A stretch of 64,000 nt of DNA from Komagataeibacter medellinensis NBRC 3288 (GTDB lineage: Bacteria > Pseudomonadota > Alphaproteobacteria > Acetobacterales > Acetobacteraceae). Shown one piece after another: positions 1-64,000 of the stretch. The number at the start of each line of letters is the position of its first letter. Position 1 is the stretch's first letter. Below the pieces are notes generated by a model. It had not been told where the DNA came from, ran no database searches, and was given only the letters and a program-made list of their open reading frames with translations. The stretch lies in NCBI RefSeq assembly GCF_000182745.2, contig NC_016027.1, positions 3,047,501 through 3,111,500 of the forward strand, in the 5' to 3' direction. The position numbers and the translations under genes are program-made.

Positions 1-2003
<2,003 letters not shown>

Positions 2004-2112
2004 TCCATAGCCCCCATAAAGGGCAACACACATGCACAGCAGTCATCCACTCTCAACACCTAACAAAAACACCAACCCATCCACATCCCTCCCCATACCG
2101 GGGAGACTAGAT
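2004..2112 (+). other. 23S-5S internal transcribed spacer
   Basis: About 110 bases of spacer with no gene. Its last part (about 2099-2107, 'ggggagact') is complementary to 'agtctcccc' just after the 5S gene (2236-2244). The two arms would form the base-paired processing stalk expected around 5S in the rRNA precursor. Confidence 0.6.
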
Positions 2113-2231
2113 GACCTGGTGGCAATGGCGGGGAATGATCCACCCGATCCCATCCCGAACTCGGCCGTGAAATGCCCCAGCGCCCATGATACTGTGCCTT
2201 AAGGCACGGGAAAGTCGGTCGCCGCCAGGTC
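2113..2231 (+). rRNA. rrf: 5S ribosomal RNA
   Basis: A 119-base segment starting 'gacctggtggcaatggcggg' and ending 'gccgccaggtc'. The ends pair with each other to form helix I. The internal 'cccgatcccatcccgaactc' is the conserved loop B/C region of bacterial 5S. It lies directly behind the 23S gene, as expected in an rrn operon. Confidence 0.95.
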
Positions 2232-2250
2232 TTCCAGTCTCCCCTACAAT

Positions 2251-2327
<77 letters not shown>

Positions 2328-2353
2328 TGAATTCCAAATAAAATCAATGACTT

Positions 2354-2377
2354 AAAAGGCGGCGCAAGCCGCCTTTT
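2354..2377 (+). terminator. rho-independent terminator of the rrn operon
   Basis: A G+C-rich hairpin with arms 'aaaaggcggc' and 'gccgcctttt' around a GCAA tetraloop, so the right arm ends in TTTT. It starts 27 bases after the tRNA 3' end and is the natural end of the rRNA-tRNA transcript. Confidence 0.85.
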
Positions 2378-2449
2378 GGCGTTCCAGAACACCAACTGGA
2401 ATCATATAGGAATCATTCGGAAGCGAATTCACGCGTAGCAACCCTGCGT

Positions 2450-3738
2450 GGAGGGTTCGAAAAACCCCTGGTTCTGGCCCTCTGTGTGTGATTCCCTCTC
2501 TTCTGTGATGATTGAGGGAATGGCTCATGAAGCAGCCGGGCTTCTTTGATGTGGACGAGCGACTAGCCCGTTTGAGTGGCCTTGGCGATCAGCTCGAAGC
2601 GTTTTCTCGGACTGTGGATTTTGAGGTGTTCCGTCCTGATCTGGACAGGGCTCTGGCCTATGCGGACGGAAGTAAAGGTGGCCGTCCCCCGTTTGATCCG
2701 GTGCTGATGTTCAAGATCCTGGTGATCCAGACGCTGAACAATCTCTCCGACGAGCGAACGGAGTATCTGATCAACGACCGGCTGTCCTTCATGCGCTTCC
2801 TCGGCCTGGCGTTATCGGACCGGGTGCCTGACGCCAAAACGGTCTGGCTGTTCCGTGAACGGCTGACCGAGGCTGGCGCCATCCAGAAGCTGTTCGAGCG
2901 CTTTGACGCCACCCTGCGAAACGCCGGGTATCTGCCGATGTCCGGCCAGATCCTGGATGCCACGCTGGTGGCGGCGCCAAAGCAGCGCAATACCAACGCG
3001 GAGAAAGTTGATCTTCGGGAAGGCCGCATTCCGCAGGACTGGCAGGACAAGCCTGCCAAGTTGTCCCACAAGGATCGCCATGCGCGATGGACACTGAAGT
3101 TCACGAAGGCAAAGCGGCAGGAGGACGGGACGCTCCCGTCCACGGACCTCGCCATCCCGTTCTTTGGCTACAAATCGCATATTTCCATCGATCGAAAGTT
3201 TCGACTGATCCGGAAATGGAAAGCGACGGATGCCGCCGCCAGTGATGGTGCCAGGCTGCGCGAGGGCTTGCTCGATAAAACCAATACGGCCTCAAGCGTT
3301 TGGGCCGACACCGCGTATCGCTCGAAAGCCAATGAGGACTTCATGGACAAAGAGGGTTTCGTCTCGAAGGTTCACAGGAAAAAGCCGCATCTCAAGCCCA
3401 TGCCTCGCCATATCCAGCGCTCTAACGCAGGGAAGTCCGTCATCCGATCCCGCGTCGAGCATGTCTTTGCCGATCAGAAATCGCAGACGGGATTGTTCGT
3501 CCGGACCGTGGGCATTACCCGGGCCACCATGAGGATTGGCTTGGCCAATATCGTCTACAACATGCGCCGCTTCCTCTTCCTCGAGAGGTTGAACGCGGCC
3601 GCGTAGCTATCCCATTGGCGACAGCGTCCGATCTGCTCAAGACGCAGATCAAAAGTCACCCCAAGAACCGTCAATCAGCACGACAAAAGCCTGAAATCAG
3701 GAACCACGCGCGCCAATCAACGGTTCTTCGATCCCTCC
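2450..3738 (+). mobile_element. IS5-family insertion sequence
   Basis: Imperfect terminal inverted repeats bound a single transposase gene. The left end 2450-2466 (ggagggttcgaaaaacc) and the reverse complement of the right end 3722-3738 (ggagggatcgaagaacc) match at 15 of 17 positions. The resulting length, about 1.29 kb, suits the IS5 family. I could not find a convincing target duplication next to these repeats, so the exact tips may be off by a few bases, or the flanks may have changed since insertion. It sits about 70 bases after the rrn terminator, where insertion would be harmless. Confidence 0.75.
2527..3606 (+). CDS. IS5-family DDE transposase
   Basis: A 359-residue transposase. The N-terminal part 'MKQPGFFDVDERLARLSG' is followed by a helix-turn-helix-bearing DUF772-type domain (the segment with 'RPPFDPVLMFKILVIQTL', residues about 55-75). 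The DDE catalytic core runs through 'ILDATLVAAP' (first Asp, about residue 150), 'ADTAYRSKAN' (second Asp, about 265) and a C-terminal 'RSRVEHVFADQK' containing the Glu. The frame is open from 2512, but ATG 2527 gives the usual family start. The gene is intact and fills the element between its inverted repeats, so it could be active. Confidence 0.88.
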   Translation: MKQPGFFDVDERLARLSGLGDQLEAFSRTVDFEVFRPDLDRALAYADGSKGGRPPFDPVLMFKILVIQTLNNLSDERTEYLINDRLSFMRFLGLALSDRVPDAKTVWLFRERLTEAGAIQKLFERFDATLRNAGYLPMSGQILDATLVAAPKQRNTNAEKVDLREGRIPQDWQDKPAKLSHKDRHARWTLKFTKAKRQEDGTLPSTDLAIPFFGYKSHISIDRKFRLIRKWKATDAAASDGARLREGLLDKTNTASSVWADTAYRSKANEDFMDKEGFVSKVHRKKPHLKPMPRHIQRSNAGKSVIRSRVEHVFADQKSQTGLFVRTVGITRATMRIGLANIVYNMRRFLFLERLNAAA

Positions 3739-4050
3739 AGGTCGCTCATCTTCAGTCTCCTTGCAGAGCCTGAAGCAAAATTCCCTACACAAATCAATGG
3801 GTCCTGAGCCTAACTGACGACACGCCGTAGATTATGTCGGGTTATGGAAAAGCTCTGCATGACGTATGAATCTGGCGCGGATTTTGATCACCCACTTGTG
3901 CCAATTGTATCTGATGTCGTGTGGTCAATGGAATAGTAACAATACTCTTTATCTATTATGACCGTATTCCAGCATGGGTTCATGATGGAGTGGACCGCTC
4001 CAGCAATATCAATCTCTTTCGGTTTCAGTCTGTATAAGAAGAGGAAATAA
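3739..4050. other. 312-base intergenic region, no gene seen
   Basis: Lies between the IS5 right end and the stop codon of the leftward fatty acid hydroxylase gene. No open frame here resembles a protein, and I see no convincing terminator, tRNA or repeat. The part after about 3820 is richer in A+T than the rrn side. Confidence 0.5.
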
Positions 4051-4671
4051 TTATTTCTGTTTCATATTTGTGCGGAAAATATCATCGATAAATATGCCGG
4101 TAATGGCGTAATTTGCATCATGGTCTTTATAATGATGCTTGATGTGGTGTGCCTTAAGCTTTTTCAGCCATTTCGATTTCATGGGGAACTGATGGCATGA
4201 ATAATGAATAATATCATAGCCGATATATCCGCATATGAAACCGGCGGCTGCTGCGCTGCCGTTTCCTTTTCCCATGAGCCAAACACATCCTGACCATATG
4301 ACTGCGGCCAGAGGCAGCGATACGCTCAGGGGCATAAGATTACGTAGGGGATGGTTGGGCTGCTCGTGATGATTGCCGTGAATTAAAAAGACCATTGATT
4401 TGACGAATACTGATGTTCCCTTCAGATGGAAGAGAAAACGGTGCAGCAGGTATTCCATAGGGAACCAGATGATCCAACCGACCAAGAAACAGGCCACCAG
4501 ACTCTTGACCGAAAAGGCATGGCTAAACGCATAGACAAGAGCCACAGACAGGATCAGCCCCCATACAACAAGAAATATGGGGAAGGACAGGAGTGTCATG
4601 CATTCAAAAACAGGATTTTTGAACAACCGGATCGGCATATTATCGGTTTCATTTCTGCCTACCCGACGCAT
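4051..4671 (-). CDS. fatty acid hydroxylase / sterol desaturase family membrane protein
   Basis: A 206-residue integral membrane protein of the fatty acid hydroxylase superfamily, di-iron enzymes that hydroxylate or desaturate lipids at the membrane surface. It carries the family histidine clusters in order: 'HRFLFH', 'HGNHHEQPNH', 'HYSCH' and 'HHIKHH'. Two hydrophobic segments precede the first cluster. The cluster pattern is closer to fatty acid 2-hydroxylases than to beta-carotene hydroxylases, but the substrate is inferred. The frame is open from 4773. ATG at 4671 is chosen because AAGGA lies 8 bases upstream; a second ATG is at 4638. Base composition is A+T-richer than in the bcs and acetan genes, which may point to separate ancestry. 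Confidence 0.8.
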   Translation of the reverse strand: MRRVGRNETDNMPIRLFKNPVFECMTLLSFPIFLVVWGLILSVALVYAFSHAFSVKSLVACFLVGWIIWFPMEYLLHRFLFHLKGTSVFVKSMVFLIHGNHHEQPNHPLRNLMPLSVSLPLAAVIWSGCVWLMGKGNGSAAAAGFICGYIGYDIIHYSCHQFPMKSKWLKKLKAHHIKHHYKDHDANYAITGIFIDDIFRTNMKQK

Positions 4672-5008
4672 GTAAGAAATCCTTGAAGTTGAATTGTGGT
4701 AATTGTTTTGTGCCTTTTTTACTAATTGGTCGCTTCCATGAGAACCAAGGCTCCTACCATAAATTCCGGGCACAACCTACCACGCAGTCTATCTGTCTTA
4801 TCTGGCGAAGATGCATTGTTTCTTACTGCACTGTTGCCGGGAATGCCAGCCAAATACGGCCACGACTACACTGTGTTATCTAAGGATGTGGCATGGTTTC
4901 ATCAAGGCTTACGGCGATATCATTTTCCTTGTCGAAGGTCCATCAGACCTGTGGAAAATGATATGGAAATGCATTAGGAAACGTCCCGACTTTTGAGAGG
5001 AGGCTAGA
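4672..5008. other. 337-base divergent intergenic region
   Basis: Separates the leftward hydroxylase gene from the rightward kpsC-like gene, so promoters for both should lie here. No credible small gene was found. The only site I can place firmly is the strong ribosome-binding sequence GAGGAGG at 4997-5003, just before the TTG start of the next gene. Confidence 0.5.
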
Positions 5009-6757
5009 TTGGCCTGCCCTAGCCTATTTCGTTGCCCCCCATTTCGTGAGGTGCAGCCACTTCATCTTGCCATTCCTTCGTGTCGCCCTCTTCACGATGG
5101 CACAGATGCGGAAATTGCCTGGCTGCGTCATGAAATTGTGAGTCGGCGGGTTGGTGGGACATTCTGGGCAGCGCCATACCATCTTGGAAATTTTTTCCCC
5201 ATCCTCATCTGCTGTTCCAGTACACAAAATACAACATCTCACATGCTCATGCAGTTGCTTCAACAAATGCTCAGGCAGAACGGAAAGGACAATATTCTTC
5301 TTTCTTATCCTTTAAAGCATGGCAGGATTGCAAGATTTGCAAGGCAGAATCAGATTCGCCACGTTTCGATGTCGTGTGATCCTCACAGCCTGCTTGACCA
5401 TGTCGGTCAGGTTCATGAGGTTGGAGAAGGAGAGATCGGAACCTTGGCCAGCCTGCGTGGATTGGAAGTCGTGCGCCATGCCGTGCCTGGACTGGACGGC
5501 AGCGCGCAGGCAGACCCGATTCAGCTTGATGGGAATATGGTTGCGCATGCCCTGCTGACACAGTGGCATTATGTTAATCCATTCAATAAAAAATCAACTG
5601 ATATCAGGAATGTTATAGAAATACTGACGCTATGGCGCAGGGTAATCGATGAAAACCGCCATATTGGTGCCTGCATTGGGATGTCATGGTGGAAGCGTGA
5701 CAGGATTGCGGATTTTCTGGCAACGCCTCCCCACGGTATGCGTTTTGTCCGTTCAGTCAGGCAGGCGCTTGGGCTATGCCGCAAGCGGGGCGCATCGATT
5801 GCAACATGGGTAACGCGTATGCCGCCAGGATTGGAAAAAGGAGCGAAAGAGGAAAATATTCCTGTATGGAAAGTGGAAGATGGATTTGTAAGATCGGTAG
5901 GGCTGGGGAGTGGCCTGCAGGTTCCTGCTTCCATCATCCTGGATAAGAGGGGGATTTACTATGATCCTGCCCAACCCAGCGACCTTGAGCATATTTTGGC
6001 AACAACTCGTTTTGATCCACAGTTGCGCAACCGGGCCCGTAATCTGGCTCATTATCTGGTGCATAAGGGTATTACAAAATATGGAAAGGCTGGGCAGTCG
6101 GCTGTTGCAGGGTGGGACAGTTGCGGTCGCCGGACCATTCTGGTTCCAGGCCAGGTGAGTGATGACCAGTCCGTATTGCGGGGTGGGGGCCAGATCCGTG
6201 GCAATCTTGAACTGCTGCAGGCTGTAAGGCGGCATAATCCCGATGCCTTCATCCTTTACCGCCCGCATCCAGATGTGACGTCTGGCTATCGGGCTGGTGC
6301 CCTGAACGAGAGGGATGTGCTGGCCTGGGCCGATCATATAAGTTATGGCGGTTCGATAACGGGTCTGATGGAACAGGTAGACGAAATCCATACCCTGACA
6401 TCACTTGCAGGCTTTGAGGGCCTGCTGCGCGGTATTCCGGTCGTAACCTACGGGGCACCCTTTTATGCGGGTTGGGGCCTGACCCGGGACATGGGCGACG
6501 TGCCATGGTCCAGACGCGGACGCATCTTGCATATTGAAGAGCTTGTCGCGGGTGCCTTAATTCTTTACCCACGCTACCTTGATCCATTGACCCGGTTACC
6601 TTGTGAGGCCGAAATCCTTGTTGATCGTTTTGAAGATTCGGCCCTGTGGCGTCCAACCACGCTTATGCAGGTCAAAATGGCCTATGGGAGGACGAAAATA
6701 ATGTTATCAAAACGTATTCGCCAGAATGCATGGGCCTGTGGGAGCCGAAGCAAGTAA
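5009..6757 (+). CDS. KpsC-like capsule polysaccharide beta-Kdo transferase family protein
   Basis: A 582-residue cytoplasmic protein of the KpsC/LipA family. Known KpsC enzymes add beta-Kdo residues to the lipid anchor of ABC-exported capsules. The C-terminal module (about residues 250-560) is well conserved: 'VWKVEDGFVRSVGLG', 'ILYRPHPDV' and 'SLAGFEGLLRGIPVVTYGAP' followed by FYAGWGLT. The N-terminal half should be a second copy of the fold but is short and weakly conserved; typical KpsC is about 670 residues. The start is TTG at 5009, backed by GAGGAGG 5 bases upstream. The stop lies one base before the kpsS-like start codon, so the two are co-translated. No kpsMT transport genes are in the window. 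The acceptor is unknown. Confidence 0.82.
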   Translation: MACPSLFRCPPFREVQPLHLAIPSCRPLHDGTDAEIAWLRHEIVSRRVGGTFWAAPYHLGNFFPILICCSSTQNTTSHMLMQLLQQMLRQNGKDNILLSYPLKHGRIARFARQNQIRHVSMSCDPHSLLDHVGQVHEVGEGEIGTLASLRGLEVVRHAVPGLDGSAQADPIQLDGNMVAHALLTQWHYVNPFNKKSTDIRNVIEILTLWRRVIDENRHIGACIGMSWWKRDRIADFLATPPHGMRFVRSVRQALGLCRKRGASIATWVTRMPPGLEKGAKEENIPVWKVEDGFVRSVGLGSGLQVPASIILDKRGIYYDPAQPSDLEHILATTRFDPQLRNRARNLAHYLVHKGITKYGKAGQSAVAGWDSCGRRTILVPGQVSDDQSVLRGGGQIRGNLELLQAVRRHNPDAFILYRPHPDVTSGYRAGALNERDVLAWADHISYGGSITGLMEQVDEIHTLTSLAGFEGLLRGIPVVTYGAPFYAGWGLTRDMGDVPWSRRGRILHIEELVAGALILYPRYLDPLTRLPCEAEILVDRFEDSALWRPTTLMQVKMAYGRTKIMLSKRIRQNAWACGSRSK

Positions 6758-6758
6758 T

Positions 6759-8054
6759 ATGGCACAGGATATGCAGGTACCTGAAAGCAAGTCCCGGAAC
6801 TTTCTACTTTTCCAGGGCTTGATGGGGCCTTTCTTCCGTCGGGTCGGTATCGCCCTGCGCAAGGCCGGCTATGGGGTCTACAAAATCAATTTCAATGGGG
6901 GGGACCAGTTGTTCTGGCGCCTGCCCAACGGAATTGACTTTACCGGTTCCAGCGCACAGTGGCCCGACTTCGTGCGTCAGGTCATTCGTGAACATGGTAT
7001 TACCGATGTCATGCTTTTTGGGGACTGTCGGCCACTACACCGGGTGGCAATTGGCATCTGCCATGAAATGCATGTGCGGGTCTATGTATTTGAGGAAGGC
7101 TACATCCGCCCTGATTGGGTTACGCTGGAACTTGATGGCGTTAACGGGCACTCCCATCTTCCACGTGATCCCGAATGGTATGTGCAGCGTGCTGCGGAGT
7201 TGTCGCCACTGGGGCCGCATTCTTTTGTGCCGTCTTCGTTCCGGCGCAGGGCATTGGAGGCTGTTGCCTATAACGCGGCGGATATCCTGACCCGATGGTA
7301 TTTCCGTCACTGGAATGACTATCGTCCATGGCATCCATGGATAGAAGGGATTGGCTGGCTCAAACGCCTAAGGAACCGTGAGGCAGCCCAGATCAGGACC
7401 GATGCGACCATAGCGGAAATCAAGGAAAAAACGCTTCCTTATATGCTTTTTCCCCTCCAGCTTGATGCGGATGCGCAGATCCGGTTGCATTCGGAGTTCA
7501 AGGGGAACGAGGGGGCCATTGACTATGTTCTCCAGTCCTTTGCTCACCATGCGCCGCAGGACCTGTATCTGCTGGTCAAAGAACACCCGCTGGATAACGG
7601 AGTGAAGAACTGGCGTAAGCTGGTTATGCGTATTGCCCGCAAATACGGAATACAGGACCGTGTGCGGTACCTCGAATGTGGGGATATCGCCGTACTGGTG
7701 CGTGATGCGCGTGGCGTTGTGACCATCAACAGCACCACAGGCACGCTGGCCCTGGCATCCAACGTGCCAACCATTACACTGGGGCAGGCGATTTACGACA
7801 TTTCCGGCATTACCTATCAGGGTAGTCTGAATGATTTCTGGCGAAACCCGACACCGCCGGATGAAAAGATATTCAATGCCTTCCGTAGGGTACTGATTGA
7901 CCGCTGTATGATCGAGGGTGGCTTCTTTTCTGAAGAAGGGCTGGCGAAGTTGGTAAATGGCACCCTTGAGCGTATCCGTTCGTCTGTACGGGCGAATGAC
8001 GGGTCAAGTTTTGTCACGTCTTCTCTGGAACGCCTGAATGTGATCAAGCGGTAA
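6759..8054 (+). CDS. KpsS-like capsular polysaccharide biosynthesis protein
   Basis: A 431-residue protein of the KpsS/LipB family, the usual partner of KpsC in placing the first Kdo on the phosphatidylglycerol anchor of capsules. Family hallmarks are 'FLLFQGLMGPFFRRVG' near the N-terminus, 'KINFNGGDQLFW' (about residue 40), 'VFEEGYIRPDWVTLE' (about 110), 'LLVKEHPLDNG' (about 275) and 'NSTTGTLALASNVPTITLG' (about 330). An upstream in-frame ATG at 6726 exists, but 6759 is adjacent to the kpsC stop and gives the normal family N-terminus. Together with the preceding gene and the GT4 gene that follows, it forms a three-gene rightward unit ahead of the cellulose operon. Confidence 0.85.
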   Translation: MAQDMQVPESKSRNFLLFQGLMGPFFRRVGIALRKAGYGVYKINFNGGDQLFWRLPNGIDFTGSSAQWPDFVRQVIREHGITDVMLFGDCRPLHRVAIGICHEMHVRVYVFEEGYIRPDWVTLELDGVNGHSHLPRDPEWYVQRAAELSPLGPHSFVPSSFRRRALEAVAYNAADILTRWYFRHWNDYRPWHPWIEGIGWLKRLRNREAAQIRTDATIAEIKEKTLPYMLFPLQLDADAQIRLHSEFKGNEGAIDYVLQSFAHHAPQDLYLLVKEHPLDNGVKNWRKLVMRIARKYGIQDRVRYLECGDIAVLVRDARGVVTINSTTGTLALASNVPTITLGQAIYDISGITYQGSLNDFWRNPTPPDEKIFNAFRRVLIDRCMIEGGFFSEEGLAKLVNGTLERIRSSVRANDGSSFVTSSLERLNVIKR

Positions 8055-8096
8055 GCTGCTAAGCCTGCCTGAAATTTCAATAGGAATGCTAGCAGT

Positions 8097-9344
8097 ATGT
8101 CAGCGCATATCTTCATGGACCTTTCACGTCTGATTGCCCGGGCGGGCATGCCCGTGCCAACAGGCATCGACCGGGTGGAGTATGAATATGCGCGTTATCT
8201 GCTGGCGCATGCCCCACAGCGGAGCACTTTTGTTGCCTTTCATCCTCTGGGCCGGATTGGTGAGATTCCATTTGAAGAGGCGCGGGATTTCGTAAGGCGG
8301 ACCGGCCTGGCATGGGAAGGGCAGACAGCGCTGTGTTCCGGCCTGCGCCGGCAGGGGCGTCGTATGCTCTGGCAGGCGCTGAAGGCAGTAGATAGGCGGA
8401 CAGATACAGCTTGCACGGCAATGTATCTTAATGTGTCGCACCATCACCTGACACGTCCCCGAAGCATCGAGAATTTTCTGCTTCGATATAATGCGCTATT
8501 CATTGCCATGGTGCATGATCTGATTCCCATTGAATTTCCTGAATACGGGCGTCCTGGAGAAAAAGAGAAACATCTGGTCAGGATGCAGACGGTTGCGCGT
8601 CTTGGGGCAGGGGTTATCGTTCCGGCCTATGCGGTTGAGCGGTCACTGGCGCCGTATCTGCAGTTCAGTCCGGCAAGGGCGCATGTGGAGGTTGTGCCGC
8701 ATGGTGTACATCTGGGGGAAACTGTTCCCGCGAAAGGTGTTTTCCAGCAGCAACTCATGCAGCAGGGGCAGCCCTATTTCGTTTGTCTTGGTACAATCGA
8801 GCCACGCAAGAACCATCTGCTGTTATTGAATATCTGGCGTGCCATGGCAGAGGAAGCAAGCGCGGACGTGCCGCACCTGGTCATTGTCGGTAAACGTGGC
8901 TGGGAAAACGAAAATGTTATCGACATGCTGGAGCGCTGCCCGGCACTGCAGGGTCATGTGCACGAATGCCAGGGATTGACTGATCCGGAAGTGGCGGCAT
9001 TGCTGCAAAATTCGGCTGCTCTTCTGTTTCCCTCCTTCAGCGAAGGGTTTGGCCTGCCACTGGCTGAGGCTCTTGTATTGGATGTGCCGGTCATATGCAG
9101 TGATATTCCGGTTTTTCATGAATTTGCCGGAACTGACGTAACTTATATTGACCCGACCGATGGCCCTGCCTGGAAGCGCGCCATCCGTAATGCCTGCAAT
9201 GGCAAGAGGAGAGCTACCGTACCATCGGAAGATCAGTTCAGGGCACCCCTTTTGTTTCAGTGGCCGGAGCAGGTTGGCAAGGGTATACAGGCGGCGGATG
9301 ATATTATTGGAAAATATGAATGTTCTGGCCTGCTGCCAGGGTAG
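8097..9344 (+). CDS. GT4 family glycosyltransferase
   Basis: A 415-residue retaining glycosyltransferase of the GT-B fold. The N-terminal domain opens with 'DLSRLIARAGMPVPTGIDRV', a form common in GT4 enzymes of surface-glycan clusters. The donor-binding domain has 'CLGTIEPRKNHLLLL' (about residue 225) and the E-x7-E motif in 'FSEGFGLPLAEAL' (about 315), which binds the nucleotide sugar. It follows kpsS by 42 bases on the same strand and probably extends the same capsule-like glycan. Sugar and linkage cannot be told from the sequence. Confidence 0.85.
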   Translation: MSAHIFMDLSRLIARAGMPVPTGIDRVEYEYARYLLAHAPQRSTFVAFHPLGRIGEIPFEEARDFVRRTGLAWEGQTALCSGLRRQGRRMLWQALKAVDRRTDTACTAMYLNVSHHHLTRPRSIENFLLRYNALFIAMVHDLIPIEFPEYGRPGEKEKHLVRMQTVARLGAGVIVPAYAVERSLAPYLQFSPARAHVEVVPHGVHLGETVPAKGVFQQQLMQQGQPYFVCLGTIEPRKNHLLLLNIWRAMAEEASADVPHLVIVGKRGWENENVIDMLERCPALQGHVHECQGLTDPEVAALLQNSAALLFPSFSEGFGLPLAEALVLDVPVICSDIPVFHEFAGTDVTYIDPTDGPAWKRAIRNACNGKRRATVPSEDQFRAPLLFQWPEQVGKGIQAADDIIGKYECSGLLPG

Positions 9345-9947
9345 GGTGGGCTTGTCGCGTCTGGTCGGGTCAGATCATTTATATAAAATTCTAAATATAG
9401 TTTTATTTGTTTCTATAAAAACAAATAAAAAACTAATCCTGAATAGAAAAAATTCAGGAATATAAATTTCTACGTAAAATAACGTATTCTATTAAATTAG
9501 AATAACAGATCTCTATATATCTGATAAAATCACCAAAAATACCTATAATTTCTATACGCATTATAGTAAAAAATAAAGCAATAAAAAATTAATCATTTAT
9601 GAATTATTTGGTATTTCGTTAGGTGTGTTCTTTTTAAACTGGTATTCAATATGCCTGATATATGAAAAATATATTAAAGAGGCATATTTTCTTTCTTGAC
9701 AATCGTTTGCCATAAAATTAATAACTGAATTCGCCATAGAGAATTAAGTCAATAATATGGTGGAAAAGTGGAAATTTCATGGAATCCTGATGCTAGGAAG
9801 AGTAATCCCTGCGCGTCTTGAATAAGAAATCTCGGTTTGTAGAATTTTACAGTGAACATTTGAAAATTTCGGGTGCGTTCCTATCGTACAGATATGTGGT
9901 TTTGCACTGAATGGGTATCGCATTTTAAGGTATAGGCAGTTCTGACG
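9345..9947. promoter_or_regulatory. 603-base AT-rich leader upstream of bcsABII
   Basis: A gene-free stretch far richer in A+T than its neighbours, mostly over 9370-9730. It holds a perfect 12-bp inverted repeat (ttttatttgttt at 9401-9412, complement at 9419-9430) and an 8-bp hairpin (tcctgaat at 9437-9444, attcagga at 9452-9459). Either may end the upstream kps transcript. The length and composition suggest a regulated control region for the cellulose operon, possibly bound by nucleoid proteins. That is inference. Confidence 0.6.
9696..9724 (+). promoter_or_regulatory. candidate sigma-70 promoter for the bcsII operon
   Basis: A consensus -35 box TTGACA (9696-9701), a 17-base spacer and a weak -10 candidate TAATAA (9719-9724, 3 of 6 matches). 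It would start transcription about 215 bases before bcsABII. It stands out because the spacing is right and the region is AT-rich, but the -10 match is poor. Confidence 0.35.
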
Positions 9948-12900
9948 GTGTACATGACTAAGGCGGTAGCCGCCAGAATTACCGAATTGATGGATCAGAT
10001 CGGTACAGGTCGGGTGCCTGCGTGGGCGCCGATTGTGGTCGGTGTGGCCATGATGAGTTTTGTAGGTTCGATCGCCCTCCTGCCCGACCTGCAAGGCATG
10101 ATCTCGATCGGGACGGTTCTGCTCCTGCTTGTGCTGAACAGGTTCAAGGGGCGTGGCATCACCATCTTTCTCATGATGCTCTCCCTGCTGGTTTCCCTGC
10201 GCTACCTAGTATGGCGGTTGACATCCACCATCGAGTTCCATGGGTGGATACAGTCCTTTCTGGCTATCCTACTTCTTCTGGCTGAAGTTTATGCGCTCGT
10301 AACCCTGTGTCTGAGCTATTTCCAGATGGCATGGCCGCTGCGGCGCAAGGAACATCCTCTGCCCGAGGACCCCGCGACCTGGCCGAATGTGGACGTATAT
10401 ATCCCATCATATAACGAAGATCTCGATCTTGTCCGTTCTACCGTTCTGGGCGCGCTGGAACTGGACTGGCCGGAAGATAAGCTCAATGTCTACATCCTTG
10501 ATGATGGGCGCCGGGTTACCTTTCGCGATTTCGCGCTTGAATCGGGGGCAGGGTATATCATCCGCTCGGAGAACAGCCACGCCAAGGCAGGTAACCTCAA
10601 TCACGCGCTGAAGATAACCGACGGCCAGTTCGCCGTTATCTTTGACTGTGACCACGTGCCTACCCGTGGCTTCCTCAAGAGAACCATCGGCTGGATGATT
10701 GCCGATCCCAATCTTGCCCTGCTCCAGACGCCGCACCATTTCTATGCACCTGATCCCTTCCAGCGCAATCTCGTGTCTGGTGCCCATGTCCCGCCGGAAG
10801 GCAACATGTTCTATGGCCTTGTCCAGGATGGGAATGATTTCTGGGATGCCACCTTCTTTTGTGGTTCGTGCGCCGTTATCCGCCGTTCTGCCGTTCTGGG
10901 CATTGGTGGTTTTGCTACGGAAACCGTGACGGAAGATGCGCATACCGCGCTTAAGATGCAGCGCAGAGGGTGGCGGACCGCTTACCTGCGCGAACCGCTG
11001 GCAGGTGGGTTGGCGACCGAACGCCTGATCCTGCATATCGGGCAGCGCGTGCGTTGGGCGCGCGGCATGCTGCAGATCATGCGGCTGGATAATCCCCTGC
11101 TGGGGCGCGGCCTGCGCTGGGAGCAGCGGTTGTGCTACCTGTCCGCCATGTCGCACTTTCTGTTTGCCATCCCGCGTGTGACTTTCCTTATCTCCCCGCT
11201 GGCCTATCTGTTTTTGGGAGAGAACATCATTGCGGCCTCGCCGCTGGCCATCAGTGTGTATGCGCTACCGCATATTTTCCATTCCATCCTGACTCTCTCC
11301 CGCATTGAGGGGCGGTGGCGCTATTCCTTCTGGAGCGAGATTTACGAAACATCGCTGGCGTTATTCCTCATCCGCATTACCATCGTTACCCTGCTTCAGC
11401 CCCACAAGGGTAAGTTCAACGTGACGGACAAGGGCGGCCTGCTGGAAAAAAGCTATTTCGACTTTAGTGCCGTCTACCCCAACGTTATCCTGGCCAGCAT
11501 CCTGTTCATTGCGTTCCTGCGTGGGGTATTTGGTATTGTCTGGCAGTTCCATGACCGCCTGGCCCTGCAGTCCTTTGCGCTTAATACGCTGTGGGTGGTC
11601 ATCAGCCTCATCATTGTACTGGCTTCCATTGCGGTGGGGCGTGAAACACGCCAGACCCGCTCTGCTCCGCGTATTACGGTGACGCTGCCCATCAGGGTTT
11701 CCGATCGCGAAGGCAGGGGCTTTGCCGCGCATACACACGATATTTCGCTTGGTGGGTTGGGGATTGATATTCACTGGCCTGTCGATGTGCCCGCGCCAGA
11801 TGAAGTTATGGTGGAATATGTAAACGAACGGGACCGGATTCATACCACCGTTCCCGCACGTGTCCTGTCCATGGGGGAACGGTCCATGCGCCTGCAATGG
11901 GTGCGGCGTGACTTGCAGGATGAAAGCCAGATCGTGGATATGGTTTTTGGCCGCAATGATGCCTGGGCAAACTGGGCCGATTTCGAGCCTGACCGGCCCC
12001 TGCGCAGTATTACCATGGTAATCAGAAGTATTGGTGGCCTCTTTAAGTGGCGGGCGCGTGAGGCTCCACGCAATGTGGCAGACGAAGAAGAGGCTGCTGT
12101 GCCTGTTGTGGAAGAAAAACTGGAGAAACAAAGCCTCGTGCTGAAACCTGTTCGACGTAGCGCCCGTAATGGTGCTGCCGCATCCGCTGCCTTTCTTGTG
12201 GCCTTTGCCGCCCTCTGTCCGGTAGCGATGGCGCAGGTGCAGCCCGCCACCGCATCCGCCGCCATGGGTGACCAGGAAGGTGTAAGCGCCGAAACCCCGT
12301 TCGGTGACAGTAATACCGGTACCGTGCCCGAAGCTGTGCCGACGATTGATCAGGCCGTGGCCGACCGGATCAGTGACACGGAAGTGACGCGCACCCTGTC
12401 ATTCCGCAACCTTGGCGCCACGACCGGCCCGCTTACCCTGCGCGGGTATTCCCCCCTGCAGGGGCTGGACGTGATCGTGCCGGCCAACCGTGTGGTCACT
12501 CACGCGAAGCTGACGATTTCCGGGGCGCTTTCACCCTCCCTGCTGCCTGAAGCCAGCGCCGTGACGGTAACGCTGAACGAGCAGTATATCGGCACGATCA
12601 AGGTTGACCCCGATCATCCGCAGTTCGGGCCGCTGACGTTCGATATCGACCCGCTTTATTTTACTGGTGATAACAAGCTCAATTTCCGTTTTGCGGGTGA
12701 ATACAGGCGTGACTGTAACGATCTCTTCAATGAGATCCTGTGGGCGCGTATCTCTGACATGTCGCAGATAACGCTCACGACTGTCCGCATAGCCCCCGCA
12801 CGCAAGCTGTCGCGGCTACCCGCGCCCTTTTTTGACCCCAACCTGCGCACGACCCTGCGCGTGCCGATGGTCCTGCCCGATACTGCTTCAACAAGCAGTC

Positions 12901-14519
12901 TCAAGGCTGCGGGTCTGGTGTCATCGTGGTTTGGCAAGATTGCTGATTTCCGCAAGCTGTCTTTTCCCGTCTATACGGCGATCCCGGCTTCGGGCAATGC
13001 GGTCGAGGTGGGGGAAAACCTGCCTGTTGATGATGCAGGCACACGACCGCGCGGTCCCATGCTGGCGGAAATCGCCAATCCCAATGATCGCTGGGGTACC
13101 ATTCTGGTCGTGACCGGGCGCAATGCGCAGGAAGTTGAGGTCGCAGCGCGTGCGCTTGTATTCGCGACGGATACGCTGGGTGGTGTCGCGTCAAAGGTTG
13201 TGGAGGACGTGTCGCTGGAGGCACGCCAGCCCTACGATGCACCTGCCTTTATACCGATAGACCGTGTCGTACGTTTTGGCGAACTGGTAGGGGCCGCAGA
13301 CCTACAGGGTGGCGGGTTCTCGCCTGAAGGGATGACGCTGCCTTTCCATCTTCCGCCCGATCTTTATACTTGGCGTGGCCGTCCTTTCCTGATGGACATG
13401 TGGATCCGTGCCCCCGGTGGCCCGGTGGTGGATCTTGAGACATCGCGCGTCGATGTCAGCCTCAACAACAACTACCTGCAGAGCTATACGCTCTCGCCGC
13501 CGGGGCTGTGGCAGCGCTGGTCGCAGCGCATGGTCAACCTGCATGCCGGTGCGGTCGGGCATACCACGGCGCTGCCGACCTGGCTGCTGTTTGGGCAGAA
13601 CCAGTTGCAGTTCAAATTCGATGCCCGACCGATCGACCGCGGAGCCTGCCGCCGCACTCCCGGGGACATCCATATGAGCGTGGATTCTGATTCCACGCTC
13701 GATTTCCGCCGTGGCTACCATTTTGCCGAGCTGCCCAACCTGTCCTACTTCGCTGAAGCGGCCTTTCCCTTCTCCCGCATGGCTGACCTGTCTGAAACGA
13801 CGGTAGTGCTGCCATCGCAGATCAATGCCGGCACGGCTGGCGCCTTCCTGGACCTGATGGGATTCTTTGGTGCCTCGACATGGTATCCGGCATCAGGTGT
13901 GCAGATCGTGACCGCTGACCAGATTGAGGCCAACCCGCCTGCGGGAGACATCATCGTGCTGGGTACGGCAGCGCAGTTGGGTAATGCCACGCGGCTGCTG
14001 TCGCACTCGCCGTATGTCATCAAGGATAGCCATATCCAGATTGGTGAGCATATGGGCCTGCAGGGCATCTGGTACCTGTTTCAGGATCGTGACCATGCTG
14101 GCCTGAAGAATGGCGTGACCGCAAAGCTCAATGCCCCGATCGTTGAGGCGGGACTGATGCTGGCGGCCCAGTCACCCTATGATCGCGCCCGCTCCATCAT
14201 TGCCTTTACGGGTGATACACCGGAGCAGATTCATGATCTTGTTCTCAGCCTGCGCAACAAGACAGACCTGCCTTCATTGCAGGGTGATCTGGTCATCAAG
14301 AATGGCGACCGGTTCACCAGTTACCGCACGGCGCCTACTTACACCGTAGGTTCGTTGCCGCTTTGGGTGCGTGCCGACTGGTATCTGAGCCGTCACCCCT
14401 TTGCCCTTTATCTGACCGGTCTTGTCGGGGTAGGACTGGCGGCCCTGGGTATAAGGGGATGGCTGAGGCACCTGTCGCGCAAACGTATCGAGAAGGAGGA
14501 ACTGACCGGAGAACTGTAA
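9948..14519 (+). CDS. bcsABII: fused cellulose synthase BcsA-BcsB (type II)
   Basis: A 1523-residue fusion of catalytic BcsA with periplasmic BcsB, as in type II cellulose synthases of the K. xylinus group. BcsA has multiple membrane helices, the GT2 core with 'DVYIPSYNED' (about residue 148), 'ILDDG' (about 184), 'FDCDH' (DxD, about 234), 'TEDAH' (about 328) and QRVRW (QxxRW, about 366), then a PilZ domain. The PilZ c-di-GMP motifs are RSAPR (about 571) and 'DISLGGLG' (about 598). A hydrophobic segment near residues 740-760 leads into BcsB, which ends with a membrane helix (about 1480-1500). The enzyme polymerises UDP-glucose into beta-1,4-glucan under c-di-GMP control. Start is GTG 9948 or ATG 9954; an AGG 11 bases upstream favours GTG. 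The frame is intact. Confidence 0.95.
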   Translation: MYMTKAVAARITELMDQIGTGRVPAWAPIVVGVAMMSFVGSIALLPDLQGMISIGTVLLLLVLNRFKGRGITIFLMMLSLLVSLRYLVWRLTSTIEFHGWIQSFLAILLLLAEVYALVTLCLSYFQMAWPLRRKEHPLPEDPATWPNVDVYIPSYNEDLDLVRSTVLGALELDWPEDKLNVYILDDGRRVTFRDFALESGAGYIIRSENSHAKAGNLNHALKITDGQFAVIFDCDHVPTRGFLKRTIGWMIADPNLALLQTPHHFYAPDPFQRNLVSGAHVPPEGNMFYGLVQDGNDFWDATFFCGSCAVIRRSAVLGIGGFATETVTEDAHTALKMQRRGWRTAYLREPLAGGLATERLILHIGQRVRWARGMLQIMRLDNPLLGRGLRWEQRLCYLSAMSHFLFAIPRVTFLISPLAYLFLGENIIAASPLAISVYALPHIFHSILTLSRIEGRWRYSFWSEIYETSLALFLIRITIVTLLQPHKGKFNVTDKGGLLEKSYFDFSAVYPNVILASILFIAFLRGVFGIVWQFHDRLALQSFALNTLWVVISLIIVLASIAVGRETRQTRSAPRITVTLPIRVSDREGRGFAAHTHDISLGGLGIDIHWPVDVPAPDEVMVEYVNERDRIHTTVPARVLSMGERSMRLQWVRRDLQDESQIVDMVFGRNDAWANWADFEPDRPLRSITMVIRSIGGLFKWRAREAPRNVADEEEAAVPVVEEKLEKQSLVLKPVRRSARNGAAASAAFLVAFAALCPVAMAQVQPATASAAMGDQEGVSAETPFGDSNTGTVPEAVPTIDQAVADRISDTEVTRTLSFRNLGATTGPLTLRGYSPLQGLDVIVPANRVVTHAKLTISGALSPSLLPEASAVTVTLNEQYIGTIKVDPDHPQFGPLTFDIDPLYFTGDNKLNFRFAGEYRRDCNDLFNEILWARISDMSQITLTTVRIAPARKLSRLPAPFFDPNLRTTLRVPMVLPDTASTSSLKAAGLVSSWFGKIADFRKLSFPVYTAIPASGNAVEVGENLPVDDAGTRPRGPMLAEIANPNDRWGTILVVTGRNAQEVEVAARALVFATDTLGGVASKVVEDVSLEARQPYDAPAFIPIDRVVRFGELVGAADLQGGGFSPEGMTLPFHLPPDLYTWRGRPFLMDMWIRAPGGPVVDLETSRVDVSLNNNYLQSYTLSPPGLWQRWSQRMVNLHAGAVGHTTALPTWLLFGQNQLQFKFDARPIDRGACRRTPGDIHMSVDSDSTLDFRRGYHFAELPNLSYFAEAAFPFSRMADLSETTVVLPSQINAGTAGAFLDLMGFFGASTWYPASGVQIVTADQIEANPPAGDIIVLGTAAQLGNATRLLSHSPYVIKDSHIQIGEHMGLQGIWYLFQDRDHAGLKNGVTAKLNAPIVEAGLMLAAQSPYDRARSIIAFTGDTPEQIHDLVLSLRNKTDLPSLQGDLVIKNGDRFTSYRTAPTYTVGSLPLWVRADWYLSRHPFALYLTGLVGVGLAALGIRGWLRHLSRKRIEKEELTGEL

Positions 14520-14627
14520 TCGATTGCGGAGTTGGTAGCAATTGACTGAAGTCAATGTTACTGCTGGAGCGATTTTCACATAAACGCACGTTTTCTGAAA
14601 AATAAATCGTTTACGGAGGAATGATTC

Positions 14628-15296
14628 ATGAATGCTCTTCTCGCGGGTCTTACGCTTCTGATTATCGGCGATAGCCACGTAACCTTCAAAGACTCCCTTC
14701 TTTCAGTTCTGCCAGATGAATTTACCAAGCGGGGTGCGAAGGTCGTAACCTATGGTGTCTGTTCTTCCATGGCGGCAGACTGGGTTGTGCCCAACCCCAA
14801 TAACGGGTGCGGTGCGGCAGAGCGTATTGGCGATGCACCGATTGGCGCACCTAATATGAAGCCGACCTCTCCGCCGCCCATAAGCGACCTGATTGCCAAG
14901 TGGCACCCCAATGTTGTCATGGTCATCCTGGGTGATACCATGGCTGCCTATGAACAGAAGGCTGTCTCGAAGGACTGGGTGGACGAACAGGTCAAAACCC
15001 TGACCTATACCATCGGCAAGACCGCATGCATCTGGGTTGGCCCGACCTGGGGGCAGTTCAGCCCGCGTTACGGCAAAACCGACCAGCGCACGACGGAAAT
15101 GGCAACCTTCCTGAAGGGCGAAGTGGCGCCGTGCACCTATGTTGATGGCACGGCGCTGCTCAAGCGGGGCAGTGTCAACACCATCGATGGCGTTCACGCA
15201 ACGCCGGCAAGCTACAAGGTGTGGGGTGACGCGATCGTGCAGGCAACGCTGCCCGAGCTTGAGAAGATGAAAGCAACTCCTGCGGCAGGCCAGTAA
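14628..15296 (+). CDS. bcsX: BcsX, SGNH-hydrolase-like protein of the type II cellulose operon
   Basis: A 222-residue protein between bcsABII and bcsY, the position of bcsX. It has SGNH/GDSL esterase signatures: 'IIGDSH' with Ser16 near the N-terminus, and a C-terminal 'DGVHATP' giving the Asp187-xx-His190 pair. An intermediate 'VMVILGDTMA' segment (about residue 103) holds the third block. A hydrophobic N-terminus (LLAGLTLLI) is too short for a clear signal peptide. Paired with an acyltransferase-3 gene, it resembles acyl-transfer pairs in other polysaccharide systems, and a role in acylating or de-acylating cellulose is often proposed but inferred here. The start is well supported by GGAGGA 7 bases upstream. 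It lies 108 bases after bcsABII. Confidence 0.85.
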   Translation: MNALLAGLTLLIIGDSHVTFKDSLLSVLPDEFTKRGAKVVTYGVCSSMAADWVVPNPNNGCGAAERIGDAPIGAPNMKPTSPPPISDLIAKWHPNVVMVILGDTMAAYEQKAVSKDWVDEQVKTLTYTIGKTACIWVGPTWGQFSPRYGKTDQRTTEMATFLKGEVAPCTYVDGTALLKRGSVNTIDGVHATPASYKVWGDAIVQATLPELEKMKATPAAGQ

Positions 15297-15310
15297 GTCC
15301 GCTCACTACA

Positions 15311-15343
15311 CGGAAGCATCCCTGACGTATCGGGGGGCTTCCG
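15311..15343 (+). promoter_or_regulatory. hairpin between bcsX and bcsY
   Basis: Arms cggaagc (15311-15317) and gcttccg (15337-15343) form a 7-bp stem, extended inward by a short C/G pairing (ccc with ggg). It ends 3 bases before the upstream-most possible bcsY start (TTG 15346) and contains the only G-rich Shine-Dalgarno-like stretch for it. It has no U tract. It may set relative expression of bcsX and bcsY or act as an RNA processing site. Confidence 0.4.
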
Positions 15344-15345
15344 TC

Positions 15346-16540
15346 TTGCCGGATACGGGCGCCATACGTGGAAATTTGTTGATGCTGCAAATAAAAGACG
15401 CCGCCCTCGCCTCCACCTCCAGCAGATGGCGGGACATACTTGAGAAAGATTTCTTTCCCAAAAACCGCCGGCGCGATATCGATGGTCTGCGTGGCCTCGC
15501 CATTGCCCTTGTTGTGCTGTTCCATGCAGGTTGGCTGCAGGGGGGCTTTGTCGGGGTTGATATCTTTGTGGTGATCTCGGGCTATTTCATGGGCCGTTCA
15601 GCACTCATGCAGCATCCGTTCCAGCCCGTGCGCTTTGTCTGTCGCAGGCTTTACCGCCTGCTCCCTGCACTGGTGTGCATGATTGCACTGGTCTCGGCAG
15701 GTATGCTGTGGTGGGTCCTGCAGAGCGACCGGGCCGATATCGCGATCAATGGCGCCTATGCGCTGGTATACCTGTCCAACATCTGGGCATGTCGGTTATT
15801 TCCAGGGGCAGAGTATTGCCTACCCGTTCCTGCATACGTGGTCGCTCTCGCTGGAAATGCAGTTTTATACCATCATCTTCCTCATGGCCCTGCTGCTGCC
15901 GTTGACAAAACACCGCAAACTTGTCCTGACGGGCATCTTCGCGGTTTCGGCAGCCTATTGCGGGCTGAGCTATTTCAAGGGTGATACACAGGCCTACTAC
16001 AACATATTCGACCGGTTGTGGCAGTTTTCCCTTGGCACGATGATCTGGATCTTTCCGCGCCCGCAGTTCAGCAAGGTGGTTGCGAACATCATCTATGCGG
16101 CAGCCCTTGCGGTGATCGTGGGGTCGGGCCTGTTTTATACACTCCAGTTTGCCTGCCCGTCTTACATGATGGTTTTCCCCTGCGTTGCCGTGGCCGTGAT
16201 CATCATGCTGCCCGAAACGGAAATTGGCCGGTTGTGCCTGGTGCCGATTTCCCCGCTGGGTGTCATTTCCTACTCGGTCTATCTTTGGCACTGGCCGGGC
16301 ATTGTGGTGGCGAGCTATCTTCTGTCGTTCCAGGTGCAGGGGCTGACCATGGCGGCAGTTCTGGGCATTGTTCTTGTGATCAGCCTGCTCAGCTACCTGT
16401 TCGTGGAACGGACCGGCCTGGATTACGAAGACCGGGTGACGCCTGCCGTGCGTAACCGTGGGGCAGCCATCCTGGTGGGGGGCTGCATGACGTTGGCCGC
16501 GATCCTGTTCTATATTTCCTTTGTGTCTCGTGTTCATTAG
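15346..16540 (+). pseudogene. bcsY: BcsY acyltransferase-3 family protein, frameshifted
   Basis: BcsY is a multi-pass membrane O-acyltransferase (acyltransferase 3 family). The first frame gives the N-terminal family start 'RRDIDGLRGLAIALVVLFHA', with the catalytic-type His, and 'GVDIFVVISGYFM', and continues to 'ALVYLSNIW' (about 15786). It then turns into non-family sequence and stops at 15984. The rest of the protein, from 'YFQGQSIAYPFLHTWSLSLE' through further helices to the stop at 16540, is in the next frame. One extra base (or two missing) between about 15781 and 15815 explains this. The start could be TTG 15346 or ATG 15382. Either the strain has lost BcsY or the read has an indel error. 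Neither half alone would be functional. Confidence 0.85.
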
Positions 16541-16547
16541 GACATAC

Positions 16548-16910
16548 ATGACAAGACCGTCCCTTGCCGGTGGCTGGCGGCATTGTGCTCCGGCATGGCG
16601 CAGTGCGCCTGCGGCCTGGGTCATGGTGCCTGCGTCGTATGCGCCATCTCCCGCCCGGTTGACCGGGGGGGGGCTGAAAATTGTCTGCGGCATGGTTGCC
16701 GGCGTCATTATGTCGGGAGAGGTCGCGCGCGCGCAGTCTGCATGGACGCCAGCGCCCGATAGCGCGCCATCATCTTCCAGCGGTACCACGCAGATTACGG
16801 TTACCCCCAGCGCAGACCAGATAGCGGCTAATGCGCACCTGGCGCATGCGGCAGCCGTGCTGGAACTGCTGCTGAACGTAACCGGCCGTTTGAGGCCGCC
16901 TTATGATTGA
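16548..16910 (+). pseudogene. bcsCII: BcsC (type II) 5' fragment, cut off by IS66
   Basis: The first 110 codons of bcsCII (16548-16877), after which the frame runs into the IS66 left end and stops at 16910. BcsC is the periplasmic TPR scaffold and outer-membrane pore for cellulose export. The fragment has a long basic N-terminus, a hydrophobic signal segment (about residues 43-58) and a likely cleavage site after 'EVARAQ' (about residue 64). It ends with the first TPR helix, 'ANAHLAHAAAVLELLLN'. The start ATG lies 8 bases after the bcsY stop. Removing the element and one target copy restores the frame into the 3' part. Confidence 0.92.
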
Positions 16911-16932
16911 GGATTGTGACTGGTAACTTACC

Positions 16933-16968
16933 GTCGTTAACGACGTCGTTAACGACGTCGTTATTGAC
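16933..16968 (+). repeat. three tandem 12-bp palindromes ahead of tnpA
   Basis: GTCGTTAACGAC, itself a perfect palindrome, occurs at 16933-16944 and 16945-16956. A third, imperfect copy (GTCGTTATTGAC) is at 16957-16968, followed by a partial GTCATTT. The array lies within the IS66 left end, 19 bases before the tnpA start. Tandem palindromes there could be operator sites for an element-encoded or host protein, or could form cruciforms. The function is inferred. Confidence 0.85.
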
Positions 16969-16986
16969 GTCATTTGAGAGGTAAGA

Positions 16987-17346
16987 ATGACCCAGGAAAT
17001 CCTGATTGGCGTTGAACGCCGCCGCCGCTGGTCGGATGAACGGAAGCTGGCGATACTGGCTGAAGTTGGTGTGGATGGAGCAAGTGTATCGGATGTGGCA
17101 CGTCGACATGACCTGACCCGCCAACATCTTTACCAATGGCGGACGTCATTCCGTCAAAGACTATCTTCCCCAGATCAGTCTGTGGCGTTTGTTCCTGTTG
17201 CTTCAGTGACGACACCTGCTGTGGCATCTGGCGGTGATCCTGACGAACTGGCCATAGTGCTGCGCAATGGCCGTAGTATCAGGGTGACGGGACATCCTGC
17301 CGAAGATCTTCTGGCCCGGGTCATCCGGATTGCGGAGACGGCATGA
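16987..17346 (+). CDS. tnpA: IS66 TnpA, helix-turn-helix accessory protein
   Basis: A 119-residue protein with the typical IS66/IS3-orfA-type helix-turn-helix: 'RRRRWSDERKLAILAEV' followed by 'VSDVARRHDLTRQHLYQW' (about residues 38-55). The C-terminal half is less conserved, with a short beta-rich segment. It is required with TnpB for transposition in studied IS66 elements. A GAGAGG sequence precedes the ATG by 5 bases. Its stop overlaps the tnpB start in ATGA, indicating coupled translation. Confidence 0.9.
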   Translation: MTQEILIGVERRRRWSDERKLAILAEVGVDGASVSDVARRHDLTRQHLYQWRTSFRQRLSSPDQSVAFVPVASVTTPAVASGGDPDELAIVLRNGRSIRVTGHPAEDLLARVIRIAETA

Positions 17347-17690
17347 TTGGCGTGGGCAACGGCGTGCGTGTCTATCTGGCCTGCGGGGTGACCGATATGC
17401 GCAAGGGCATATCGGGTCTGGCAGCACTGGCACAGGACGTGCTGCGTCAGAACCCGACATCAGGGGCGCTCTTTGCCTTTCGTGGTCGCCGTGGGGACAG
17501 GATCAAGCTTCTGATGTGGGACGGTCAGGGGTTCTGTCTTTATTACAAGGTGCTTGAGAAGGGACGTTTTCCATGGCCGTCTCCGGCAGAGGGCGTTGCA
17601 CGCCTGACGACAGCACAGATGGCCATGCTGTGGGAAGGCATGGAGTGGAGACGCCCTTCCTGGTCTGCACCACCGTCTCGCGTGGCCTGA
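17343..17690 (+). CDS. tnpB: IS66 TnpB (Orf2 family)
   Basis: A 115-residue protein of the IS66 Orf2 family, recognisable from 'VYLACGVTDMRKGISGLAAL' near the N-terminus and 'GDRIKLLMWDGQGFCLYYK' in the middle, then 'LEKGRFPWP'. It is an accessory transposition protein of unknown biochemical activity. It begins 4 bases inside the end of tnpA and is intact. Confidence 0.92.
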   Translation: MIGVGNGVRVYLACGVTDMRKGISGLAALAQDVLRQNPTSGALFAFRGRRGDRIKLLMWDGQGFCLYYKVLEKGRFPWPSPAEGVARLTTAQMAMLWEGMEWRRPSWSAPPSRVA

Positions 17691-17753
17691 TTTTTATGGC
17701 GTGAGAGTGCAGAACATTTTGAATTTTCTTAGGTTTTCTGCTATTTTTTCATA

Positions 17754-19364
17754 ATGACGTCTGCACCTGCGGTCCTGCCTGATGATCCGGATACCCTGAG
17801 GGAAATGATTGTTTCCCTGCAGACCGAAGTGGCTCGGCTTTCTGCGTCAGCCCGTGCGTATGAAGCTCTTGTCCAGTCTCTCAAAATCCGGATCGCACGT
17901 CTTCAGAAACAGAAATTCGGGGCCAGTTCAGAAAAGATAGACCGTGAGATTGAACAACTCGAACTGCTCCTTGAAGATGTAAAAATCGCCATCGCGGCAG
18001 CCGATCCTTCTCCTGATATCAGGGAGCATGATGTCAGCGATGATGCACTCTCTCCCCCACGGCAGCGTGGCAAACCAAAGGTTTCTGACACGACACCACG
18101 GGAGCGTATTGTTCTCGACCCAGGTGAGGCCTGTCCTGCCTGTGGCGGTCCCCTGCGTCTTGTAGGCGAAGATGTCACCGAAATACTGGACTTTATTGCG
18201 GCAAAACTGAAAGTTGTCGAAACGGCACGGCTGAAGAAATCCTGCCGTCACTGCGAAACACTGGTGCAGCCTGAAGCACCGTCGCGCCCTGTCCCACGGG
18301 GGATGGCTGGCACCGGGCTTTTAGCCCATATCCTGGTCTCGAAATTCGATGACCACATTCCGCTTTATCGTCAGAATGAGATCTTTGCCCGTCAGGGTGT
18401 GGACATTCCCCGTTCAACCCTGATCGACTGGTGTGGTCAGGCCGTTGCCGTTCTGCGTCCTCTGACAGATCTGATCCGTCAGGATGTCGTAAAGGCAGAC
18501 CTGCTACATGCTGATGATACACCCATCCAGGTTCTTGACCCCCGTCTGCGTCAGGCTGGCAAACCCCGGGGCGTGAAGGAAGGGCGGATCTGGAGCTATC
18601 TGCGCGATCCCCGCCCATGGGGAGGGAGTGATCCGCCCGCCGTGGCCTACTGGTTCTCTCCCGATCGCAAGGGGATCAATCCCCAGACCCATCTGGCACA
18701 GTTCCGGGGCATTCTGCAGGCTGACGCCTACGCCGGGTTCAGGGATCTGTATAAACCAGACGCAACAGGAACCGTGCACGTGCGCGAAGCGGCCTGCTGG
18801 GCTCATCTCCGCCGGGCCTTCCATGATGTCTGGAAGGGCAGTGATTCGACAATCGCAAGGGAAGCACTTGAACAGATCGGAGAGCTCTACGATATCGAGC
18901 GCCAGATCACCGGACACCCGGCCCCGTATCGTCTGGCTGTCCGACAGGAACAAAGCCGCCCCCGTGTCACAGCATTCCACGCATGGTGCGAAACACAGCT
19001 TGCCCGTATCCCTGGAAAGGGGGAACTGGCAAAAGCGATCCGTTATGCGCTCAACCGGTGGAAGGCCTTTACCCTGTTCCTCGAAGATGGTCGTGTCGCC
19101 ATCGACAACAATCCTGCCGAACGCGCCATACGGCCCGTATGCGTGGGGCGAAAAAATTATCTCTTTGCCGGATCCGACACCGGGGGCGACAACATCGCTG
19201 ATGCCATGACGCTTATCGAAAGCGCAAAACTCTCCCGGCTTAATCCGCACGATTACCTCGCCGACGTCCTGGCCCGTATCAACGAGCACAAGATCAACCG
19301 GCTCCACGAACTGTTGCCATGGAACTGGAAACCCGTGAATACACTGCACAGACAGGCCGCATAA
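17754..19364 (+). CDS. tnpC: IS66 TnpC DDE transposase
   Basis: A 536-residue IS66 transposase. In order: a coiled-coil/leucine-rich N-terminal region (about 20-70); the IS66 zinc-finger-type segment with 'CPACGGPL' and 'SCRHCETL' (about 125-165); then the DDE core with 'LLHADDTPIQVLD' (first Asp), 'LQADAYAGFRDLY' (second Asp) and a C-terminal 'DNNPAERAIRP' (Glu). The C-terminal IS66 tail '...HELLPWNWK' is present. The length is normal and the frame intact. Its last 46 bases overlap the start of the open frame that continues into the bcsC remainder. Confidence 0.93.
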   Translation: MTSAPAVLPDDPDTLREMIVSLQTEVARLSASARAYEALVQSLKIRIARLQKQKFGASSEKIDREIEQLELLLEDVKIAIAAADPSPDIREHDVSDDALSPPRQRGKPKVSDTTPRERIVLDPGEACPACGGPLRLVGEDVTEILDFIAAKLKVVETARLKKSCRHCETLVQPEAPSRPVPRGMAGTGLLAHILVSKFDDHIPLYRQNEIFARQGVDIPRSTLIDWCGQAVAVLRPLTDLIRQDVVKADLLHADDTPIQVLDPRLRQAGKPRGVKEGRIWSYLRDPRPWGGSDPPAVAYWFSPDRKGINPQTHLAQFRGILQADAYAGFRDLYKPDATGTVHVREAACWAHLRRAFHDVWKGSDSTIAREALEQIGELYDIERQITGHPAPYRLAVRQEQSRPRVTAFHAWCETQLARIPGKGELAKAIRYALNRWKAFTLFLEDGRVAIDNNPAERAIRPVCVGRKNYLFAGSDTGGDNIADAMTLIESAKLSRLNPHDYLADVLARINEHKINRLHELLPWNWKPVNTLHRQAA

Positions 19365-19399
19365 TCAAGGCGGCCCAGAGCGGCCGGTTACTGCTGAAC

Positions 19400-22300
19400 C
19401 AGGGCTATTACTGGCTTGGGCAGCACAACCTGCCCAAGGCGCGCGAGACGATCCAGCGCGCGCTTTCGATCGAGCCGGACAACAATGAAGCCATTTTCCT
19501 ACTGGGCCGAGCACAGATGGCTGAGGGTCAGCCCAAGCTGGCTTCTGCTACACTTAACCGACTGATCCACAATGGCGGTGCGGCGGGACTGGTGTCTGAC
19601 CTCAAGGCCCAGATAGAGGCCGGACCGGTGGACCCCAAGGCCCTGGCGGAAGCTCGTGCCCTTGTGGCTTCGGGCAAGATGATGCCCGCGATGTTCAAGT
19701 ACAAGGCCCTGTTCAAGAACGGCGACCCGCCACCAGACCTGGCCATGGAGTATTACCGCGTGCTGGGAGCCACCATTCTTGGCTATCAGGAAGCGCGCAC
19801 CAAGCTTGCCGCATGGGTGGCGCGCAACCCGCGCGATCTGGATGCGAAGCTGATGCTTGACCGGATTCTGACCTATCGCGCCTCCTCGCGTGACGAGGGG
19901 CTGGAGGGGTTGCGTCAGCTTACCCGCTCCCATGCTTCCGCCGGGATACGGGATGGGGCCATGGCCGCCTGGCGTGACGTGCTGCTGTGGGAGCCGATTA
20001 CCGGCCCTACCATCCCGCTCTATAACGAGTGGCTTGGCATGCACCCGGACGACAAGGAAATCATTGATCGCCTGCACAAGGCGCAGGAAACGCAGAACAC
20101 CATTGATGCCGCCAATTACCGCCAGCATGGCTACGAATTGCTGGCAGGCAGGAACCTGGAAGGTGCGGCTGCGGAGTTCCATCGTGCCCTGGCCATCAAT
20201 GCGCATGATGCGGATTCGCTTGGTGGGCTGGGACTTGTGGCGCAGGGCCGCCAGCAGGCAGCTCTGGCCCGGCAGTATTTCCAGCAGGCCATGGAGATGG
20301 ACCCGGATTCCGCTCCTCACTGGCGCGCAGCCATCAAGGCGATGGAAAGCGGTGGTGGTGGCATGGACCCGCTGGTGGCACGTATCATACAGGCCATTAA
20401 TTCCGGGCGGTACGATGCGGCACAGACGGACCTTGCGCAACTGGCTCACAGGGGCAATACGGTTACACTCATGTCCCTGAAGGGCATGCTGGAGCGCAGG
20501 CAGGGCCATCTGGCCGAAGCCGAGCACCTTTATCGTGAAATCCTGCGCCGCGTACCGGGCAATGCCGATGCCCTGTTCAACCTGGGCGGCATACTGATCG
20601 AAACCGGCCGGGAGCCCGAGGCGCAGGATATTATCGTGCGGCTGCACCATGTGCGTCCCGACCTTGCGCGCCATCTGGAAGTAGCCGATCTTTCGGCTCA
20701 GTCGGACCGGACTCGCAATAATAACGAAAAACTCCAACTGCTGAACCGCGCCCTGGCCATGGCACCTGCGGATCCGTGGGTCCGGCTCAAGCTGGCGCAT
20801 GCGCTGGATGAAGCAGGTAATCATGCACAGGCCCAGGCCGTCATGGATGGTGTGACCAGTGGGCGCTCCGTTACGGCCGAGGACCTGCAGGCCGCGATCA
20901 TCTATGCCATGGGCCGCCATGACCTAGCCCGTGCCGAACAACTCATGGCACGTATGCCAGCGGGTAGCCAGAGCCCCGGAATAGCGCGCGTGGCCGAACA
21001 GATTGAACTGGCCCGGCGCATACAGGAACTCAACCGCGCACCGCGCGCGCCCAATGCGTTGCTGATGGCGCTGGCTGACCGGCCCGATCCTACGGGTGAG
21101 CGCGGCATGCGTATTGCCAATGCGCTGCTTGACCGCCATGCCCCGCAGGATGCACAGCAGGTACTGGCAGAGGAGGAGCGGCTGACCCAGCCGCCCCAGC
21201 CCTCCCAGCTTCTGGCCTATGCGGGTGTCTACCTGCGGTTGCATTCCTCCATTGATGCCACGCGCTGCCTTAATGGCTTTGATGCCATTGCCCAGGTCCG
21301 GCCTGCCGATATAACGGCGGACCAGCGTGAGATCCGTAACCAGATCGCAATCGGTCTTGCGATCATGACAGCAGATGGGTTTGACCGTTATGGCCAGACC
21401 GCACAAGCCTATCAGGTGCTGGCGCCAGTGCTGCAGGCGCATCCGGATTCGGTTGAGGCGCATCTGGCCATGGGGCGTGTCTACCAGACCCGCAACCTGG
21501 CCCGGCGCGCGCTGGAAGAAGACCAGGTTGCCCTGCGCCTCAAGCCGCACAACATATATGCCCTTGCCGCAGCCGCGCGCGATGCGGGTGGGCTGCACCA
21601 GATGGCAGCGGCCAAGGCCTATTCCACCCAACTGGCGCAGGAAGATCCTGACGGCCCGATGAGCTGGGAAGTCCGTTCCGATATCGAGCGGATCGAGGGC
21701 AATACCCGCCTGCAACTGGTTGATGTGGAACATGCGCGCCACGCGCAGTGCACGCTTGATGGCGAAGGCATCTGCGCAGAGCCGCAGCATGAAAGCTTTC
21801 TGCCCGATTATCGCTGGCCCGAGATTGACAGCAACTATATCAACCTGCACGGCGCGACCCTTCCCGCGAGCTATCACTACATTCCCGAAGACGACGGGCC
21901 GGAGGCCATGGATCGCCAGATCGTCTACCTGCGCGATTCCGTCTCACCCCAGATCGATGCCAATACTTTCGTACGCAGCAGGACGGGCATTGCGGGGCTA
22001 GGGCAGCTTACGGAGTTCGCCGTTCCGATTACGGGCACGTTGCCGTTTGAATCGTGGGAGCACAGGCTGTCCTTTTCAGTCATTCCTACGTTCCTGTTCA
22101 CGGGTAACCCGCTGGGCAATTCCTATTCGGAGCATGAATACGGCACCGATGCCGTCAATAAGCCGATGCCCGGTTACGCGCACCATAATTATATGCAGGG
22201 CGTGGGGCTGAGCCTGAATTATGTCAATCACTGGTTTGCAGCTGATGTAGGGTCCTCACCGCTTGGTTTCCCCATTACCAATGTGGTGGGCGGGGTAGAG

Positions 22301-23020
22301 TTCTCGCCCCGTCTGACCCGCAACCTTGGCCTGCGCATCAGCGGTGGTCGCCGCATGGTGACCGATAGCGAACTGTCTTATGCCGGTGAGCGTGACCCCG
22401 GCACGGGCAAGTTGTGGGGTGGGGTAACGCGCATGTTCGGCCATGGCGCGCTTGAATGGTCCGAGCCAACATGGAACGTGTACGCAGGCGGTGGCTTTGC
22501 CTATCTTGGCGGCACGCATGTCATTGGCAATACCGAAGCAGAAGCCAGTGCGGGTGGCAGTGCCACGGTGTGGCAGATGCATGACCGACAGTGGTTGCGG
22601 GTTGGGCTTGACCTCATGTATTTTGGCTACAAGCGCGATACTTACTTCTTTACATGGGGGCAGGGCGGTTACTTCTCTCCGCAGCAGTATTATGGTGCTA
22701 TGGTGCCGGTCGAATGGTCGGGTCATAACAAGCGGTGGACGTGGTTCCTGCGGGGGGAGGCGGGATTTCAGCATTATCATAGTAATGGTGCCCCGTACTA
22801 CCCTAAAGATTCTAATCTTCAGGCGCTTTCTGTTGCAGATCAGCCGGATTATTATGGTGATGAGGGTGCAAGCGGCCTTGCGGGCAATGTGCACGGTCGT
22901 ATTGTTTACCAGTTTACCCATCGCCTGCGTGTGGGGATGGAGGGCGGCTATAGCCGCGCAGGCAACTGGTCTGAAACCAGCGGCATGTGGATGGCTCACT
23001 ATGCTTTTGATGGTCAGTAA
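19400..23020 (+). pseudogene. bcsCII: BcsC (type II) 3' remainder, TPR and beta-barrel parts
   Basis: The remaining 1206 residues of bcsCII after the IS66 insertion; with the 110-codon 5' piece the intact protein would have 1316 residues, normal for BcsC. It opens with 'QGYYWLGQHNLPKARETI' and 'IEPDNNEAIFLLGRAQ', the first TPRs. Many TPR repeats follow to about residue 900 of the full protein, then the BCSC C-terminal outer-membrane barrel (about 950-1316). The frame is open upstream into the IS from an ATG at 19319, so a chimera of 27 IS-encoded residues plus most of BcsC could be made. It would lack the signal peptide, so export to the periplasm is not expected. No other lesion is seen. Confidence 0.92.
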
Positions 23021-23077
23021 GACGGCAGGAAATATTCAGACTGGTAATTGCCCAATAATATCGGGGAACTGCAAGGT

Positions 23078-24754
23078 ATGAAAACATGCACAAAACTTCT
23101 TGCCTGCATGACAGTACTGGCCGTAGGCAACGGTGTTTCCCTGGCCATGGCGGCACAGTGCCCGCCCGTGGATCATGACGGAGAGACCTGCGTTCCCGCG
23201 CGTGATGGCGCAAGTGAGGGACTGAACCGCCCACCTGGTCATAATGACGATGCCCGCCATGGCTATGCAGCAGGTGATCTGTGGCAGGCCGGTGGCCATG
23301 CCTGGCGCGCGGTATCGGTTGCACCCGGCGCCGCGCGGTGGGAGGGCGAGCAGACCACATATCCCGCCGACAGCTTTGGCCGTCATACCATTTTTGCCGG
23401 TGGGCCGACGCGCATGGTCAGCGGTTATAGCGGCCCAGCCGTAGATATCGAGACGGTCGTGGGGGGTCAGCAGGTCACGGCCACCCTTGTCATCCACCCC
23501 GATGGCACGCTGGATACCGATACGCTGCATCGCGCCCTGTCCACGCGTGATGGCGGAACCTTTGCCACCGTTACCCGCGTTTATGACCAGTCGGGCCACG
23601 GCAATCACATCACGGCCACGCCGGGCCAGCATGTGGTGCATATCGGTGCCGTTCAGGTGGCGGGGCAGGAAACCCTGTCGTGGGGAGAGAATAATGGCCC
23701 CGGCGGTTTTGTGCTGCCACAGGGGGTGAAGGTTGCGGGTAATGGCTTTTTCTTTGGCACGACCGGCACCTATGCCTCATCCAATTCCGGTTACGCGGCT
23801 TTTCCCGTCCCGGTCATGCTGGGAGGGGGCGGGCATGAATTCAAGGTTTTCACGGGTAGCTATACGTTTGATGGTTTTGTACATGTGGCTGACCCGCGCA
23901 GTCCCGACCAGCGCACGAACCTTGTCATGACCAATTCCCCTGCGGCCTTTGGTGTAAACGCCACCCCCACGGGCTACACGCTTGAGTCCGGCAATGCCCG
24001 TGTCCAGCATCCCGGCATGCTGAGCAATGATGCGCTGACGGGCGGCTATATCGGCTACAATGCCGATGGAGGGGAATGGTTCGTTCAGGGGCGCAATACC
24101 GGGCAGTGGACGGGTATCGTCATTGCCGACCATACGGCAACACCTGGCGAAGTCGCGAATTTTCAGGCATCTGCTGCGGTACTGGGTAACTACATGCCGC
24201 AGTTACGCAATGTTGTTGTTGCGATCGGCGATAGCCGGACGGAAGGTTTCCGCCTGAGCGATGGCACGAACTGGCCTTATCTCATGCAGCGTTTCGCACG
24301 CTACCAGAGCTATAATTTTGCCGTCTCCGGTGCGACCAGCAGGCAGATGCTAGGCATGGTGCCAGCTGCCGAGAGCGTAGCAGCAGGGCCAGGCCGACGC
24401 GTTGCCGTAGTTTTTGGCGGGTATAACGATCACCTGCCGTTCAATCACATTGCAACGGATGACACGGTCCGTAACCTGTCACAGATTGTCAGCAGGCTGA
24501 AAAAAGCGGGTTACCGGGTCGCCATCCTTGATGAGGCCACGACACAGGGCGCGCCAAGACAGGCGGTGCATGCAGCCATCCAGAACGGGACGATTGCCGC
24601 CGATATCGAGATCGATCCGTTCGCCCCCGGTGAAAAGCTGACCAATGTGCTGGACCAGACAACGTGGGATGCCGATACGACCCATCCCGCGCAGGCCGGG
24701 CACCAGATATTGGCTGATGTGATCTGGAGCCGCATCCAAGGCTTGCTGCGCTAG
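23078..24754 (+). CDS. secreted two-domain SGNH hydrolase with arabinofuranosidase-like N-domain
   Basis: A 558-residue protein directly after bcsCII (57-base gap). An N-terminal signal peptide (hydrophobic 'LLACMTVLAVGNGVSLAMA') is followed by a beta-rich domain resembling the lectin-like arabinofuranosidase-B catalytic domain, with 'GYSGPAVDIETVVGG' and 'VTRVYDQSGHGNHITATPG' (about residues 120-190). The C-terminal SGNH hydrolase domain has 'VAIGDSRTEG' (Ser386), 'VFGGYNDH' and Asp533-xx-His536 in 'DTTHPAQAGHQ'. It is likely a periplasmic or outer-surface esterase or glycan-binding enzyme that acts on cellulose or its acyl groups; the position suggests this, the sequence does not prove it. 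It may correspond to the ORF of about 569 residues reported after bcsCII in A. xylinum (from memory). ATG 23078 is preferred over an upstream in-frame start because it begins the signal peptide. Confidence 0.78.
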   Translation: MKTCTKLLACMTVLAVGNGVSLAMAAQCPPVDHDGETCVPARDGASEGLNRPPGHNDDARHGYAAGDLWQAGGHAWRAVSVAPGAARWEGEQTTYPADSFGRHTIFAGGPTRMVSGYSGPAVDIETVVGGQQVTATLVIHPDGTLDTDTLHRALSTRDGGTFATVTRVYDQSGHGNHITATPGQHVVHIGAVQVAGQETLSWGENNGPGGFVLPQGVKVAGNGFFFGTTGTYASSNSGYAAFPVPVMLGGGGHEFKVFTGSYTFDGFVHVADPRSPDQRTNLVMTNSPAAFGVNATPTGYTLESGNARVQHPGMLSNDALTGGYIGYNADGGEWFVQGRNTGQWTGIVIADHTATPGEVANFQASAAVLGNYMPQLRNVVVAIGDSRTEGFRLSDGTNWPYLMQRFARYQSYNFAVSGATSRQMLGMVPAAESVAAGPGRRVAVVFGGYNDHLPFNHIATDDTVRNLSQIVSRLKKAGYRVAILDEATTQGAPRQAVHAAIQNGTIAADIEIDPFAPGEKLTNVLDQTTWDADTTHPAQAGHQILADVIWSRIQGLLR

Positions 24755-24761
24755 AACAGAT

Positions 24762-24789
24762 CCTGTTTGAATGCGCGCATTCAAACAGG
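24762..24789 (+). terminator. 28-bp perfect palindrome ending the bcsII operon
   Basis: Two 14-base arms (cctgtttgaatgcg and its exact complement) with no spacer, starting 8 bases after the stop codon of the SGNH gene. The position suggests a transcription terminator, but no T tract follows, so it may instead be a regulatory or REP-like palindrome. Confidence 0.5.
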
Positions 24790-24932
24790 TGAAGATACCC
24801 GTAAAAACATAAACTGGCGCATTTCCATCGAAAACCGGTTCGGTGGAAATGCGTCAGGGCGGGTTTCAGGAAGACGGGACGGGATCTGTCGCGTTAGGCT
24901 GGTGTTCCCATGTTCCGAGCAGGAGGTGCATC

Positions 24933-25877
24933 ATGGCACACACGCCTTACCCCCGGCCTTCACCAGATGAAATCACGCCGCGTTCGGTATGGCTGTCACG
25001 GCGTACACTGCTGGCCGGGGTGACAATGGGGGTAGCCAGCCGCCTTGTGCCGCGTGCACGGGCGGAAACATTGCATGCACGTCCCGGTCCCTTTCAGGCA
25101 GCAGAAAAGCCGACGCCCCTGTCTGATGTCACCCATTACAATAATTTCTATGAATTCGGCCTGGACAAGGGGGACCCTGCCGCCCTTTCGGCCAGTTTCG
25201 CCGCGCGGCCGTGGACTCTCTCGGTCGAGGGGCTGGTGGCCCGTCCGCGTGTATGGGACATCGACCAGCTTATTGCCGCGATGCCGATTGAAGAACGCCT
25301 GTATCGCATGCGCTGTGTGGAGGCATGGTCCATGGTCATTCCATGGGATGGTTTTCCGCTTTCCAGCCTGCTTGCCCAGGCGGAACCGCTGGGCAGCGCG
25401 CGTTATGTCGCCTTTGAATCCGTTGTGCGGCCCGCGCAGATGCCCGGCCAGCGTGGTGGGCTTGATTCGCTGGGATGGCCTTATGTTGAAGGACTGCGAC
25501 TGGATGAGGCCATGCACCCGCTGACGCTGCTGGCGGTGGGCCTGTACGGGGAAACCCTACCCAACCAGAATGGCGCACCGGTGCGGCTGGTGGTGCCGTG
25601 GAAATACGGGTTCAAGGGCATCAAGTCGATCACCCGCATCCGGCTGGTGGAAAAACAGCCGCCTACGACGTGGAACCAGATGAATGCTGATGAATACGGG
25701 TTCTTCGCCAACGTCAATCCCGAAGTTGATCACCCGCGCTGGAGTCAGGCATCGGAGCGGGTGATCGGAGCGGGGGGATTTTTGGGGGGTGGGCGGAAGA
25801 AAACCCTCATGTTCAATGGTTATGGCGAGCAGGTGGCGGGGCTGTATGGCACCATGGACCTGCGGCGGAATTACTGA
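24933..25877 (+). CDS. msrP: MsrP, periplasmic methionine sulfoxide reductase catalytic subunit
   Basis: A 314-residue molybdopterin enzyme (formerly YedY) that reduces methionine sulfoxide in periplasmic proteins, protecting against oxidative damage. It has a Tat signal '[12 protein letters not shown]' (about residues 19-30), the family segment '[16 protein letters not shown]' (about 67), and the molybdenum-ligand cysteine Cys128 in '[14 protein letters not shown]'. Further on are '[13 protein letters not shown]' and a conserved 'NGYGEQV...LYG' tail. The length matches the family. ATG 24933 is chosen because AGGAGG lies 6 bases upstream; the frame is open from 24843. Its stop is 2 bases before msrQ, so the two form an operon. 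Confidence 0.95.
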
Positions 25878-25879
25878 GC

Positions 25880-26506
25880 ATGCCCTATCTGTCCGGCACG
25901 CGCCGCAACCGCCTGCTTGTGCCATGGCCGGGCGAGACAGGAGCGCTGGGCCTGCTGGGCCTGCTGCCGGCTACCCTCTATTTCTGGTATGGCGCGCATG
26001 ATGAACTGGGACCGGACCCGGTCAATGTGTTTGAACGCTGGCTGGGACTGTGGGCGGTGCGTTTCCTGCTGGCGGGGCTTGCGGTGACACCACTGCGCGC
26101 GCTGACCGGGCTGAACCTGATCCGCTACCGCCGTCTGCTAGGGCTGCTGGCCTTCTGTTACGTGTGCCTGCATGTAGGGGTGTATGTGGGGCTGGACCAG
26201 CAGGGCAATATCGGTGTGCTGGTACGCGACGTGACGCAGCGCCCATTCCTTATGGTCGGGTTTGCCGCCTTCATGCTGCTGGTGCCGCTGGCGGCTACGT
26301 CCAATCGTGCGTCCATGCGCTATCTTGGTAGGCGATGGGGCAGGCTGCACCGGCTGGTCTATGTGGTGGCCGGGCTTGCAGCCGTGCATTTTCTCATGGC
26401 GTTCAAGACCTATAATGCCACCAGTGTCAGCTATGCTGCCCTACTGATGGCCATGGTGGCATGGCGGGGCTGGGCTGCGTGGGGCAGGTGGCGCGCACGG
26501 ACCTGA
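25880..26506 (+). CDS. msrQ: MsrQ, haem-binding membrane subunit of the MsrPQ system
   Basis: A 208-residue membrane protein of the ferric reductase-like superfamily (formerly YedZ), which passes electrons from the quinone pool or a flavin reductase to MsrP. Five to six hydrophobic segments are seen, with haem-ligand histidines in 'CYVCLHVGVYVGLD' (about residue 95) and 'GRLHRLVYVVAGLAAVHFLM' (about 150-170). It starts 2 bases after msrP. It meets the convergent regulator gene, 16 bases away, with no obvious terminator between. Confidence 0.93.
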   Translation: MPYLSGTRRNRLLVPWPGETGALGLLGLLPATLYFWYGAHDELGPDPVNVFERWLGLWAVRFLLAGLAVTPLRALTGLNLIRYRRLLGLLAFCYVCLHVGVYVGLDQQGNIGVLVRDVTQRPFLMVGFAAFMLLVPLAATSNRASMRYLGRRWGRLHRLVYVVAGLAAVHFLMAFKTYNATSVSYAALLMAMVAWRGWAAWGRWRART

Positions 26507-26522
26507 ACCGGCGGTCCCGGTA

Positions 26523-27482
26523 TCAGGCACGTGCGGCCGGTATGCCACCCAGGTTGCGTATCCGACGGTGCAGGGTCGAGCGACTGATGCCCAGCATGCG
26601 CGCGGCCACCGCCACCTTGCCGCGTGCGCTGGCCAGTGCGGCCTGGATGGCTGCGGTCTGTGCATCACGCAACGGGGTGGTGGGGCGGGGGGCTGTCGTA
26701 TCATCCAGCAGGCACAGGTTGACATCCTGTGCGGGGGCAATGCCCATCTGCATGCGCGCGGCAAAGGTGGCGCCCACGACATGGCGCTCGCGGTCCAGAG
26801 CTACCATGGGCACTGATGATCCCAGTGCCGCCCCCAGCAGCATGATCGCATGGCCGCGGTAGCGGTCCATGAAGCAGGTCCGTTCGATCTGGCGCGCCGC
26901 CTGCAACAGGGCGGAGGCGATCAGTGCACCCAGGGTACCTTCTGGCGTGGGGTGGAACGAACTGGCGTTCAGGCATGCGGCCATGCGGCCTGAAGGGTCA
27001 TAGACCGGGGTGGCCACGCCCGCCAGCCCATGCAGCCCGCTGCGCCAGTGCTGGTTGCGGTGCACGCTCACGCTGCGCTGTTCGGCCAGACAGGTGCCAA
27101 TACCGTTGGTGCCGGTATGGCGTTCATGCCACACGGCGCCGGGCCAGAAATGCCAGCGGCGGCACCCGCGCCGCAGCGGGAGCGCCGTGCGGTGATCCAG
27201 TACCACGCCTTCGGTATCGGCCAGCATGGCCGTATAGCCCACCGGTTCCAGCGCCGCATGCAGCAGGTCCAGTTCGGGGGCGGCAAAATGCATGATGCGC
27301 CCAGCATGCTGGGCACACTGCCGCAGTTCGGCACCCGACAGAACGCTGGGTAGCATCGGAGTGGCCGGGTTCAGCGCGTATTCGTGCTGGCAGCGCTGCC
27401 ATGAAGCTTCAAGTCCCGTACCAGTCCCGGCAAGGGTGGCAAGGGGGGGAGCGGAAAACAGGAAACGGGAGCCATGCGACAT
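26523..27482 (-). CDS. AcoR-like GAF/Fis regulator lacking the AAA+ domain
   Basis: A 319-residue protein resembling acetoin-catabolism activators (AcoR). The N-terminal region has 'ASWQRCQHEYALNP' (about residue 26); a GAF-type sensor domain spans about 70-190, with 'HERHTGTNGIGTCLAEQRSV'. A Fis-type helix-turn-helix closes the protein, 'VAVAARMLGISRSTLHRRIR' (about 290-310). The central sigma-54 ATPase domain of AcoR (about 240 residues with GAFTGA and Walker motifs) is absent, yet the frame is intact. It probably binds DNA and senses a ligand but cannot remodel sigma-54 polymerase. It is divergent from acoABC across 216 bases, which makes it the likely regulator of that operon. Confidence 0.82.
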   Translation of the reverse strand: MSHGSRFLFSAPPLATLAGTGTGLEASWQRCQHEYALNPATPMLPSVLSGAELRQCAQHAGRIMHFAAPELDLLHAALEPVGYTAMLADTEGVVLDHRTALPLRRGCRRWHFWPGAVWHERHTGTNGIGTCLAEQRSVSVHRNQHWRSGLHGLAGVATPVYDPSGRMAACLNASSFHPTPEGTLGALIASALLQAARQIERTCFMDRYRGHAIMLLGAALGSSVPMVALDRERHVVGATFAARMQMGIAPAQDVNLCLLDDTTAPRPTTPLRDAQTAAIQAALASARGKVAVAARMLGISRSTLHRRIRNLGGIPAARA

Positions 27483-27538
27483 GCTGGTTCTTCAGGTTGG
27501 GATAAATGGATGGGATACAGGTAATAGAGCTTGCCGCA

Positions 27539-27556
27539 TGTCGCAGTTTCGCGACA
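27539..27556. promoter_or_regulatory. candidate operator TGTCGC-N6-GCGACA
   Basis: A perfect 6-bp inverted repeat with a 6-base spacer in the divergent region between the AcoR-like gene and acoA. A second dyad, TTTCAC-N6-GTGAAA, lies at 27571-27588. Fis-type activators commonly bind such TGT...ACA dyads, so the first is a reasonable binding site. I saw no clear sigma-54 -24/-12 box between these and acoA. Confidence 0.45.
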
Positions 27557-27698
27557 CTTCGTACCATCCCTTTCACATGGACGTGAAACATCCCTACCGC
27601 GTTGTTGCCCGGATGGCGGCAAAGCGTGTGTGCTGCCCCCAGCCCGCCATATGCCAGCATGCATGAGGGGCGGAGGCAGAAAGAACAGGGGAACACCC

Positions 27699-28664
27699 AT
27701 GCAAATAGCGCGTGAAACGCTGCTGCGCTCATACCGGTCGATGCGTACCATCCGTATGTTTGAAGAGCGCCTGCATGTTGAATTCGCAACCGGCGAAATA
27801 CCCGGCTTCGTGCACCTGTACTGCGGCGAGGAAGCCTCGGCTGTGGGCGTGTGCGCCAACCTGACCGATAACGATACCATTGCCAGTACCCATCGTGGCC
27901 ACGGGCACTGCATTGCCAAGGGCGTGGGGGTTGCGGGCATGATGGCCGAGATCTATGGCCGCAGCACCGGCGTGTGCCGGGGCAAGGGCGGGTCAATGCA
28001 TATTGCCGACCTGACCTGTGGCATGCTGGGGGCCAACGGCATTGTGGGCGGCGGCCCGCCGCTGATCTGTGGTGCCGCCCTGTCGCACAAGACGCTGGGT
28101 GATGGCGCGGTGGCCGTTGCCTTCTATGGCGATGGCGCCTCTAACGAGGGCACAACGCTTGAAAGCCTGAACCTTGCCAGCGTCTGGCAGTTGCCCGCCG
28201 TGTTCGTGGTGGAAGATAATGGCTATGGCGAGGCCACGGCTGCATCCTATGCCTGTGCCGGTAGTCAGAAGGCGCGGGCAGCGGCCTTCGGTATGCCCTA
28301 TATCGAGTGTGACGGCTCGGACTATTTTGCCGTGCACCAGGCGGCGGGCGAAGCGATTGCCCATGCACGCGGTGGCAACGGCCCGGCTATGCTGCATGTG
28401 CACCTGCAACGCTGGTATGGCCATTTTGAAGGCGATGCCATGACCTATCGTGCCCCCGATGAGGTGGCCGAGGCCCGGCGTGACCATGACTGCCTCAAGC
28501 TGTTCCGCGACCGCGTGACCCAGGCGGGCCTGTTCGAGGGCAGCGCACTGGACGAGGTGGATGCCGCCGTAGCCGATGAGATCGAGGCCGCCGTCATCCG
28601 TGCCAAGAATGACCCGCTGCCCCAGGCGCCCGATCTGATGGCTGATGTCTACGTCCGTTACTGA
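27699..28664 (+). CDS. acoA: acetoin dehydrogenase E1 alpha subunit
   Basis: A 321-residue thiamine-diphosphate-dependent E1 alpha subunit. The acetoin dehydrogenase complex cleaves acetoin to acetaldehyde and acetyl-CoA. Landmarks are 'MFEERLHVEFATGEIPGFVH' near the N-terminus, 'GHCIAKGVGVAGMMAEIYG' (about residue 67) and the ThDP-binding motif GDG-x(25)-N running from 'FYGDGASNEGTTLESLNLA' to 'VVEDNGYGEAT'. Pyruvate dehydrogenase-type E1 alpha is a possible confusion, but the acoB/acoC context with a lipoyl-hydrolase E2 favours acetoin. The frame is open from 27531; ATG 27699 is the family start and has AGGGGAA upstream. Confidence 0.9.
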   Translation: MQIARETLLRSYRSMRTIRMFEERLHVEFATGEIPGFVHLYCGEEASAVGVCANLTDNDTIASTHRGHGHCIAKGVGVAGMMAEIYGRSTGVCRGKGGSMHIADLTCGMLGANGIVGGGPPLICGAALSHKTLGDGAVAVAFYGDGASNEGTTLESLNLASVWQLPAVFVVEDNGYGEATAASYACAGSQKARAAAFGMPYIECDGSDYFAVHQAAGEAIAHARGGNGPAMLHVHLQRWYGHFEGDAMTYRAPDEVAEARRDHDCLKLFRDRVTQAGLFEGSALDEVDAAVADEIEAAVIRAKNDPLPQAPDLMADVYVRY

Positions 28665-28696
28665 GCAGGCCCCCAGAAGCAGGAAGGAAACGTACA

Positions 28697-29725
28697 ATGA
28701 GCAAGAAAAGCTTTCGGCAGGCGATCAATGAAGCCCTACGGCAGGAAATGCGCCGCGACCCCACTGTCATCCTGATGGGCGAGGACGTGGCCGGTGGCCG
28801 TGGTGGCTCTGCGGGTGTAACGGACGCCTGGGGCGGTGTGCTGGGTGTAACCAAGGGGTTGTATGAGGAGTTTGGCGCAACCCGCGTGCTCGACACTCCC
28901 ATTACTGAAGCCTCGTATATCGGTGCCGCGGCAGGTGCCGCAGTCACCGGCCTGCGCCCGGTGGCAGAACTGATGTTTGTGGATTTTGTCGGCTGTTGCC
29001 TTGACCAGATCATGAATCAGGCCGCTAAGTTCCGCTACATGTTTGGCGGCAAGGCACGCACGCCGCTGGTCATCCGCGCCATGTATGGCGCGGGCTTCAA
29101 TGCTGCTGCCCAGCACAGTCAGGCGCTGTACCCGCTGTTTACCCACATACCAGGGCTGAAGGTCGTCATCCCGTCCTCCCCCTACGAGGCAAAGGGCCTG
29201 CTGATTTCGGCCATACGCGATGATGACCCGGTCATCTTCCTTGAAAATAAAGTGATGTATGATGAGGAGGAGGACGTGCCCGACGAGGCCTATACCATTC
29301 CCTTTGGCGAAGCCAACCTGACACGGGAGGGCGATGACGTGACCATTGTCGCCTTCGGCCGCATGGTGGGCATGGCCAACCAGGCCGCCGACCGGCTGGA
29401 AAAGAAGGGCATCAGCTGCACGGTCATTGACCCGCGCACCACATCGCCCCTTGACCGCGACACCATTTTGGAATGCGTGGCCGATACCGGGCGGCTGGTG
29501 ATTGTTGATGAATCCAGCCCGCGCTGCAACATGGCGACCGACATCGCGGCCCTGGTGGCGGAAGAAGCATTCGATACCCTGCGCGCGCCCATCCGCCGCG
29601 TGGTGCCACCGCACACACCGGTTCCCTTCGCCACGGTGCTCGAAAGCCTTTACATGCCCAATGTGGAGAAGATCGAGGCTGCCGTCACCGCCACCATGAA
29701 CCATCGCGTAGCGGAGAAAGTCTGA
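28697..29725 (+). CDS. acoB: acetoin dehydrogenase E1 beta subunit
   Basis: A 342-residue transketolase-like E1 beta subunit, the partner of AcoA. It shows 'RDPTVILMGEDVAGGRGG' (about residue 18), 'DTPITEASYIGAAAGAAVTG' (about 71), 'YPLFTHIPGLKVVIPSSPYE' (about 153) and the C-terminal domain with 'IDPRTTSPLDRDTI' and 'VDESSPRCNMATDIAALVAE'. It follows acoA by 32 bases, with GGAAGGA upstream of the start. Its stop is one base before acoC. Confidence 0.92.
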   Translation: MSKKSFRQAINEALRQEMRRDPTVILMGEDVAGGRGGSAGVTDAWGGVLGVTKGLYEEFGATRVLDTPITEASYIGAAAGAAVTGLRPVAELMFVDFVGCCLDQIMNQAAKFRYMFGGKARTPLVIRAMYGAGFNAAAQHSQALYPLFTHIPGLKVVIPSSPYEAKGLLISAIRDDDPVIFLENKVMYDEEEDVPDEAYTIPFGEANLTREGDDVTIVAFGRMVGMANQAADRLEKKGISCTVIDPRTTSPLDRDTILECVADTGRLVIVDESSPRCNMATDIAALVAEEAFDTLRAPIRRVVPPHTPVPFATVLESLYMPNVEKIEAAVTATMNHRVAEKV

Positions 29726-29726
29726 C

Positions 29727-30869
29727 ATGGCACAGAACATCACCCCCATCACTATGCCCAAATTCGGTCTTGCCATGACCGAAGGCAAGATTGCCGGCTG
29801 GCTGGTCGAACCCGGCGCCACCATTACGGCGGGCGAGGAACTGGTTGATATCGAGACCAGCAAGATCACCAACACGTTTGAAAGTCCGCTGGCGGGTACA
29901 TTCCGCCGGCAGGTTGCGGCCAATGGCGAAATGCTGCCCGTTGGCGCGCTGATTGGTGTTGTGGCCGATACGGCCGTGACGGATGCGGATATCGATGCGT
30001 TCGTAACCCGCTTTCAGGCGGAGTTTGCCGAAAATGCGGGAACGGCGGAAGGCGCGGAGACTACCGATGAGCCGGTTATGGTCACGGTAGGCGAGCATAC
30101 CCTGCGCGTGCATGAACGGGGCGAGGGGGATGAGGCCCCGCTTGTGCTCATCCACGGTTTTGGCGGCGACCTGAAGAACTGGATGTTCAACCATGCGGCT
30201 CTGGCGCATGGGCGGCGTGTCATTGCCTTCGACCTGCCGGGACATGGTGGCTCATCGAAGGATGTGGGACCGGGCACGCTGGAGTTCTTTGCAGGTGTAA
30301 CCATTCAGTTACTCGATCATCTCGACCTGTCGCGCGTGCATGTCATGGGTCATTCACTGGGTGGTGGCATTGCGCTCACGCTTGCGCGCATGGCCCCGCA
30401 GCGTGTGGCCTCGCTCGTGCTGGTTGCCCCCGCAGGCATGGGGCGGCAGATCAACATGGATTTCATCAACGGCTTCATCGAAGCCGACCGGGTGCGTGCC
30501 CTGCAGGATGTGCTGAAATACCTAGTGCATGACAAATCCCTGATCGGTCGGCGCATGGCCGATGACGTGCTGCGTTACAAGCGGCTGGACGGGGCGGAGG
30601 CGGCGCTGCGTACGATCGCGGCCGCCTGTTTCCCCGCAGGCCAGCAGGCTGATGACCTGCGCCCCGATATCGAGACCGCTGACATGCCTGTTACCCTGAT
30701 CTGGGGGCAGGTGGATGAAATCCTGCCTGCCACACAGGCTGAGGGCCTGCCCGCCGCTATTACCCGTCACATGATGGCCGATACGGGGCACATGCCCCAG
30801 CTTGAGGCCGCCACGGCGGTCAACACGATTGTGGAAGAGTTCATCAAAGCAAAAGTCGCCACGTCGTAA
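29727..30869 (+). CDS. acoC: acetoin dehydrogenase E2: lipoyl domain fused to alpha/beta hydrolase
   Basis: A 380-residue AcoC-type E2 component. The lipoyl domain occupies about residues 4-80, with the lipoylated Lys46 in 'DIETSKITNTFES'. The C-terminal part (about 115-375) is an alpha/beta hydrolase fold with 'LIHGFGGDLKNW', the nucleophile Ser210 in 'MGHSLGGGIAL' and His355 in 'DTGHMPQLEA'. It has no chloramphenicol-acetyltransferase-type catalytic domain, which is usual for AcoC but unlike pyruvate dehydrogenase E2. No E3 (dihydrolipoamide dehydrogenase) gene follows, so E3 must be supplied from elsewhere. It ends the acoABC operon ahead of a good terminator. Confidence 0.92.
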   Translation: MAQNITPITMPKFGLAMTEGKIAGWLVEPGATITAGEELVDIETSKITNTFESPLAGTFRRQVAANGEMLPVGALIGVVADTAVTDADIDAFVTRFQAEFAENAGTAEGAETTDEPVMVTVGEHTLRVHERGEGDEAPLVLIHGFGGDLKNWMFNHAALAHGRRVIAFDLPGHGGSSKDVGPGTLEFFAGVTIQLLDHLDLSRVHVMGHSLGGGIALTLARMAPQRVASLVLVAPAGMGRQINMDFINGFIEADRVRALQDVLKYLVHDKSLIGRRMADDVLRYKRLDGAEAALRTIAAACFPAGQQADDLRPDIETADMPVTLIWGQVDEILPATQAEGLPAAITRHMMADTGHMPQLEAATAVNTIVEEFIKAKVATS

Positions 30870-30900
30870 CGTAATAAACGCTGAGGAAAATGTACGGAGG

Positions 30901-30931
30901 GGAAAGGCCATGCAGGCCTTTCCTCTTTTTT
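30901..30931 (+). terminator. rho-independent terminator after acoC
   Basis: A stem of ggaaaggcc (30901-30909) and ggcctttcc (30915-30923) with a 5-base loop, followed by tctttttt. A textbook intrinsic terminator, 31 bases after the acoC stop. Confidence 0.9.
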
Positions 30932-31153
30932 CATGCACGCGATAAGCGTTTTTAAAAAAGAATATCCGCACTGTTCACGGCCGTACGGCCATGCACCTGC
31001 GCATTTGGCCCGATGGGTATGGTCAGTGGGTGTGGTCACCAGAAGGTGTGCAGTCCGTACTTGCACTGTTGTGGTCATTATGCGTTCACTTGGATCAAGG
31101 CAAAGCAAGAATGGCCGGGCTGGCATGCCAGTAACGGGACAGGAATAACAATA

Positions 31154-32623
31154 ATGTTTGTCGGGATTGATCTGGGTACTTCCGGCCTCAAGGCCGTATT
31201 GGTTGATGAAGCGCAGCGTGTCGTCGCCAGCTACACGCACCCCCTGCATGTCAGTTCCCCCCATCCGGGATGGAACGAACAGCCGCCCGAGGACTGGTGG
31301 ATTGCCCTGCTCGCCGCCATGGATGCGCTTGTGGCGGCACATCCGCGTGAGATGTCGGCGGTCAGGGGCATCGGCCTTTCCGGCCAGCAGCATGGTGCTG
31401 TGCTGCTGGGTAAGGGCGGGAGCGTGCTGCGTCCATGCATTTTATGGAACGATGTGCGCGCCGTGGCACAATGCCGGGAATTCGAACGCCGTTTTCCAGA
31501 ATTCCGGCAGGTATGCGGCAACATCGCCATGCCCGGTTTTACCGCGCCCAAGCTGATATGGGTGGCTGAGCATGAACCGGATGTGTTCCGTGCCATCCGC
31601 CATGTCCTGCTGCCCAAGGCATGGTTGCGTTACCGCATGACGGGCGAGATGATCGAGGATATGTCGGACGCATCGGGTTCGCTATGGCTGGATGTGGGCC
31701 ATCGCTGCTGGTCAGACGGGGCGCTGGCAGCCTGTGGGCTTGAGCGCAACGCCATGCCGGCACTGGTGGAGGGTACGGCACCGGCAGGCGCGCTGGATGC
31801 CGATCTTGCGCGCCGTTGGGGCATGAAGGTCCGCCCCGTACTGGCGGGTGGTGCCGGGGACAATGCGGCGGGTGCCGTGGGACTGGGGGCGGTCACGCCG
31901 GGTTCGTCCTTCCTTTCTCTTGGTACATCGGGCGTGCTGTGGATCACGACGGAGCGCTTCCGGCCGCACCCGCAGGGGGGGATTCACGCTTTCTGCCATG
32001 CGGTGCCCGATATGTGGCACCAGATGGGGGTTACGCTGTCGGCTGCGTCTTCACTGGCGTGGTGGGCACGCACGACCGGCATGAACGAGGCGGCTTTGCT
32101 GGCGGAACTACCTACTGAAATTACCCGGCCTTCCCCCGTGATCTTCCTGCCTTACCTGTCGGGGGAGCGCACGCCGCATAATGACGGACGTATCCGGGGC
32201 GTCTTTGCTGGCCTGTCGCATGGTACCACGCGCGCGGACATGACGCAGGCGGTGCTGGAAGGGGTGGCGTTCTCTTTCCGTGATGTGGTGGATGTGCTGG
32301 CGGCGGCGGGATCTGTGGTACACGAAGCGGATGTGATCGGTGGTGGCTCGAACAGCCGCGCATGGGTGTCCATCCTGGCCAACGTGACCGGCCTGTCGCT
32401 GCACCGTCTGGCGCATGGGGCGCAGGGAGGCGCGTTTGGCGCGGCGCGCCTGGCCCGCCTTGCGGTAACGGGGGAGACGGTGGGCAGCGTATGCCTGCCA
32501 CAGGCGCGTGAGGAAACGCTGGTGCCGGACCCGCAGGTCAGTCCCGCATATGCGGCCCCGTTGGCACGCTATCGCGCACTTTATCCCGCCGTGCGTAGTG
32601 CAATGGAAACGCCGTCTGCCTGA
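31154..32623 (+). CDS. xylB: xylulokinase (FGGY carbohydrate kinase)
   Basis: A 489-residue FGGY-family kinase that phosphorylates D-xylulose, feeding the pentose phosphate pathway. It has the N-terminal phosphate-binding 'IGIDLGTSGLKAVLVDE'-type segment ('FVGIDLGTSGLKAVL'), 'GWNEQPPEDWW' (about residue 40), 'GIGLSGQQHGAVLL' (about 75) and 'AGGAGDNAAGAVGLGAV' (about 233). The FGGY signature region is near 'SGERTPHNDGRIRGVF' (about 340) and 'GGGSNSRAW' (about 396). These are typical of XylB rather than glycerol or gluconate kinases. ATG 31154 is preferred over an upstream open frame because it begins the ATPase fold; AGGA lies 10 bases before it. Acetic acid bacteria often use it in polyol catabolism. 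Confidence 0.88.
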   Translation: MFVGIDLGTSGLKAVLVDEAQRVVASYTHPLHVSSPHPGWNEQPPEDWWIALLAAMDALVAAHPREMSAVRGIGLSGQQHGAVLLGKGGSVLRPCILWNDVRAVAQCREFERRFPEFRQVCGNIAMPGFTAPKLIWVAEHEPDVFRAIRHVLLPKAWLRYRMTGEMIEDMSDASGSLWLDVGHRCWSDGALAACGLERNAMPALVEGTAPAGALDADLARRWGMKVRPVLAGGAGDNAAGAVGLGAVTPGSSFLSLGTSGVLWITTERFRPHPQGGIHAFCHAVPDMWHQMGVTLSAASSLAWWARTTGMNEAALLAELPTEITRPSPVIFLPYLSGERTPHNDGRIRGVFAGLSHGTTRADMTQAVLEGVAFSFRDVVDVLAAAGSVVHEADVIGGGSNSRAWVSILANVTGLSLHRLAHGAQGGAFGAARLARLAVTGETVGSVCLPQAREETLVPDPQVSPAYAAPLARYRALYPAVRSAMETPSA

Positions 32624-32730
32624 AGGGCAGCTCCGCCTCCCCATGATCCCTATCCTGAGCAGAGCAAAAGGTTGTTATAGCGGGAGGGTCTACCCCCTTC
32701 GGGCAAGAATATGGAAATGGATCAACCAGT

Positions 32731-33861
32731 ATGAAGACAGACCTGCTTTCCTCAATTTTCCATCGGCACACGGGTGCTGCTGTGCTGCTGGCGCTGCTGG
32801 TGCCAGCAGCCGGGTATGCTGCCGACAGCGTTGATCATGGGGCGGCGGCAACCGGCAATGTCCAGGTTGTCGCGCGTTTTGCCGACATGCAGCCCTCCGG
32901 CATTGCAGCGCTGCCCGACGGGCGCGTGGTGCTGGCCTTCCCCCGCAGTGCCGCCGACCACAAGGGGCCACGTCTTGGCCTGCTACGCGATGGGAAGGTG
33001 ACGCCTTTCCCCGATGAGGCAACACAGTCCCGCCTGGTTTCCCCCCTTGGCATGACGGTTGATGCCACGGGCCGGCTATGGATCGTGGATGAGGGAACGG
33101 TTGCCGGACAGAAAACACCGCCCGCACCGGCCCTGATCGGCATGGACGGACGTACCGGCCAGATCATTGCGGATATCGCGCTGGGGCAGGGGGCGACCCT
33201 GCCCGACAGCCACGTCAATGACGTGCGCGTAGACATGACGCATGGCGCACAGGGCACGGCTTATATCAGTGATACCTCGCTCATGGACCATCCCGCGATC
33301 ATCGTGGTGGATATTGCCACGGGTCATGCGCGCCGCGTGCTGGAAAACGCACCGTCCACCCGTGCGGAACCGGGTTTTGCCATGGAACTGGATGGCCGGA
33401 TGCTGCGCTATGACATGGCACACCCGGCCATGGGGCAAGGAGGGATTGATGGTGTGACGCTGAGCACGGATTCCAGCAGGCTTTACTGGCAGCCACTGTC
33501 CAGCCGCAGGCTGTACAGCGCTCCCACCGCCCTGCTGGCCGATCCCACGACCAAGCCCGCGCAGTTGCAGCAGTCCGTGCGTGATGAAGGCGAGGATGCG
33601 GTGGTGGACGGCATGGCCACCGGGCCGGACAACACCCTGTATCTGACCGATATTGAGCGTCATGCCGTCCTGCGCCGCACGGCGGACGGGCATCTGGATG
33701 TCGTGGCCCATGACCCGCGCCTGATCGCACCCGACGGGCTGGCGCTGAAAGATGGTGCGCTGTGGCTGACCGTGGGCCAGTGGGGGCGGCTGCCCGTCTT
33801 CCACGATGGCCACGACATGGAAGAACGCCCGTGGCTGGTGGTACGTATTCCGCTGAAGTAA
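32731..33861 (+). CDS. secreted major royal jelly protein / yellow family beta-propeller protein
   Basis: A 376-residue secreted protein with a signal peptide (hydrophobic 'AAVLLALLVPAAGYAADS', cleavage about residue 31). The rest resembles the MRJP/yellow family, a six-bladed beta-propeller: 'VARFADMQPSGIAALPDGRV', 'MTVDATGRLWIVDEG', 'DSHVNDVRVDMTHG', 'AYISDTSLMDHPAIIVVDI', 'GIDGVTLSTDSSRLYWQPL' and 'MATGPDNTLYLTDIERHAV' mark successive blades. Bacterial members are often annotated as gluconolactonase-like or L-dopachrome tautomerase-related, with no settled activity. It sits between xylB and a sugar transporter, so a role on a sugar lactone in the periplasm is possible but unproven. Confidence 0.8.
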   Translation: MKTDLLSSIFHRHTGAAVLLALLVPAAGYAADSVDHGAAATGNVQVVARFADMQPSGIAALPDGRVVLAFPRSAADHKGPRLGLLRDGKVTPFPDEATQSRLVSPLGMTVDATGRLWIVDEGTVAGQKTPPAPALIGMDGRTGQIIADIALGQGATLPDSHVNDVRVDMTHGAQGTAYISDTSLMDHPAIIVVDIATGHARRVLENAPSTRAEPGFAMELDGRMLRYDMAHPAMGQGGIDGVTLSTDSSRLYWQPLSSRRLYSAPTALLADPTTKPAQLQQSVRDEGEDAVVDGMATGPDNTLYLTDIERHAVLRRTADGHLDVVAHDPRLIAPDGLALKDGALWLTVGQWGRLPVFHDGHDMEERPWLVVRIPLK

Positions 33862-33908
33862 AATTTCGCCGGCTCATTTGGACCGGTAAGCTGAAAGAAC
33901 GCATAATA

Positions 33909-35279
33909 ATGGCGCATGACAGGCAAACGGTTTCCCCCGGTTCGGGCATTGTCAATCTGATTGCGGCGGTCGCAGCGACGGGTGGACTGCTGTTCGGTTA
34001 CGATACCGGCATCATCTCCGCAGCCCTTTTGCAGATAACCCCGGACTTTGCACTGGGCACGCTGGGCCAGCAGGTCGTGACATCCGCCATCGTGGCGGGT
34101 GCGCTGGGGGGCTGCCTTGTGGCGGCCCCGCTGTCGGACCGTTTGGGACGGCGCTACATGATCATGTTCGCAGCCCTGGTATTCATTGTCGGTACGCTTG
34201 TGGCCTCGCTTGCTCCGGGGGTGGGGCTGCTGGTGTGCGCGCGTTTCATACTCGGGCTTGCGGTTGGCATGTGTTCACAGATCGTGCCGGTCTATATTGC
34301 CGAGATCGCCCCACGTGAAAAACGCGGGCAGATGGTTGTGCTGTTCCAGCTTGCGGTGGTGTTCGGTATTCTGATTTCTTTCATTGCAGGGTATCTGTGC
34401 AGCAACCAGTCGTGGCGGCTCATGTTCGGGCTGGGGATCATTCCGGCGGTCATCCTGTTTGGGGGCATGTCGGTGCTGCCGCGCAGTCCGCGCTGGCTGG
34501 CCATGAAGGGCAATCTGGAAGGCGCGTTCGAAGTCCTGCAGCGCCTGCGGCACGATCCGCAGACCGCGCGTACGGAACTGGATTCCATCGTTGCCATGCA
34601 TGATGAGCAGGCACCCTGGTCGGCCCTGTTGCAGCCATGGGTGCGGCCTGCGGTTGTCGCCTCGGTCGGGGTGGCGCTGTTTTGCCAGATTACGGGTATC
34701 AATGCTGTGTTGTACTATGCCCCTACCATCTTTGCGGGCGTGGGGTTCGGGCAGGGTTCAGCATTGCTGACTTCCATCGCCATTGGTGTTGCCATGGTGC
34801 TGTCCACCGCCTTTGGCAGTTGGGCGGTGGATGCATGGGGGCGGCGGCGCCTGCTGCTGCGGCTCATACCGGGCGCCGCCATATCGCTTATGGTGCTGGC
34901 CACCATGTTCGGCATCGGTTCGACACAGGGTATCAATACATGGATCACGGCCGCAGCCGTGGTGTGTTACGCCATATTCAACGTGGGTAGCCTGTCGGTT
35001 GCCATATGGCTGGTGGGGGCGGAGGTCTATCCCCTGTCATGCCGCAGCAAGGGCATGAGCCTGGTGGCCGCAACGCATTGGGCGGCTGACCTGCTTATTT
35101 CGTTGACCACCCTGTCGCTGGTGCAGGCACTGGGGGCGGCCGGTACGTTCTGGATGTACGCGGGGATCAACCTGCTGGCGTTCGTGTTCGTGTGGCGCTA
35201 TGTGCCTGAGACGCGCGGGCGGTCACTGGAGGATATCGAGACGGCCCTGAAGAATGGCACTTTCAACCAGTTGACCTGA
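33909..35279 (+). CDS. sugar porter family MFS transporter
   Basis: A 456-residue, 12-helix transporter of the MFS sugar porter family (XylE/GalP-like proton symporters). Signatures: 'GGLLFGYDTGIISAALL' in helix 1, 'LSDRLGRRYMIMFAAL' (loop 2-3), 'IVPVYIAEIAPREKRGQ' (about residue 130), 'PRSPRWLAMKG' (about 195), 'QITGINAVLYYAPTIF' (helix 7) and 'VPETRGRSLEDIE' at the C-terminus. The QxxGxNxxxYY motif binds hexose or pentose in this family. It follows the MRJP-like gene by 47 bases and, with xylB, suggests uptake of a pentose or pentitol, though the exact sugar is not fixed by the sequence. The open frame extends upstream to 33762 but that part is not family-like. Confidence 0.9.
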   Translation: MAHDRQTVSPGSGIVNLIAAVAATGGLLFGYDTGIISAALLQITPDFALGTLGQQVVTSAIVAGALGGCLVAAPLSDRLGRRYMIMFAALVFIVGTLVASLAPGVGLLVCARFILGLAVGMCSQIVPVYIAEIAPREKRGQMVVLFQLAVVFGILISFIAGYLCSNQSWRLMFGLGIIPAVILFGGMSVLPRSPRWLAMKGNLEGAFEVLQRLRHDPQTARTELDSIVAMHDEQAPWSALLQPWVRPAVVASVGVALFCQITGINAVLYYAPTIFAGVGFGQGSALLTSIAIGVAMVLSTAFGSWAVDAWGRRRLLLRLIPGAAISLMVLATMFGIGSTQGINTWITAAAVVCYAIFNVGSLSVAIWLVGAEVYPLSCRSKGMSLVAATHWAADLLISLTTLSLVQALGAAGTFWMYAGINLLAFVFVWRYVPETRGRSLEDIETALKNGTFNQLT

Positions 35280-35361
35280 TGCTGCGCTGCCCTGCGCAGA
35301 CAGGCCGCATGCACGGGGCATGCGACCTTGCGGGCCAGCGGGCTGCTGCGGATGCAGCGGG

Positions 35362-36745
35362 TCAGTGATGGATGATGTGGTGCGCGTCGATTGCGGGCGG
35401 GCGCGCGATGGTGATGCGGCGCACCGGCGTTTCTTCAGGCAGGAGTTGATACAGGATCTTCTCGCCAATGGCGTTCTGCCACAGCCACAGGCTGTTGACC
35501 TGCCCGTTGAAGCTTCTTTCCCCCCCCCATTGCGGCAGACGGGCGGTAGCCCGCCGCCAGGCCCAGGCCGAACAGCCCCGGTATTTCGTGGCCGGTTTCA
35601 TCCAGTATGCCACAATCCGCGCCCGTCAGGCTCCCATCGGGATGATCCATGGCTAGTGGGATAGCATGGTTGTGTCGGTCCAGGATCATGACCCGCTGGG
35701 GGCGGTAGCCAAGGCAGGCAATAATGGCATCCGCACGGTCCAGCACAGCTTGGACGGTCGTCTGGTTGCTGTCTGTTATCTGGAGGGTCTGTAACCGGGG
35801 TTCAGGGGGGGCGTCGGCTATGCCCATCAGGCGCATGGCCAGATCGCGTGAATCATAGCGTAGGCCACCAAAGCGGTAAACGAACTGGCTGACTGGACAG
35901 ATATCGGCCGCGCCAAAATCCGTATATCCATCGGCCACGGCTTCCTCGGCCGTCCGGTAGAACAGCTTCAGGCGCGATTTGTGCACCATGGTCAAATGGC
36001 CCGGCATAAGCAGGTCCGCCATGTCACGCAGGATGACGCGCGCGACCGACAGGGCGCTGCTGGCCCCCCCAACTATGGCAATCCTTGGTGTTTTTACGCT
36101 CATGACCATGCTGCGCAACCGGCTTATGCCCGTGGGCGAGAGAAGGTCATCTGACTGCATGAGACGATCGTGGTATTTCGGTAGCAACGTGTGGTCGCCA
36201 ACCGGTTCGTTATAAAGCCGTTGTTCGGGTTGATTGGCGCCAAGTGCAAGGACAACCCGCCGGGCCGTTACATGCTGTGTGTGCGCTCCGTCGGCCGAGA
36301 CAAGGTACGCGGCCCATTCCCCCCGCTCTCCCTGGCGCAGGCTTGTCAGTCGCCATCCCGTCAACAGACGTGAGGCCGGGTGTTTGCGGATCAGACTGGC
36401 CAGCACATGCCCCACCAGGTCCAGATATTCCGCCACCACACGCAGAGGGAGCGTGCACCTGCCATGACTGCGGATCCGTTCTATCAGGGGGTGCGTGCAT
36501 AGGCGTGCCAGTTCTGGCACCGGGTTATCGGTCAGTGCATCGACAAAGGTTTCCGCGGCGCTGTCGGAATTGATGACGTAGCGCCCCAGCATGCCCGAAC
36601 CGATATGGCTGCCCTGTTCAACCAGGGTCAGGCCTTCGTCCAGTAGGCGCGGCAGTTCACCCATGCGAGAGGCCGCAAGCAGCAGGGCAATCCCTGCCGG
36701 ACCACCTCCGGCAATCAGGACGGGTGTCATGGGATGAGATGGCAT
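35362..36745 (-). pseudogene. FAD/NAD(P)-binding oxidoreductase, frameshifted in a G9 run
   Basis: The N-terminal dinucleotide-binding motif is 'PVLIAGGGPAGIALLLAA', and a second Rossmann motif, 'RIAIVGGASSALSVARVIL', lies near residue 210. 'IIACLGYRPQRV' (about 350) and 'DETGHEIPGLFGLGLAAGYR' (about 380) complete a flavoprotein oxidoreductase fold with some likeness to N-hydroxylating monooxygenases. In the written frame the protein ends at 35435 with non-family sequence. Reading one G fewer in the run at 35520-35528 (nine C on the + strand) gives 'GGERSFNGQVNSLWLWQNAI' and an end at 35362. So the true gene is probably about 460 residues, and this copy has a +1 slip or a base-calling error. 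It follows the DegT gene by 42 bases. Confidence 0.75.
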
Positions 36746-36787
36746 GATGTCTATATCCGTTTTCCGCAGGATTGGGGGAGCGGGGGC

Positions 36788-37945
36788 TTACATACCGTAT
36801 GCGGCACAGGCGCTGAGGAATTCCTGGCACACGTAGTGCACCATTTCGGGTGTCATTTCGTGCCATAACGGTAATGATACGATGGATGCGGACAGCGCGC
36901 GTGTCGTGCTCAGGTCGCCTGCCTTGCTATGAGCAGCAAAATAGCTCTGCTCATGCAGGTGGGGAGAGAAGTAGGTGGCAGTCCCGATCCGTCTGTTTTT
37001 CATGCGCTCGAGTATGGCGCTGCGGTAAGGGATAAGGCTGGCGGGCAGGCGCACGGGCAGGAACTGGTAGGATGTGCGCGTGCCACGCTGGTGCTGGAAT
37101 TCAAAACCGGGCAGCAATTCGTAGTAAAGCTGCTCTATGCAGATTTTTTTCCTGACCACGTTATCCAGATGGTCAAGTCCCGACAGGGCGAGAAGGGCCC
37201 CGATCTCCGGCAATTTGGAATTAAGGCCCGGCATTGTGGCATGGCGGACCTGGCCAAAACCGAAATTGCCCATGGCGCGCAATGCGGCGATCATGTCGGG
37301 ATTGTTGGCGTATATGAAACCACCTTCGCCAATTCCCATTGTTTTTGTTGCATGCAGCGAACAGACAATGGCGTGCGGTGAACCGGAGCCAAATCCCTGC
37401 CCCTGTGCATCATGTGCGCCAAGGGAAGCCGCTGCATCAATAACGGCGGGAATGCCTGTCTTTTTTTCAAGAACCGTGTAGCGCGTAATATCGGTTGCAT
37501 TCCCGAAAGTCGCATAGGGGAAGATGGCGGCCACCTCGCCATCATATCTGTGCAGCAGTTCGTCTTCCGCCGGGTGGGATGCCATCCAGTCCTGCGGGTC
37601 TATATCGCAGAACAGGGGGATAAAGCCGGCCCATAATACCGCGTGTGCTGCCGCAGCAAAAGTAAAGGATGGCATGATGATATAAGGCGTCCGGTCGGGC
37701 GTTGTATGGCGGGTGACATATTTCAGCGCCATCATCAGTCCGATCGTGGCGTTGCATACCGTGACACACTGGCCGATCCCGCCGAACATCTGTTCGATCA
37801 GGCGTTTTTCAAATTTCTGGTTGATCGGTCCATAATTTGTGTAAATCCCCGACTGTTCCATTGCAAGAATGTCATCGGATAACTGGCTTATCTTTGGAAT
37901 ATTGGAGCGGATGAATGATATCTCTGGATACGATATTTCTGTCAT
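36788..37945 (-). CDS. DegT/DnrJ/EryC1-family PLP aminotransferase
   Basis: A 385-residue sugar aminotransferase-type enzyme. Family landmarks are 'GPINQKFEKRLIEQMFG' (about residue 40), 'TVCNATIGLMMALKYV' (about 60), 'YIIMPSFTFAAAAHAVLWAG' (about 85), 'VIDAAASLGAHD' (about 170) and the PLP lysine in 'SLHATKTMGIGEGGFIY' (about residue 200). Such enzymes transfer an amino group to a keto-sugar nucleotide; a few members act instead as dehydratases, but the Lys is kept here. Start is ATG 37945, inside a frame open to 37981. It leads a two-gene leftward operon with the FAD oxidoreductase. Acetan contains no amino sugar, so the product belongs to another glycan or metabolite. Confidence 0.82.
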   Translation of the reverse strand: MTEISYPEISFIRSNIPKISQLSDDILAMEQSGIYTNYGPINQKFEKRLIEQMFGGIGQCVTVCNATIGLMMALKYVTRHTTPDRTPYIIMPSFTFAAAAHAVLWAGFIPLFCDIDPQDWMASHPAEDELLHRYDGEVAAIFPYATFGNATDITRYTVLEKKTGIPAVIDAAASLGAHDAQGQGFGSGSPHAIVCSLHATKTMGIGEGGFIYANNPDMIAALRAMGNFGFGQVRHATMPGLNSKLPEIGALLALSGLDHLDNVVRKKICIEQLYYELLPGFEFQHQRGTRTSYQFLPVRLPASLIPYRSAILERMKNRRIGTATYFSPHLHEQSYFAAHSKAGDLSTTRALSASIVSLPLWHEMTPEMVHYVCQEFLSACAAYGM

Positions 37946-38262
37946 CTTTATATTCCGCTTCCTAAAATCCAATGGTTGCATCGGTCTGGACGCGTATGAA
38001 AGCCACCAGACCTGAGCAACCCATTCTAAACACGTAGAATGTGTACAGGTTCACTTCAAATATAAATATATTGTTTACCACACGATTATGTGATGCCAAT
38101 ATTTCAGGAATATACATAATTTTGAAAAAATGCTGTGCAATTCATGCAATACAAGAACACACATTATCGTTATGTCTATAGAACATATACGCTTAATAGT
38201 AATTATATAATATTCATATCATTCGTTATCTATGGGTTGATCCATCATATGGAGGGCGGAAC
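37946..38262. other. 317-base AT-rich divergent promoter region
   Basis: Lies between the leftward aminotransferase gene and the rightward putative glycosyltransferase. No gene is seen. Composition is strongly A+T-rich over about 38030-38230, like the leader of bcsABII. A good ribosome-binding site, GGAGG, lies at 38251-38255, before the GTG start at 38263. Confidence 0.5.
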
Positions 38263-39177
38263 GTGATCGCAGCCAGGAAATGCGCGGTTGTGCTGAAGAC
38301 TTATGCTTGGGACAGTTTTGTTCACCGGCAGTTCAGACGGCTGCAATCCATGTTTCCCGATACGGATGTATTTCTGTCTGTTGATGAAACGAACGGCTTT
38401 GCCGGTACCATTCCCCATGATCGCGTATTGCGTACCTGCAATGCGGACATGGTGACCATGGGATTTGCCAACCGTTTTGAAAAAGGCAGCCTGATATGGT
38501 GGAATGCCGATTACACCCATTATCAGGTACGTGCCCGTATTCCCGATTATGATTATTACCTGTTTGTGGAATATGATGCCTGTATTACCGGTGATGGCAG
38601 CCGCATGCTGGCGGACATGATGGCCGATGGGGCGGACCTGGTGGCGCATCCCATTGATTCAGGTCCGCAATGGTACTGGACACGCTTTCACGCGGCACTC
38701 TATCCCGGTACGCGGTTGCATGCCTCGCTTAACTGCATTTCGTTTTTCTCGGCCAGGGCACTTGATCATCTGGCTGGCAGGCGGCGTGCCATGTCGGTCG
38801 CCAATGGGGCGGAAATTACATTCTGGCCGTTGGGGGAGGCATTCGTGGCATCAGAAGTAATGGCCGCAGGACTGTCTTTCCTACCGCTGGCACGTTATGG
38901 CGATGTTTCGCATTATAACTGGTTCCCGCCCGTGCTGGAGACGGATCTGGGGCGTTTGCCAACCGGGCCTGCCTTCATCCATCCGGTGCTGGATCGTAAG
39001 CGCTATATTGCCAGCCTGCTGCGCCATACCCATTTTGTCCGGCATTATTTCATGTCAGGTAGCGCATTGCGGCGGGAGCTTGCACGTTTCCCAGGCGAGG
39101 TATCGCGCGTGCAGCTGTACCGTGCTGCGGCCAACCGTGCAAAGGAGCGGTTACGGCTGGCCTGTGGCGGCACATGA
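38263..39177 (+). CDS. putative glycosyltransferase of unknown family
   Basis: A 304-residue cytoplasmic protein with GTG start supported by GGAGG 7 bases upstream. I do not recognise it with certainty. The pattern 'CAVVLKTYAWDSFVHRQFRR', 'DTDVFLSVDETNG' and 'DYYLFVEYDACITGDGSRM' (acidic DxD-like 'EYDA', about residue 106) is typical of GT-A glycosyltransferases that read a nucleotide sugar with a metal. 'NCISFFSARALDHL' and 'WPLGEAFVASEVMAAG' (about 165-205) could be the acceptor half. No signal peptide or membrane segment is seen. It is next to the rml genes and may decorate the exopolysaccharide or a related glycan. Confidence 0.55.
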   Translation: MIAARKCAVVLKTYAWDSFVHRQFRRLQSMFPDTDVFLSVDETNGFAGTIPHDRVLRTCNADMVTMGFANRFEKGSLIWWNADYTHYQVRARIPDYDYYLFVEYDACITGDGSRMLADMMADGADLVAHPIDSGPQWYWTRFHAALYPGTRLHASLNCISFFSARALDHLAGRRRAMSVANGAEITFWPLGEAFVASEVMAAGLSFLPLARYGDVSHYNWFPPVLETDLGRLPTGPAFIHPVLDRKRYIASLLRHTHFVRHYFMSGSALRRELARFPGEVSRVQLYRAAANRAKERLRLACGGT

Positions 39178-39226
39178 ACGGGTTGTTTTTTAAACAATCC
39201 CGTTAGGGGACATGATAATAGTTTTT

Positions 39227-39277
39227 GGGTGCAGTCTTTTTTCAAGACAATGCACCCTGTGGCTTTTTGCAAAAAGC
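39227..39277. repeat. pair of strong hairpins in the convergent region, REP-like or terminators
   Basis: Between two convergent genes lie a hairpin gggtgca (39227-39233)...tgcaccc (39251-39257) with an inner gtctt/aagac stem, and then a 16-bp palindrome gctttttgcaaaaagc (39262-39277). A further imperfect hairpin is at 39177-39204, right at the upstream stop. They may be bidirectional terminators or a dispersed repeat of this genus; I recall similar motifs but cannot verify it here. Confidence 0.5.
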
Positions 39278-39346
39278 GTCACCAAAAACTTCTGTGCGTT
39301 TTACATTATGGTCGTGGTGGCATTTTCAAAGCCTTCCACAAGGACT

Positions 39347-40231
39347 TCACGGCTGTTTATGCGCCATGAGTTCTCCCACAACCCGTTCCACTTCCGGCTG
39401 CCACGGACCGGGCGCGCAGTCGAAAACCTGCTTCAGCCGCGTGCAGTCAAGTCGCGCATCATGCGGGCGGCGTGCGGGAGTTGGCCAGTCCGCCGTTGTA
39501 ATGGGTTCAATGGCGGGGGTGGGGGCTCCGTGCCGGGCGGCGGCCTTTATCGCGGCACAGGCCAGTTCGTACCAGCTTGCGTGGCCTGCGCCCGTGGCAT
39601 GGTAAATGCCGGCATAATCCGTCTTCCACCCTGTATCGCGGATGCAGGCTATGATCTGCATGATTACATCCGCCAGCGCATCGGCACTGGTTGGGTTGCC
39701 GATCTGGTCACTGACCACGCGCAGTTTGGGGCGTTTGGCTGCGGCCTCGACCATAGTGCGTACGAAGTTGCGGTTATAGGGTGAATAGACCCACGCCGTA
39801 CGCAGGATGATGCTGTCGGGATTGGCTGCAAGCACGGCCTGCTCGCCCTCCGCCTTCGTGCGGCCATAGACAGAGCGCGGGTCCACTGGGTCGGTCTCGA
39901 CATAGGGAGCGCCCTTGTCACCGCTGAATACGTAATCGGTCGAGATATGGATGAACGTGATATTCAGTTCCCGGCATAGGGCCGCCATGCGGGCGGGACC
40001 GGTATGGTTGGCGCGTTCGGCGGCTTCCACATGGGTTTCCGCTGCGTCAACGGCCGTCCAGGCAGCGGCATTGACCACAAAGGCAGGGCAGTTGACCCGC
40101 AGGATGGTATCGATTGTATCGGGGCGGTCAAAATCAATATCCGGGCGGCCAACGCGTGTCACGCCTGCATGTGCCGCAAGCGCGCAGGCAAGTTGTCCCG
40201 TTCCGCCGGTTACCAGAATGGATGGATGCAT
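39347..40231 (-). CDS. rmlD: dTDP-4-dehydrorhamnose reductase
   Basis: A 294-residue short-chain reductase that performs the last step of dTDP-L-rhamnose synthesis. It has the N-terminal NAD(P)-binding 'ILVTGGTGQLACALAA', 'DFDRPDTID' (about residue 34), 'NAAAWTAVDAAETH' (about 54), 'HISTDYVFSGDKGAPYVETD' (about 95, the catalytic Ser/Thr and the Tyr region) and 'PRSVYGRTKAEGEQAV' (YxxxK). Length is normal. It lies 42 bases after rmlC on the same strand. Acetan carries terminal rhamnose, which explains the gene here; rmlB is at the far end of the window. Confidence 0.95.
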   Translation of the reverse strand: MHPSILVTGGTGQLACALAAHAGVTRVGRPDIDFDRPDTIDTILRVNCPAFVVNAAAWTAVDAAETHVEAAERANHTGPARMAALCRELNITFIHISTDYVFSGDKGAPYVETDPVDPRSVYGRTKAEGEQAVLAANPDSIILRTAWVYSPYNRNFVRTMVEAAAKRPKLRVVSDQIGNPTSADALADVIMQIIACIRDTGWKTDYAGIYHATGAGHASWYELACAAIKAAARHGAPTPAIEPITTADWPTPARRPHDARLDCTRLKQVFDCAPGPWQPEVERVVGELMAHKQP

Positions 40232-40273
40232 CAGATCTGTTTTCTTTTTCAGTTACAGGGAAGTAGTGCGATC

Positions 40274-40843
40274 TTACCCATCGGCTGTGTGCGTGAACCA
40301 GTCATCCACGTTTGAAAAGGACAGCGCCTGCGCATCCTTGGCGGACACGATCGCGTCCCCTGCGCTAACCGGCCATTCAATGGCCAGAAGCGGGTCATCC
40401 CAACGCACGGAACGCTCGCACTCGCGGTTCCAGAAATCGGTGCATTTATACTGCACTTCTGCATTGTCGGTCAGGGTGCAGAACCCATGCAGGAATCCTG
40501 CTGGGATCCAGAATTGCGCCCCGTTTTCAGCCGAGAGTGTCTGCCCGACCCACTGCCCGAAGGTGGGGGAGCCTGCGCGTATGTCCACCCCCACATCCCA
40601 TATGCTGCCGCGTGTGCAGCGGATCAGCTTGCCCTGTGCATGTGGCGGCAGTTGGCAGTGCAATCCGCGCACGACCCCGCGCTGGCGCGAGAGGCTATGG
40701 TTATCCTGCACGAAGGGTTCGGTAATGCCTAGCTCCTTCAGGCGGGCGGCATTGTAAGTCTCCGTGAAATAGCCACGGTCGTCTTCAAATCGGGGCGGGG
40801 TCAGCAACATCATGCCTTCGATGTTGAAAGTCTTTATGTCCAT
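40274..40843 (-). CDS. rmlC: dTDP-4-dehydrorhamnose 3,5-epimerase
   Basis: A 189-residue cupin-fold epimerase acting before RmlD. Key segments are 'LLTPPRFEDDRGYFTETYNA' (about residue 13), 'FVQDNHSLSRQRGVVRGLHC' (about 44, with the catalytic His), 'RCTRGSIWDVGVDIRAGSPT' (about 75), 'AQFWIPAGFLHGFCTL' (about 107) and 'VQYKCTDFWNREC' (about 128). It precedes rmlD on the minus strand; GH5 and the polymerase gene lie further upstream in the same leftward block. Confidence 0.96.
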   Translation of the reverse strand: MDIKTFNIEGMMLLTPPRFEDDRGYFTETYNAARLKELGITEPFVQDNHSLSRQRGVVRGLHCQLPPHAQGKLIRCTRGSIWDVGVDIRAGSPTFGQWVGQTLSAENGAQFWIPAGFLHGFCTLTDNAEVQYKCTDFWNRECERSVRWDDPLLAIEWPVSAGDAIVSAKDAQALSFSNVDDWFTHTADG

Positions 40844-40887
40844 GGGTGGATTCCTGTATCCCGGTTGTGGATGGTGTGGTCTGAAAT

Positions 40888-41910
40888 TCAGCGTGCCGCG
40901 CCAAGAAAGGGCCAGATGGCCTGCATCTGTGGCCGGTCGGTGCCATGATCGGGTTCAAGTGTGAACATATAGTTGCCCCATAGAGGTCCGGCTGCCCAGT
41001 AGGTCCAGCCGGACCATACATCGGCATTCTCACGCATGTGCGTGAGAAGGGGGGACAGAAGGGCTACACATTCGGGCTGGCGGCTGACCCCGAATTCCCC
41101 CAGGAAGCCGTGGGCCTTATGCGCATGCAGCCAGTCGGTAAAGGCCCGGATCCGGGCAAGCGCCTGATCCTGTGAAATGCAGGCCGGCTTGGTACCCGAT
41201 GCATCGGTATCGAAATACTCATGCACTTCATAGATCAGGTTGTGCGCCGGATCCGTGAGCGTGCCGAGGGTGGGGCTGTTGAGGGTGACGAAGGAGTGCG
41301 CGCCATCCCAGCCAATGCCGGGCACCAGAATCGCATTGTGGCTGCCGGTCTTGCGTATGGCGTCAATCGCGCCCTGAACACTGGCCTTCCACGCTTCGGC
41401 GGAATGCTGCTGGGGTTCGTTCATCAGCCCGAACAGGACATGGTCATCCTTGCCGAACACCTGCGCCAGCCGCGACCACAGGTCGGCAAAGGCTGCATCG
41501 GATACCGCGTCGGAACCCACTTCCTGCCCCCGGTAACGGCCATAGTTATGAATATCGAGCACCGTGCTCGCACCCTTGCCCCGTGCATAGCTTACGAACT
41601 GCTGTACACGCTGCACTTCCTGCGGGTTTAGCGGGCCGTTCAGGACCGGTTGCAGGCGCTCCCACAGCACGGACAGGCGAAACGTGTTCATGCCGGCCTG
41701 GGTGAAGTAATCCACTTCGGCGGGTTTGGGATAGAGATAGTCATACCCGTACCGCCCCGGCAGCTTGGAGGATGAATAGGCGGCCCCCGCCAGGTTCACG
41801 CCCCGCCAGGTCTGCGCTGTGGCGGGCTGGAGGACGGGCAGCACAAGGACTGCCCCCGTAACGCAGCCTGTCAGCCAGCGGCGCGCGCGGCAGGAAAGGG
41901 ATCGTTTCAT
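40888..41910 (-). CDS. secreted GH5 endoglucanase-like glycoside hydrolase
   Basis: A 340-residue secreted glycosidase of family GH5. It has a signal peptide (basic start, hydrophobic 'LTGCVTGAVLVLPVL', cleavage after 'ATAQ' about residue 33) and 'WRGVNLAGA' at the mature start. The acid/base Glu165 is in 'FGLMNEPQ', 'YEVHEYFD' follows about residue 228, and the nucleophile Glu272 is in 'LGEFGVS'. The enzyme should cut beta-1,4-glucan, which is the backbone of both cellulose and acetan. Its start overlaps the stop of the polymerase gene in ATGA, so it is co-translated with exopolysaccharide genes. It probably trims acetan or clears misassembled polymer in the periplasm (inference). It is not the GH8 cellulase CmcAx of the type I bcs operon. 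Confidence 0.9.
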   Translation of the reverse strand: MKRSLSCRARRWLTGCVTGAVLVLPVLQPATAQTWRGVNLAGAAYSSSKLPGRYGYDYLYPKPAEVDYFTQAGMNTFRLSVLWERLQPVLNGPLNPQEVQRVQQFVSYARGKGASTVLDIHNYGRYRGQEVGSDAVSDAAFADLWSRLAQVFGKDDHVLFGLMNEPQQHSAEAWKASVQGAIDAIRKTGSHNAILVPGIGWDGAHSFVTLNSPTLGTLTDPAHNLIYEVHEYFDTDASGTKPACISQDQALARIRAFTDWLHAHKAHGFLGEFGVSRQPECVALLSPLLTHMRENADVWSGWTYWAAGPLWGNYMFTLEPDHGTDRPQMQAIWPFLGAAR

Positions 41911-43271
41911 GCGTTATGCTCCGGTAAGGTGGAAAGCCTGCCCGGTCGCAAGGACTTTACGCGTTCCACCATGTCCGTCGTAGCCACAAGCGCATCTGTC
42001 GGGGTAACGACACTGTTGGTCGTGCCATACAGGAACCATAGCAGCGCTGAGGTCTTGATGGTAAAGACCGAGGCACCAATGCACAGCGATGTGGCGAAAT
42101 AGAGGGAGATCATGGCCTTCATCGACACGGCGGCTTCCGTGCGCGCAGGGTGCATGGTGAACAGCCCCAGCAGGAACAGCGTAAGCGGCAGGCCCAGGTT
42201 ATTGGTGATGTAGGCGTAGCCCGTATCGGCTGTATAGACCTGTGATGGCGCCATGGCGAACCATTGCGGCAGGTTCCAGTAATCCAGCAGCCTTCCCGAG
42301 AACAGGAGGCGCCCTGAAAAATCATCACCAATGATGGAAGGCAGGATGCCCGGCATTTCATGGTTGGCGCCCTGTAGCATCAGCCCCATCATGACCGTAA
42401 CCGGCATAAGGAAGACAACGAAGCGCGAGCGGTAAAGCGGGGTCATGCGCAGCAGGATCATCGCCATGGCGCAGCCCGAGGCAAAGCGGGAATCCGCCAG
42501 CACGAAGCACAGTGCAGATAGGAAGAACAGGAACGCATGGCGTAGGCGCGAGCCCAGGCTGGTGCTCAGGCACCATGCAAAGCCGATGGCGGAAAAATTT
42601 CCTAGTGAATCCGGCTCCAGAAACAGGGATGAGACACGGTGCGAGCCGAATATGGACTGGAAGAATGTGCGCGATGCCGCAGCACCCCGGTTGCCGCTGA
42701 TGAATAGGTTGGTATTGCTATAATTGACCGTGCTGGTGCTGATCACTCCTTTGTTGACGTAATAGGTCCAGACATCGAACACAGTGCCGAACAGGTTGGT
42801 GAACAGCAGTTCGAAAAAGCCGATGAACAGGATCATCGCCATGAGTACCCACAGGGTCCGCTCACCCGAACGCAAGGTGGAGCGCGTGCCAAGCTGGTAG
42901 AACAGGTAGGCAATGGCCAGATCATGTAGGATCTTCAGGTCAAGGCGGGGATTGATGAATTTTGCCCCGATCTCGAAACACAGCATGACCGCCGTGATCC
43001 GTACCACGGCGGGGGAAATGGTGTTGCGTACCTCAAGGAAGGCCAGGAATATGATGCCCAGTTCGCACAGTGCGATCTCGGAACTGTGCACCGTGATGAC
43101 ATGTCGCGTATTGATGAAGCACAGGACAAGATTGAAGACCGCCCCCGCTACGACCAGCCACGAAACGCCATCCGCGCGGGACAGTGCGGGTGCGCGGGTT
43201 ACAGGCGGGGCCGACGCCCGCGCGGGGGCTGCGGCAAGCATGAAAGGTGTGGTGTCAGACGCGAGAGACAT
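41907..43271 (-). CDS. Wzy/GumE-like polysaccharide polymerase (multi-pass membrane protein)
   Basis: A 454-residue membrane protein with about a dozen hydrophobic segments and a long periplasmic loop in the middle (about residues 200-260, rich in Ser and Asn). That is the layout of O-antigen and exopolysaccharide polymerases, which join lipid-linked repeats in the periplasm. Sequence motifs are weak in this family, so the call rests on topology and on its place between an acyltransferase and a GH5 gene, in a locus that otherwise lacks a polymerase. ATG 43271 is inside the end of the acyltransferase gene (17-base overlap), indicating coupling; the frame extends upstream to 43385. GumE of the xanthan system is the functional equivalent. 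Confidence 0.72.
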   Translation of the reverse strand: MSLASDTTPFMLAAAPARASAPPVTRAPALSRADGVSWLVVAGAVFNLVLCFINTRHVITVHSSEIALCELGIIFLAFLEVRNTISPAVVRITAVMLCFEIGAKFINPRLDLKILHDLAIAYLFYQLGTRSTLRSGERTLWVLMAMILFIGFFELLFTNLFGTVFDVWTYYVNKGVISTSTVNYSNTNLFISGNRGAAASRTFFQSIFGSHRVSSLFLEPDSLGNFSAIGFAWCLSTSLGSRLRHAFLFFLSALCFVLADSRFASGCAMAMILLRMTPLYRSRFVVFLMPVTVMMGLMLQGANHEMPGILPSIIGDDFSGRLLFSGRLLDYWNLPQWFAMAPSQVYTADTGYAYITNNLGLPLTLFLLGLFTMHPARTEAAVSMKAMISLYFATSLCIGASVFTIKTSALLWFLYGTTNSVVTPTDALVATTDMVERVKSLRPGRLSTLPEHNA

Positions 43272-44436
43272 GCGTGTCCGTTCCCTCTCCTGCGGTGATC
43301 GGGCGAATGCTGGCAGCAGCCGGGTTGAGAATGGCGCGCCCCAGATGGCGCCCCAGGTTATGCAGGGGCAGTTCCAGCAGCGCATAGGTCAGTGCCGCGA
43401 GCGCCGTAGTCAGCACCACTGTTGCTATGCCCAGGGTGAACTGCGTGAATGAAGGATGCGAAAGCATGACAGGTGCGCCCCATACGCGCGCTGCCACGCT
43501 GAACACGATCAGCATGACCGGCAGATGCAGCAGGTAGATGCCATAGGACAGTTCACCCACCGCAATGACCGGCTTGCTGAGCAGCAGGCGATACTGTCGC
43601 CCCGATGCATACAGGTCGCGGATAACGACAAACGCCGCCACCGTCTCGATCATGTCGGGAATGCGTTCGGGCAGGTTGAGTGGGGCAAGGGCATAACGGT
43701 CATACAGGAGTACCGCCACCCCCAGCAGCGCGTATAATCCGTGCCGACGGGGCAGGGCGGTAGGCAGCAGCGGGATCAGCGCCCCCAGCCCGAAGCACAG
43801 GGCAAAGACCGTACCCACCTCATGCGGCACAGGCAGCAGGGCAATGGCGGCAAGCGCTACTAGCGTGACCACGCGCAGGCGGCGCGCACGGACCAGCATG
43901 AACAGGAGCGGAAACACCACAGAGTACATCAGTTCGACACGCAGCGACCACATGGGTCCATTATAGCGGGTGAACATGCCGGTTATCGATGCGATGGTAT
44001 TCCAGATGGAAACCGGTGTCTGCAGGTTGCGCGACAGCCAGCCCACGAATACCCCATCCGCCACCAGTCCGCGCGCAATGACCATGCTGACAATGGCAAG
44101 GATGATGGAAAACCAGAGCAGCGGATAGATCCTGAACAGGCGCTTTATATAAAAACTGCCAATAATGCGCCCGGTCATGTGCGTATATTTTTGCAGGGAA
44201 AGAGAAAGCACGCACCCGCTCAATACAAAAAACAGCACGACAGCGGCCTCTGCATTGAAGGCATAGGTCATGAGATCATGCAGGGCCGCCTGTGGTGCTG
44301 GCCGGGAGGGTTGGCTGTAGCGAAAAACCTGTATGGCATGGCCGAACAGTACGACCAGACAGGCAACACCGCGCAACGATGTCAACTGGTGCAGATAATT
44401 CCGCTCCGTTCCCGAAGTTTCTGTCACGGATGGCAT
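43255..44436 (-). CDS. acyltransferase-3 family O-acetyltransferase
   Basis: A 393-residue multi-pass membrane acyltransferase. It has the family start 'YLHQLTSLRGVACLVVLFGH' (about residues 13-32, catalytic-type His), 'VVLFFVLSGCVLSLSL' (about 65), 'KRLFRIYPLLWFS' (about 100), 'NGPMWSLRVELMYSVVFPLL' (about 155) and 'SYGIYLLHLPVML' (about 300). These enzymes move acetyl groups to sugar hydroxyls across the membrane. Acetan is O-acetylated, and this is one of two such genes in the locus. The start at 44436 is supported by GAGGGAAA 7 bases upstream. It leads the leftward operon acyltransferase-polymerase-GH5-rmlC-rmlD. Confidence 0.88.
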   Translation of the reverse strand: MPSVTETSGTERNYLHQLTSLRGVACLVVLFGHAIQVFRYSQPSRPAPQAALHDLMTYAFNAEAAVVLFFVLSGCVLSLSLQKYTHMTGRIIGSFYIKRLFRIYPLLWFSIILAIVSMVIARGLVADGVFVGWLSRNLQTPVSIWNTIASITGMFTRYNGPMWSLRVELMYSVVFPLLFMLVRARRLRVVTLVALAAIALLPVPHEVGTVFALCFGLGALIPLLPTALPRRHGLYALLGVAVLLYDRYALAPLNLPERIPDMIETVAAFVVIRDLYASGRQYRLLLSKPVIAVGELSYGIYLLHLPVMLIVFSVAARVWGAPVMLSHPSFTQFTLGIATVVLTTALAALTYALLELPLHNLGRHLGRAILNPAAASIRPITAGEGTDTHVSRV

Positions 44437-44752
44437 TACTGAATTTCCCTCGGCGCATGAATGGCGTGGATGGTGCAGAGGCATGTCTGTGTAGTGGCTG
44501 GCGCAGCCTAACAGAATATAAATGTAGAAAACACGCAAAATGTGGCAACACAATTCTTTGTCCCGCTGTCATCATCGTGGCACGAACTTGTCATCGTACT
44601 GCCTTAATCCGGGGGTGGATTGAGGCGTTCCACAAGTTCAGGTGTGTCGTGATCCCTGCCAGAATCACCATATGCGGCCGGAGCGGGAGCCGCCTGTCCC
44701 GGCATGGTCATATGCCGGGCAGGCTTGGCACAAGATGGGAGTCACTTTTTTC
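44437..44752. other. 316-base divergent intergenic region
   Basis: Promoter region shared by the leftward acyltransferase operon and the rightward GumK-like operon. Open frames crossing it are not protein-like. No clear operator or terminator was seen. Confidence 0.45.
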
Positions 44753-45862
44753 ATGACACGGTCCCTATTCATTTCAGTTCATGATTTTCGTAGTTTACGC
44801 AAGGCAAGTATTCATTTTATCGCAGCGGAAATGGCGCGCAGGGGGCCGACTGCTTTTCTGTCCATCGGCCTGAGTTCACTATCGTTGCGGCGGGGGGATA
44901 CGCGTGCAAATCTGGTCGGGCGTGCCAATAAAGTGGAAACGGTCGATGGCGTGGAGTGCTATCTGTGGCGTATGCGCTGGCATCCGTTCAACATGCGCAG
45001 GCCAGTGCTTGCGCCGGTGGAGCGTGGGCTGTTCTGGCTTTACCGGCAGATGCTGCCTGCCATTGCCCGCAAATGGATACGGCGCGCGGATACGGTTTTT
45101 ATTGAATCGGGGATGGCGCCAATATTTATTGCAGATGTAAGGAAACTTAATCCGACTGCCCGTATTATTTACCTGATGTCCGATGACCTGGAGGTTGTGG
45201 GGTGTGCGGATACGATCAAAAATGATTTCGTGCGCAATTTCGATATGATCGATACTGTTCGCATGCCCTCGCGCTACCTGCTGGAATGTCTGCCCCATGG
45301 GCGCTCCGCCGTTTTTGCGCCGCATGGCATCGACCGCAGTATTGCCGAAAAGACGTATCCCGACCCGTACCGTCCGGGGCGTATCAGTTGCGTCTCGATC
45401 GGTTCGATGCTGTTCGACAGGACATTCTTCCAGTTTGCAGCCAAACTGCGTCCTGATATCGACTTTCACATCATTGGCGCGGGACATGCGGCCGACGGGC
45501 TGGATGCGCCCAACATCATTATTCATCCCGAAATGGCGTTTGAACGCACGTTGTCTTACCTGCAACACGCCAGCTTTGGCGTGGCGCCGTACCGTGATGC
45601 CAATACACCACGCTACCTGCTGGATACGTCGCTCAAGCTGCGACAGTTCGCGCTGTTTGGCATTCCTGCCGTCTGCCCGGATTTTGCGCTCAATAATACC
45701 GTGGGGCGCTACGGCTACCGTCCGGGCAACGCGCAATCCATTGGCCAGGCGATCGAGGGTGCCCTGCATTCTTCCGAAACGATAGAACTCGATGCCCATG
45801 GCTGGCCCGAGGTCGTGCAGCGCATTCTTACGCCACAGGCTTATCCCGATACCCATGTATGA
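44753..45862 (+). CDS. gumK: GumK-like beta-1,2-glucuronosyltransferase
   Basis: A 369-residue GT70 enzyme very similar in pattern to Xanthomonas GumK, which adds glucuronic acid from UDP-GlcA to the alpha-mannose of the lipid-linked trisaccharide. Matching blocks are 'SVHDFRSLRKASIHFIAAEM' (residue 7 on), 'VDGVECYLWRMRWHPFNMRR' (about 65), 'FIESGMAPIFIADV' (about 120), 'CVSIGSMLFDRTFFQFAAKL' (about 212), 'GVAPYRDANTPRYLLDTSLK' (about 275) and 'AVCPDFALNNTVGRYGYRPG' (about 305). Acetan shares the GlcA-Man linkage with xanthan, so function is well supported. The start ATG 44753 has GGGAG 11 bases upstream. Its last bases overlap the next gene (ATGA). Confidence 0.92.
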   Translation: MTRSLFISVHDFRSLRKASIHFIAAEMARRGPTAFLSIGLSSLSLRRGDTRANLVGRANKVETVDGVECYLWRMRWHPFNMRRPVLAPVERGLFWLYRQMLPAIARKWIRRADTVFIESGMAPIFIADVRKLNPTARIIYLMSDDLEVVGCADTIKNDFVRNFDMIDTVRMPSRYLLECLPHGRSAVFAPHGIDRSIAEKTYPDPYRPGRISCVSIGSMLFDRTFFQFAAKLRPDIDFHIIGAGHAADGLDAPNIIIHPEMAFERTLSYLQHASFGVAPYRDANTPRYLLDTSLKLRQFALFGIPAVCPDFALNNTVGRYGYRPGNAQSIGQAIEGALHSSETIELDAHGWPEVVQRILTPQAYPDTHV

Positions 45863-47058
45863 CAGCAGGCCAGACCTGCACCCACGCACAAGAAAGGGCG
45901 AGAGAGATGACTGAGGCAGGTAAAGACAGCAGCGAGCTGGATATTTCGGTTGTCATGGCCACCTATAATGGTGCTGCCCATATTCGCGAACAACTCGACA
46001 GCCTGGCCGCGCAGACCTGCCTGCCTGCCGAACTGATCATAACGGATGATGGATCAACCGACGCAACACTGGATATCGCGGCGGATTTTGCGCGTACCGC
46101 ACCCTTTGCGGTCCAGATCCACCGTAACCCCGAGCGGCTTGGTTACAAGGGTAATTTCATGCGCGCCGTGGGTCTGGCTTCAGGCGACCTGATCTCGTTC
46201 TGTGATCAGGATGATTTCTGGAAGCCGGACAACCTTGCCAAGGTCCAGCGTGCCTTTGCCGATGATCCTGACGTGATGATGGTCTTCCACAATGCCCGTC
46301 TGGTCGATGCGCAGCGCAATCCCATTTCCACTTTTTATGCAACGCCGCCCATTCCCGCCGTCGCCCGACCACTTACGTTGCAGCCATGGAGTTTTTCATA
46401 CGGTTTCATGCAGACCTTCCGTTCTGTGCTCAAGCCAGCGGCAGTGCAGTGGCCGCGCATGCACGACCATTACAATCCGGGCAAGGAAATGGGGCATGAC
46501 CTGTATTTCTTCCTGGTGGCATCGGGTGTCGGCACGATTGTCTATCTTGATGACGAACTGGCCGAATACCGCATCCATGGCGGCAATACCGTGGGTTCGG
46601 GCAAACGCACCAAGCCCACACTCATTGACCGCTGGCGCTATCGTCTGGAGGACCGGGCCGAAACCTACCGCTACCTTGCCCGTATGACCGTGCAGGACAG
46701 TGCTCTCTTTGCCGATCTGGCGCAGGATCCGGCCCTGCCCGATGCGTTACGGGAGCGTGCACGTACGGCCGCAGCCGCGTGGGGCGCGTTGGAGAAGCTG
46801 TACAGCACGCGGGCGGAGGTCTGTTCAGCCAGCCTGCCGCGCCGGGTTGCGGCCTTTGTCCAACTGATGCGCGCGGGGGGCTACAGCGAGCGCTCATTCT
46901 GGACGTTTGGGGGCCGGGCGATGAAAAAGGATGCGGTGCTGGGTGTGCTGCTTGCCCCGCTTGTGCGCCGTTTTGGCCGTGAATCATCGCGCACCGACCG
47001 GGCCTGCCACCGTGGCCATGCCTCCATTGCCGCCAGCCCGCAGGCCATGGCGGCATGA
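45859..47058 (+). CDS. GT2 family glycosyltransferase (acetan side chain)
   Basis: A 399-residue inverting GT-A glycosyltransferase. The N-terminal domain has 'ISVVMATYNGAAHIREQLDS' (about residue 29), 'IITDDGSTDATLD' (about 55) and 'SFCDQDDFWKPDN' (about 113), where 'DQDD' is the metal-binding motif common in rhamnosyl- and related transferases. The C-terminal 180 residues are helical. Start is ATG 45859, overlapping gumK, or ATG 45907. It likely adds one of the distal side-chain sugars, Glc or Rha, to the GlcA-Man stem. AceP, AceQ and AceR of A. xylinum are described for these steps, but I cannot say which this is. Confidence 0.85.
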   Translation: MTAGQTCTHAQERAREMTEAGKDSSELDISVVMATYNGAAHIREQLDSLAAQTCLPAELIITDDGSTDATLDIAADFARTAPFAVQIHRNPERLGYKGNFMRAVGLASGDLISFCDQDDFWKPDNLAKVQRAFADDPDVMMVFHNARLVDAQRNPISTFYATPPIPAVARPLTLQPWSFSYGFMQTFRSVLKPAAVQWPRMHDHYNPGKEMGHDLYFFLVASGVGTIVYLDDELAEYRIHGGNTVGSGKRTKPTLIDRWRYRLEDRAETYRYLARMTVQDSALFADLAQDPALPDALRERARTAAAAWGALEKLYSTRAEVCSASLPRRVAAFVQLMRAGGYSERSFWTFGGRAMKKDAVLGVLLAPLVRRFGRESSRTDRACHRGHASIAASPQAMAA

Positions 47059-48260
47059 TGATCGCCAACGGTGCGACAGGGGAGGTGCCACCATCTGGCG
47101 GTTCCAGACCCTGTGTTGCGATCTACCGCACACAGATCCTGCCCATTTCGGAAACATTCGTGCGCGACCAGGCCCGTGCGCTGCGGCGCTGGCGACCCGT
47201 GCTGACAGGCGAGCGTACGATCGGGCAATTGCCGCTTGATGGCATGGCTGTACGCGCGCTGCATGACGGGCCACCAACCCTGCTGCAGCGCCTGATCGGC
47301 ATGGGCGCGCGCTACCTTGACCGCCCCGTGCCCGGCATGCTGCGGTTGATGCGCGGTGTGGCGCCAAAGCTGGTGCATGCCCATTTTGGCTTTGACGGGG
47401 TGGAAGCGTGGCCAGTGGCGCGTGCACTTGGTGTGAGGCTGCTGATCACGCTGCATGGGTCCGACATTACAACAGACATGCACTGGTTTGCCTCTGGTGG
47501 TGGGGGGCAGCGGTGGCGTGCCTATCCGCGCCGGCTGAAACGGCTGGCGACTGAACCGCAGGTCAGCTTTGTCGCCGTCTCCCACAGTATCCGCGAAGCC
47601 GCCATCCGCGCCGGCCTGCCACCACAACGCATTCATGTCTGCCCCATCGGGATTGACGTGCAGCGTTTCCGGCATACGGGCCGGCCCGTGGCCGAACGCG
47701 GGCCGGTCATCCTGTTTGCGGGCCGACTGGTGGAAAAGAAGGGCTGCCGCTACCTGATCGAGGCTTTCCGTACCGTACGCGCGCAGATGCCCGATGCACG
47801 GTTGGTCATAGCGGGTGATGGCCCCGAGCGCGTCATGCTCTCCACCATGGCTGCGGATATGGAGGGCATTACATTCCATGGCCGTTATTCCGCAGCCCAG
47901 ATGCAGCCCCTGCTGGCGGAGGCGCGGGTATTCTGCCTGCCCAGTGTCACGGCGCGTAATGGCGATGCAGAAGGCATGGGGCTGGTACTGCTGGAAGCAC
48001 AGGCCTGCGGCGTGCCGGTCGTGACATCCGCACGCGGTGGTGCCACTGAAGGCATCATCAATGGCGAAACCGGTTTTGCGTTTGCCGAAGGCGATGTCGC
48101 GGCACTGAGCGCCCACCTGCTCGCTATCCTGCGTGATAACGGGCTCGCTGCACGCATGTCCGCCGCCGGTCCCGTTTTCGTGGCGCAGCAGCATGACCTC
48201 TCGCGCTGGGCCGCAACATTGGAAGATATCTATGACAGCATGACAGGGCGCACATCATGA
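47055..48260 (+). CDS. GT4 family glycosyltransferase (acetan side chain)
   Basis: A 401-residue retaining GT-B enzyme. 'CVAIYRTQILPISETFVRDQ' opens the N-domain (about residue 19), 'LVHAHFGFDGVEAWPVARAL' lies near 110 and 'LLITLHGSDITT' near 133. The donor domain has 'ILFAGRLVEKKGCRYLIEAF' (about 218), 'VIAGDGPER' and the E-x7-E element in 'NGDAEGMGLVLLEAQACGVP' (about 300). It overlaps both neighbours by ATGA and is one of the three transferases expected for the Rha-Glc-Glc end of the acetan side chain; which sugar it adds is not resolved. Confidence 0.86.
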   Translation: MMIANGATGEVPPSGGSRPCVAIYRTQILPISETFVRDQARALRRWRPVLTGERTIGQLPLDGMAVRALHDGPPTLLQRLIGMGARYLDRPVPGMLRLMRGVAPKLVHAHFGFDGVEAWPVARALGVRLLITLHGSDITTDMHWFASGGGGQRWRAYPRRLKRLATEPQVSFVAVSHSIREAAIRAGLPPQRIHVCPIGIDVQRFRHTGRPVAERGPVILFAGRLVEKKGCRYLIEAFRTVRAQMPDARLVIAGDGPERVMLSTMAADMEGITFHGRYSAAQMQPLLAEARVFCLPSVTARNGDAEGMGLVLLEAQACGVPVVTSARGGATEGIINGETGFAFAEGDVAALSAHLLAILRDNGLAARMSAAGPVFVAQQHDLSRWAATLEDIYDSMTGRTS

Positions 48261-49222
48261 ATACTTCCATGTCCGTCAGCCTCATCATTACCACTTATAA
48301 TGCCCAGGCGTTCATCATGCGGGCCATGGCGTCTGCGCTTGAGCAGACAGCACCGCCGCTGGAAATCATTGTAGTCGATGACTGCTCCACCGATGGTACG
48401 CCCGAAATACTGAGCAGGCTGGAACGTGGGCATGACAAGATCCGTGTCCTGTCCACACCCCGTAATGGCGGTCCGTCACTGGCGCGTAATGTAGGGCTGG
48501 ATGCAGCGCGCGGTGACTGGGTGGCTTTTCTGGACGCGGATGACGCCTTTGCACCCGAAAGGCTGGAAGTCATCATGGCGCGTGCGGCACAGGGGGATTG
48601 TGACGGCGTAGCCGATGATCTGGCCTATTACGATGCCATTGCAGCGCAGGTCACGGGCCGGGCAATGGGCGCGGGCCAGGTGCCGCGGGCCCCTGTCAGC
48701 CTGCGCGATTATGTGGCCCATAACCTTTCGGGGGGGAAGGGATTTGACTGGGGGCTGCTTAAGCCCGTGCTGCGGCGGAAGTTCCTGCTTGAGCACGCCA
48801 TACATTATGACCCCGCCGTACGTCATGGGGAGGATTTCCTGCTCATGGTCACGTTCCTTCTGGCGGGCGGCCGGTTTTGCCTGACGGACCATGCGACGTA
48901 TCTCTATACCCAGCGCCAGGGTAGCGTGAGCATGCAGGCGTCTGGCATGTCACGTACCACCATTGCCTACCGGGACATGCACGATACGGCGCTGGCGCTG
49001 GCAGATGATCCACGGATGCGCGATGACCCGGAACTGGTTGGCCTGCTGTACCAGCGTGCGGCGGGCCTGCAGCGGCTGGATGATTCGCATTTTGTCTCGG
49101 TTGCCCTACGTGCGGGCGCGGTGGGGGCAATCTTGCGGCGTATCATCAGGCGGCCAGCTTTCCTGCCTGCCATGATCCGGCAGGTTGCCATGGCGCTCAG
49201 GCGCAGGCTCTGTCATTCCTGA
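48257..49222 (+). CDS. GT2 family glycosyltransferase (acetan side chain)
   Basis: A 321-residue inverting GT-A transferase with 'VSLIITTYNAQAFIMRAMAS' (about residue 7), 'IIVVDDCSTDGTPEIL' (about 36), 'NGGPSLARNVGLDAARGDW' (about 74), 'FLDADDAFAPERL' (about 95, DxDD metal site) and 'HGEDFLLMVTFLLAG' (about 193, catalytic-base type ED). It is the last gene of the gumK-led operon, overlapping the previous gene by 4 bases, and a strong terminator follows. Together with its two neighbours it accounts for three side-chain additions. Confidence 0.86.
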   Translation: MNTSMSVSLIITTYNAQAFIMRAMASALEQTAPPLEIIVVDDCSTDGTPEILSRLERGHDKIRVLSTPRNGGPSLARNVGLDAARGDWVAFLDADDAFAPERLEVIMARAAQGDCDGVADDLAYYDAIAAQVTGRAMGAGQVPRAPVSLRDYVAHNLSGGKGFDWGLLKPVLRRKFLLEHAIHYDPAVRHGEDFLLMVTFLLAGGRFCLTDHATYLYTQRQGSVSMQASGMSRTTIAYRDMHDTALALADDPRMRDDPELVGLLYQRAAGLQRLDDSHFVSVALRAGAVGAILRRIIRRPAFLPAMIRQVAMALRRRLCHS

Positions 49223-49236
49223 TCCATGACGTGCGT

Positions 49237-49264
49237 GGGGCGGCCCATTATAATGGGCCGCCCC
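49237..49264 (+). terminator. terminator of the gumK-GT operon
   Basis: A perfect 14-base inverted repeat, ggggcggcccatta and its complement, beginning 14 bases after the stop of the last GT2 gene and followed by tttcgtt. A rho-independent terminator for rightward transcription. Confidence 0.85.
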
Positions 49265-49286
49265 TTTCGTTATATGCTCTTCAATA

Positions 49287-49316
49287 AACCCGGGCCATGC
49301 AGGCATGACCCGGGTT
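49287..49316 (-). terminator. terminator of ugd (leftward)
   Basis: An inverted repeat of aacccggg (49287-49294) and cccgggtt (49309-49316), 10 bases beyond the ugd stop on the minus strand. Read leftward, the stem is followed by TTATTGAA. With the preceding hairpin it insulates two convergent units. Confidence 0.75.
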
Positions 49317-49326
49317 AGGTGCATGT

Positions 49327-50670
49327 TCAGGAAGCCGCCACCACATCGGGGCGGCCAAGTGAGATGTAGTCAAAACCCGCTTCCTTGAGTGTCTGCGGGT
49401 CCCAGATATTGCGCAGGTCCGCAATCTTGCGGCCCTTCATCTGTCGCTTGATCTTTTCAGGGGCAAAGGAGCGGAATTCATTCCACTCCGTCAGCACCAC
49501 AAGAATGTCGGCACCTTCCAGCGCATCCATGGCATCCTTACAGTAAGTAACCGACTTGGGCAGAACCGGTCGCGCAGTCTGCATGCCAGCAGGGTCGAAG
49601 GCACGGATATGCGCACCCGCCTTGTCCAGTTGGTCCAGCACGACAATGGAGGCAGCCTCCCGCATGTCATCGGTCTCGGGCTTGAAGGTCAGTCCCAGCA
49701 CACCGATCGTAAGTCCCTTTACGTCACCATCGGCAAAGGCGATGATCCGCTCGCCCATATTCTTCATGCGCTGTTCGTTGACCGAGACCGTGGTCTCGAT
49801 CAGCCGTACCGGAGAACCGGCATTGCGACCGATGGCCGTCAGCGCGCGGGTATCCTTGGGGAAGCACGAACCGCCAAAGCCTGGGCTGGGGTGCAGGAAC
49901 TTCTTGCCGATACGCCCGTCCAGCCCGATGGAGCGGGCAACATCGTTCACATCCGCCCCCACTTTTTCACACAGATCCGAAATTTCATTGATGAAGGTAA
50001 TCTTCATCGCAAGGAACGAATTGGCGGCGTATTTGATCAGTTCGGCCGTTTCGAGGCCGGTAAAGACAATCGGCCGTTCCAGCAGGTAAAGCGGGCGATA
50101 GAGCTTGCGCAGGATATCCTGAGCGCGCTGCGTTCCGCCGGGCTTGTTCTGGTCTGTGCCGATCACTACACGGTCAGGTTTCATGAAATCGACAATGGCA
50201 TTTCCTTCACGCAGGAATTCCGGATTGGATGCAACATCGAAATCCAGGTCCGGCCGTGTTTCACGCACAATACGTGCAATTTCACGCCCGGTGCCTACCG
50301 GTACTGTCGATTTTGTTACAATGACAGTATAGCCCTCCGCCACACGGGCAACTTGTTCGACTGCGGCATAGACGTAACTTGTATCGGCCTGCCCATCGCC
50401 CCGGCGTGAAGGCGTGCCCACTGCAACAAATACGGCGTCCGCCCCCCTTACGGCGGCGGCCATGTCATCACCAAAGGTCAGACGCCCGGCTTCCACATTT
50501 TCCGCTACCAGGCGGTCAAGGCCGGGTTCGTAAATCGGTATACGCCCTTCCCGCAGGGCGGCCAGTCGGTCGGGGTTGGTTTCAACAATGGCAACATCCG
50601 TACCGAATTCAGCAAAGCACGTACCGGAGACCAACCCAACGTAGCCTCCACCGATCATAGCAATTCGCAC
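49327..50670 (-). CDS. ugd: UDP-glucose 6-dehydrogenase
   Basis: A 447-residue NAD-dependent enzyme that oxidises UDP-glucose to UDP-glucuronate, the donor for GumK. It has the N-terminal 'RIAMIGGGYVGLVSGTCFAE', 'VFVAVGTPSRRGDGQADTSY' (about residue 77), 'TVIVTKSTVPVGTGREI' (about 110), 'NPEFLREGNAI' (about 148) and the catalytic Cys269 in 'GFGGSCFPKDTRAL'. A C-terminal 'LGLTFKPETDDMREAASIVV' follows. The start is taken as GTG 50670, because GGGAGG lies 5 bases upstream and the protein then begins at the Rossmann strand; the frame is open to 50709. It is a single-gene unit, divergent from manC. Confidence 0.95.
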   Translation of the reverse strand: MRIAMIGGGYVGLVSGTCFAEFGTDVAIVETNPDRLAALREGRIPIYEPGLDRLVAENVEAGRLTFGDDMAAAVRGADAVFVAVGTPSRRGDGQADTSYVYAAVEQVARVAEGYTVIVTKSTVPVGTGREIARIVRETRPDLDFDVASNPEFLREGNAIVDFMKPDRVVIGTDQNKPGGTQRAQDILRKLYRPLYLLERPIVFTGLETAELIKYAANSFLAMKITFINEISDLCEKVGADVNDVARSIGLDGRIGKKFLHPSPGFGGSCFPKDTRALTAIGRNAGSPVRLIETTVSVNEQRMKNMGERIIAFADGDVKGLTIGVLGLTFKPETDDMREAASIVVLDQLDKAGAHIRAFDPAGMQTARPVLPKSVTYCKDAMDALEGADILVVLTEWNEFRSFAPEKIKRQMKGRKIADLRNIWDPQTLKEAGFDYISLGRPDVVAAS

Positions 50671-50973
50671 CTGGACCTCCCTGATTGTATCTCGCGGCCT
50701 GTTGTCCATAACAGGCGCAAACCCATGGCTTTCAAATCGGTTTTAAGAAAACTCACAGCAATGATGGCTGCATGTTCCGTAACGCGGAATATGTCATGCG
50801 GACCTTACACAACGGCATGAACACGACAAAAATATGTTTGCACACCACATTCTTGACAAAAAAAATAGGCCTATGTTCCTCCCCGGCAGGAATGGCTGGC
50901 ACGAGATCTACCGTTGCGTGGCCACGGCTGCGGATACGCATACCATGAAACATACATGACGGAGTTGCGATCC
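50671..50973. other. 303-base divergent promoter region between ugd and manC
   Basis: Holds the GGGAGG ribosome-binding site of ugd at its left end and GGAG (50961-50964) for manC at its right. A TTGACA at 50853-50858 has no acceptable -10 partner at the right distance. No gene is seen. Confidence 0.45.
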
Positions 50974-52452
50974 ATGACTTTTATGACAGTAACGGATGTA
51001 CACATTCCTTCCGTCCAGCCCGAAAGGCGCGCCATTATCCCTGTTATCCTATCAGGCGGGACGGGTACGCGCCTATGGCCCGTTTCGCGTGCAAGCCACC
51101 CCAAGCAGTTCTGGGCGCTGACTTCTGCGCACACCATGATTGGCGAGACATTGCAGCGTGCCACGGGTGAAGCGTTCGCGCCCCCGATTGTGGTTTGTAA
51201 CCAGGACCACCGTTTTCTCGTGGCCGAACAACTGCGCGAGAATGGCTGCGAGGACGGGCGTATCATCCTTGAACCCGCCGCGCGCAACACGGCTGCCGCC
51301 ATTGCCGCGGCTGCCCTGCTGGCGGCAGACGAAGACCCCGATACCCTGCTGTGGATCATGGCGGCCGATGCCTCCTTCCGTCACCTCGAACGCCTGGCGG
51401 CCGCACTGGAAAAAGGCGTCCAGGCCGCGCGTGCGGGTTATATCGTGACATTCGGTATCCAGCCTGATTCACCCGAGACCGGCTATGGCTACATCCGCAG
51501 TGATGGCCCGCTATACCCCGATGGTGACAGTACGGATGTGCAGCGCGTGGTCAGCTTTATTGAAAAGCCCGACCGCCTGCGTGCGACGGAAATGTTGAAG
51601 GAAGGCGGTTATCTGTGGAATTCAGGCATGCTCATGGTTCAGGCATCGGTCATGCTGGCGGAACTGGAGCGACATGAACCCACTATTTTGGAATGCGTAC
51701 GCGCATCTCTTGAGCATAGCCAGAATGACCTTACCTTTCGCCGCCTTGATACGGAATCCTTTCTGCGCTGCCCCAATGTCAGCATTGATTACGTGGTCAT
51801 GGAACGCACGGACCGTGCGGTTGTCATCCCGGCCGATCTGGGCTGGACGCATGTGGGCAACTGGAACGCGCTGTGGGAACTGGGTGACAAGGACGTGCGG
51901 GGCAATGTGGCGGTTGGTGATGTCGTGCTTGAGCAGTCGCATAACTGTTACGTTCGTAGCGAAGGCATGCTGACCGCTGTGGCGGGGCTGACGGATGTGG
52001 CGCTGATTGTCACATCCGATGCGGTGCTGGCCATTCATCGTGATTACGCGCAGGACGTATCGGCACTGGTGGCGCAACTGAAGGCCAGTCGCAGGCCCGA
52101 GGCTGAAATTCACAATCGTTGTTACCGGCCATGGGGTTTTTATGAAGGGCTGATCCAGGGCGAGCGTTTCCAGGTCAAGCGGATCGTGGTGTATCCGGGG
52201 CAGAAGCTGTCGCTGCAGAAGCATTTCCATCGGGCGGAACACTGGGTTGTTGTCAGCGGTACCGCAATGGTCACACGGGACGAGGAAAATCTTCTGTTAC
52301 AGGAAAACGAAAGTGTCTATCTGCCGTTAGGGTGTATGCACCGACTTGAAAACCCAGGCCGTATTCCCTTGACCCTGATCGAGGTCCAGTCCGGTCCTTA
52401 TCTGGGGGAGGACGATATCGTCCGCTTCGAGGATACATACGGCCGACAGTAA
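50974..52452 (+). CDS. manC: mannose-1-phosphate guanylyltransferase / mannose-6-phosphate isomerase
   Basis: A 492-residue bifunctional type II PMI-GMP enzyme supplying GDP-mannose for the acetan mannosyltransferase. The nucleotidyltransferase domain begins 'IIPVILSGGTGTRLWPVSRA' (about residue 17), continues with 'HPKQFWAL' and 'ILEPAARNTAAAIAAAALLA' (about 96), and has 'FIEKPD' (about 192). The C-terminal PMI cupin domain has 'RPWGFYEGLIQGERFQVKRI' (about 381) and 'PGQKLSLQKHFHRAEHWVVV' (about 406), with metal-binding histidines. Four in-frame ATGs compete; 50974 has GGAG 9 bases upstream. Confidence 0.94.
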   Translation: MTFMTVTDVHIPSVQPERRAIIPVILSGGTGTRLWPVSRASHPKQFWALTSAHTMIGETLQRATGEAFAPPIVVCNQDHRFLVAEQLRENGCEDGRIILEPAARNTAAAIAAAALLAADEDPDTLLWIMAADASFRHLERLAAALEKGVQAARAGYIVTFGIQPDSPETGYGYIRSDGPLYPDGDSTDVQRVVSFIEKPDRLRATEMLKEGGYLWNSGMLMVQASVMLAELERHEPTILECVRASLEHSQNDLTFRRLDTESFLRCPNVSIDYVVMERTDRAVVIPADLGWTHVGNWNALWELGDKDVRGNVAVGDVVLEQSHNCYVRSEGMLTAVAGLTDVALIVTSDAVLAIHRDYAQDVSALVAQLKASRRPEAEIHNRCYRPWGFYEGLIQGERFQVKRIVVYPGQKLSLQKHFHRAEHWVVVSGTAMVTRDEENLLLQENESVYLPLGCMHRLENPGRIPLTLIEVQSGPYLGEDDIVRFEDTYGRQ

Positions 52453-52804
52453 CAGCGTAGGGTGCGCCCCTTTGGTCCATAATGAATTGAATGGACTGAA
52501 TATGGCAGAAAGTCAGGATGTGTGCGAGGAATCTCGTTTCACTACAATAACGTTCATCAAATCTGGTTAATTTTTTATGAAACCATCGTGATGGGCCAGT
52601 TTATGTTTCTGTATTGTAGGCGTGACATATTTTGGCCCCAAAACAGGCAGAGTATTGCCTGACCGGACCAGGTATTTTCGAGTCTGGGATAACAACAATA
52701 AAAGTGGAGGTTTTTTCGCACTTGATTGTGCAGTGCGGAAAATGACGGGCAAAGCCTTAATCCGGCGTCAGGTCGTATTCCGCGTCGACAGGAGATGTTT
52801 CAAG
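52453..52804. other. 352-base upstream region of the gumD-like gene
   Basis: Lies between manC and the gumD-like start. The frame is open leftward to 52622, but the extra residues are not family-like and a ribosome-binding site is close to 52805. No terminator for manC is obvious, so read-through from manC into the next operon is possible. Confidence 0.45.
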
Positions 52805-54304
52805 ATGAGCGAGGCACTCAGGCAGTTGAAAAACGGCGAACCCGACCTGTCGTTATCTGCGGTAGGTGAAAGTACGATCAGGCGCCCGCATATGGGGCGT
52901 CAGGTTGATGACAACAGCTTTTCATACCGTCATCCCCTCCTTCCGCAGATTGTGATCCTGTCGGATGCGGTCTGTGTGTGTGTTGCTGTCATGGCATACA
53001 TTGCCTGGCAGCGCATGTATGACATGCCCGAACTGTCCGGTGAGTTCGTGCTGGCCAATATCATGGCGGCTGGTGGGTTCCTGCTGTTTCCACGCAATGT
53101 CCCGCTTCTTGACATCCCTGATGTAACACGGTTCTCCGCCCAGTTGCGCTACCTGCTGCCGCCCATGCTTTTTGGTGCGGCAATTTTTTGTACCGTTCTG
53201 CTCCTGCTGTCCTGGCCCATGGGGGCGGCGTTGGGCAGGGGGGGCGAGTGGCTGGTGTTTGTTGCGATCATGCTGGCGGCGGAACGTATCGTGGGTACAT
53301 ACCTTCTGCATACGGATGCCATAGCCCGCCGCCTGGCGTGCCGGGTCGCCATCATCGGGGCTGGTCCGCAGGCGCACCGGATGGCCGCGCGCATCAATAC
53401 CCGCATGCAGCGCACATTCCGCCTTATCGGCCTGTTTGATGACGGAGGTGGCAAGGTTGATGGCACAGTGGAAGACCTTGTCGTGCGTGCGCGCGAGGAG
53501 GGGATCGATGCCGTCATCATGAACTTCTCGCCTGATGAAGGTGGACAGCAGCATGTCATGGATGAACTGTGGCGGCTGCGCGGCATGCTGGCTGATGTCT
53601 ATGTTGTGCCGACACTGATGACGGATGACTGCCACGGTTGGCCGGTTGAACGCTTCGGGCCGTTCTCGCTGACCGTGCTGCAGCGCCGCCCCCTGAGCGA
53701 ATGGGATATGATGCAGAAGCGTGCCTTTGACATTACGGTCGGCACGCTGCTGCTGGTGGCGCTTTCTCCCGTACTACTTGTGGTGGCGGTGGCAATCAAG
53801 CTGGACTCTCGCGGGCCGATCCTGTTCTGCCAGCCGCGTCAGGGATACAACAATCTTTACTTTAACGTGTTTAAGTTCCGCTCCATGTATACCGACATGG
53901 CTGACCGGGATGCGGCACGCCAGACATCGCGCACCGACCCGCGGGTGACGCGCGTAGGCAGGTGGATCCGCAGGCTGAGCATTGATGAACTGCCCCAGCT
54001 TTTTAATGTGCTGCGTGGCGAGATGTCGCTTGTCGGCCCACGCCCGCACGCACCGCAGACACGCGCTGGCGGCCAACTCCTGCATGAGGCAATGGAAGAA
54101 TACGTAGCCCGCCACCGGGTGCAACCCGGCATTACAGGTTGGGCGCAGATCAACGGGTCGCGCGGTGAACTGGTCACGCGCGATGATCTGTGCCGCCGTG
54201 TCGTGCTGGATCTTGAATACATACGCGCCTGGTCGATCTGGCTGGATATCAAGATCATTTTCCTGACCGTGAAGCGCGAAATTTTCAGCCGGAATGCATT
54301 CTGA
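52805..54304 (+). CDS. GumD-like undecaprenyl-phosphate glucose phosphotransferase
   Basis: A 499-residue polyprenyl glycosylphosphotransferase (WcaJ/GumD type). It starts the acetan repeat by transferring glucose-1-phosphate from UDP-glucose to undecaprenyl phosphate in the inner membrane. The N-terminal half has four or five membrane helices (about residues 40-170) and a Rossmann-like '[18 protein letters not shown]' (about 180). The C-terminal catalytic domain has '[20 protein letters not shown]' (about 303), '[14 protein letters not shown]' and '[10 protein letters not shown]' (about 355), '[20 protein letters not shown]' (about 390) and 'LVGPRPHAP'. The start has AGGAG 10 bases upstream. 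It is the first gene of the core gum-like operon (gumD, M, C, H, J, B order). Confidence 0.9.
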
Positions 54305-54321
54305 TTTCTCAATTTCTCCAG

Positions 54322-55158
54322 ATGATGAACGGTGTATTCAAAATGAACGCAAATACTGAAATAAAGGTGGACAACACGGTGGTCGATGTCATGGGCCTGC
54401 CCCTGAGTGACATCTCGCGTGATGAGATCATAGAACGTGTGATCAGTGCCGTGCGGGCACGACAGAAAATGGTCATCGTCAATGCCAATGCCCATATGGC
54501 CGTCGTGTCGCAGGGCCAGGGCTGGCTGCGTACCCTGTTCCGGCGGGCTGATATTGCTTTTTGTGACGGGGCAGGGGTGCAGCTTGCCGCAATGGTGCTG
54601 ACCGGCCGGCGCCTGCCGCGCACTACACCACCGGAATGGATCGGTCCCGTCCTGTCACGGCTGGGGGGGGATGCATCTGTCTTCTGGATCGGGGGCAAGC
54701 CGGGTGTGGTGGAGGACGCGGCCCGTGCGTTCTCCGCACGCTATGGTGTGCGCACGGCAGGCACCCAGCATGGCTTTTTTGACCAGACTCCCGGTTCGCG
54801 TGAATCAATACAACTGCTTGAGCGCGTGCTGGAAACCCGGCCCGACATCATTCTGCTGACCATGGGCATGCCACGCCAGGAAAGCTGGCTGCGCGATAAT
54901 ATGGACCATATTCCCACAGGTGTGATGCTGACGGCAGGCGCCTTGGTGGACCATGCGGCGGGGCATGTGCACCGCCCGCCCCGGTGGGTGGCGAACATGG
55001 GGCTTGAATGGCTTGTGCGTCTGGTGCGTGAACCACGCAGGCTGTGGCGGCGTTACCTGCTGGGGCTGCCTGTATTTGGTTTTTACGTTCTTGTTTACTT
55101 GTTGCGTAAGGGCCGTGGCGGGGCAGCATCGTCCCTCTCGCGCAAGCTGGCGGGGTAA
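54322..55158 (+). CDS. GumM-like WecG/TagA/CpsF glycosyltransferase
   Basis: A 278-residue GT26 enzyme. Landmarks are '[20 protein letters not shown]' (about residue 14), '[14 protein letters not shown]' (about 53), '[20 protein letters not shown]' (about 75), '[18 protein letters not shown]' (about 116) and '[16 protein letters not shown]' (about 175). GumM adds the second glucose, beta-1,4, to glucosyl-PP-undecaprenol, making the cellobiose that xanthan and acetan share. The C-terminal 60 residues are basic and hydrophobic and probably bind the membrane. It starts 17 bases after the gumD-like gene; an alternative ATG is at 54343. Confidence 0.87.
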
Positions 55159-55163
55159 TCGGC

Positions 55164-57374
55164 ATGAATTATGTTTCCTTACAGGGACGGGCCACTTCAA
55201 TGTCATGGACAGCGCAGGACATGGGTCTTGTCATACGCCAGACGCTGCGGGCCTTCCTGCGGCACCGCTTCCTTTTTGTAATGACTGTGCTTGGCGTGCT
55301 TGTTGCGGGGGCGGCGGTCATGCTCACGCTCAAACCGCGCTATACAGCCACCGCCACGGTTGTGGTGTCTGGCCGCGCGCAGCAGGACCCACTGGCCCCC
55401 AATGGCCAGCAGCAGAACCAGGCCCCGCCGGATGACTCGCTGGTCCAGACCGAGGCGGCGATGATTCATTCGCGCAATGTGGCCGCCGCCGTTCTGGCGC
55501 AACTGCCCCCACCGGCTGCGGCCCAGCATGTCGGTATACGGGACAGGCTGTGCCACATGGGGGCCGGTTTCCTGTGCCGCGCGCAGCAACAGGTCGATCC
55601 GGCCGTGCAGCATGCGCGGGATGAGGATGCCTTCCTCAACAACCTGACCGTCATACCCGAGGCCCATACCCAGATCCTCGACATCAACGTGGTCGATGGC
55701 GATGCCGCGCGCGCCGCCGCCCTGGCGGATGCGGTGGTGACGAATTACCAGCGCCTGGCCCTTGCGCGCCAGACGGCGGACATCAACCGCGTGGCCGCCT
55801 GGCTGGACAGCCGCACAGCCGAACTGCGCCAGCGCTGGATGGATGCGGTGGAAAAGGCCAATGCCTTCGATACCGCCCATGGCCTGACCAACACCAGTGA
55901 GGGCAGCACGTCCAGCCCGCTGATCGAACGCCAGATTGCTGATACGGCAGCCAATCTCAGCCAGGCGCAGGGACGCCTTGCCGCAGCCCAGGCACGAGCT
56001 GACGCGCTGCGTGACGCCGCCTCACGCGGGGATGCGCGAGCGGCAGTTGCCCTATCGCAGGAGCCGCTCCTTGTCAGCACCGCCAATGCGCTCATGCAGT
56101 TGCAGAGCACACGGCAGGAGGAAGCCGCAACCTATGGCCCGCAGCATCCACGCCTGCGTGCGCTGGACCAGCAGATTGCCGTCACGCGCGCAAGCCTTGC
56201 GGCCGAGACACAGGCGGCGCTGAACTCCATTCGCGAAGACCAGATTTCCGCCAGGGCGGAAGTGGACCGGCTGAATGAGAACCTTGACCTGCTGCGCCAG
56301 AAGGCAGGTGGGCAGAGCGCGCCCCAGGCCGAATACCGCACGCTGGACCAGGAAGCGCAGAGTGCGCGCACGGTATATGAAACCTTCCTTGAACATGCCA
56401 AGGAAGTGGTTGACCGCGCAGCCCTGCTGCAGCCGCCCATTTCGCTTGTCTCGCATGCTTCGGCTCCTGATGTGCCCAGCTTCCCCAACCGCAAGAAAAT
56501 CGGCATGGGTCTTGTGGCCGTGGCCCTTGCCGCGGGTGCTGGCATCGTGCTGCTGCGTGATTACTTTACTGCGGGCTTTACCGAGATCGAGCGCCTGCGC
56601 GCCGCCGTACCGCTGCCCCTTATGGCCGTGATACCCAAGGTGCGCGCCCGTACCGAGCAGGGCGTGCGGCGGCATGTGATCGACCACCCCTATTCCCGCG
56701 CCACGGAAGCGGTGCGCAGTCTGGTCATGCAACTGTCCATGCGGGTGCATGACGGGGGTCAGCCGCTCTGCCTTGCCATTACCTCGGCCGGGCCGGAAGA
56801 AGGCAAGAGCACGCTGGCGCTGTGGATGGCCACCGTCGCCCGCCGGGGGGGGCAGAAGGTGCTGGTGATCGATGCGGACCACCGGCGCGGGATGCTTGAC
56901 CAGTATCTGACTGATGTGACAACCGGCCGTCCCTCTCTGGGCATGAGCGACCTTGTGACTACCGGCGCGCGGGTGGAGGATGTCATACGCACCGACCCCG
57001 ATACCGGCTTTGACTACATTCCCGCCGGGCGCACGATGGAACATGCCTTCAGCCCTGTCGAGATCCGCCGCCTGCGCGCCATGCTGGTGGAACTCAAGCG
57101 GTCGTATGAATTGATCATCATCGACTGTCCGCCGCTGCTGGGGCTGAGCGATGCGCTGGTGCACGCCAACATGTCCGATCAGGTGATCTTTGTGTGCCGA
57201 TGGAAGAGCACGACACAGCGGGCCGTCATGGCCTGCCTTGAGCGACTGGAAACCAGTGGCGCGCCACTGGCTGGCGTGGTGGCTACCATGGTGGAGGACA
57301 ACGCCATGGACGTGATGGGCTACAGCTACGGCAACCGGGATATCAAGATCCTGAACCGTTTTGACGAGAAATGA
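55164..57374 (+). CDS. Wzc/GumC-like polysaccharide co-polymerase with BY-kinase domain
   Basis: A 736-residue inner-membrane protein controlling chain length and export. A first membrane helix (about residues 33-53) is followed by a Wzz domain, a long coiled-coil periplasmic stalk (about 200-400) and a second helix (about 445-465). The C-terminal cytoplasmic BY-kinase domain has Walker A 'GPEEGKSTLALW' (about 544), 'KVLVIDADHRRGMLDQYL' (Walker A', about 567) and 'YELIIIDCPPLLGLSDALV' (Walker B, about 650). The C-terminus has only two closely spaced tyrosines (GYSYGN), far fewer than E. coli Wzc. Xanthomonas GumC lacks the kinase, so this resembles Wzc more in that respect. It lies 5 bases after the gumM-like gene. 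Confidence 0.9.
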   Translation: MNYVSLQGRATSMSWTAQDMGLVIRQTLRAFLRHRFLFVMTVLGVLVAGAAVMLTLKPRYTATATVVVSGRAQQDPLAPNGQQQNQAPPDDSLVQTEAAMIHSRNVAAAVLAQLPPPAAAQHVGIRDRLCHMGAGFLCRAQQQVDPAVQHARDEDAFLNNLTVIPEAHTQILDINVVDGDAARAAALADAVVTNYQRLALARQTADINRVAAWLDSRTAELRQRWMDAVEKANAFDTAHGLTNTSEGSTSSPLIERQIADTAANLSQAQGRLAAAQARADALRDAASRGDARAAVALSQEPLLVSTANALMQLQSTRQEEAATYGPQHPRLRALDQQIAVTRASLAAETQAALNSIREDQISARAEVDRLNENLDLLRQKAGGQSAPQAEYRTLDQEAQSARTVYETFLEHAKEVVDRAALLQPPISLVSHASAPDVPSFPNRKKIGMGLVAVALAAGAGIVLLRDYFTAGFTEIERLRAAVPLPLMAVIPKVRARTEQGVRRHVIDHPYSRATEAVRSLVMQLSMRVHDGGQPLCLAITSAGPEEGKSTLALWMATVARRGGQKVLVIDADHRRGMLDQYLTDVTTGRPSLGMSDLVTTGARVEDVIRTDPDTGFDYIPAGRTMEHAFSPVEIRRLRAMLVELKRSYELIIIDCPPLLGLSDALVHANMSDQVIFVCRWKSTTQRAVMACLERLETSGAPLAGVVATMVEDNAMDVMGYSYGNRDIKILNRFDEK

Positions 57375-58543
57375 ACGAGGGGGATGAAAAATTGAAGATC
57401 CTGCATATTTGCCGTCAGTTCAGTCCCTCTGTCGGTGGGTTGGAAGATTCTGTGCTTAACCTTGCGCGCAGCCAGCGCCAGAATCTGGGGGTGGATGCCC
57501 AGGTGCTGACACTCGACAGCGTTTTTGGTCGTCCCGGAAAGCTGCCGCATCGTGATATGGTCGATGACATACCCGTTACCCGCATTGCGTGGCGTGGCTC
57601 TACACGTTACCCGCTTGCACCCGAAGTGCTGCGCCATATCCGTGATTTTGATCTGCTGCATGTACACGCGATCGACTTCTTCTTTGATTTCCTGGCCTGG
57701 ACATGGCCATTTCATCGCAAGACCATGATCGCTTCCACTCATGGCGGCTTTTTCCACACCGGGGCGCTGCGGCGGGTGAAAGAGATCTGGTTTCGCACCA
57801 TTACCCCCATCTCGGTCCGTGCCTATTCGCGCATCGTGGCGTGCAGCTACAGCGATGCCGACATGTTCAGCAAGGTTGCCAGAGGCCGGCTGCAGACAAT
57901 CGAGAACGGTATTAACCAGACCCGCTTCCGCGATGCGGCGTCGCGCACACCCAACCATACCATCCTTGCCTTCGGTCGGTTTGCCATCCACAAGCGGCTG
58001 AACCTGCTATTTGAACTTGTCGCACGCCTGCGGCGTGACAACCCGAAGTGGAACCTGATTGTGGCGGGACAGGATTCCAACCTGACTGCCGATGACCTGC
58101 GCGCGCAGGCCCGTGCCTGTGGCATTGCGGACAGCCTGCGGATCGTATCCGGGCCTGGTGATGCGGAACTGCGCGACCTGATGGGGGAGGCCAGTTTCTT
58201 TGGCTGCCTTTCCGCGCATGAAGGCTTCGGACTGGCGGCGGTCGAGGCCATGTCGGCTGGCCTTGTGCCGATCCTGAGCACGATTACCCCGTTTGTCCGC
58301 CTCATGCAGCAGGGGGCGGTGGGGGTGATGATCAACCCTGATGATCTGGCACCCGGCACGCGGGATGTGGAAGCCCTTGCCGCCTCCCTGCCCCAAACGG
58401 CGGACACGATGCGGGCACGCAACATGGATGTGGCCAGCCGGTACGACTGGAACAGCGTGGCCCAGGAATATGTGCGTGTCTACCAGCAGGTCCTTGGCCG
58501 CTCCCGGCCCCGGTCCGCCATGGTTACAGCAGGGGCGGAGTAA
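57371..58543 (+). CDS. aceA: AceA/GumH-like alpha-1,3-mannosyltransferase
   Basis: A 390-residue GT4 enzyme closely matching the GumH pattern: 'KILHICRQFSPSVGGLEDSV' (residue 9 on), 'VTRIAWRGSTRYPLAPEVLR' (about 69), 'LLHVHAIDFFFDFLAW' (about 95), 'STHGGFFHTGALRRVKEIWF' (about 118), 'QTIENGINQTRF' (about 175), 'ILAFGRFAIHKRLNLLFELV' (about 197) and 'SAHEGFGLAAVEAMSAGLVP' (about 280; E-x7-E). It transfers mannose from GDP-Man to cellobiosyl-PP-undecaprenol. AceA is the A. xylinum enzyme described for this step, and the symbol rests on that match. It overlaps the co-polymerase gene by 4 bases and the flippase start by one base. Confidence 0.92.
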   Translation: MNEGDEKLKILHICRQFSPSVGGLEDSVLNLARSQRQNLGVDAQVLTLDSVFGRPGKLPHRDMVDDIPVTRIAWRGSTRYPLAPEVLRHIRDFDLLHVHAIDFFFDFLAWTWPFHRKTMIASTHGGFFHTGALRRVKEIWFRTITPISVRAYSRIVACSYSDADMFSKVARGRLQTIENGINQTRFRDAASRTPNHTILAFGRFAIHKRLNLLFELVARLRRDNPKWNLIVAGQDSNLTADDLRAQARACGIADSLRIVSGPGDAELRDLMGEASFFGCLSAHEGFGLAAVEAMSAGLVPILSTITPFVRLMQQGAVGVMINPDDLAPGTRDVEALAASLPQTADTMRARNMDVASRYDWNSVAQEYVRVYQQVLGRSRPRSAMVTAGAE

Positions 58544-60021
58544 TGGCACAGAGCAAATTTTCCACCAATTTCCTCTTCAACGTCTTCGGTTCCATTTTCC
58601 CCATTATCGTCTCGCTGGGCACGGTGCCCTTCTACCTGCACCTGATTGGCACGGACCGGTACGGTATTGTCGCGATATCATGGATCCTGTTGGGATACCT
58701 GGGGTTCCTTGATTTCGGCCTGTCGCGGGCTTCGGCCAATGCGTTGGCGCAACTGGGTCATGCCACGGCGCGCGAGCGTTCACCCGTGCTGATGACGGCC
58801 TTTTACAGCAACCTCGGCCTTGGCGCGCTGGGGGGGCTGATCCTGTACCCCATCGGTGATGTGGTGCTGATGCACTTCGTACGCATTCCGCCTGACCTGC
58901 TGGCTGAAACCCGCCACGCCTATCCATGGATGGCGGTCATGCTGCCGCTGGGTATGATCAATGGCGTGGCCACGGGGGCGCTGGAATCGCGCGAGCGCTT
59001 TCTGCTGTCCAACATGCTCAATTCCAGCACCACCATGGCGGGGCAGATCATTCCGCTGATCTGCATCTATCTGTGGGGGCCGCAGCTTACGGTTGTCCTT
59101 CCGGCCATCGTGCTGTCACGGCTGGGTATGATCATGCTGTCCTATTGTGTGGTCATTACACTGGAATGGCCGATCCGCCCGCTGGATTATGACGTGACAT
59201 GGCTCAAGCGCCTGCTGGGCTACGGGTCATGGGTCAGTATTTCCAGCCTGATCAACCCGCTGCTCGATACATCCAACCAGCTTATCATCGGTGCGACGCT
59301 GGGGGTGACATCGGTGGGGCAGTACACGGTGCCCATGAATCTGGCCATGCGCTCGCAGGTGGTGGCCACGGCGCTTGCCCGGACGCTGTTTCCCCGCCTG
59401 TCGCGCGCCAACCGGGCGGAGGCGGTTGACCTGACCCGCCGGGCCACGGCCTCGCTCACCTACGGGTTTGGCATGATCTGCGCGCCCGGTATCCTGTTTT
59501 CCGGGGCGTTCTTGCATATGTGGGTGGGCGGGAATTTTGCCGATGTCTCGCGCCCTGTGGCCGAGATCCTGATGTTCGGGGCCTGGACCAACGGCATTGC
59601 TTTCCTGCCATACGGGCTGATTCAGGGACAGGGGCGGCCGCATGTCACGGCCAAGGTCTCGATGGTGGAGATCCTGCCTTTCTTCTGCGTGCTGTGGCTG
59701 TTCATCAAATGGTGGGGACTGCCCGGTGCGGCCGCTGCGTGGACATTACGGGTCACAATTAATTTAATTGCCCTTTATCTCCTGTCGGATTGCCTTTCCA
59801 GGCAGACTTGGCGGCTTGTGCCGGGAATGATAATCATGACAGGGGCATTGATCTTGAGTCTGCTGGTTCCCATGAGCCTTGTGGTCTCTGCCTGTGCAGC
59901 CACGGTAGCGGGACTTGCCATGGCTTTTGCTGCATACCGGCTGGACCCGGGCTTGCATGATATCGTGCACCGGTTTGTCCAGCGGGCGGGGGGGAATCCC
60001 CGTGTTACGATCACAGGTTAG
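58543..60021 (+). CDS. Wzx/GumJ-like lipid-linked oligosaccharide flippase
   Basis: A 492-residue MOP-superfamily membrane protein with about 12-14 helices. The family start 'FLFNVFGSIFPIIVSLGTVP' is followed by 'LIGTDRYGIVAISWILLGYL' (about residue 38) and 'FGLSRASANALAQLG' (about 58), typical of polysaccharide exporters. 'SWVSISSLINPLLDTSNQLI' and 'YTVPMNLAMRSQVVATALAR' lie in the second half. It should flip the finished undecaprenyl-linked repeat to the periplasm for polymerisation. The start codon shares its first base with the aceA stop (TAATG), indicating tight coupling. Confidence 0.9.
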   Translation: MAQSKFSTNFLFNVFGSIFPIIVSLGTVPFYLHLIGTDRYGIVAISWILLGYLGFLDFGLSRASANALAQLGHATARERSPVLMTAFYSNLGLGALGGLILYPIGDVVLMHFVRIPPDLLAETRHAYPWMAVMLPLGMINGVATGALESRERFLLSNMLNSSTTMAGQIIPLICIYLWGPQLTVVLPAIVLSRLGMIMLSYCVVITLEWPIRPLDYDVTWLKRLLGYGSWVSISSLINPLLDTSNQLIIGATLGVTSVGQYTVPMNLAMRSQVVATALARTLFPRLSRANRAEAVDLTRRATASLTYGFGMICAPGILFSGAFLHMWVGGNFADVSRPVAEILMFGAWTNGIAFLPYGLIQGQGRPHVTAKVSMVEILPFFCVLWLFIKWWGLPGAAAAWTLRVTINLIALYLLSDCLSRQTWRLVPGMIIMTGALILSLLVPMSLVVSACAATVAGLAMAFAAYRLDPGLHDIVHRFVQRAGGNPRVTITG

Positions 60022-60029
60022 GATGCAGT

Positions 60030-61400
60030 ATGAAGGTCAGGCAGTTGCGGTGCAACGGCACGGTGGGGCGTTGTCTGTCGTGGGGACCCGTCGGTGTAAT
60101 GGTGCTGGGGATTGGGCTGCATGCGGGCAAGGCGCATGCACAGTTGATCCAGCAGCTTTTTCCTTCTGATGTGCCGGGGTATGCCACGGACATGACCGGC
60201 TCGGTTGTGACCCGCCAGATGATGGGCCAGCAGAGCGACGGCATCGGACTGGGCAGCTGGCTTTTGCGCCCGACGGCATCGGAAAACGTGGGCTACAACA
60301 CCAACACGCTGGGTATTCCTGGTTCGGGTAGCCCGGCAGTGCAGACTTCGGCCAATGTCAGCGCCAATTCACGCTGGCGCCGGCATGCGCTGGGGGCTTC
60401 GGTGGGGATGGATGATCACCGCTATCCCACCCAGTCCATTGCCAGCTACACCAACTGGCATGGCAGCATTGGTGGATCGCTCAACCTGGGGCATGACACG
60501 CTCAGCGCTGCTTTTTCGCATTATCAGTATCACCTTTCCGCAACCAATCTGGGTGTGTACGGCGTGGTCTATCCCGTGCCCTACCAGGTCAATGACGGGC
60601 GCCTGACCTATACCAAGGTGTTCGGGCGCTTCAGCCTCATCCCCGCCTTCGATTATCAGGACTTTTCGTTCGGGACCGCACCGGGGCCGATTTCCATTGA
60701 TTACGGCACCATCAGCCACAAGGTGGAAACGGGGTCGCTGACCTCGCGCTTCGCGTTCTCGCCGGGCAACTCGGCTGTTGTTGTGCTGCGCGGTTCCGCC
60801 GCCCAGTATGATGCGGCGGTCCAGGCATCGACCAACAACTATGCCGATGGGGCGGGGTTTGTCGGGGTGGATTTTCGCAGCGGGCAGGTCTGGCAGTATC
60901 GCCTGCTGGTGGGTGGTGAGACGCGCAGCTTCGCCAATGGCTACAGCCCGCCGGTCAGCACGCCTACGTTTGAGGTCAATGTATCGTGGATGCCGCGCAG
61001 GATCGATACGGTCAACCTGACGGCAGGCCGCCACCTGAGCGACCCCGAAACCCCCTTTGCCCGTAACCAGGTCATTACCGACGTGCGCCTGCAATGGGAC
61101 CATGAACTGCGCCATAACGTATTCCTGCGCGCTTATGGCGAGTTCGGGGAGAGTGATACCCAGTCCGCAACACAGCTTGCCGATGCCACCACAACACTGA
61201 CGGGCAGTCGGCTGCAAAAGCAGATCCATTTCGGCGGATCGGTCTTCTGGAACATTGATCGCCATATCCGTGCGTCCCTTACCTATAACTATGTCAATAA
61301 CGCTACATCGGGCGGAAACGTGAATTATCTGAACATCCCCGGACGCCTTTCGACGTTTACAAGCAATACGGTACTATTGGGCTTTTCCTTCTCTGGCTAG
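60030..61400 (+). CDS. outer-membrane beta-barrel protein of the exopolysaccharide operon
   Basis: A 456-residue protein with a signal peptide (basic start, hydrophobic 'GPVGVMVLGIGLHAG', cleavage after 'KAHA' about residue 36). The remainder is alternating beta-strand sequence with aromatic girdles, as in outer-membrane beta-barrels of the BBP2/Gnl family often found in exopolysaccharide clusters ('GSWLLRPTASENVGYNTNTL', about residue 76). It ends with a hydrophobic strand 'NTVLLGFSFSG'. No catalytic motif is seen. Its position between the Wzx and Wza-type genes suggests a role in export or release at the outer membrane. AceI-like proteins occupy comparable positions, but I cannot confirm that identity. 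Confidence 0.78.
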   Translation: MKVRQLRCNGTVGRCLSWGPVGVMVLGIGLHAGKAHAQLIQQLFPSDVPGYATDMTGSVVTRQMMGQQSDGIGLGSWLLRPTASENVGYNTNTLGIPGSGSPAVQTSANVSANSRWRRHALGASVGMDDHRYPTQSIASYTNWHGSIGGSLNLGHDTLSAAFSHYQYHLSATNLGVYGVVYPVPYQVNDGRLTYTKVFGRFSLIPAFDYQDFSFGTAPGPISIDYGTISHKVETGSLTSRFAFSPGNSAVVVLRGSAAQYDAAVQASTNNYADGAGFVGVDFRSGQVWQYRLLVGGETRSFANGYSPPVSTPTFEVNVSWMPRRIDTVNLTAGRHLSDPETPFARNQVITDVRLQWDHELRHNVFLRAYGEFGESDTQSATQLADATTTLTGSRLQKQIHFGGSVFWNIDRHIRASLTYNYVNNATSGGNVNYLNIPGRLSTFTSNTVLLGFSFSG

Positions 61401-61461
61401 GGAGAGGCCCGTCGAGCCAACAGAACGGGGAAAGTCGCATTACAATGATTTGGGAGTGGCC

Positions 61462-62052
61462 ATGTTTGCAATGATACGGAGTACGTGTCGGCCTGGAATG
61501 ATGCAGGCAGTCGCCGCTGCAACCCTGCTGGCACTGGGTTCATGTGCATCGGCGCGGGAACAGTCCTTCGCACCGGTTGATACGCGCGCCTACCATCTGG
61601 GGCCGGGTGATCAGGTGCGCGTCATTACCTATAACGACCCGCAGTTGAGCAATACCTTTACCGTCAGTGACAACGGCAACATCGACTTTCCATTACTGGG
61701 TGTGGTGTCAGCGGCAGGGGCTGCGCCACGCGATCTGGCGCAGCGCATTTCCTCCAGTCTGGAAAGCAAGGGTATCCTGTTTCAGCCCAGTGTTTCGGTG
61801 GAGGTGGCGCAGTACCGGCCCATCTATATCCTCGGTGAGGTCAATCATCCGGGGCAGTATCCTTACCAGCCGGGCATGACCATGCTCACGGCGGTTGCAC
61901 TGGCGGGCGGGTTTACCTACCGCGCCATCACCGCACATGCGACCGATGTGCGCCATGAAAACCTGAACAATCCCGCGCATGAAGGCCGTATCACGCGTGA
62001 GACTGAACTGCTGCCCGGTGATGTCGTAACGATTGGCGAAAGATTTTTCTAA
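61462..62052 (+). CDS. GumB/Wza-like polysaccharide export outer-membrane lipoprotein
   Basis: A 196-residue polysaccharide export protein. A lipoprotein signal ends in the lipobox 'LALGSC' (Cys about residue 28). The mature part has 'YHLGPGDQVRVITYNDPQLS' (poly-export domain) and 'IDFPLLGVVSAAGAAPRDLA', then an SLBB-type segment 'PIYILGEVNHPGQYPYQPGM' and 'MLTAVALAGGFTYRA'. It forms the outer-membrane channel with the co-polymerase. The short length, with no C-terminal amphipathic helix like Wza, matches GumB. The frame begins at TTG 61450, but ATG 61462 has GGGAG 5 bases upstream. Confidence 0.92.
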   Translation: MFAMIRSTCRPGMMQAVAAATLLALGSCASAREQSFAPVDTRAYHLGPGDQVRVITYNDPQLSNTFTVSDNGNIDFPLLGVVSAAGAAPRDLAQRISSSLESKGILFQPSVSVEVAQYRPIYILGEVNHPGQYPYQPGMTMLTAVALAGGFTYRAITAHATDVRHENLNNPAHEGRITRETELLPGDVVTIGERFF

Positions 62053-62083
62053 AACCTGAACCAATATGCAACAAGGGGATAAC

Positions 62084-63235
62084 ATGCCCAGGGCCCGTTC
62101 CATCCCCAGCCTGACCGGTGTGCGCGGTGTTGCGGCGCTATGGGTGTTCATGACCCATTTCTACGGTCTTGCTGCTGATATGCTGCACCAGCCGTGGCTG
62201 ATGCACTCGCTGTTCCTGTTCAACGGTTTTCGCGGGGTTGACCTGTTTTTCGTGCTGTCGGGTTTTATCCTCATGCATGTGCATGAGGGGCAGTTCACGC
62301 AGTTACGCTGGCCTGTCATCCGCGATTTCTTTATTGTCCGGTTTTTTCGTGTCTATCCCTTAAATACTTTTGTTCTGCTTGCCCTGGTGCCTCTTGTACT
62401 GCTTGCGCCGGGTTATGTGGCCATGCAGCGCCATTACACCGATCCTGCCTTTGCCTACCGCGCGCATAACTTGTCCATTCCCGGTTTTGTCCAGACCCTG
62501 CTGCTTGTGCAGACCTGGACTGTGCTGAAACTGGGGGAGTGGAACATCGTATCATGGACCTTGAGCGCGGAAGTGCTGGGTTATATCGCGTTCCCGCTGC
62601 TTGCCATGGCGGCCATGCGCATTGCAAGCGTACGCCATGCCGTGATGCTGTGCGTGGCCAGTCTTGGCACGCTGGTGGTCATTCTGTTTGCCTGCCATCA
62701 TGCCAATAACAACCCGACCGGCACGTTTGGCGCCATTCGCATGTTCTTCTGCTTTGCTGCGGGGATTGTACTGTATCGTGCCTACCACCTTGCCCCGCAG
62801 GATACGGAGCGCTACGGGGCGGCCATTACAATGGGGGCCGTTGCCTTCATTGTCCTGACACTGTTCTTTCCGGTGCTGCCGGTGTGTGATGTATTCGGTT
62901 TCACGGCCCTTGTGTTTGGCTTGGCTTACCAGCGTGGGGTCATCAATACGGTCCTGTCATCCGGGCCGGTCATGTGGCTGGGGCGGATATCGTTCTCGTT
63001 CTATCTGACGCATTACCTGATTATCGGCATCCTGTCCTGGGCCATGGGTGAATGGTTGCGTAACCTGGGTTTTATCGGCGGTATGGCAGCAACGATGGCA
63101 ATATTTGCCCTGTGCCTGCTGACGGGTACGGTGTGCTACCATCTGGTTGAACGGCCATCGCAGCGTCTGGGTCGGCGTGTCATGCAGTGGCTTGAGGCGC
63201 GTGATGCCCATGCCAGCGCGCAACGGGCGGCATGA
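62084..63235 (+). CDS. acyltransferase-3 family O-acetyltransferase
   Basis: A 383-residue membrane acyltransferase: 'IPSLTGVRGVAALWVFMTHF' (about residues 7-26, catalytic-type His), 'FRGVDLFFVLSGFILMHVHE' (about 47), 'VRFFRVYPLNTFVLLALVPL' (about 83), 'EWNIVSWTLSAEVLGYIAFP' (about 155) and 'SFSFYLTHYLIIGIL' (about 303). GumF and GumG acetylate mannose in xanthan and are the same superfamily. With the gene at 43255-44436 this gives two acetyltransferases, in keeping with acetan carrying more than one acetyl group. The start has a purine-rich ribosome-binding site (AAGGGGATAAC). Confidence 0.88.
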   Translation: MPRARSIPSLTGVRGVAALWVFMTHFYGLAADMLHQPWLMHSLFLFNGFRGVDLFFVLSGFILMHVHEGQFTQLRWPVIRDFFIVRFFRVYPLNTFVLLALVPLVLLAPGYVAMQRHYTDPAFAYRAHNLSIPGFVQTLLLVQTWTVLKLGEWNIVSWTLSAEVLGYIAFPLLAMAAMRIASVRHAVMLCVASLGTLVVILFACHHANNNPTGTFGAIRMFFCFAAGIVLYRAYHLAPQDTERYGAAITMGAVAFIVLTLFFPVLPVCDVFGFTALVFGLAYQRGVINTVLSSGPVMWLGRISFSFYLTHYLIIGILSWAMGEWLRNLGFIGGMAATMAIFALCLLTGTVCYHLVERPSQRLGRRVMQWLEARDAHASAQRAA

Positions 63236-63476
63236 ACGTTTTATTGAGGTACTCCTGCTACATCCCTCATACGTTACCGTTTTGAGCGACCAGGAGCACG
63301 ATGCCCATATTTCTGACACACACAAGACATATTGCAGTTTTATAATAGTAAGGTGCTTTTATATTGCAGGTTTGCCTGTCGTTACTCGGCCCGGCCCTGA
63401 TCGGCAACGGTCCCGCTCCCCTGTCATGCGCGGGTGGGGCAACGTGTAACGGCACCAGGGAGGAAGGAAGCAAGGA

Positions 63477-64000
63477 ATGCGTATACTGATAACGGGCGGG
63501 TGCGGGTTCATCGGCTCGGCGGTCGTGCGGCACCTGATCAGCCAGACCGCGCATGAAGTCCTGAATGTGGATGCCCTGACCTATGCGGCCAGCAAGCAGT
63601 CTACGCAGATGGCAACCGATAGTAGCCGCTACCGGCTGGACGTTGCCGATATTACGGATGCCGACGCCATGGACCGCATCTTTACTGCCTTTGAGCCTGA
63701 TGCCGTCATGCATCTGGCCGCGGAAAGCCATGTTGACCGCTCAATTGACGGGCCTGGTACTTTTATCAACACAAATGTTGTTGGCACCTATACCCTGCTT
63801 GAAGCCGCGCGGCGCTGGTGGTCAGGGCTGGATGCGGCGCGGCAGAAGGCCTTTCGCTTCCATCACATTTCCACCGATGAGGTGTTCGGGGCACTCCAGC
63901 CCGGCGATCCACCCTTTACCGAACAGACCCCCTATGACCCGCGCAGCCCTTATTCAGCCAGCAAGGCCTCATCCGATCATCTGGTGCGGGCATGGTACCA
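63477..64000 (+). CDS. rmlB: dTDP-glucose 4,6-dehydratase, 5' part (runs off window)
   Basis: The first 174 residues of an extended short-chain dehydrogenase that makes dTDP-4-keto-6-deoxyglucose, the first committed step after dTDP-glucose. Seen are '[20 protein letters not shown]', '[10 protein letters not shown]' (about residue 37), '[20 protein letters not shown]' (about 80), 'HISTDEVFG' (about 122) and the '[19 protein letters not shown]' YxxxK block (about 151). The rest lies beyond 64000. It is well preceded by AAGGA 5 bases before the start and separated by 240 bases from the acyltransferase gene. Confidence 0.96.

Follow-up and report, generated by a model that had tools for sequence, protein, structure and literature searches.

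The bcsCII gene of the type II cellulose synthase operon of Komagataeibacter medellinensis NBRC 3288 occupies positions 16548-23020 of the 64,000-nucleotide stretch of DNA analyzed here (the window; contig C3, 3047501-3111500), and it is interrupted after codon 110 by an IS66 element. Two questions arise from this locus: what the insertion means for the type II operon, and whether it accounts for the lack of cellulose in this strain.

Anatomy of the Inserted Element

The insertion splits bcsCII into an N-terminal part of 110 codons (16548..16877, + strand), presumed from similar N-termini in relatives to encode a signal sequence and a linker, and a distal part (19400..23020, + strand), which is open for 1206 codons and encodes the TPRs and the BCSC_C barrel, as indicated by Pfam and by homologues. 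A complete IS66-family element of 2,514 bp (16878..19391, + strand) lies between them and is flanked on both sides by perfect 8-bp copies of TGCTGAAC, found on the + strand at 16870..16877 (left copy) and 19392..19399 (right copy). The preliminary description had placed the element at codon 110, called both copies of the duplication perfect, counted the frame as 110 + 1206 codons, and stated that the N-terminal signal was cut off from the TPR and barrel parts. Its coordinates were right to the base and its frame arithmetic was correct, and the insert does lie between these two parts, the signal sequence being presumed.

Members of the IS66 family carry three genes, tnpA, tnpB, and tnpC, in one direction, produce an 8-bp target duplication, and have terminal inverted repeats starting with GTAA. 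The same three-gene layout was found by Pfam in the bcsCII insert, with tnpA (HTH_Tnp_1; 16987..17346), tnpB (TnpB_IS66; 17343..17690), and tnpC (17754..19364) all on the + strand, the last encoding the transposase with a zinc finger, a DDE domain (DDE_Tnp_IS66) that is complete, and a C-terminal element. The 25-nt terminal inverted repeats are 84% complementary, and both ends start with GTAACCGGCCG, so that inverted ends of the GTAA type accompany the 8-bp duplication. By the best explanation, an IS66-family element was inserted by ordinary transposition at codon 110 of bcsCII, leaving the target duplication behind. A 12-bp tandem unit was also observed at the left end of the element (16932-16974) and may be a marker of its local lineage.

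Copies of the Element in This and Other Genomes

The whole genome (3,513,191 bases in 8 contigs) was searched for further copies. When the best 15 of 37 and the best 40 of 61 first-look candidates were scored, at least eight copies of the 2,514-bp element were found, all 100% identical to the query, and each of the eight full copies was bordered by a perfect 8-bp duplication. Seven distinct flank sequences were present among the eight, two copies having the same flank. In two cases (L074 and L078), a transposase-like gene that is itself repeated carries the element at an identical position, which might reflect a nested element that was copied as a unit. Another one (L075, 2172-4685) lies just upstream of a gene that resembles, by eye, a MucR/Ros-type regulator, and may alter its expression.

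Copies that are 99-100% identical but 2,502 bp long were found in two other genomes of the genus (G010 and G013), and the six full copies examined there all had one 12-bp unit fewer near the left end. The longer form common to the eight copies in NBRC 3288 is consistent with one local burst of transposition, and their identity, together with the duplications at 8/8 copies, fits a burst that was recent, although gene conversion could also have made the copies alike. The insertion in bcsCII is probably recent, and the same two observations (at least eight identical copies, 8/8 with 8-bp duplications) support the earlier proposal of a recent inactivation. Among the best 15 of 43 plasmid records, relatives of the element that were 81-96% identical were found in plasmids of Acetobacter, Komagataeibacter, and Novacetimonas, but none of these 15 records covered 80% of the query; the strain's own genome may lie outside this search.

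Insertion Site in Related Strains

The insertion site was then compared with uninterrupted bcsCII alleles, a check that had been proposed with the preliminary description. Of the 14 named loci returned from the genome collection, 13 were examined, a Stutzerimonas locus being left out. The gene was continuous across the junction in all 13, K. rhaeticus LMG 22126 among them, the frame upstream of the junction point was open for 92-176 codons to the next stop in each of them, and the residues LELLLN/QGYYWLG (the slash marks the junction) were uninterrupted in nine. In a second set, of 18 relatives from the genus, the junction was likewise uninterrupted and the frame open in 16. The two remaining genomes were G012, which is divergent and gave no pattern match, and G007, whose best match was a fragment on a 4-kb contig. 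In G012, and in G002, which is one of the 16 with a continuous junction, bcsCII was broken further on. The named and genus sets overlap in part, so their counts are not additive, and the relatives come from other species. With a perfect duplication at 8/8 copies and an unbroken gene in 13/13 named loci, chance does not account for the observed structure.

These comparisons also bear on the quality of the assembly. Identical repeats, here at least eight, are a classic cause of misassembly, and one of the copies might have been misplaced at bcsCII. This is extremely improbable, since this copy, like each of the other seven, has a perfect, site-specific 8-bp duplication, relatives possess a single uninterrupted gene to which both flanks align, and a disruption of the gene has been reported by published authors, though perhaps from the same assembly.

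Predicted Consequences for BcsCII

The distal part of bcsCII retains a complete BCSC_C domain (profile positions 2-336 of 336, Pfam), shows 86% identity at the protein level with its K. rhaeticus counterpart in an aligned search, and has the order of TPRs followed by a barrel that characterizes BcsC. However, the N-terminal signal that a BcsC protein should have joined in-frame to the TPR part is separated from it by the IS66 element, if the presumed signal sequence is accepted as such. The 110-codon stub runs about 10 codons into the element before a stop. The type II outer-membrane exporter is thus likely to be inactivated by the element, with a loss of type II export, because the stub ends within IS66 and no export signal is apparent in the distal part. 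We infer this loss of BcsCII function from the structure of the interrupted gene, and the claim made beforehand that type II export is stopped stands as a prediction.

An ORF of 1233 aa (19319..23020, + strand), which probably arose by chance, begins at an ATG inside the right end of the element and continues in frame through distal bcsCII. The distal part could in principle still be made, either as this chimera or by transcription reading out of IS66, and keep some function. We consider this very unlikely, as no signal sequence was apparent by eye in the leader encoded by IS66, and an outer-membrane barrel lacking one should not reach its place. Moreover, the four promoter-like matches detected in 16300-23200 were not clearly above those in shuffled sequences (mean 2.8, sd 1.8), and a single one, at 18085-18112, was located inside the element. 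Inactivation of the exporter by the insertion remains the preferred reading.

Frameshifted bcsY in the Type II Operon

The gene order of the type II operon, bcsAB-bcsX-bcsY-bcsC, is present in the window, but bcsY and bcsC are both broken. The first gene, bcsABII (9948..14519, + strand), is a fused cellulose synthase/BcsB gene, open for 1523 codons, in which Pfam detected BcsB, glycosyltransferase, and PilZ domains. It is followed by bcsX (14628..15296, + strand), which is also open (222 aa) and for which the bcsII stretches of three relatives contain matches of 82-91% identity; no Pfam match was obtained for its product. The third gene, bcsY, encoding an acyltransferase (15334..16540, + strand, start approximate), is split between two frames according to tblastn, alignment, and Pfam results. 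By tblastn, the BcsY proteins of K. rhaeticus, K. xylinus, and K. swingsii matched the window in two frames, the change from one to the other falling at about 15779-15789. When four relatives were aligned with the window, a frame-shifting gap of 8 bases was seen in the window sequence. In the second frame, the Pfam match to Acyl_transf_3 starts no earlier than position 119 of 326. By comparison, the place of bcsY is occupied by a single open frame of 397-429 codons in 13/13 named loci, its identity as bcsY being established by tblastn for three of them. A homopolymer sequencing error was considered as the origin of the frameshift and ruled out, the gap being a clean one of eight bases relative to the four relatives.

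The insertion in bcsCII is, therefore, not the sole lesion of the type II operon: bcsY is frameshifted too, which the preliminary description had missed, and NBRC 3288 does not have a single-gene defect in this operon. The bcsY deletion is also the part of the present observations that was not found reported in the literature searched, which included parts of PMC6559206 and PMC9318390 and excluded the strain's primary papers. In strain ID13488, bcsX and bcsY are given as 421 bp apart (PMC6559206). This spacing is larger than in the relatives analyzed here and hints at a shortened bcsY in ID13488, although the start codons found here do not fall exactly at that place. Downstream of bcsCII, a GDSL acylhydrolase-like gene (23048..24754, + strand) is perhaps, by position and domain only, the gene called bcsZ in PMC9318390.

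Other Cellulose Loci and the Published Cause of the Missing Cellulose

Elsewhere in the genome, the type I operon encodes its BcsB domain in two separate frames (profile positions 4-419 and 429-606), and bcsCI is a single open frame of 1379 codons. At the bcsIII locus (L070, 4815-10909), the C-terminal part of bcsAB and the N-terminal part of bcsC are missing: matches to the window BcsAB stop at residue 915 of 1523, and those to the distal BcsC begin only at residue 85, in agreement with the bcsIII deletion described in PMC6559206. Beside bcsAB4, we also observed a frame of 1198 codons in which methylase domains of the Eco57I/MmeI-like kind were detected (L071, 2441-6034, - strand).

In the literature, the loss of cellulose in NBRC 3288 is ascribed to a lesion of bcsBI, and changes inside this gene are described as having restored cellulose in revertants of the strain (PMC8855687, PMC7347698). 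Since the published defect and its reversion are both in bcsBI, and bcsBI is split here, the bcsCII insertion is probably not the explanation for the lack of cellulose, which should not be read from bcsCII; this part of the preliminary description was not supported. The main operon for crystalline cellulose is reported to be other than type II (PMC9318390, PMC10106347). The polymer made by type II is regarded as secondary and possibly acylated, an acylation that according to PMC9318390 was never confirmed, and expression of bcs2 in strain ID13488 was about 100-fold below that of bcs1 (PMC6559206).

The opposite reading, in which the insertion of IS66 in bcsCII was the causal event for the cellulose-negative phenotype and was selected in vinegar culture, has in its favor that the element sits in an export gene, and that loss of cellulose genes, above all of bcsC subunits, recurs across strains (PMC6528568, PMC7347698). 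We nevertheless give it hardly any credence, given the attribution of the NBRC 3288 revertants to bcsBI, the split bcsBI in this genome, and the K. hansenii ATCC 53582 bcsAB2 deletion, which left the pellicle phenotype unchanged, did not significantly change the yield, and increased fiber strength (PMC10106347). This last result is transferred only imperfectly to the operon studied here, because K. hansenii BcsAB2 is closer to Bcs4 than to Bcs2 of K. medellinensis (PMC10106347) and because fiber strength did change. The insertion had also been presented as the known route by which cellulose-negative variants arise. IS elements are indeed known for this, but the case in PMC6559022 concerns IS1031, a different element.

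A hot spot for IS66 shared with a mutation-sensitive word of bcsCI in K. oboediens (PMC7347698) was also considered. Eleven letters of this word are in common with the right IS66 junction; the full word is present in 6 of 19 genomes of the genus, not including this one, and the 11-letter word occurs six times in the strain's own genome, one occurrence being the right junction. The idea was rejected, the likeness being taken as a coincidence, because the published bcsCI mutations lie near codon 713 and not codon 110 (PMC7347698).

Altogether, we hold with high confidence that an ordinary IS66 insertion inactivates bcsCII, that it is one of several lesions in the secondary cellulose loci, others being the bcsY and bcsIII deletions, and that the published cause of the lack of cellulose is bcsBI and not this insertion. 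The insertion is real but ordinary, a lesion of a secondary locus and not a new switch.

Comparison with Known Cases

The insertion in bcsCII is already known in print for NBRC 3288. The gene is said to be disrupted by an insertion sequence in PMC6528568, citing Matsutani et al. 2015, and is listed as disrupted or incomplete in PMC9318390. Six reference letters or words for NBRC 3288, taken from the eight rows of Table 1 in PMC9135448, were compared with the genome: four agreed, and those at 19286 and 96323 did not, the one at 96323 perhaps being given on the coding strand. Strain, gene, and type of lesion are the same, and the case of PMC6528568 is apparently the very same insertion, although the parts of that paper covered here neither name the family of the element nor mention a target duplication, a number of copies, or a lesion in bcsY. 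In the literature found, the IS family was not named for this gene and strain, the available part of PMC9318390 using IS66 once, for K. xylinus LMG 1515.

A second hit on the type II operon was detected in the genus genome G013 (contig C1; locus L086, 7771-10272), in which a 99%-identical copy of the element splits bcsABII near residue 1196-1197 (window numbering) and is flanked by the target duplication GGTTGACC, unlike that in bcsCII. As gene, site, and 8-bp duplication all differ, this copy represents an independent insertion. Strain ID13488 is reported to have a stop in bcsAB2 (PMC6559206). It is conceivable, though on balance doubtful, that domesticated Komagataeibacter are losing the type II operon in parallel, through a deletion in bcsY and an IS66 element in bcsCII here, through a nearly identical IS66 element in bcsABII of another genome, and through the stop in ID13488. 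If so, this would suggest that cells grown for vinegar or in the laboratory can do without the type II product, which we infer to be dispensable, or pay a cost for it.

Three other known cases resemble the present one in part. In K. xylinus E25, an element of the IS1031A type lies in bcsCII (PMC9318390), so that the same gene is hit with the same outcome, but in another species and by an element that is, by name, distinct from IS66. In K. xylinus LMG 1515, an IS66-family element in bcsABII (PMC9318390) shares family and operon with the insertion described here, as does the copy in G013, but its gene and site differ, which makes it an independent insertion. Finally, IS1031 in cellulose-negative K. 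xylinus/hansenii (Coucheron 1991, as cited) shows, as here, mobile elements inactivating genes of cellulose production, but the element is not IS66 and the main cellulose phenotype was affected.
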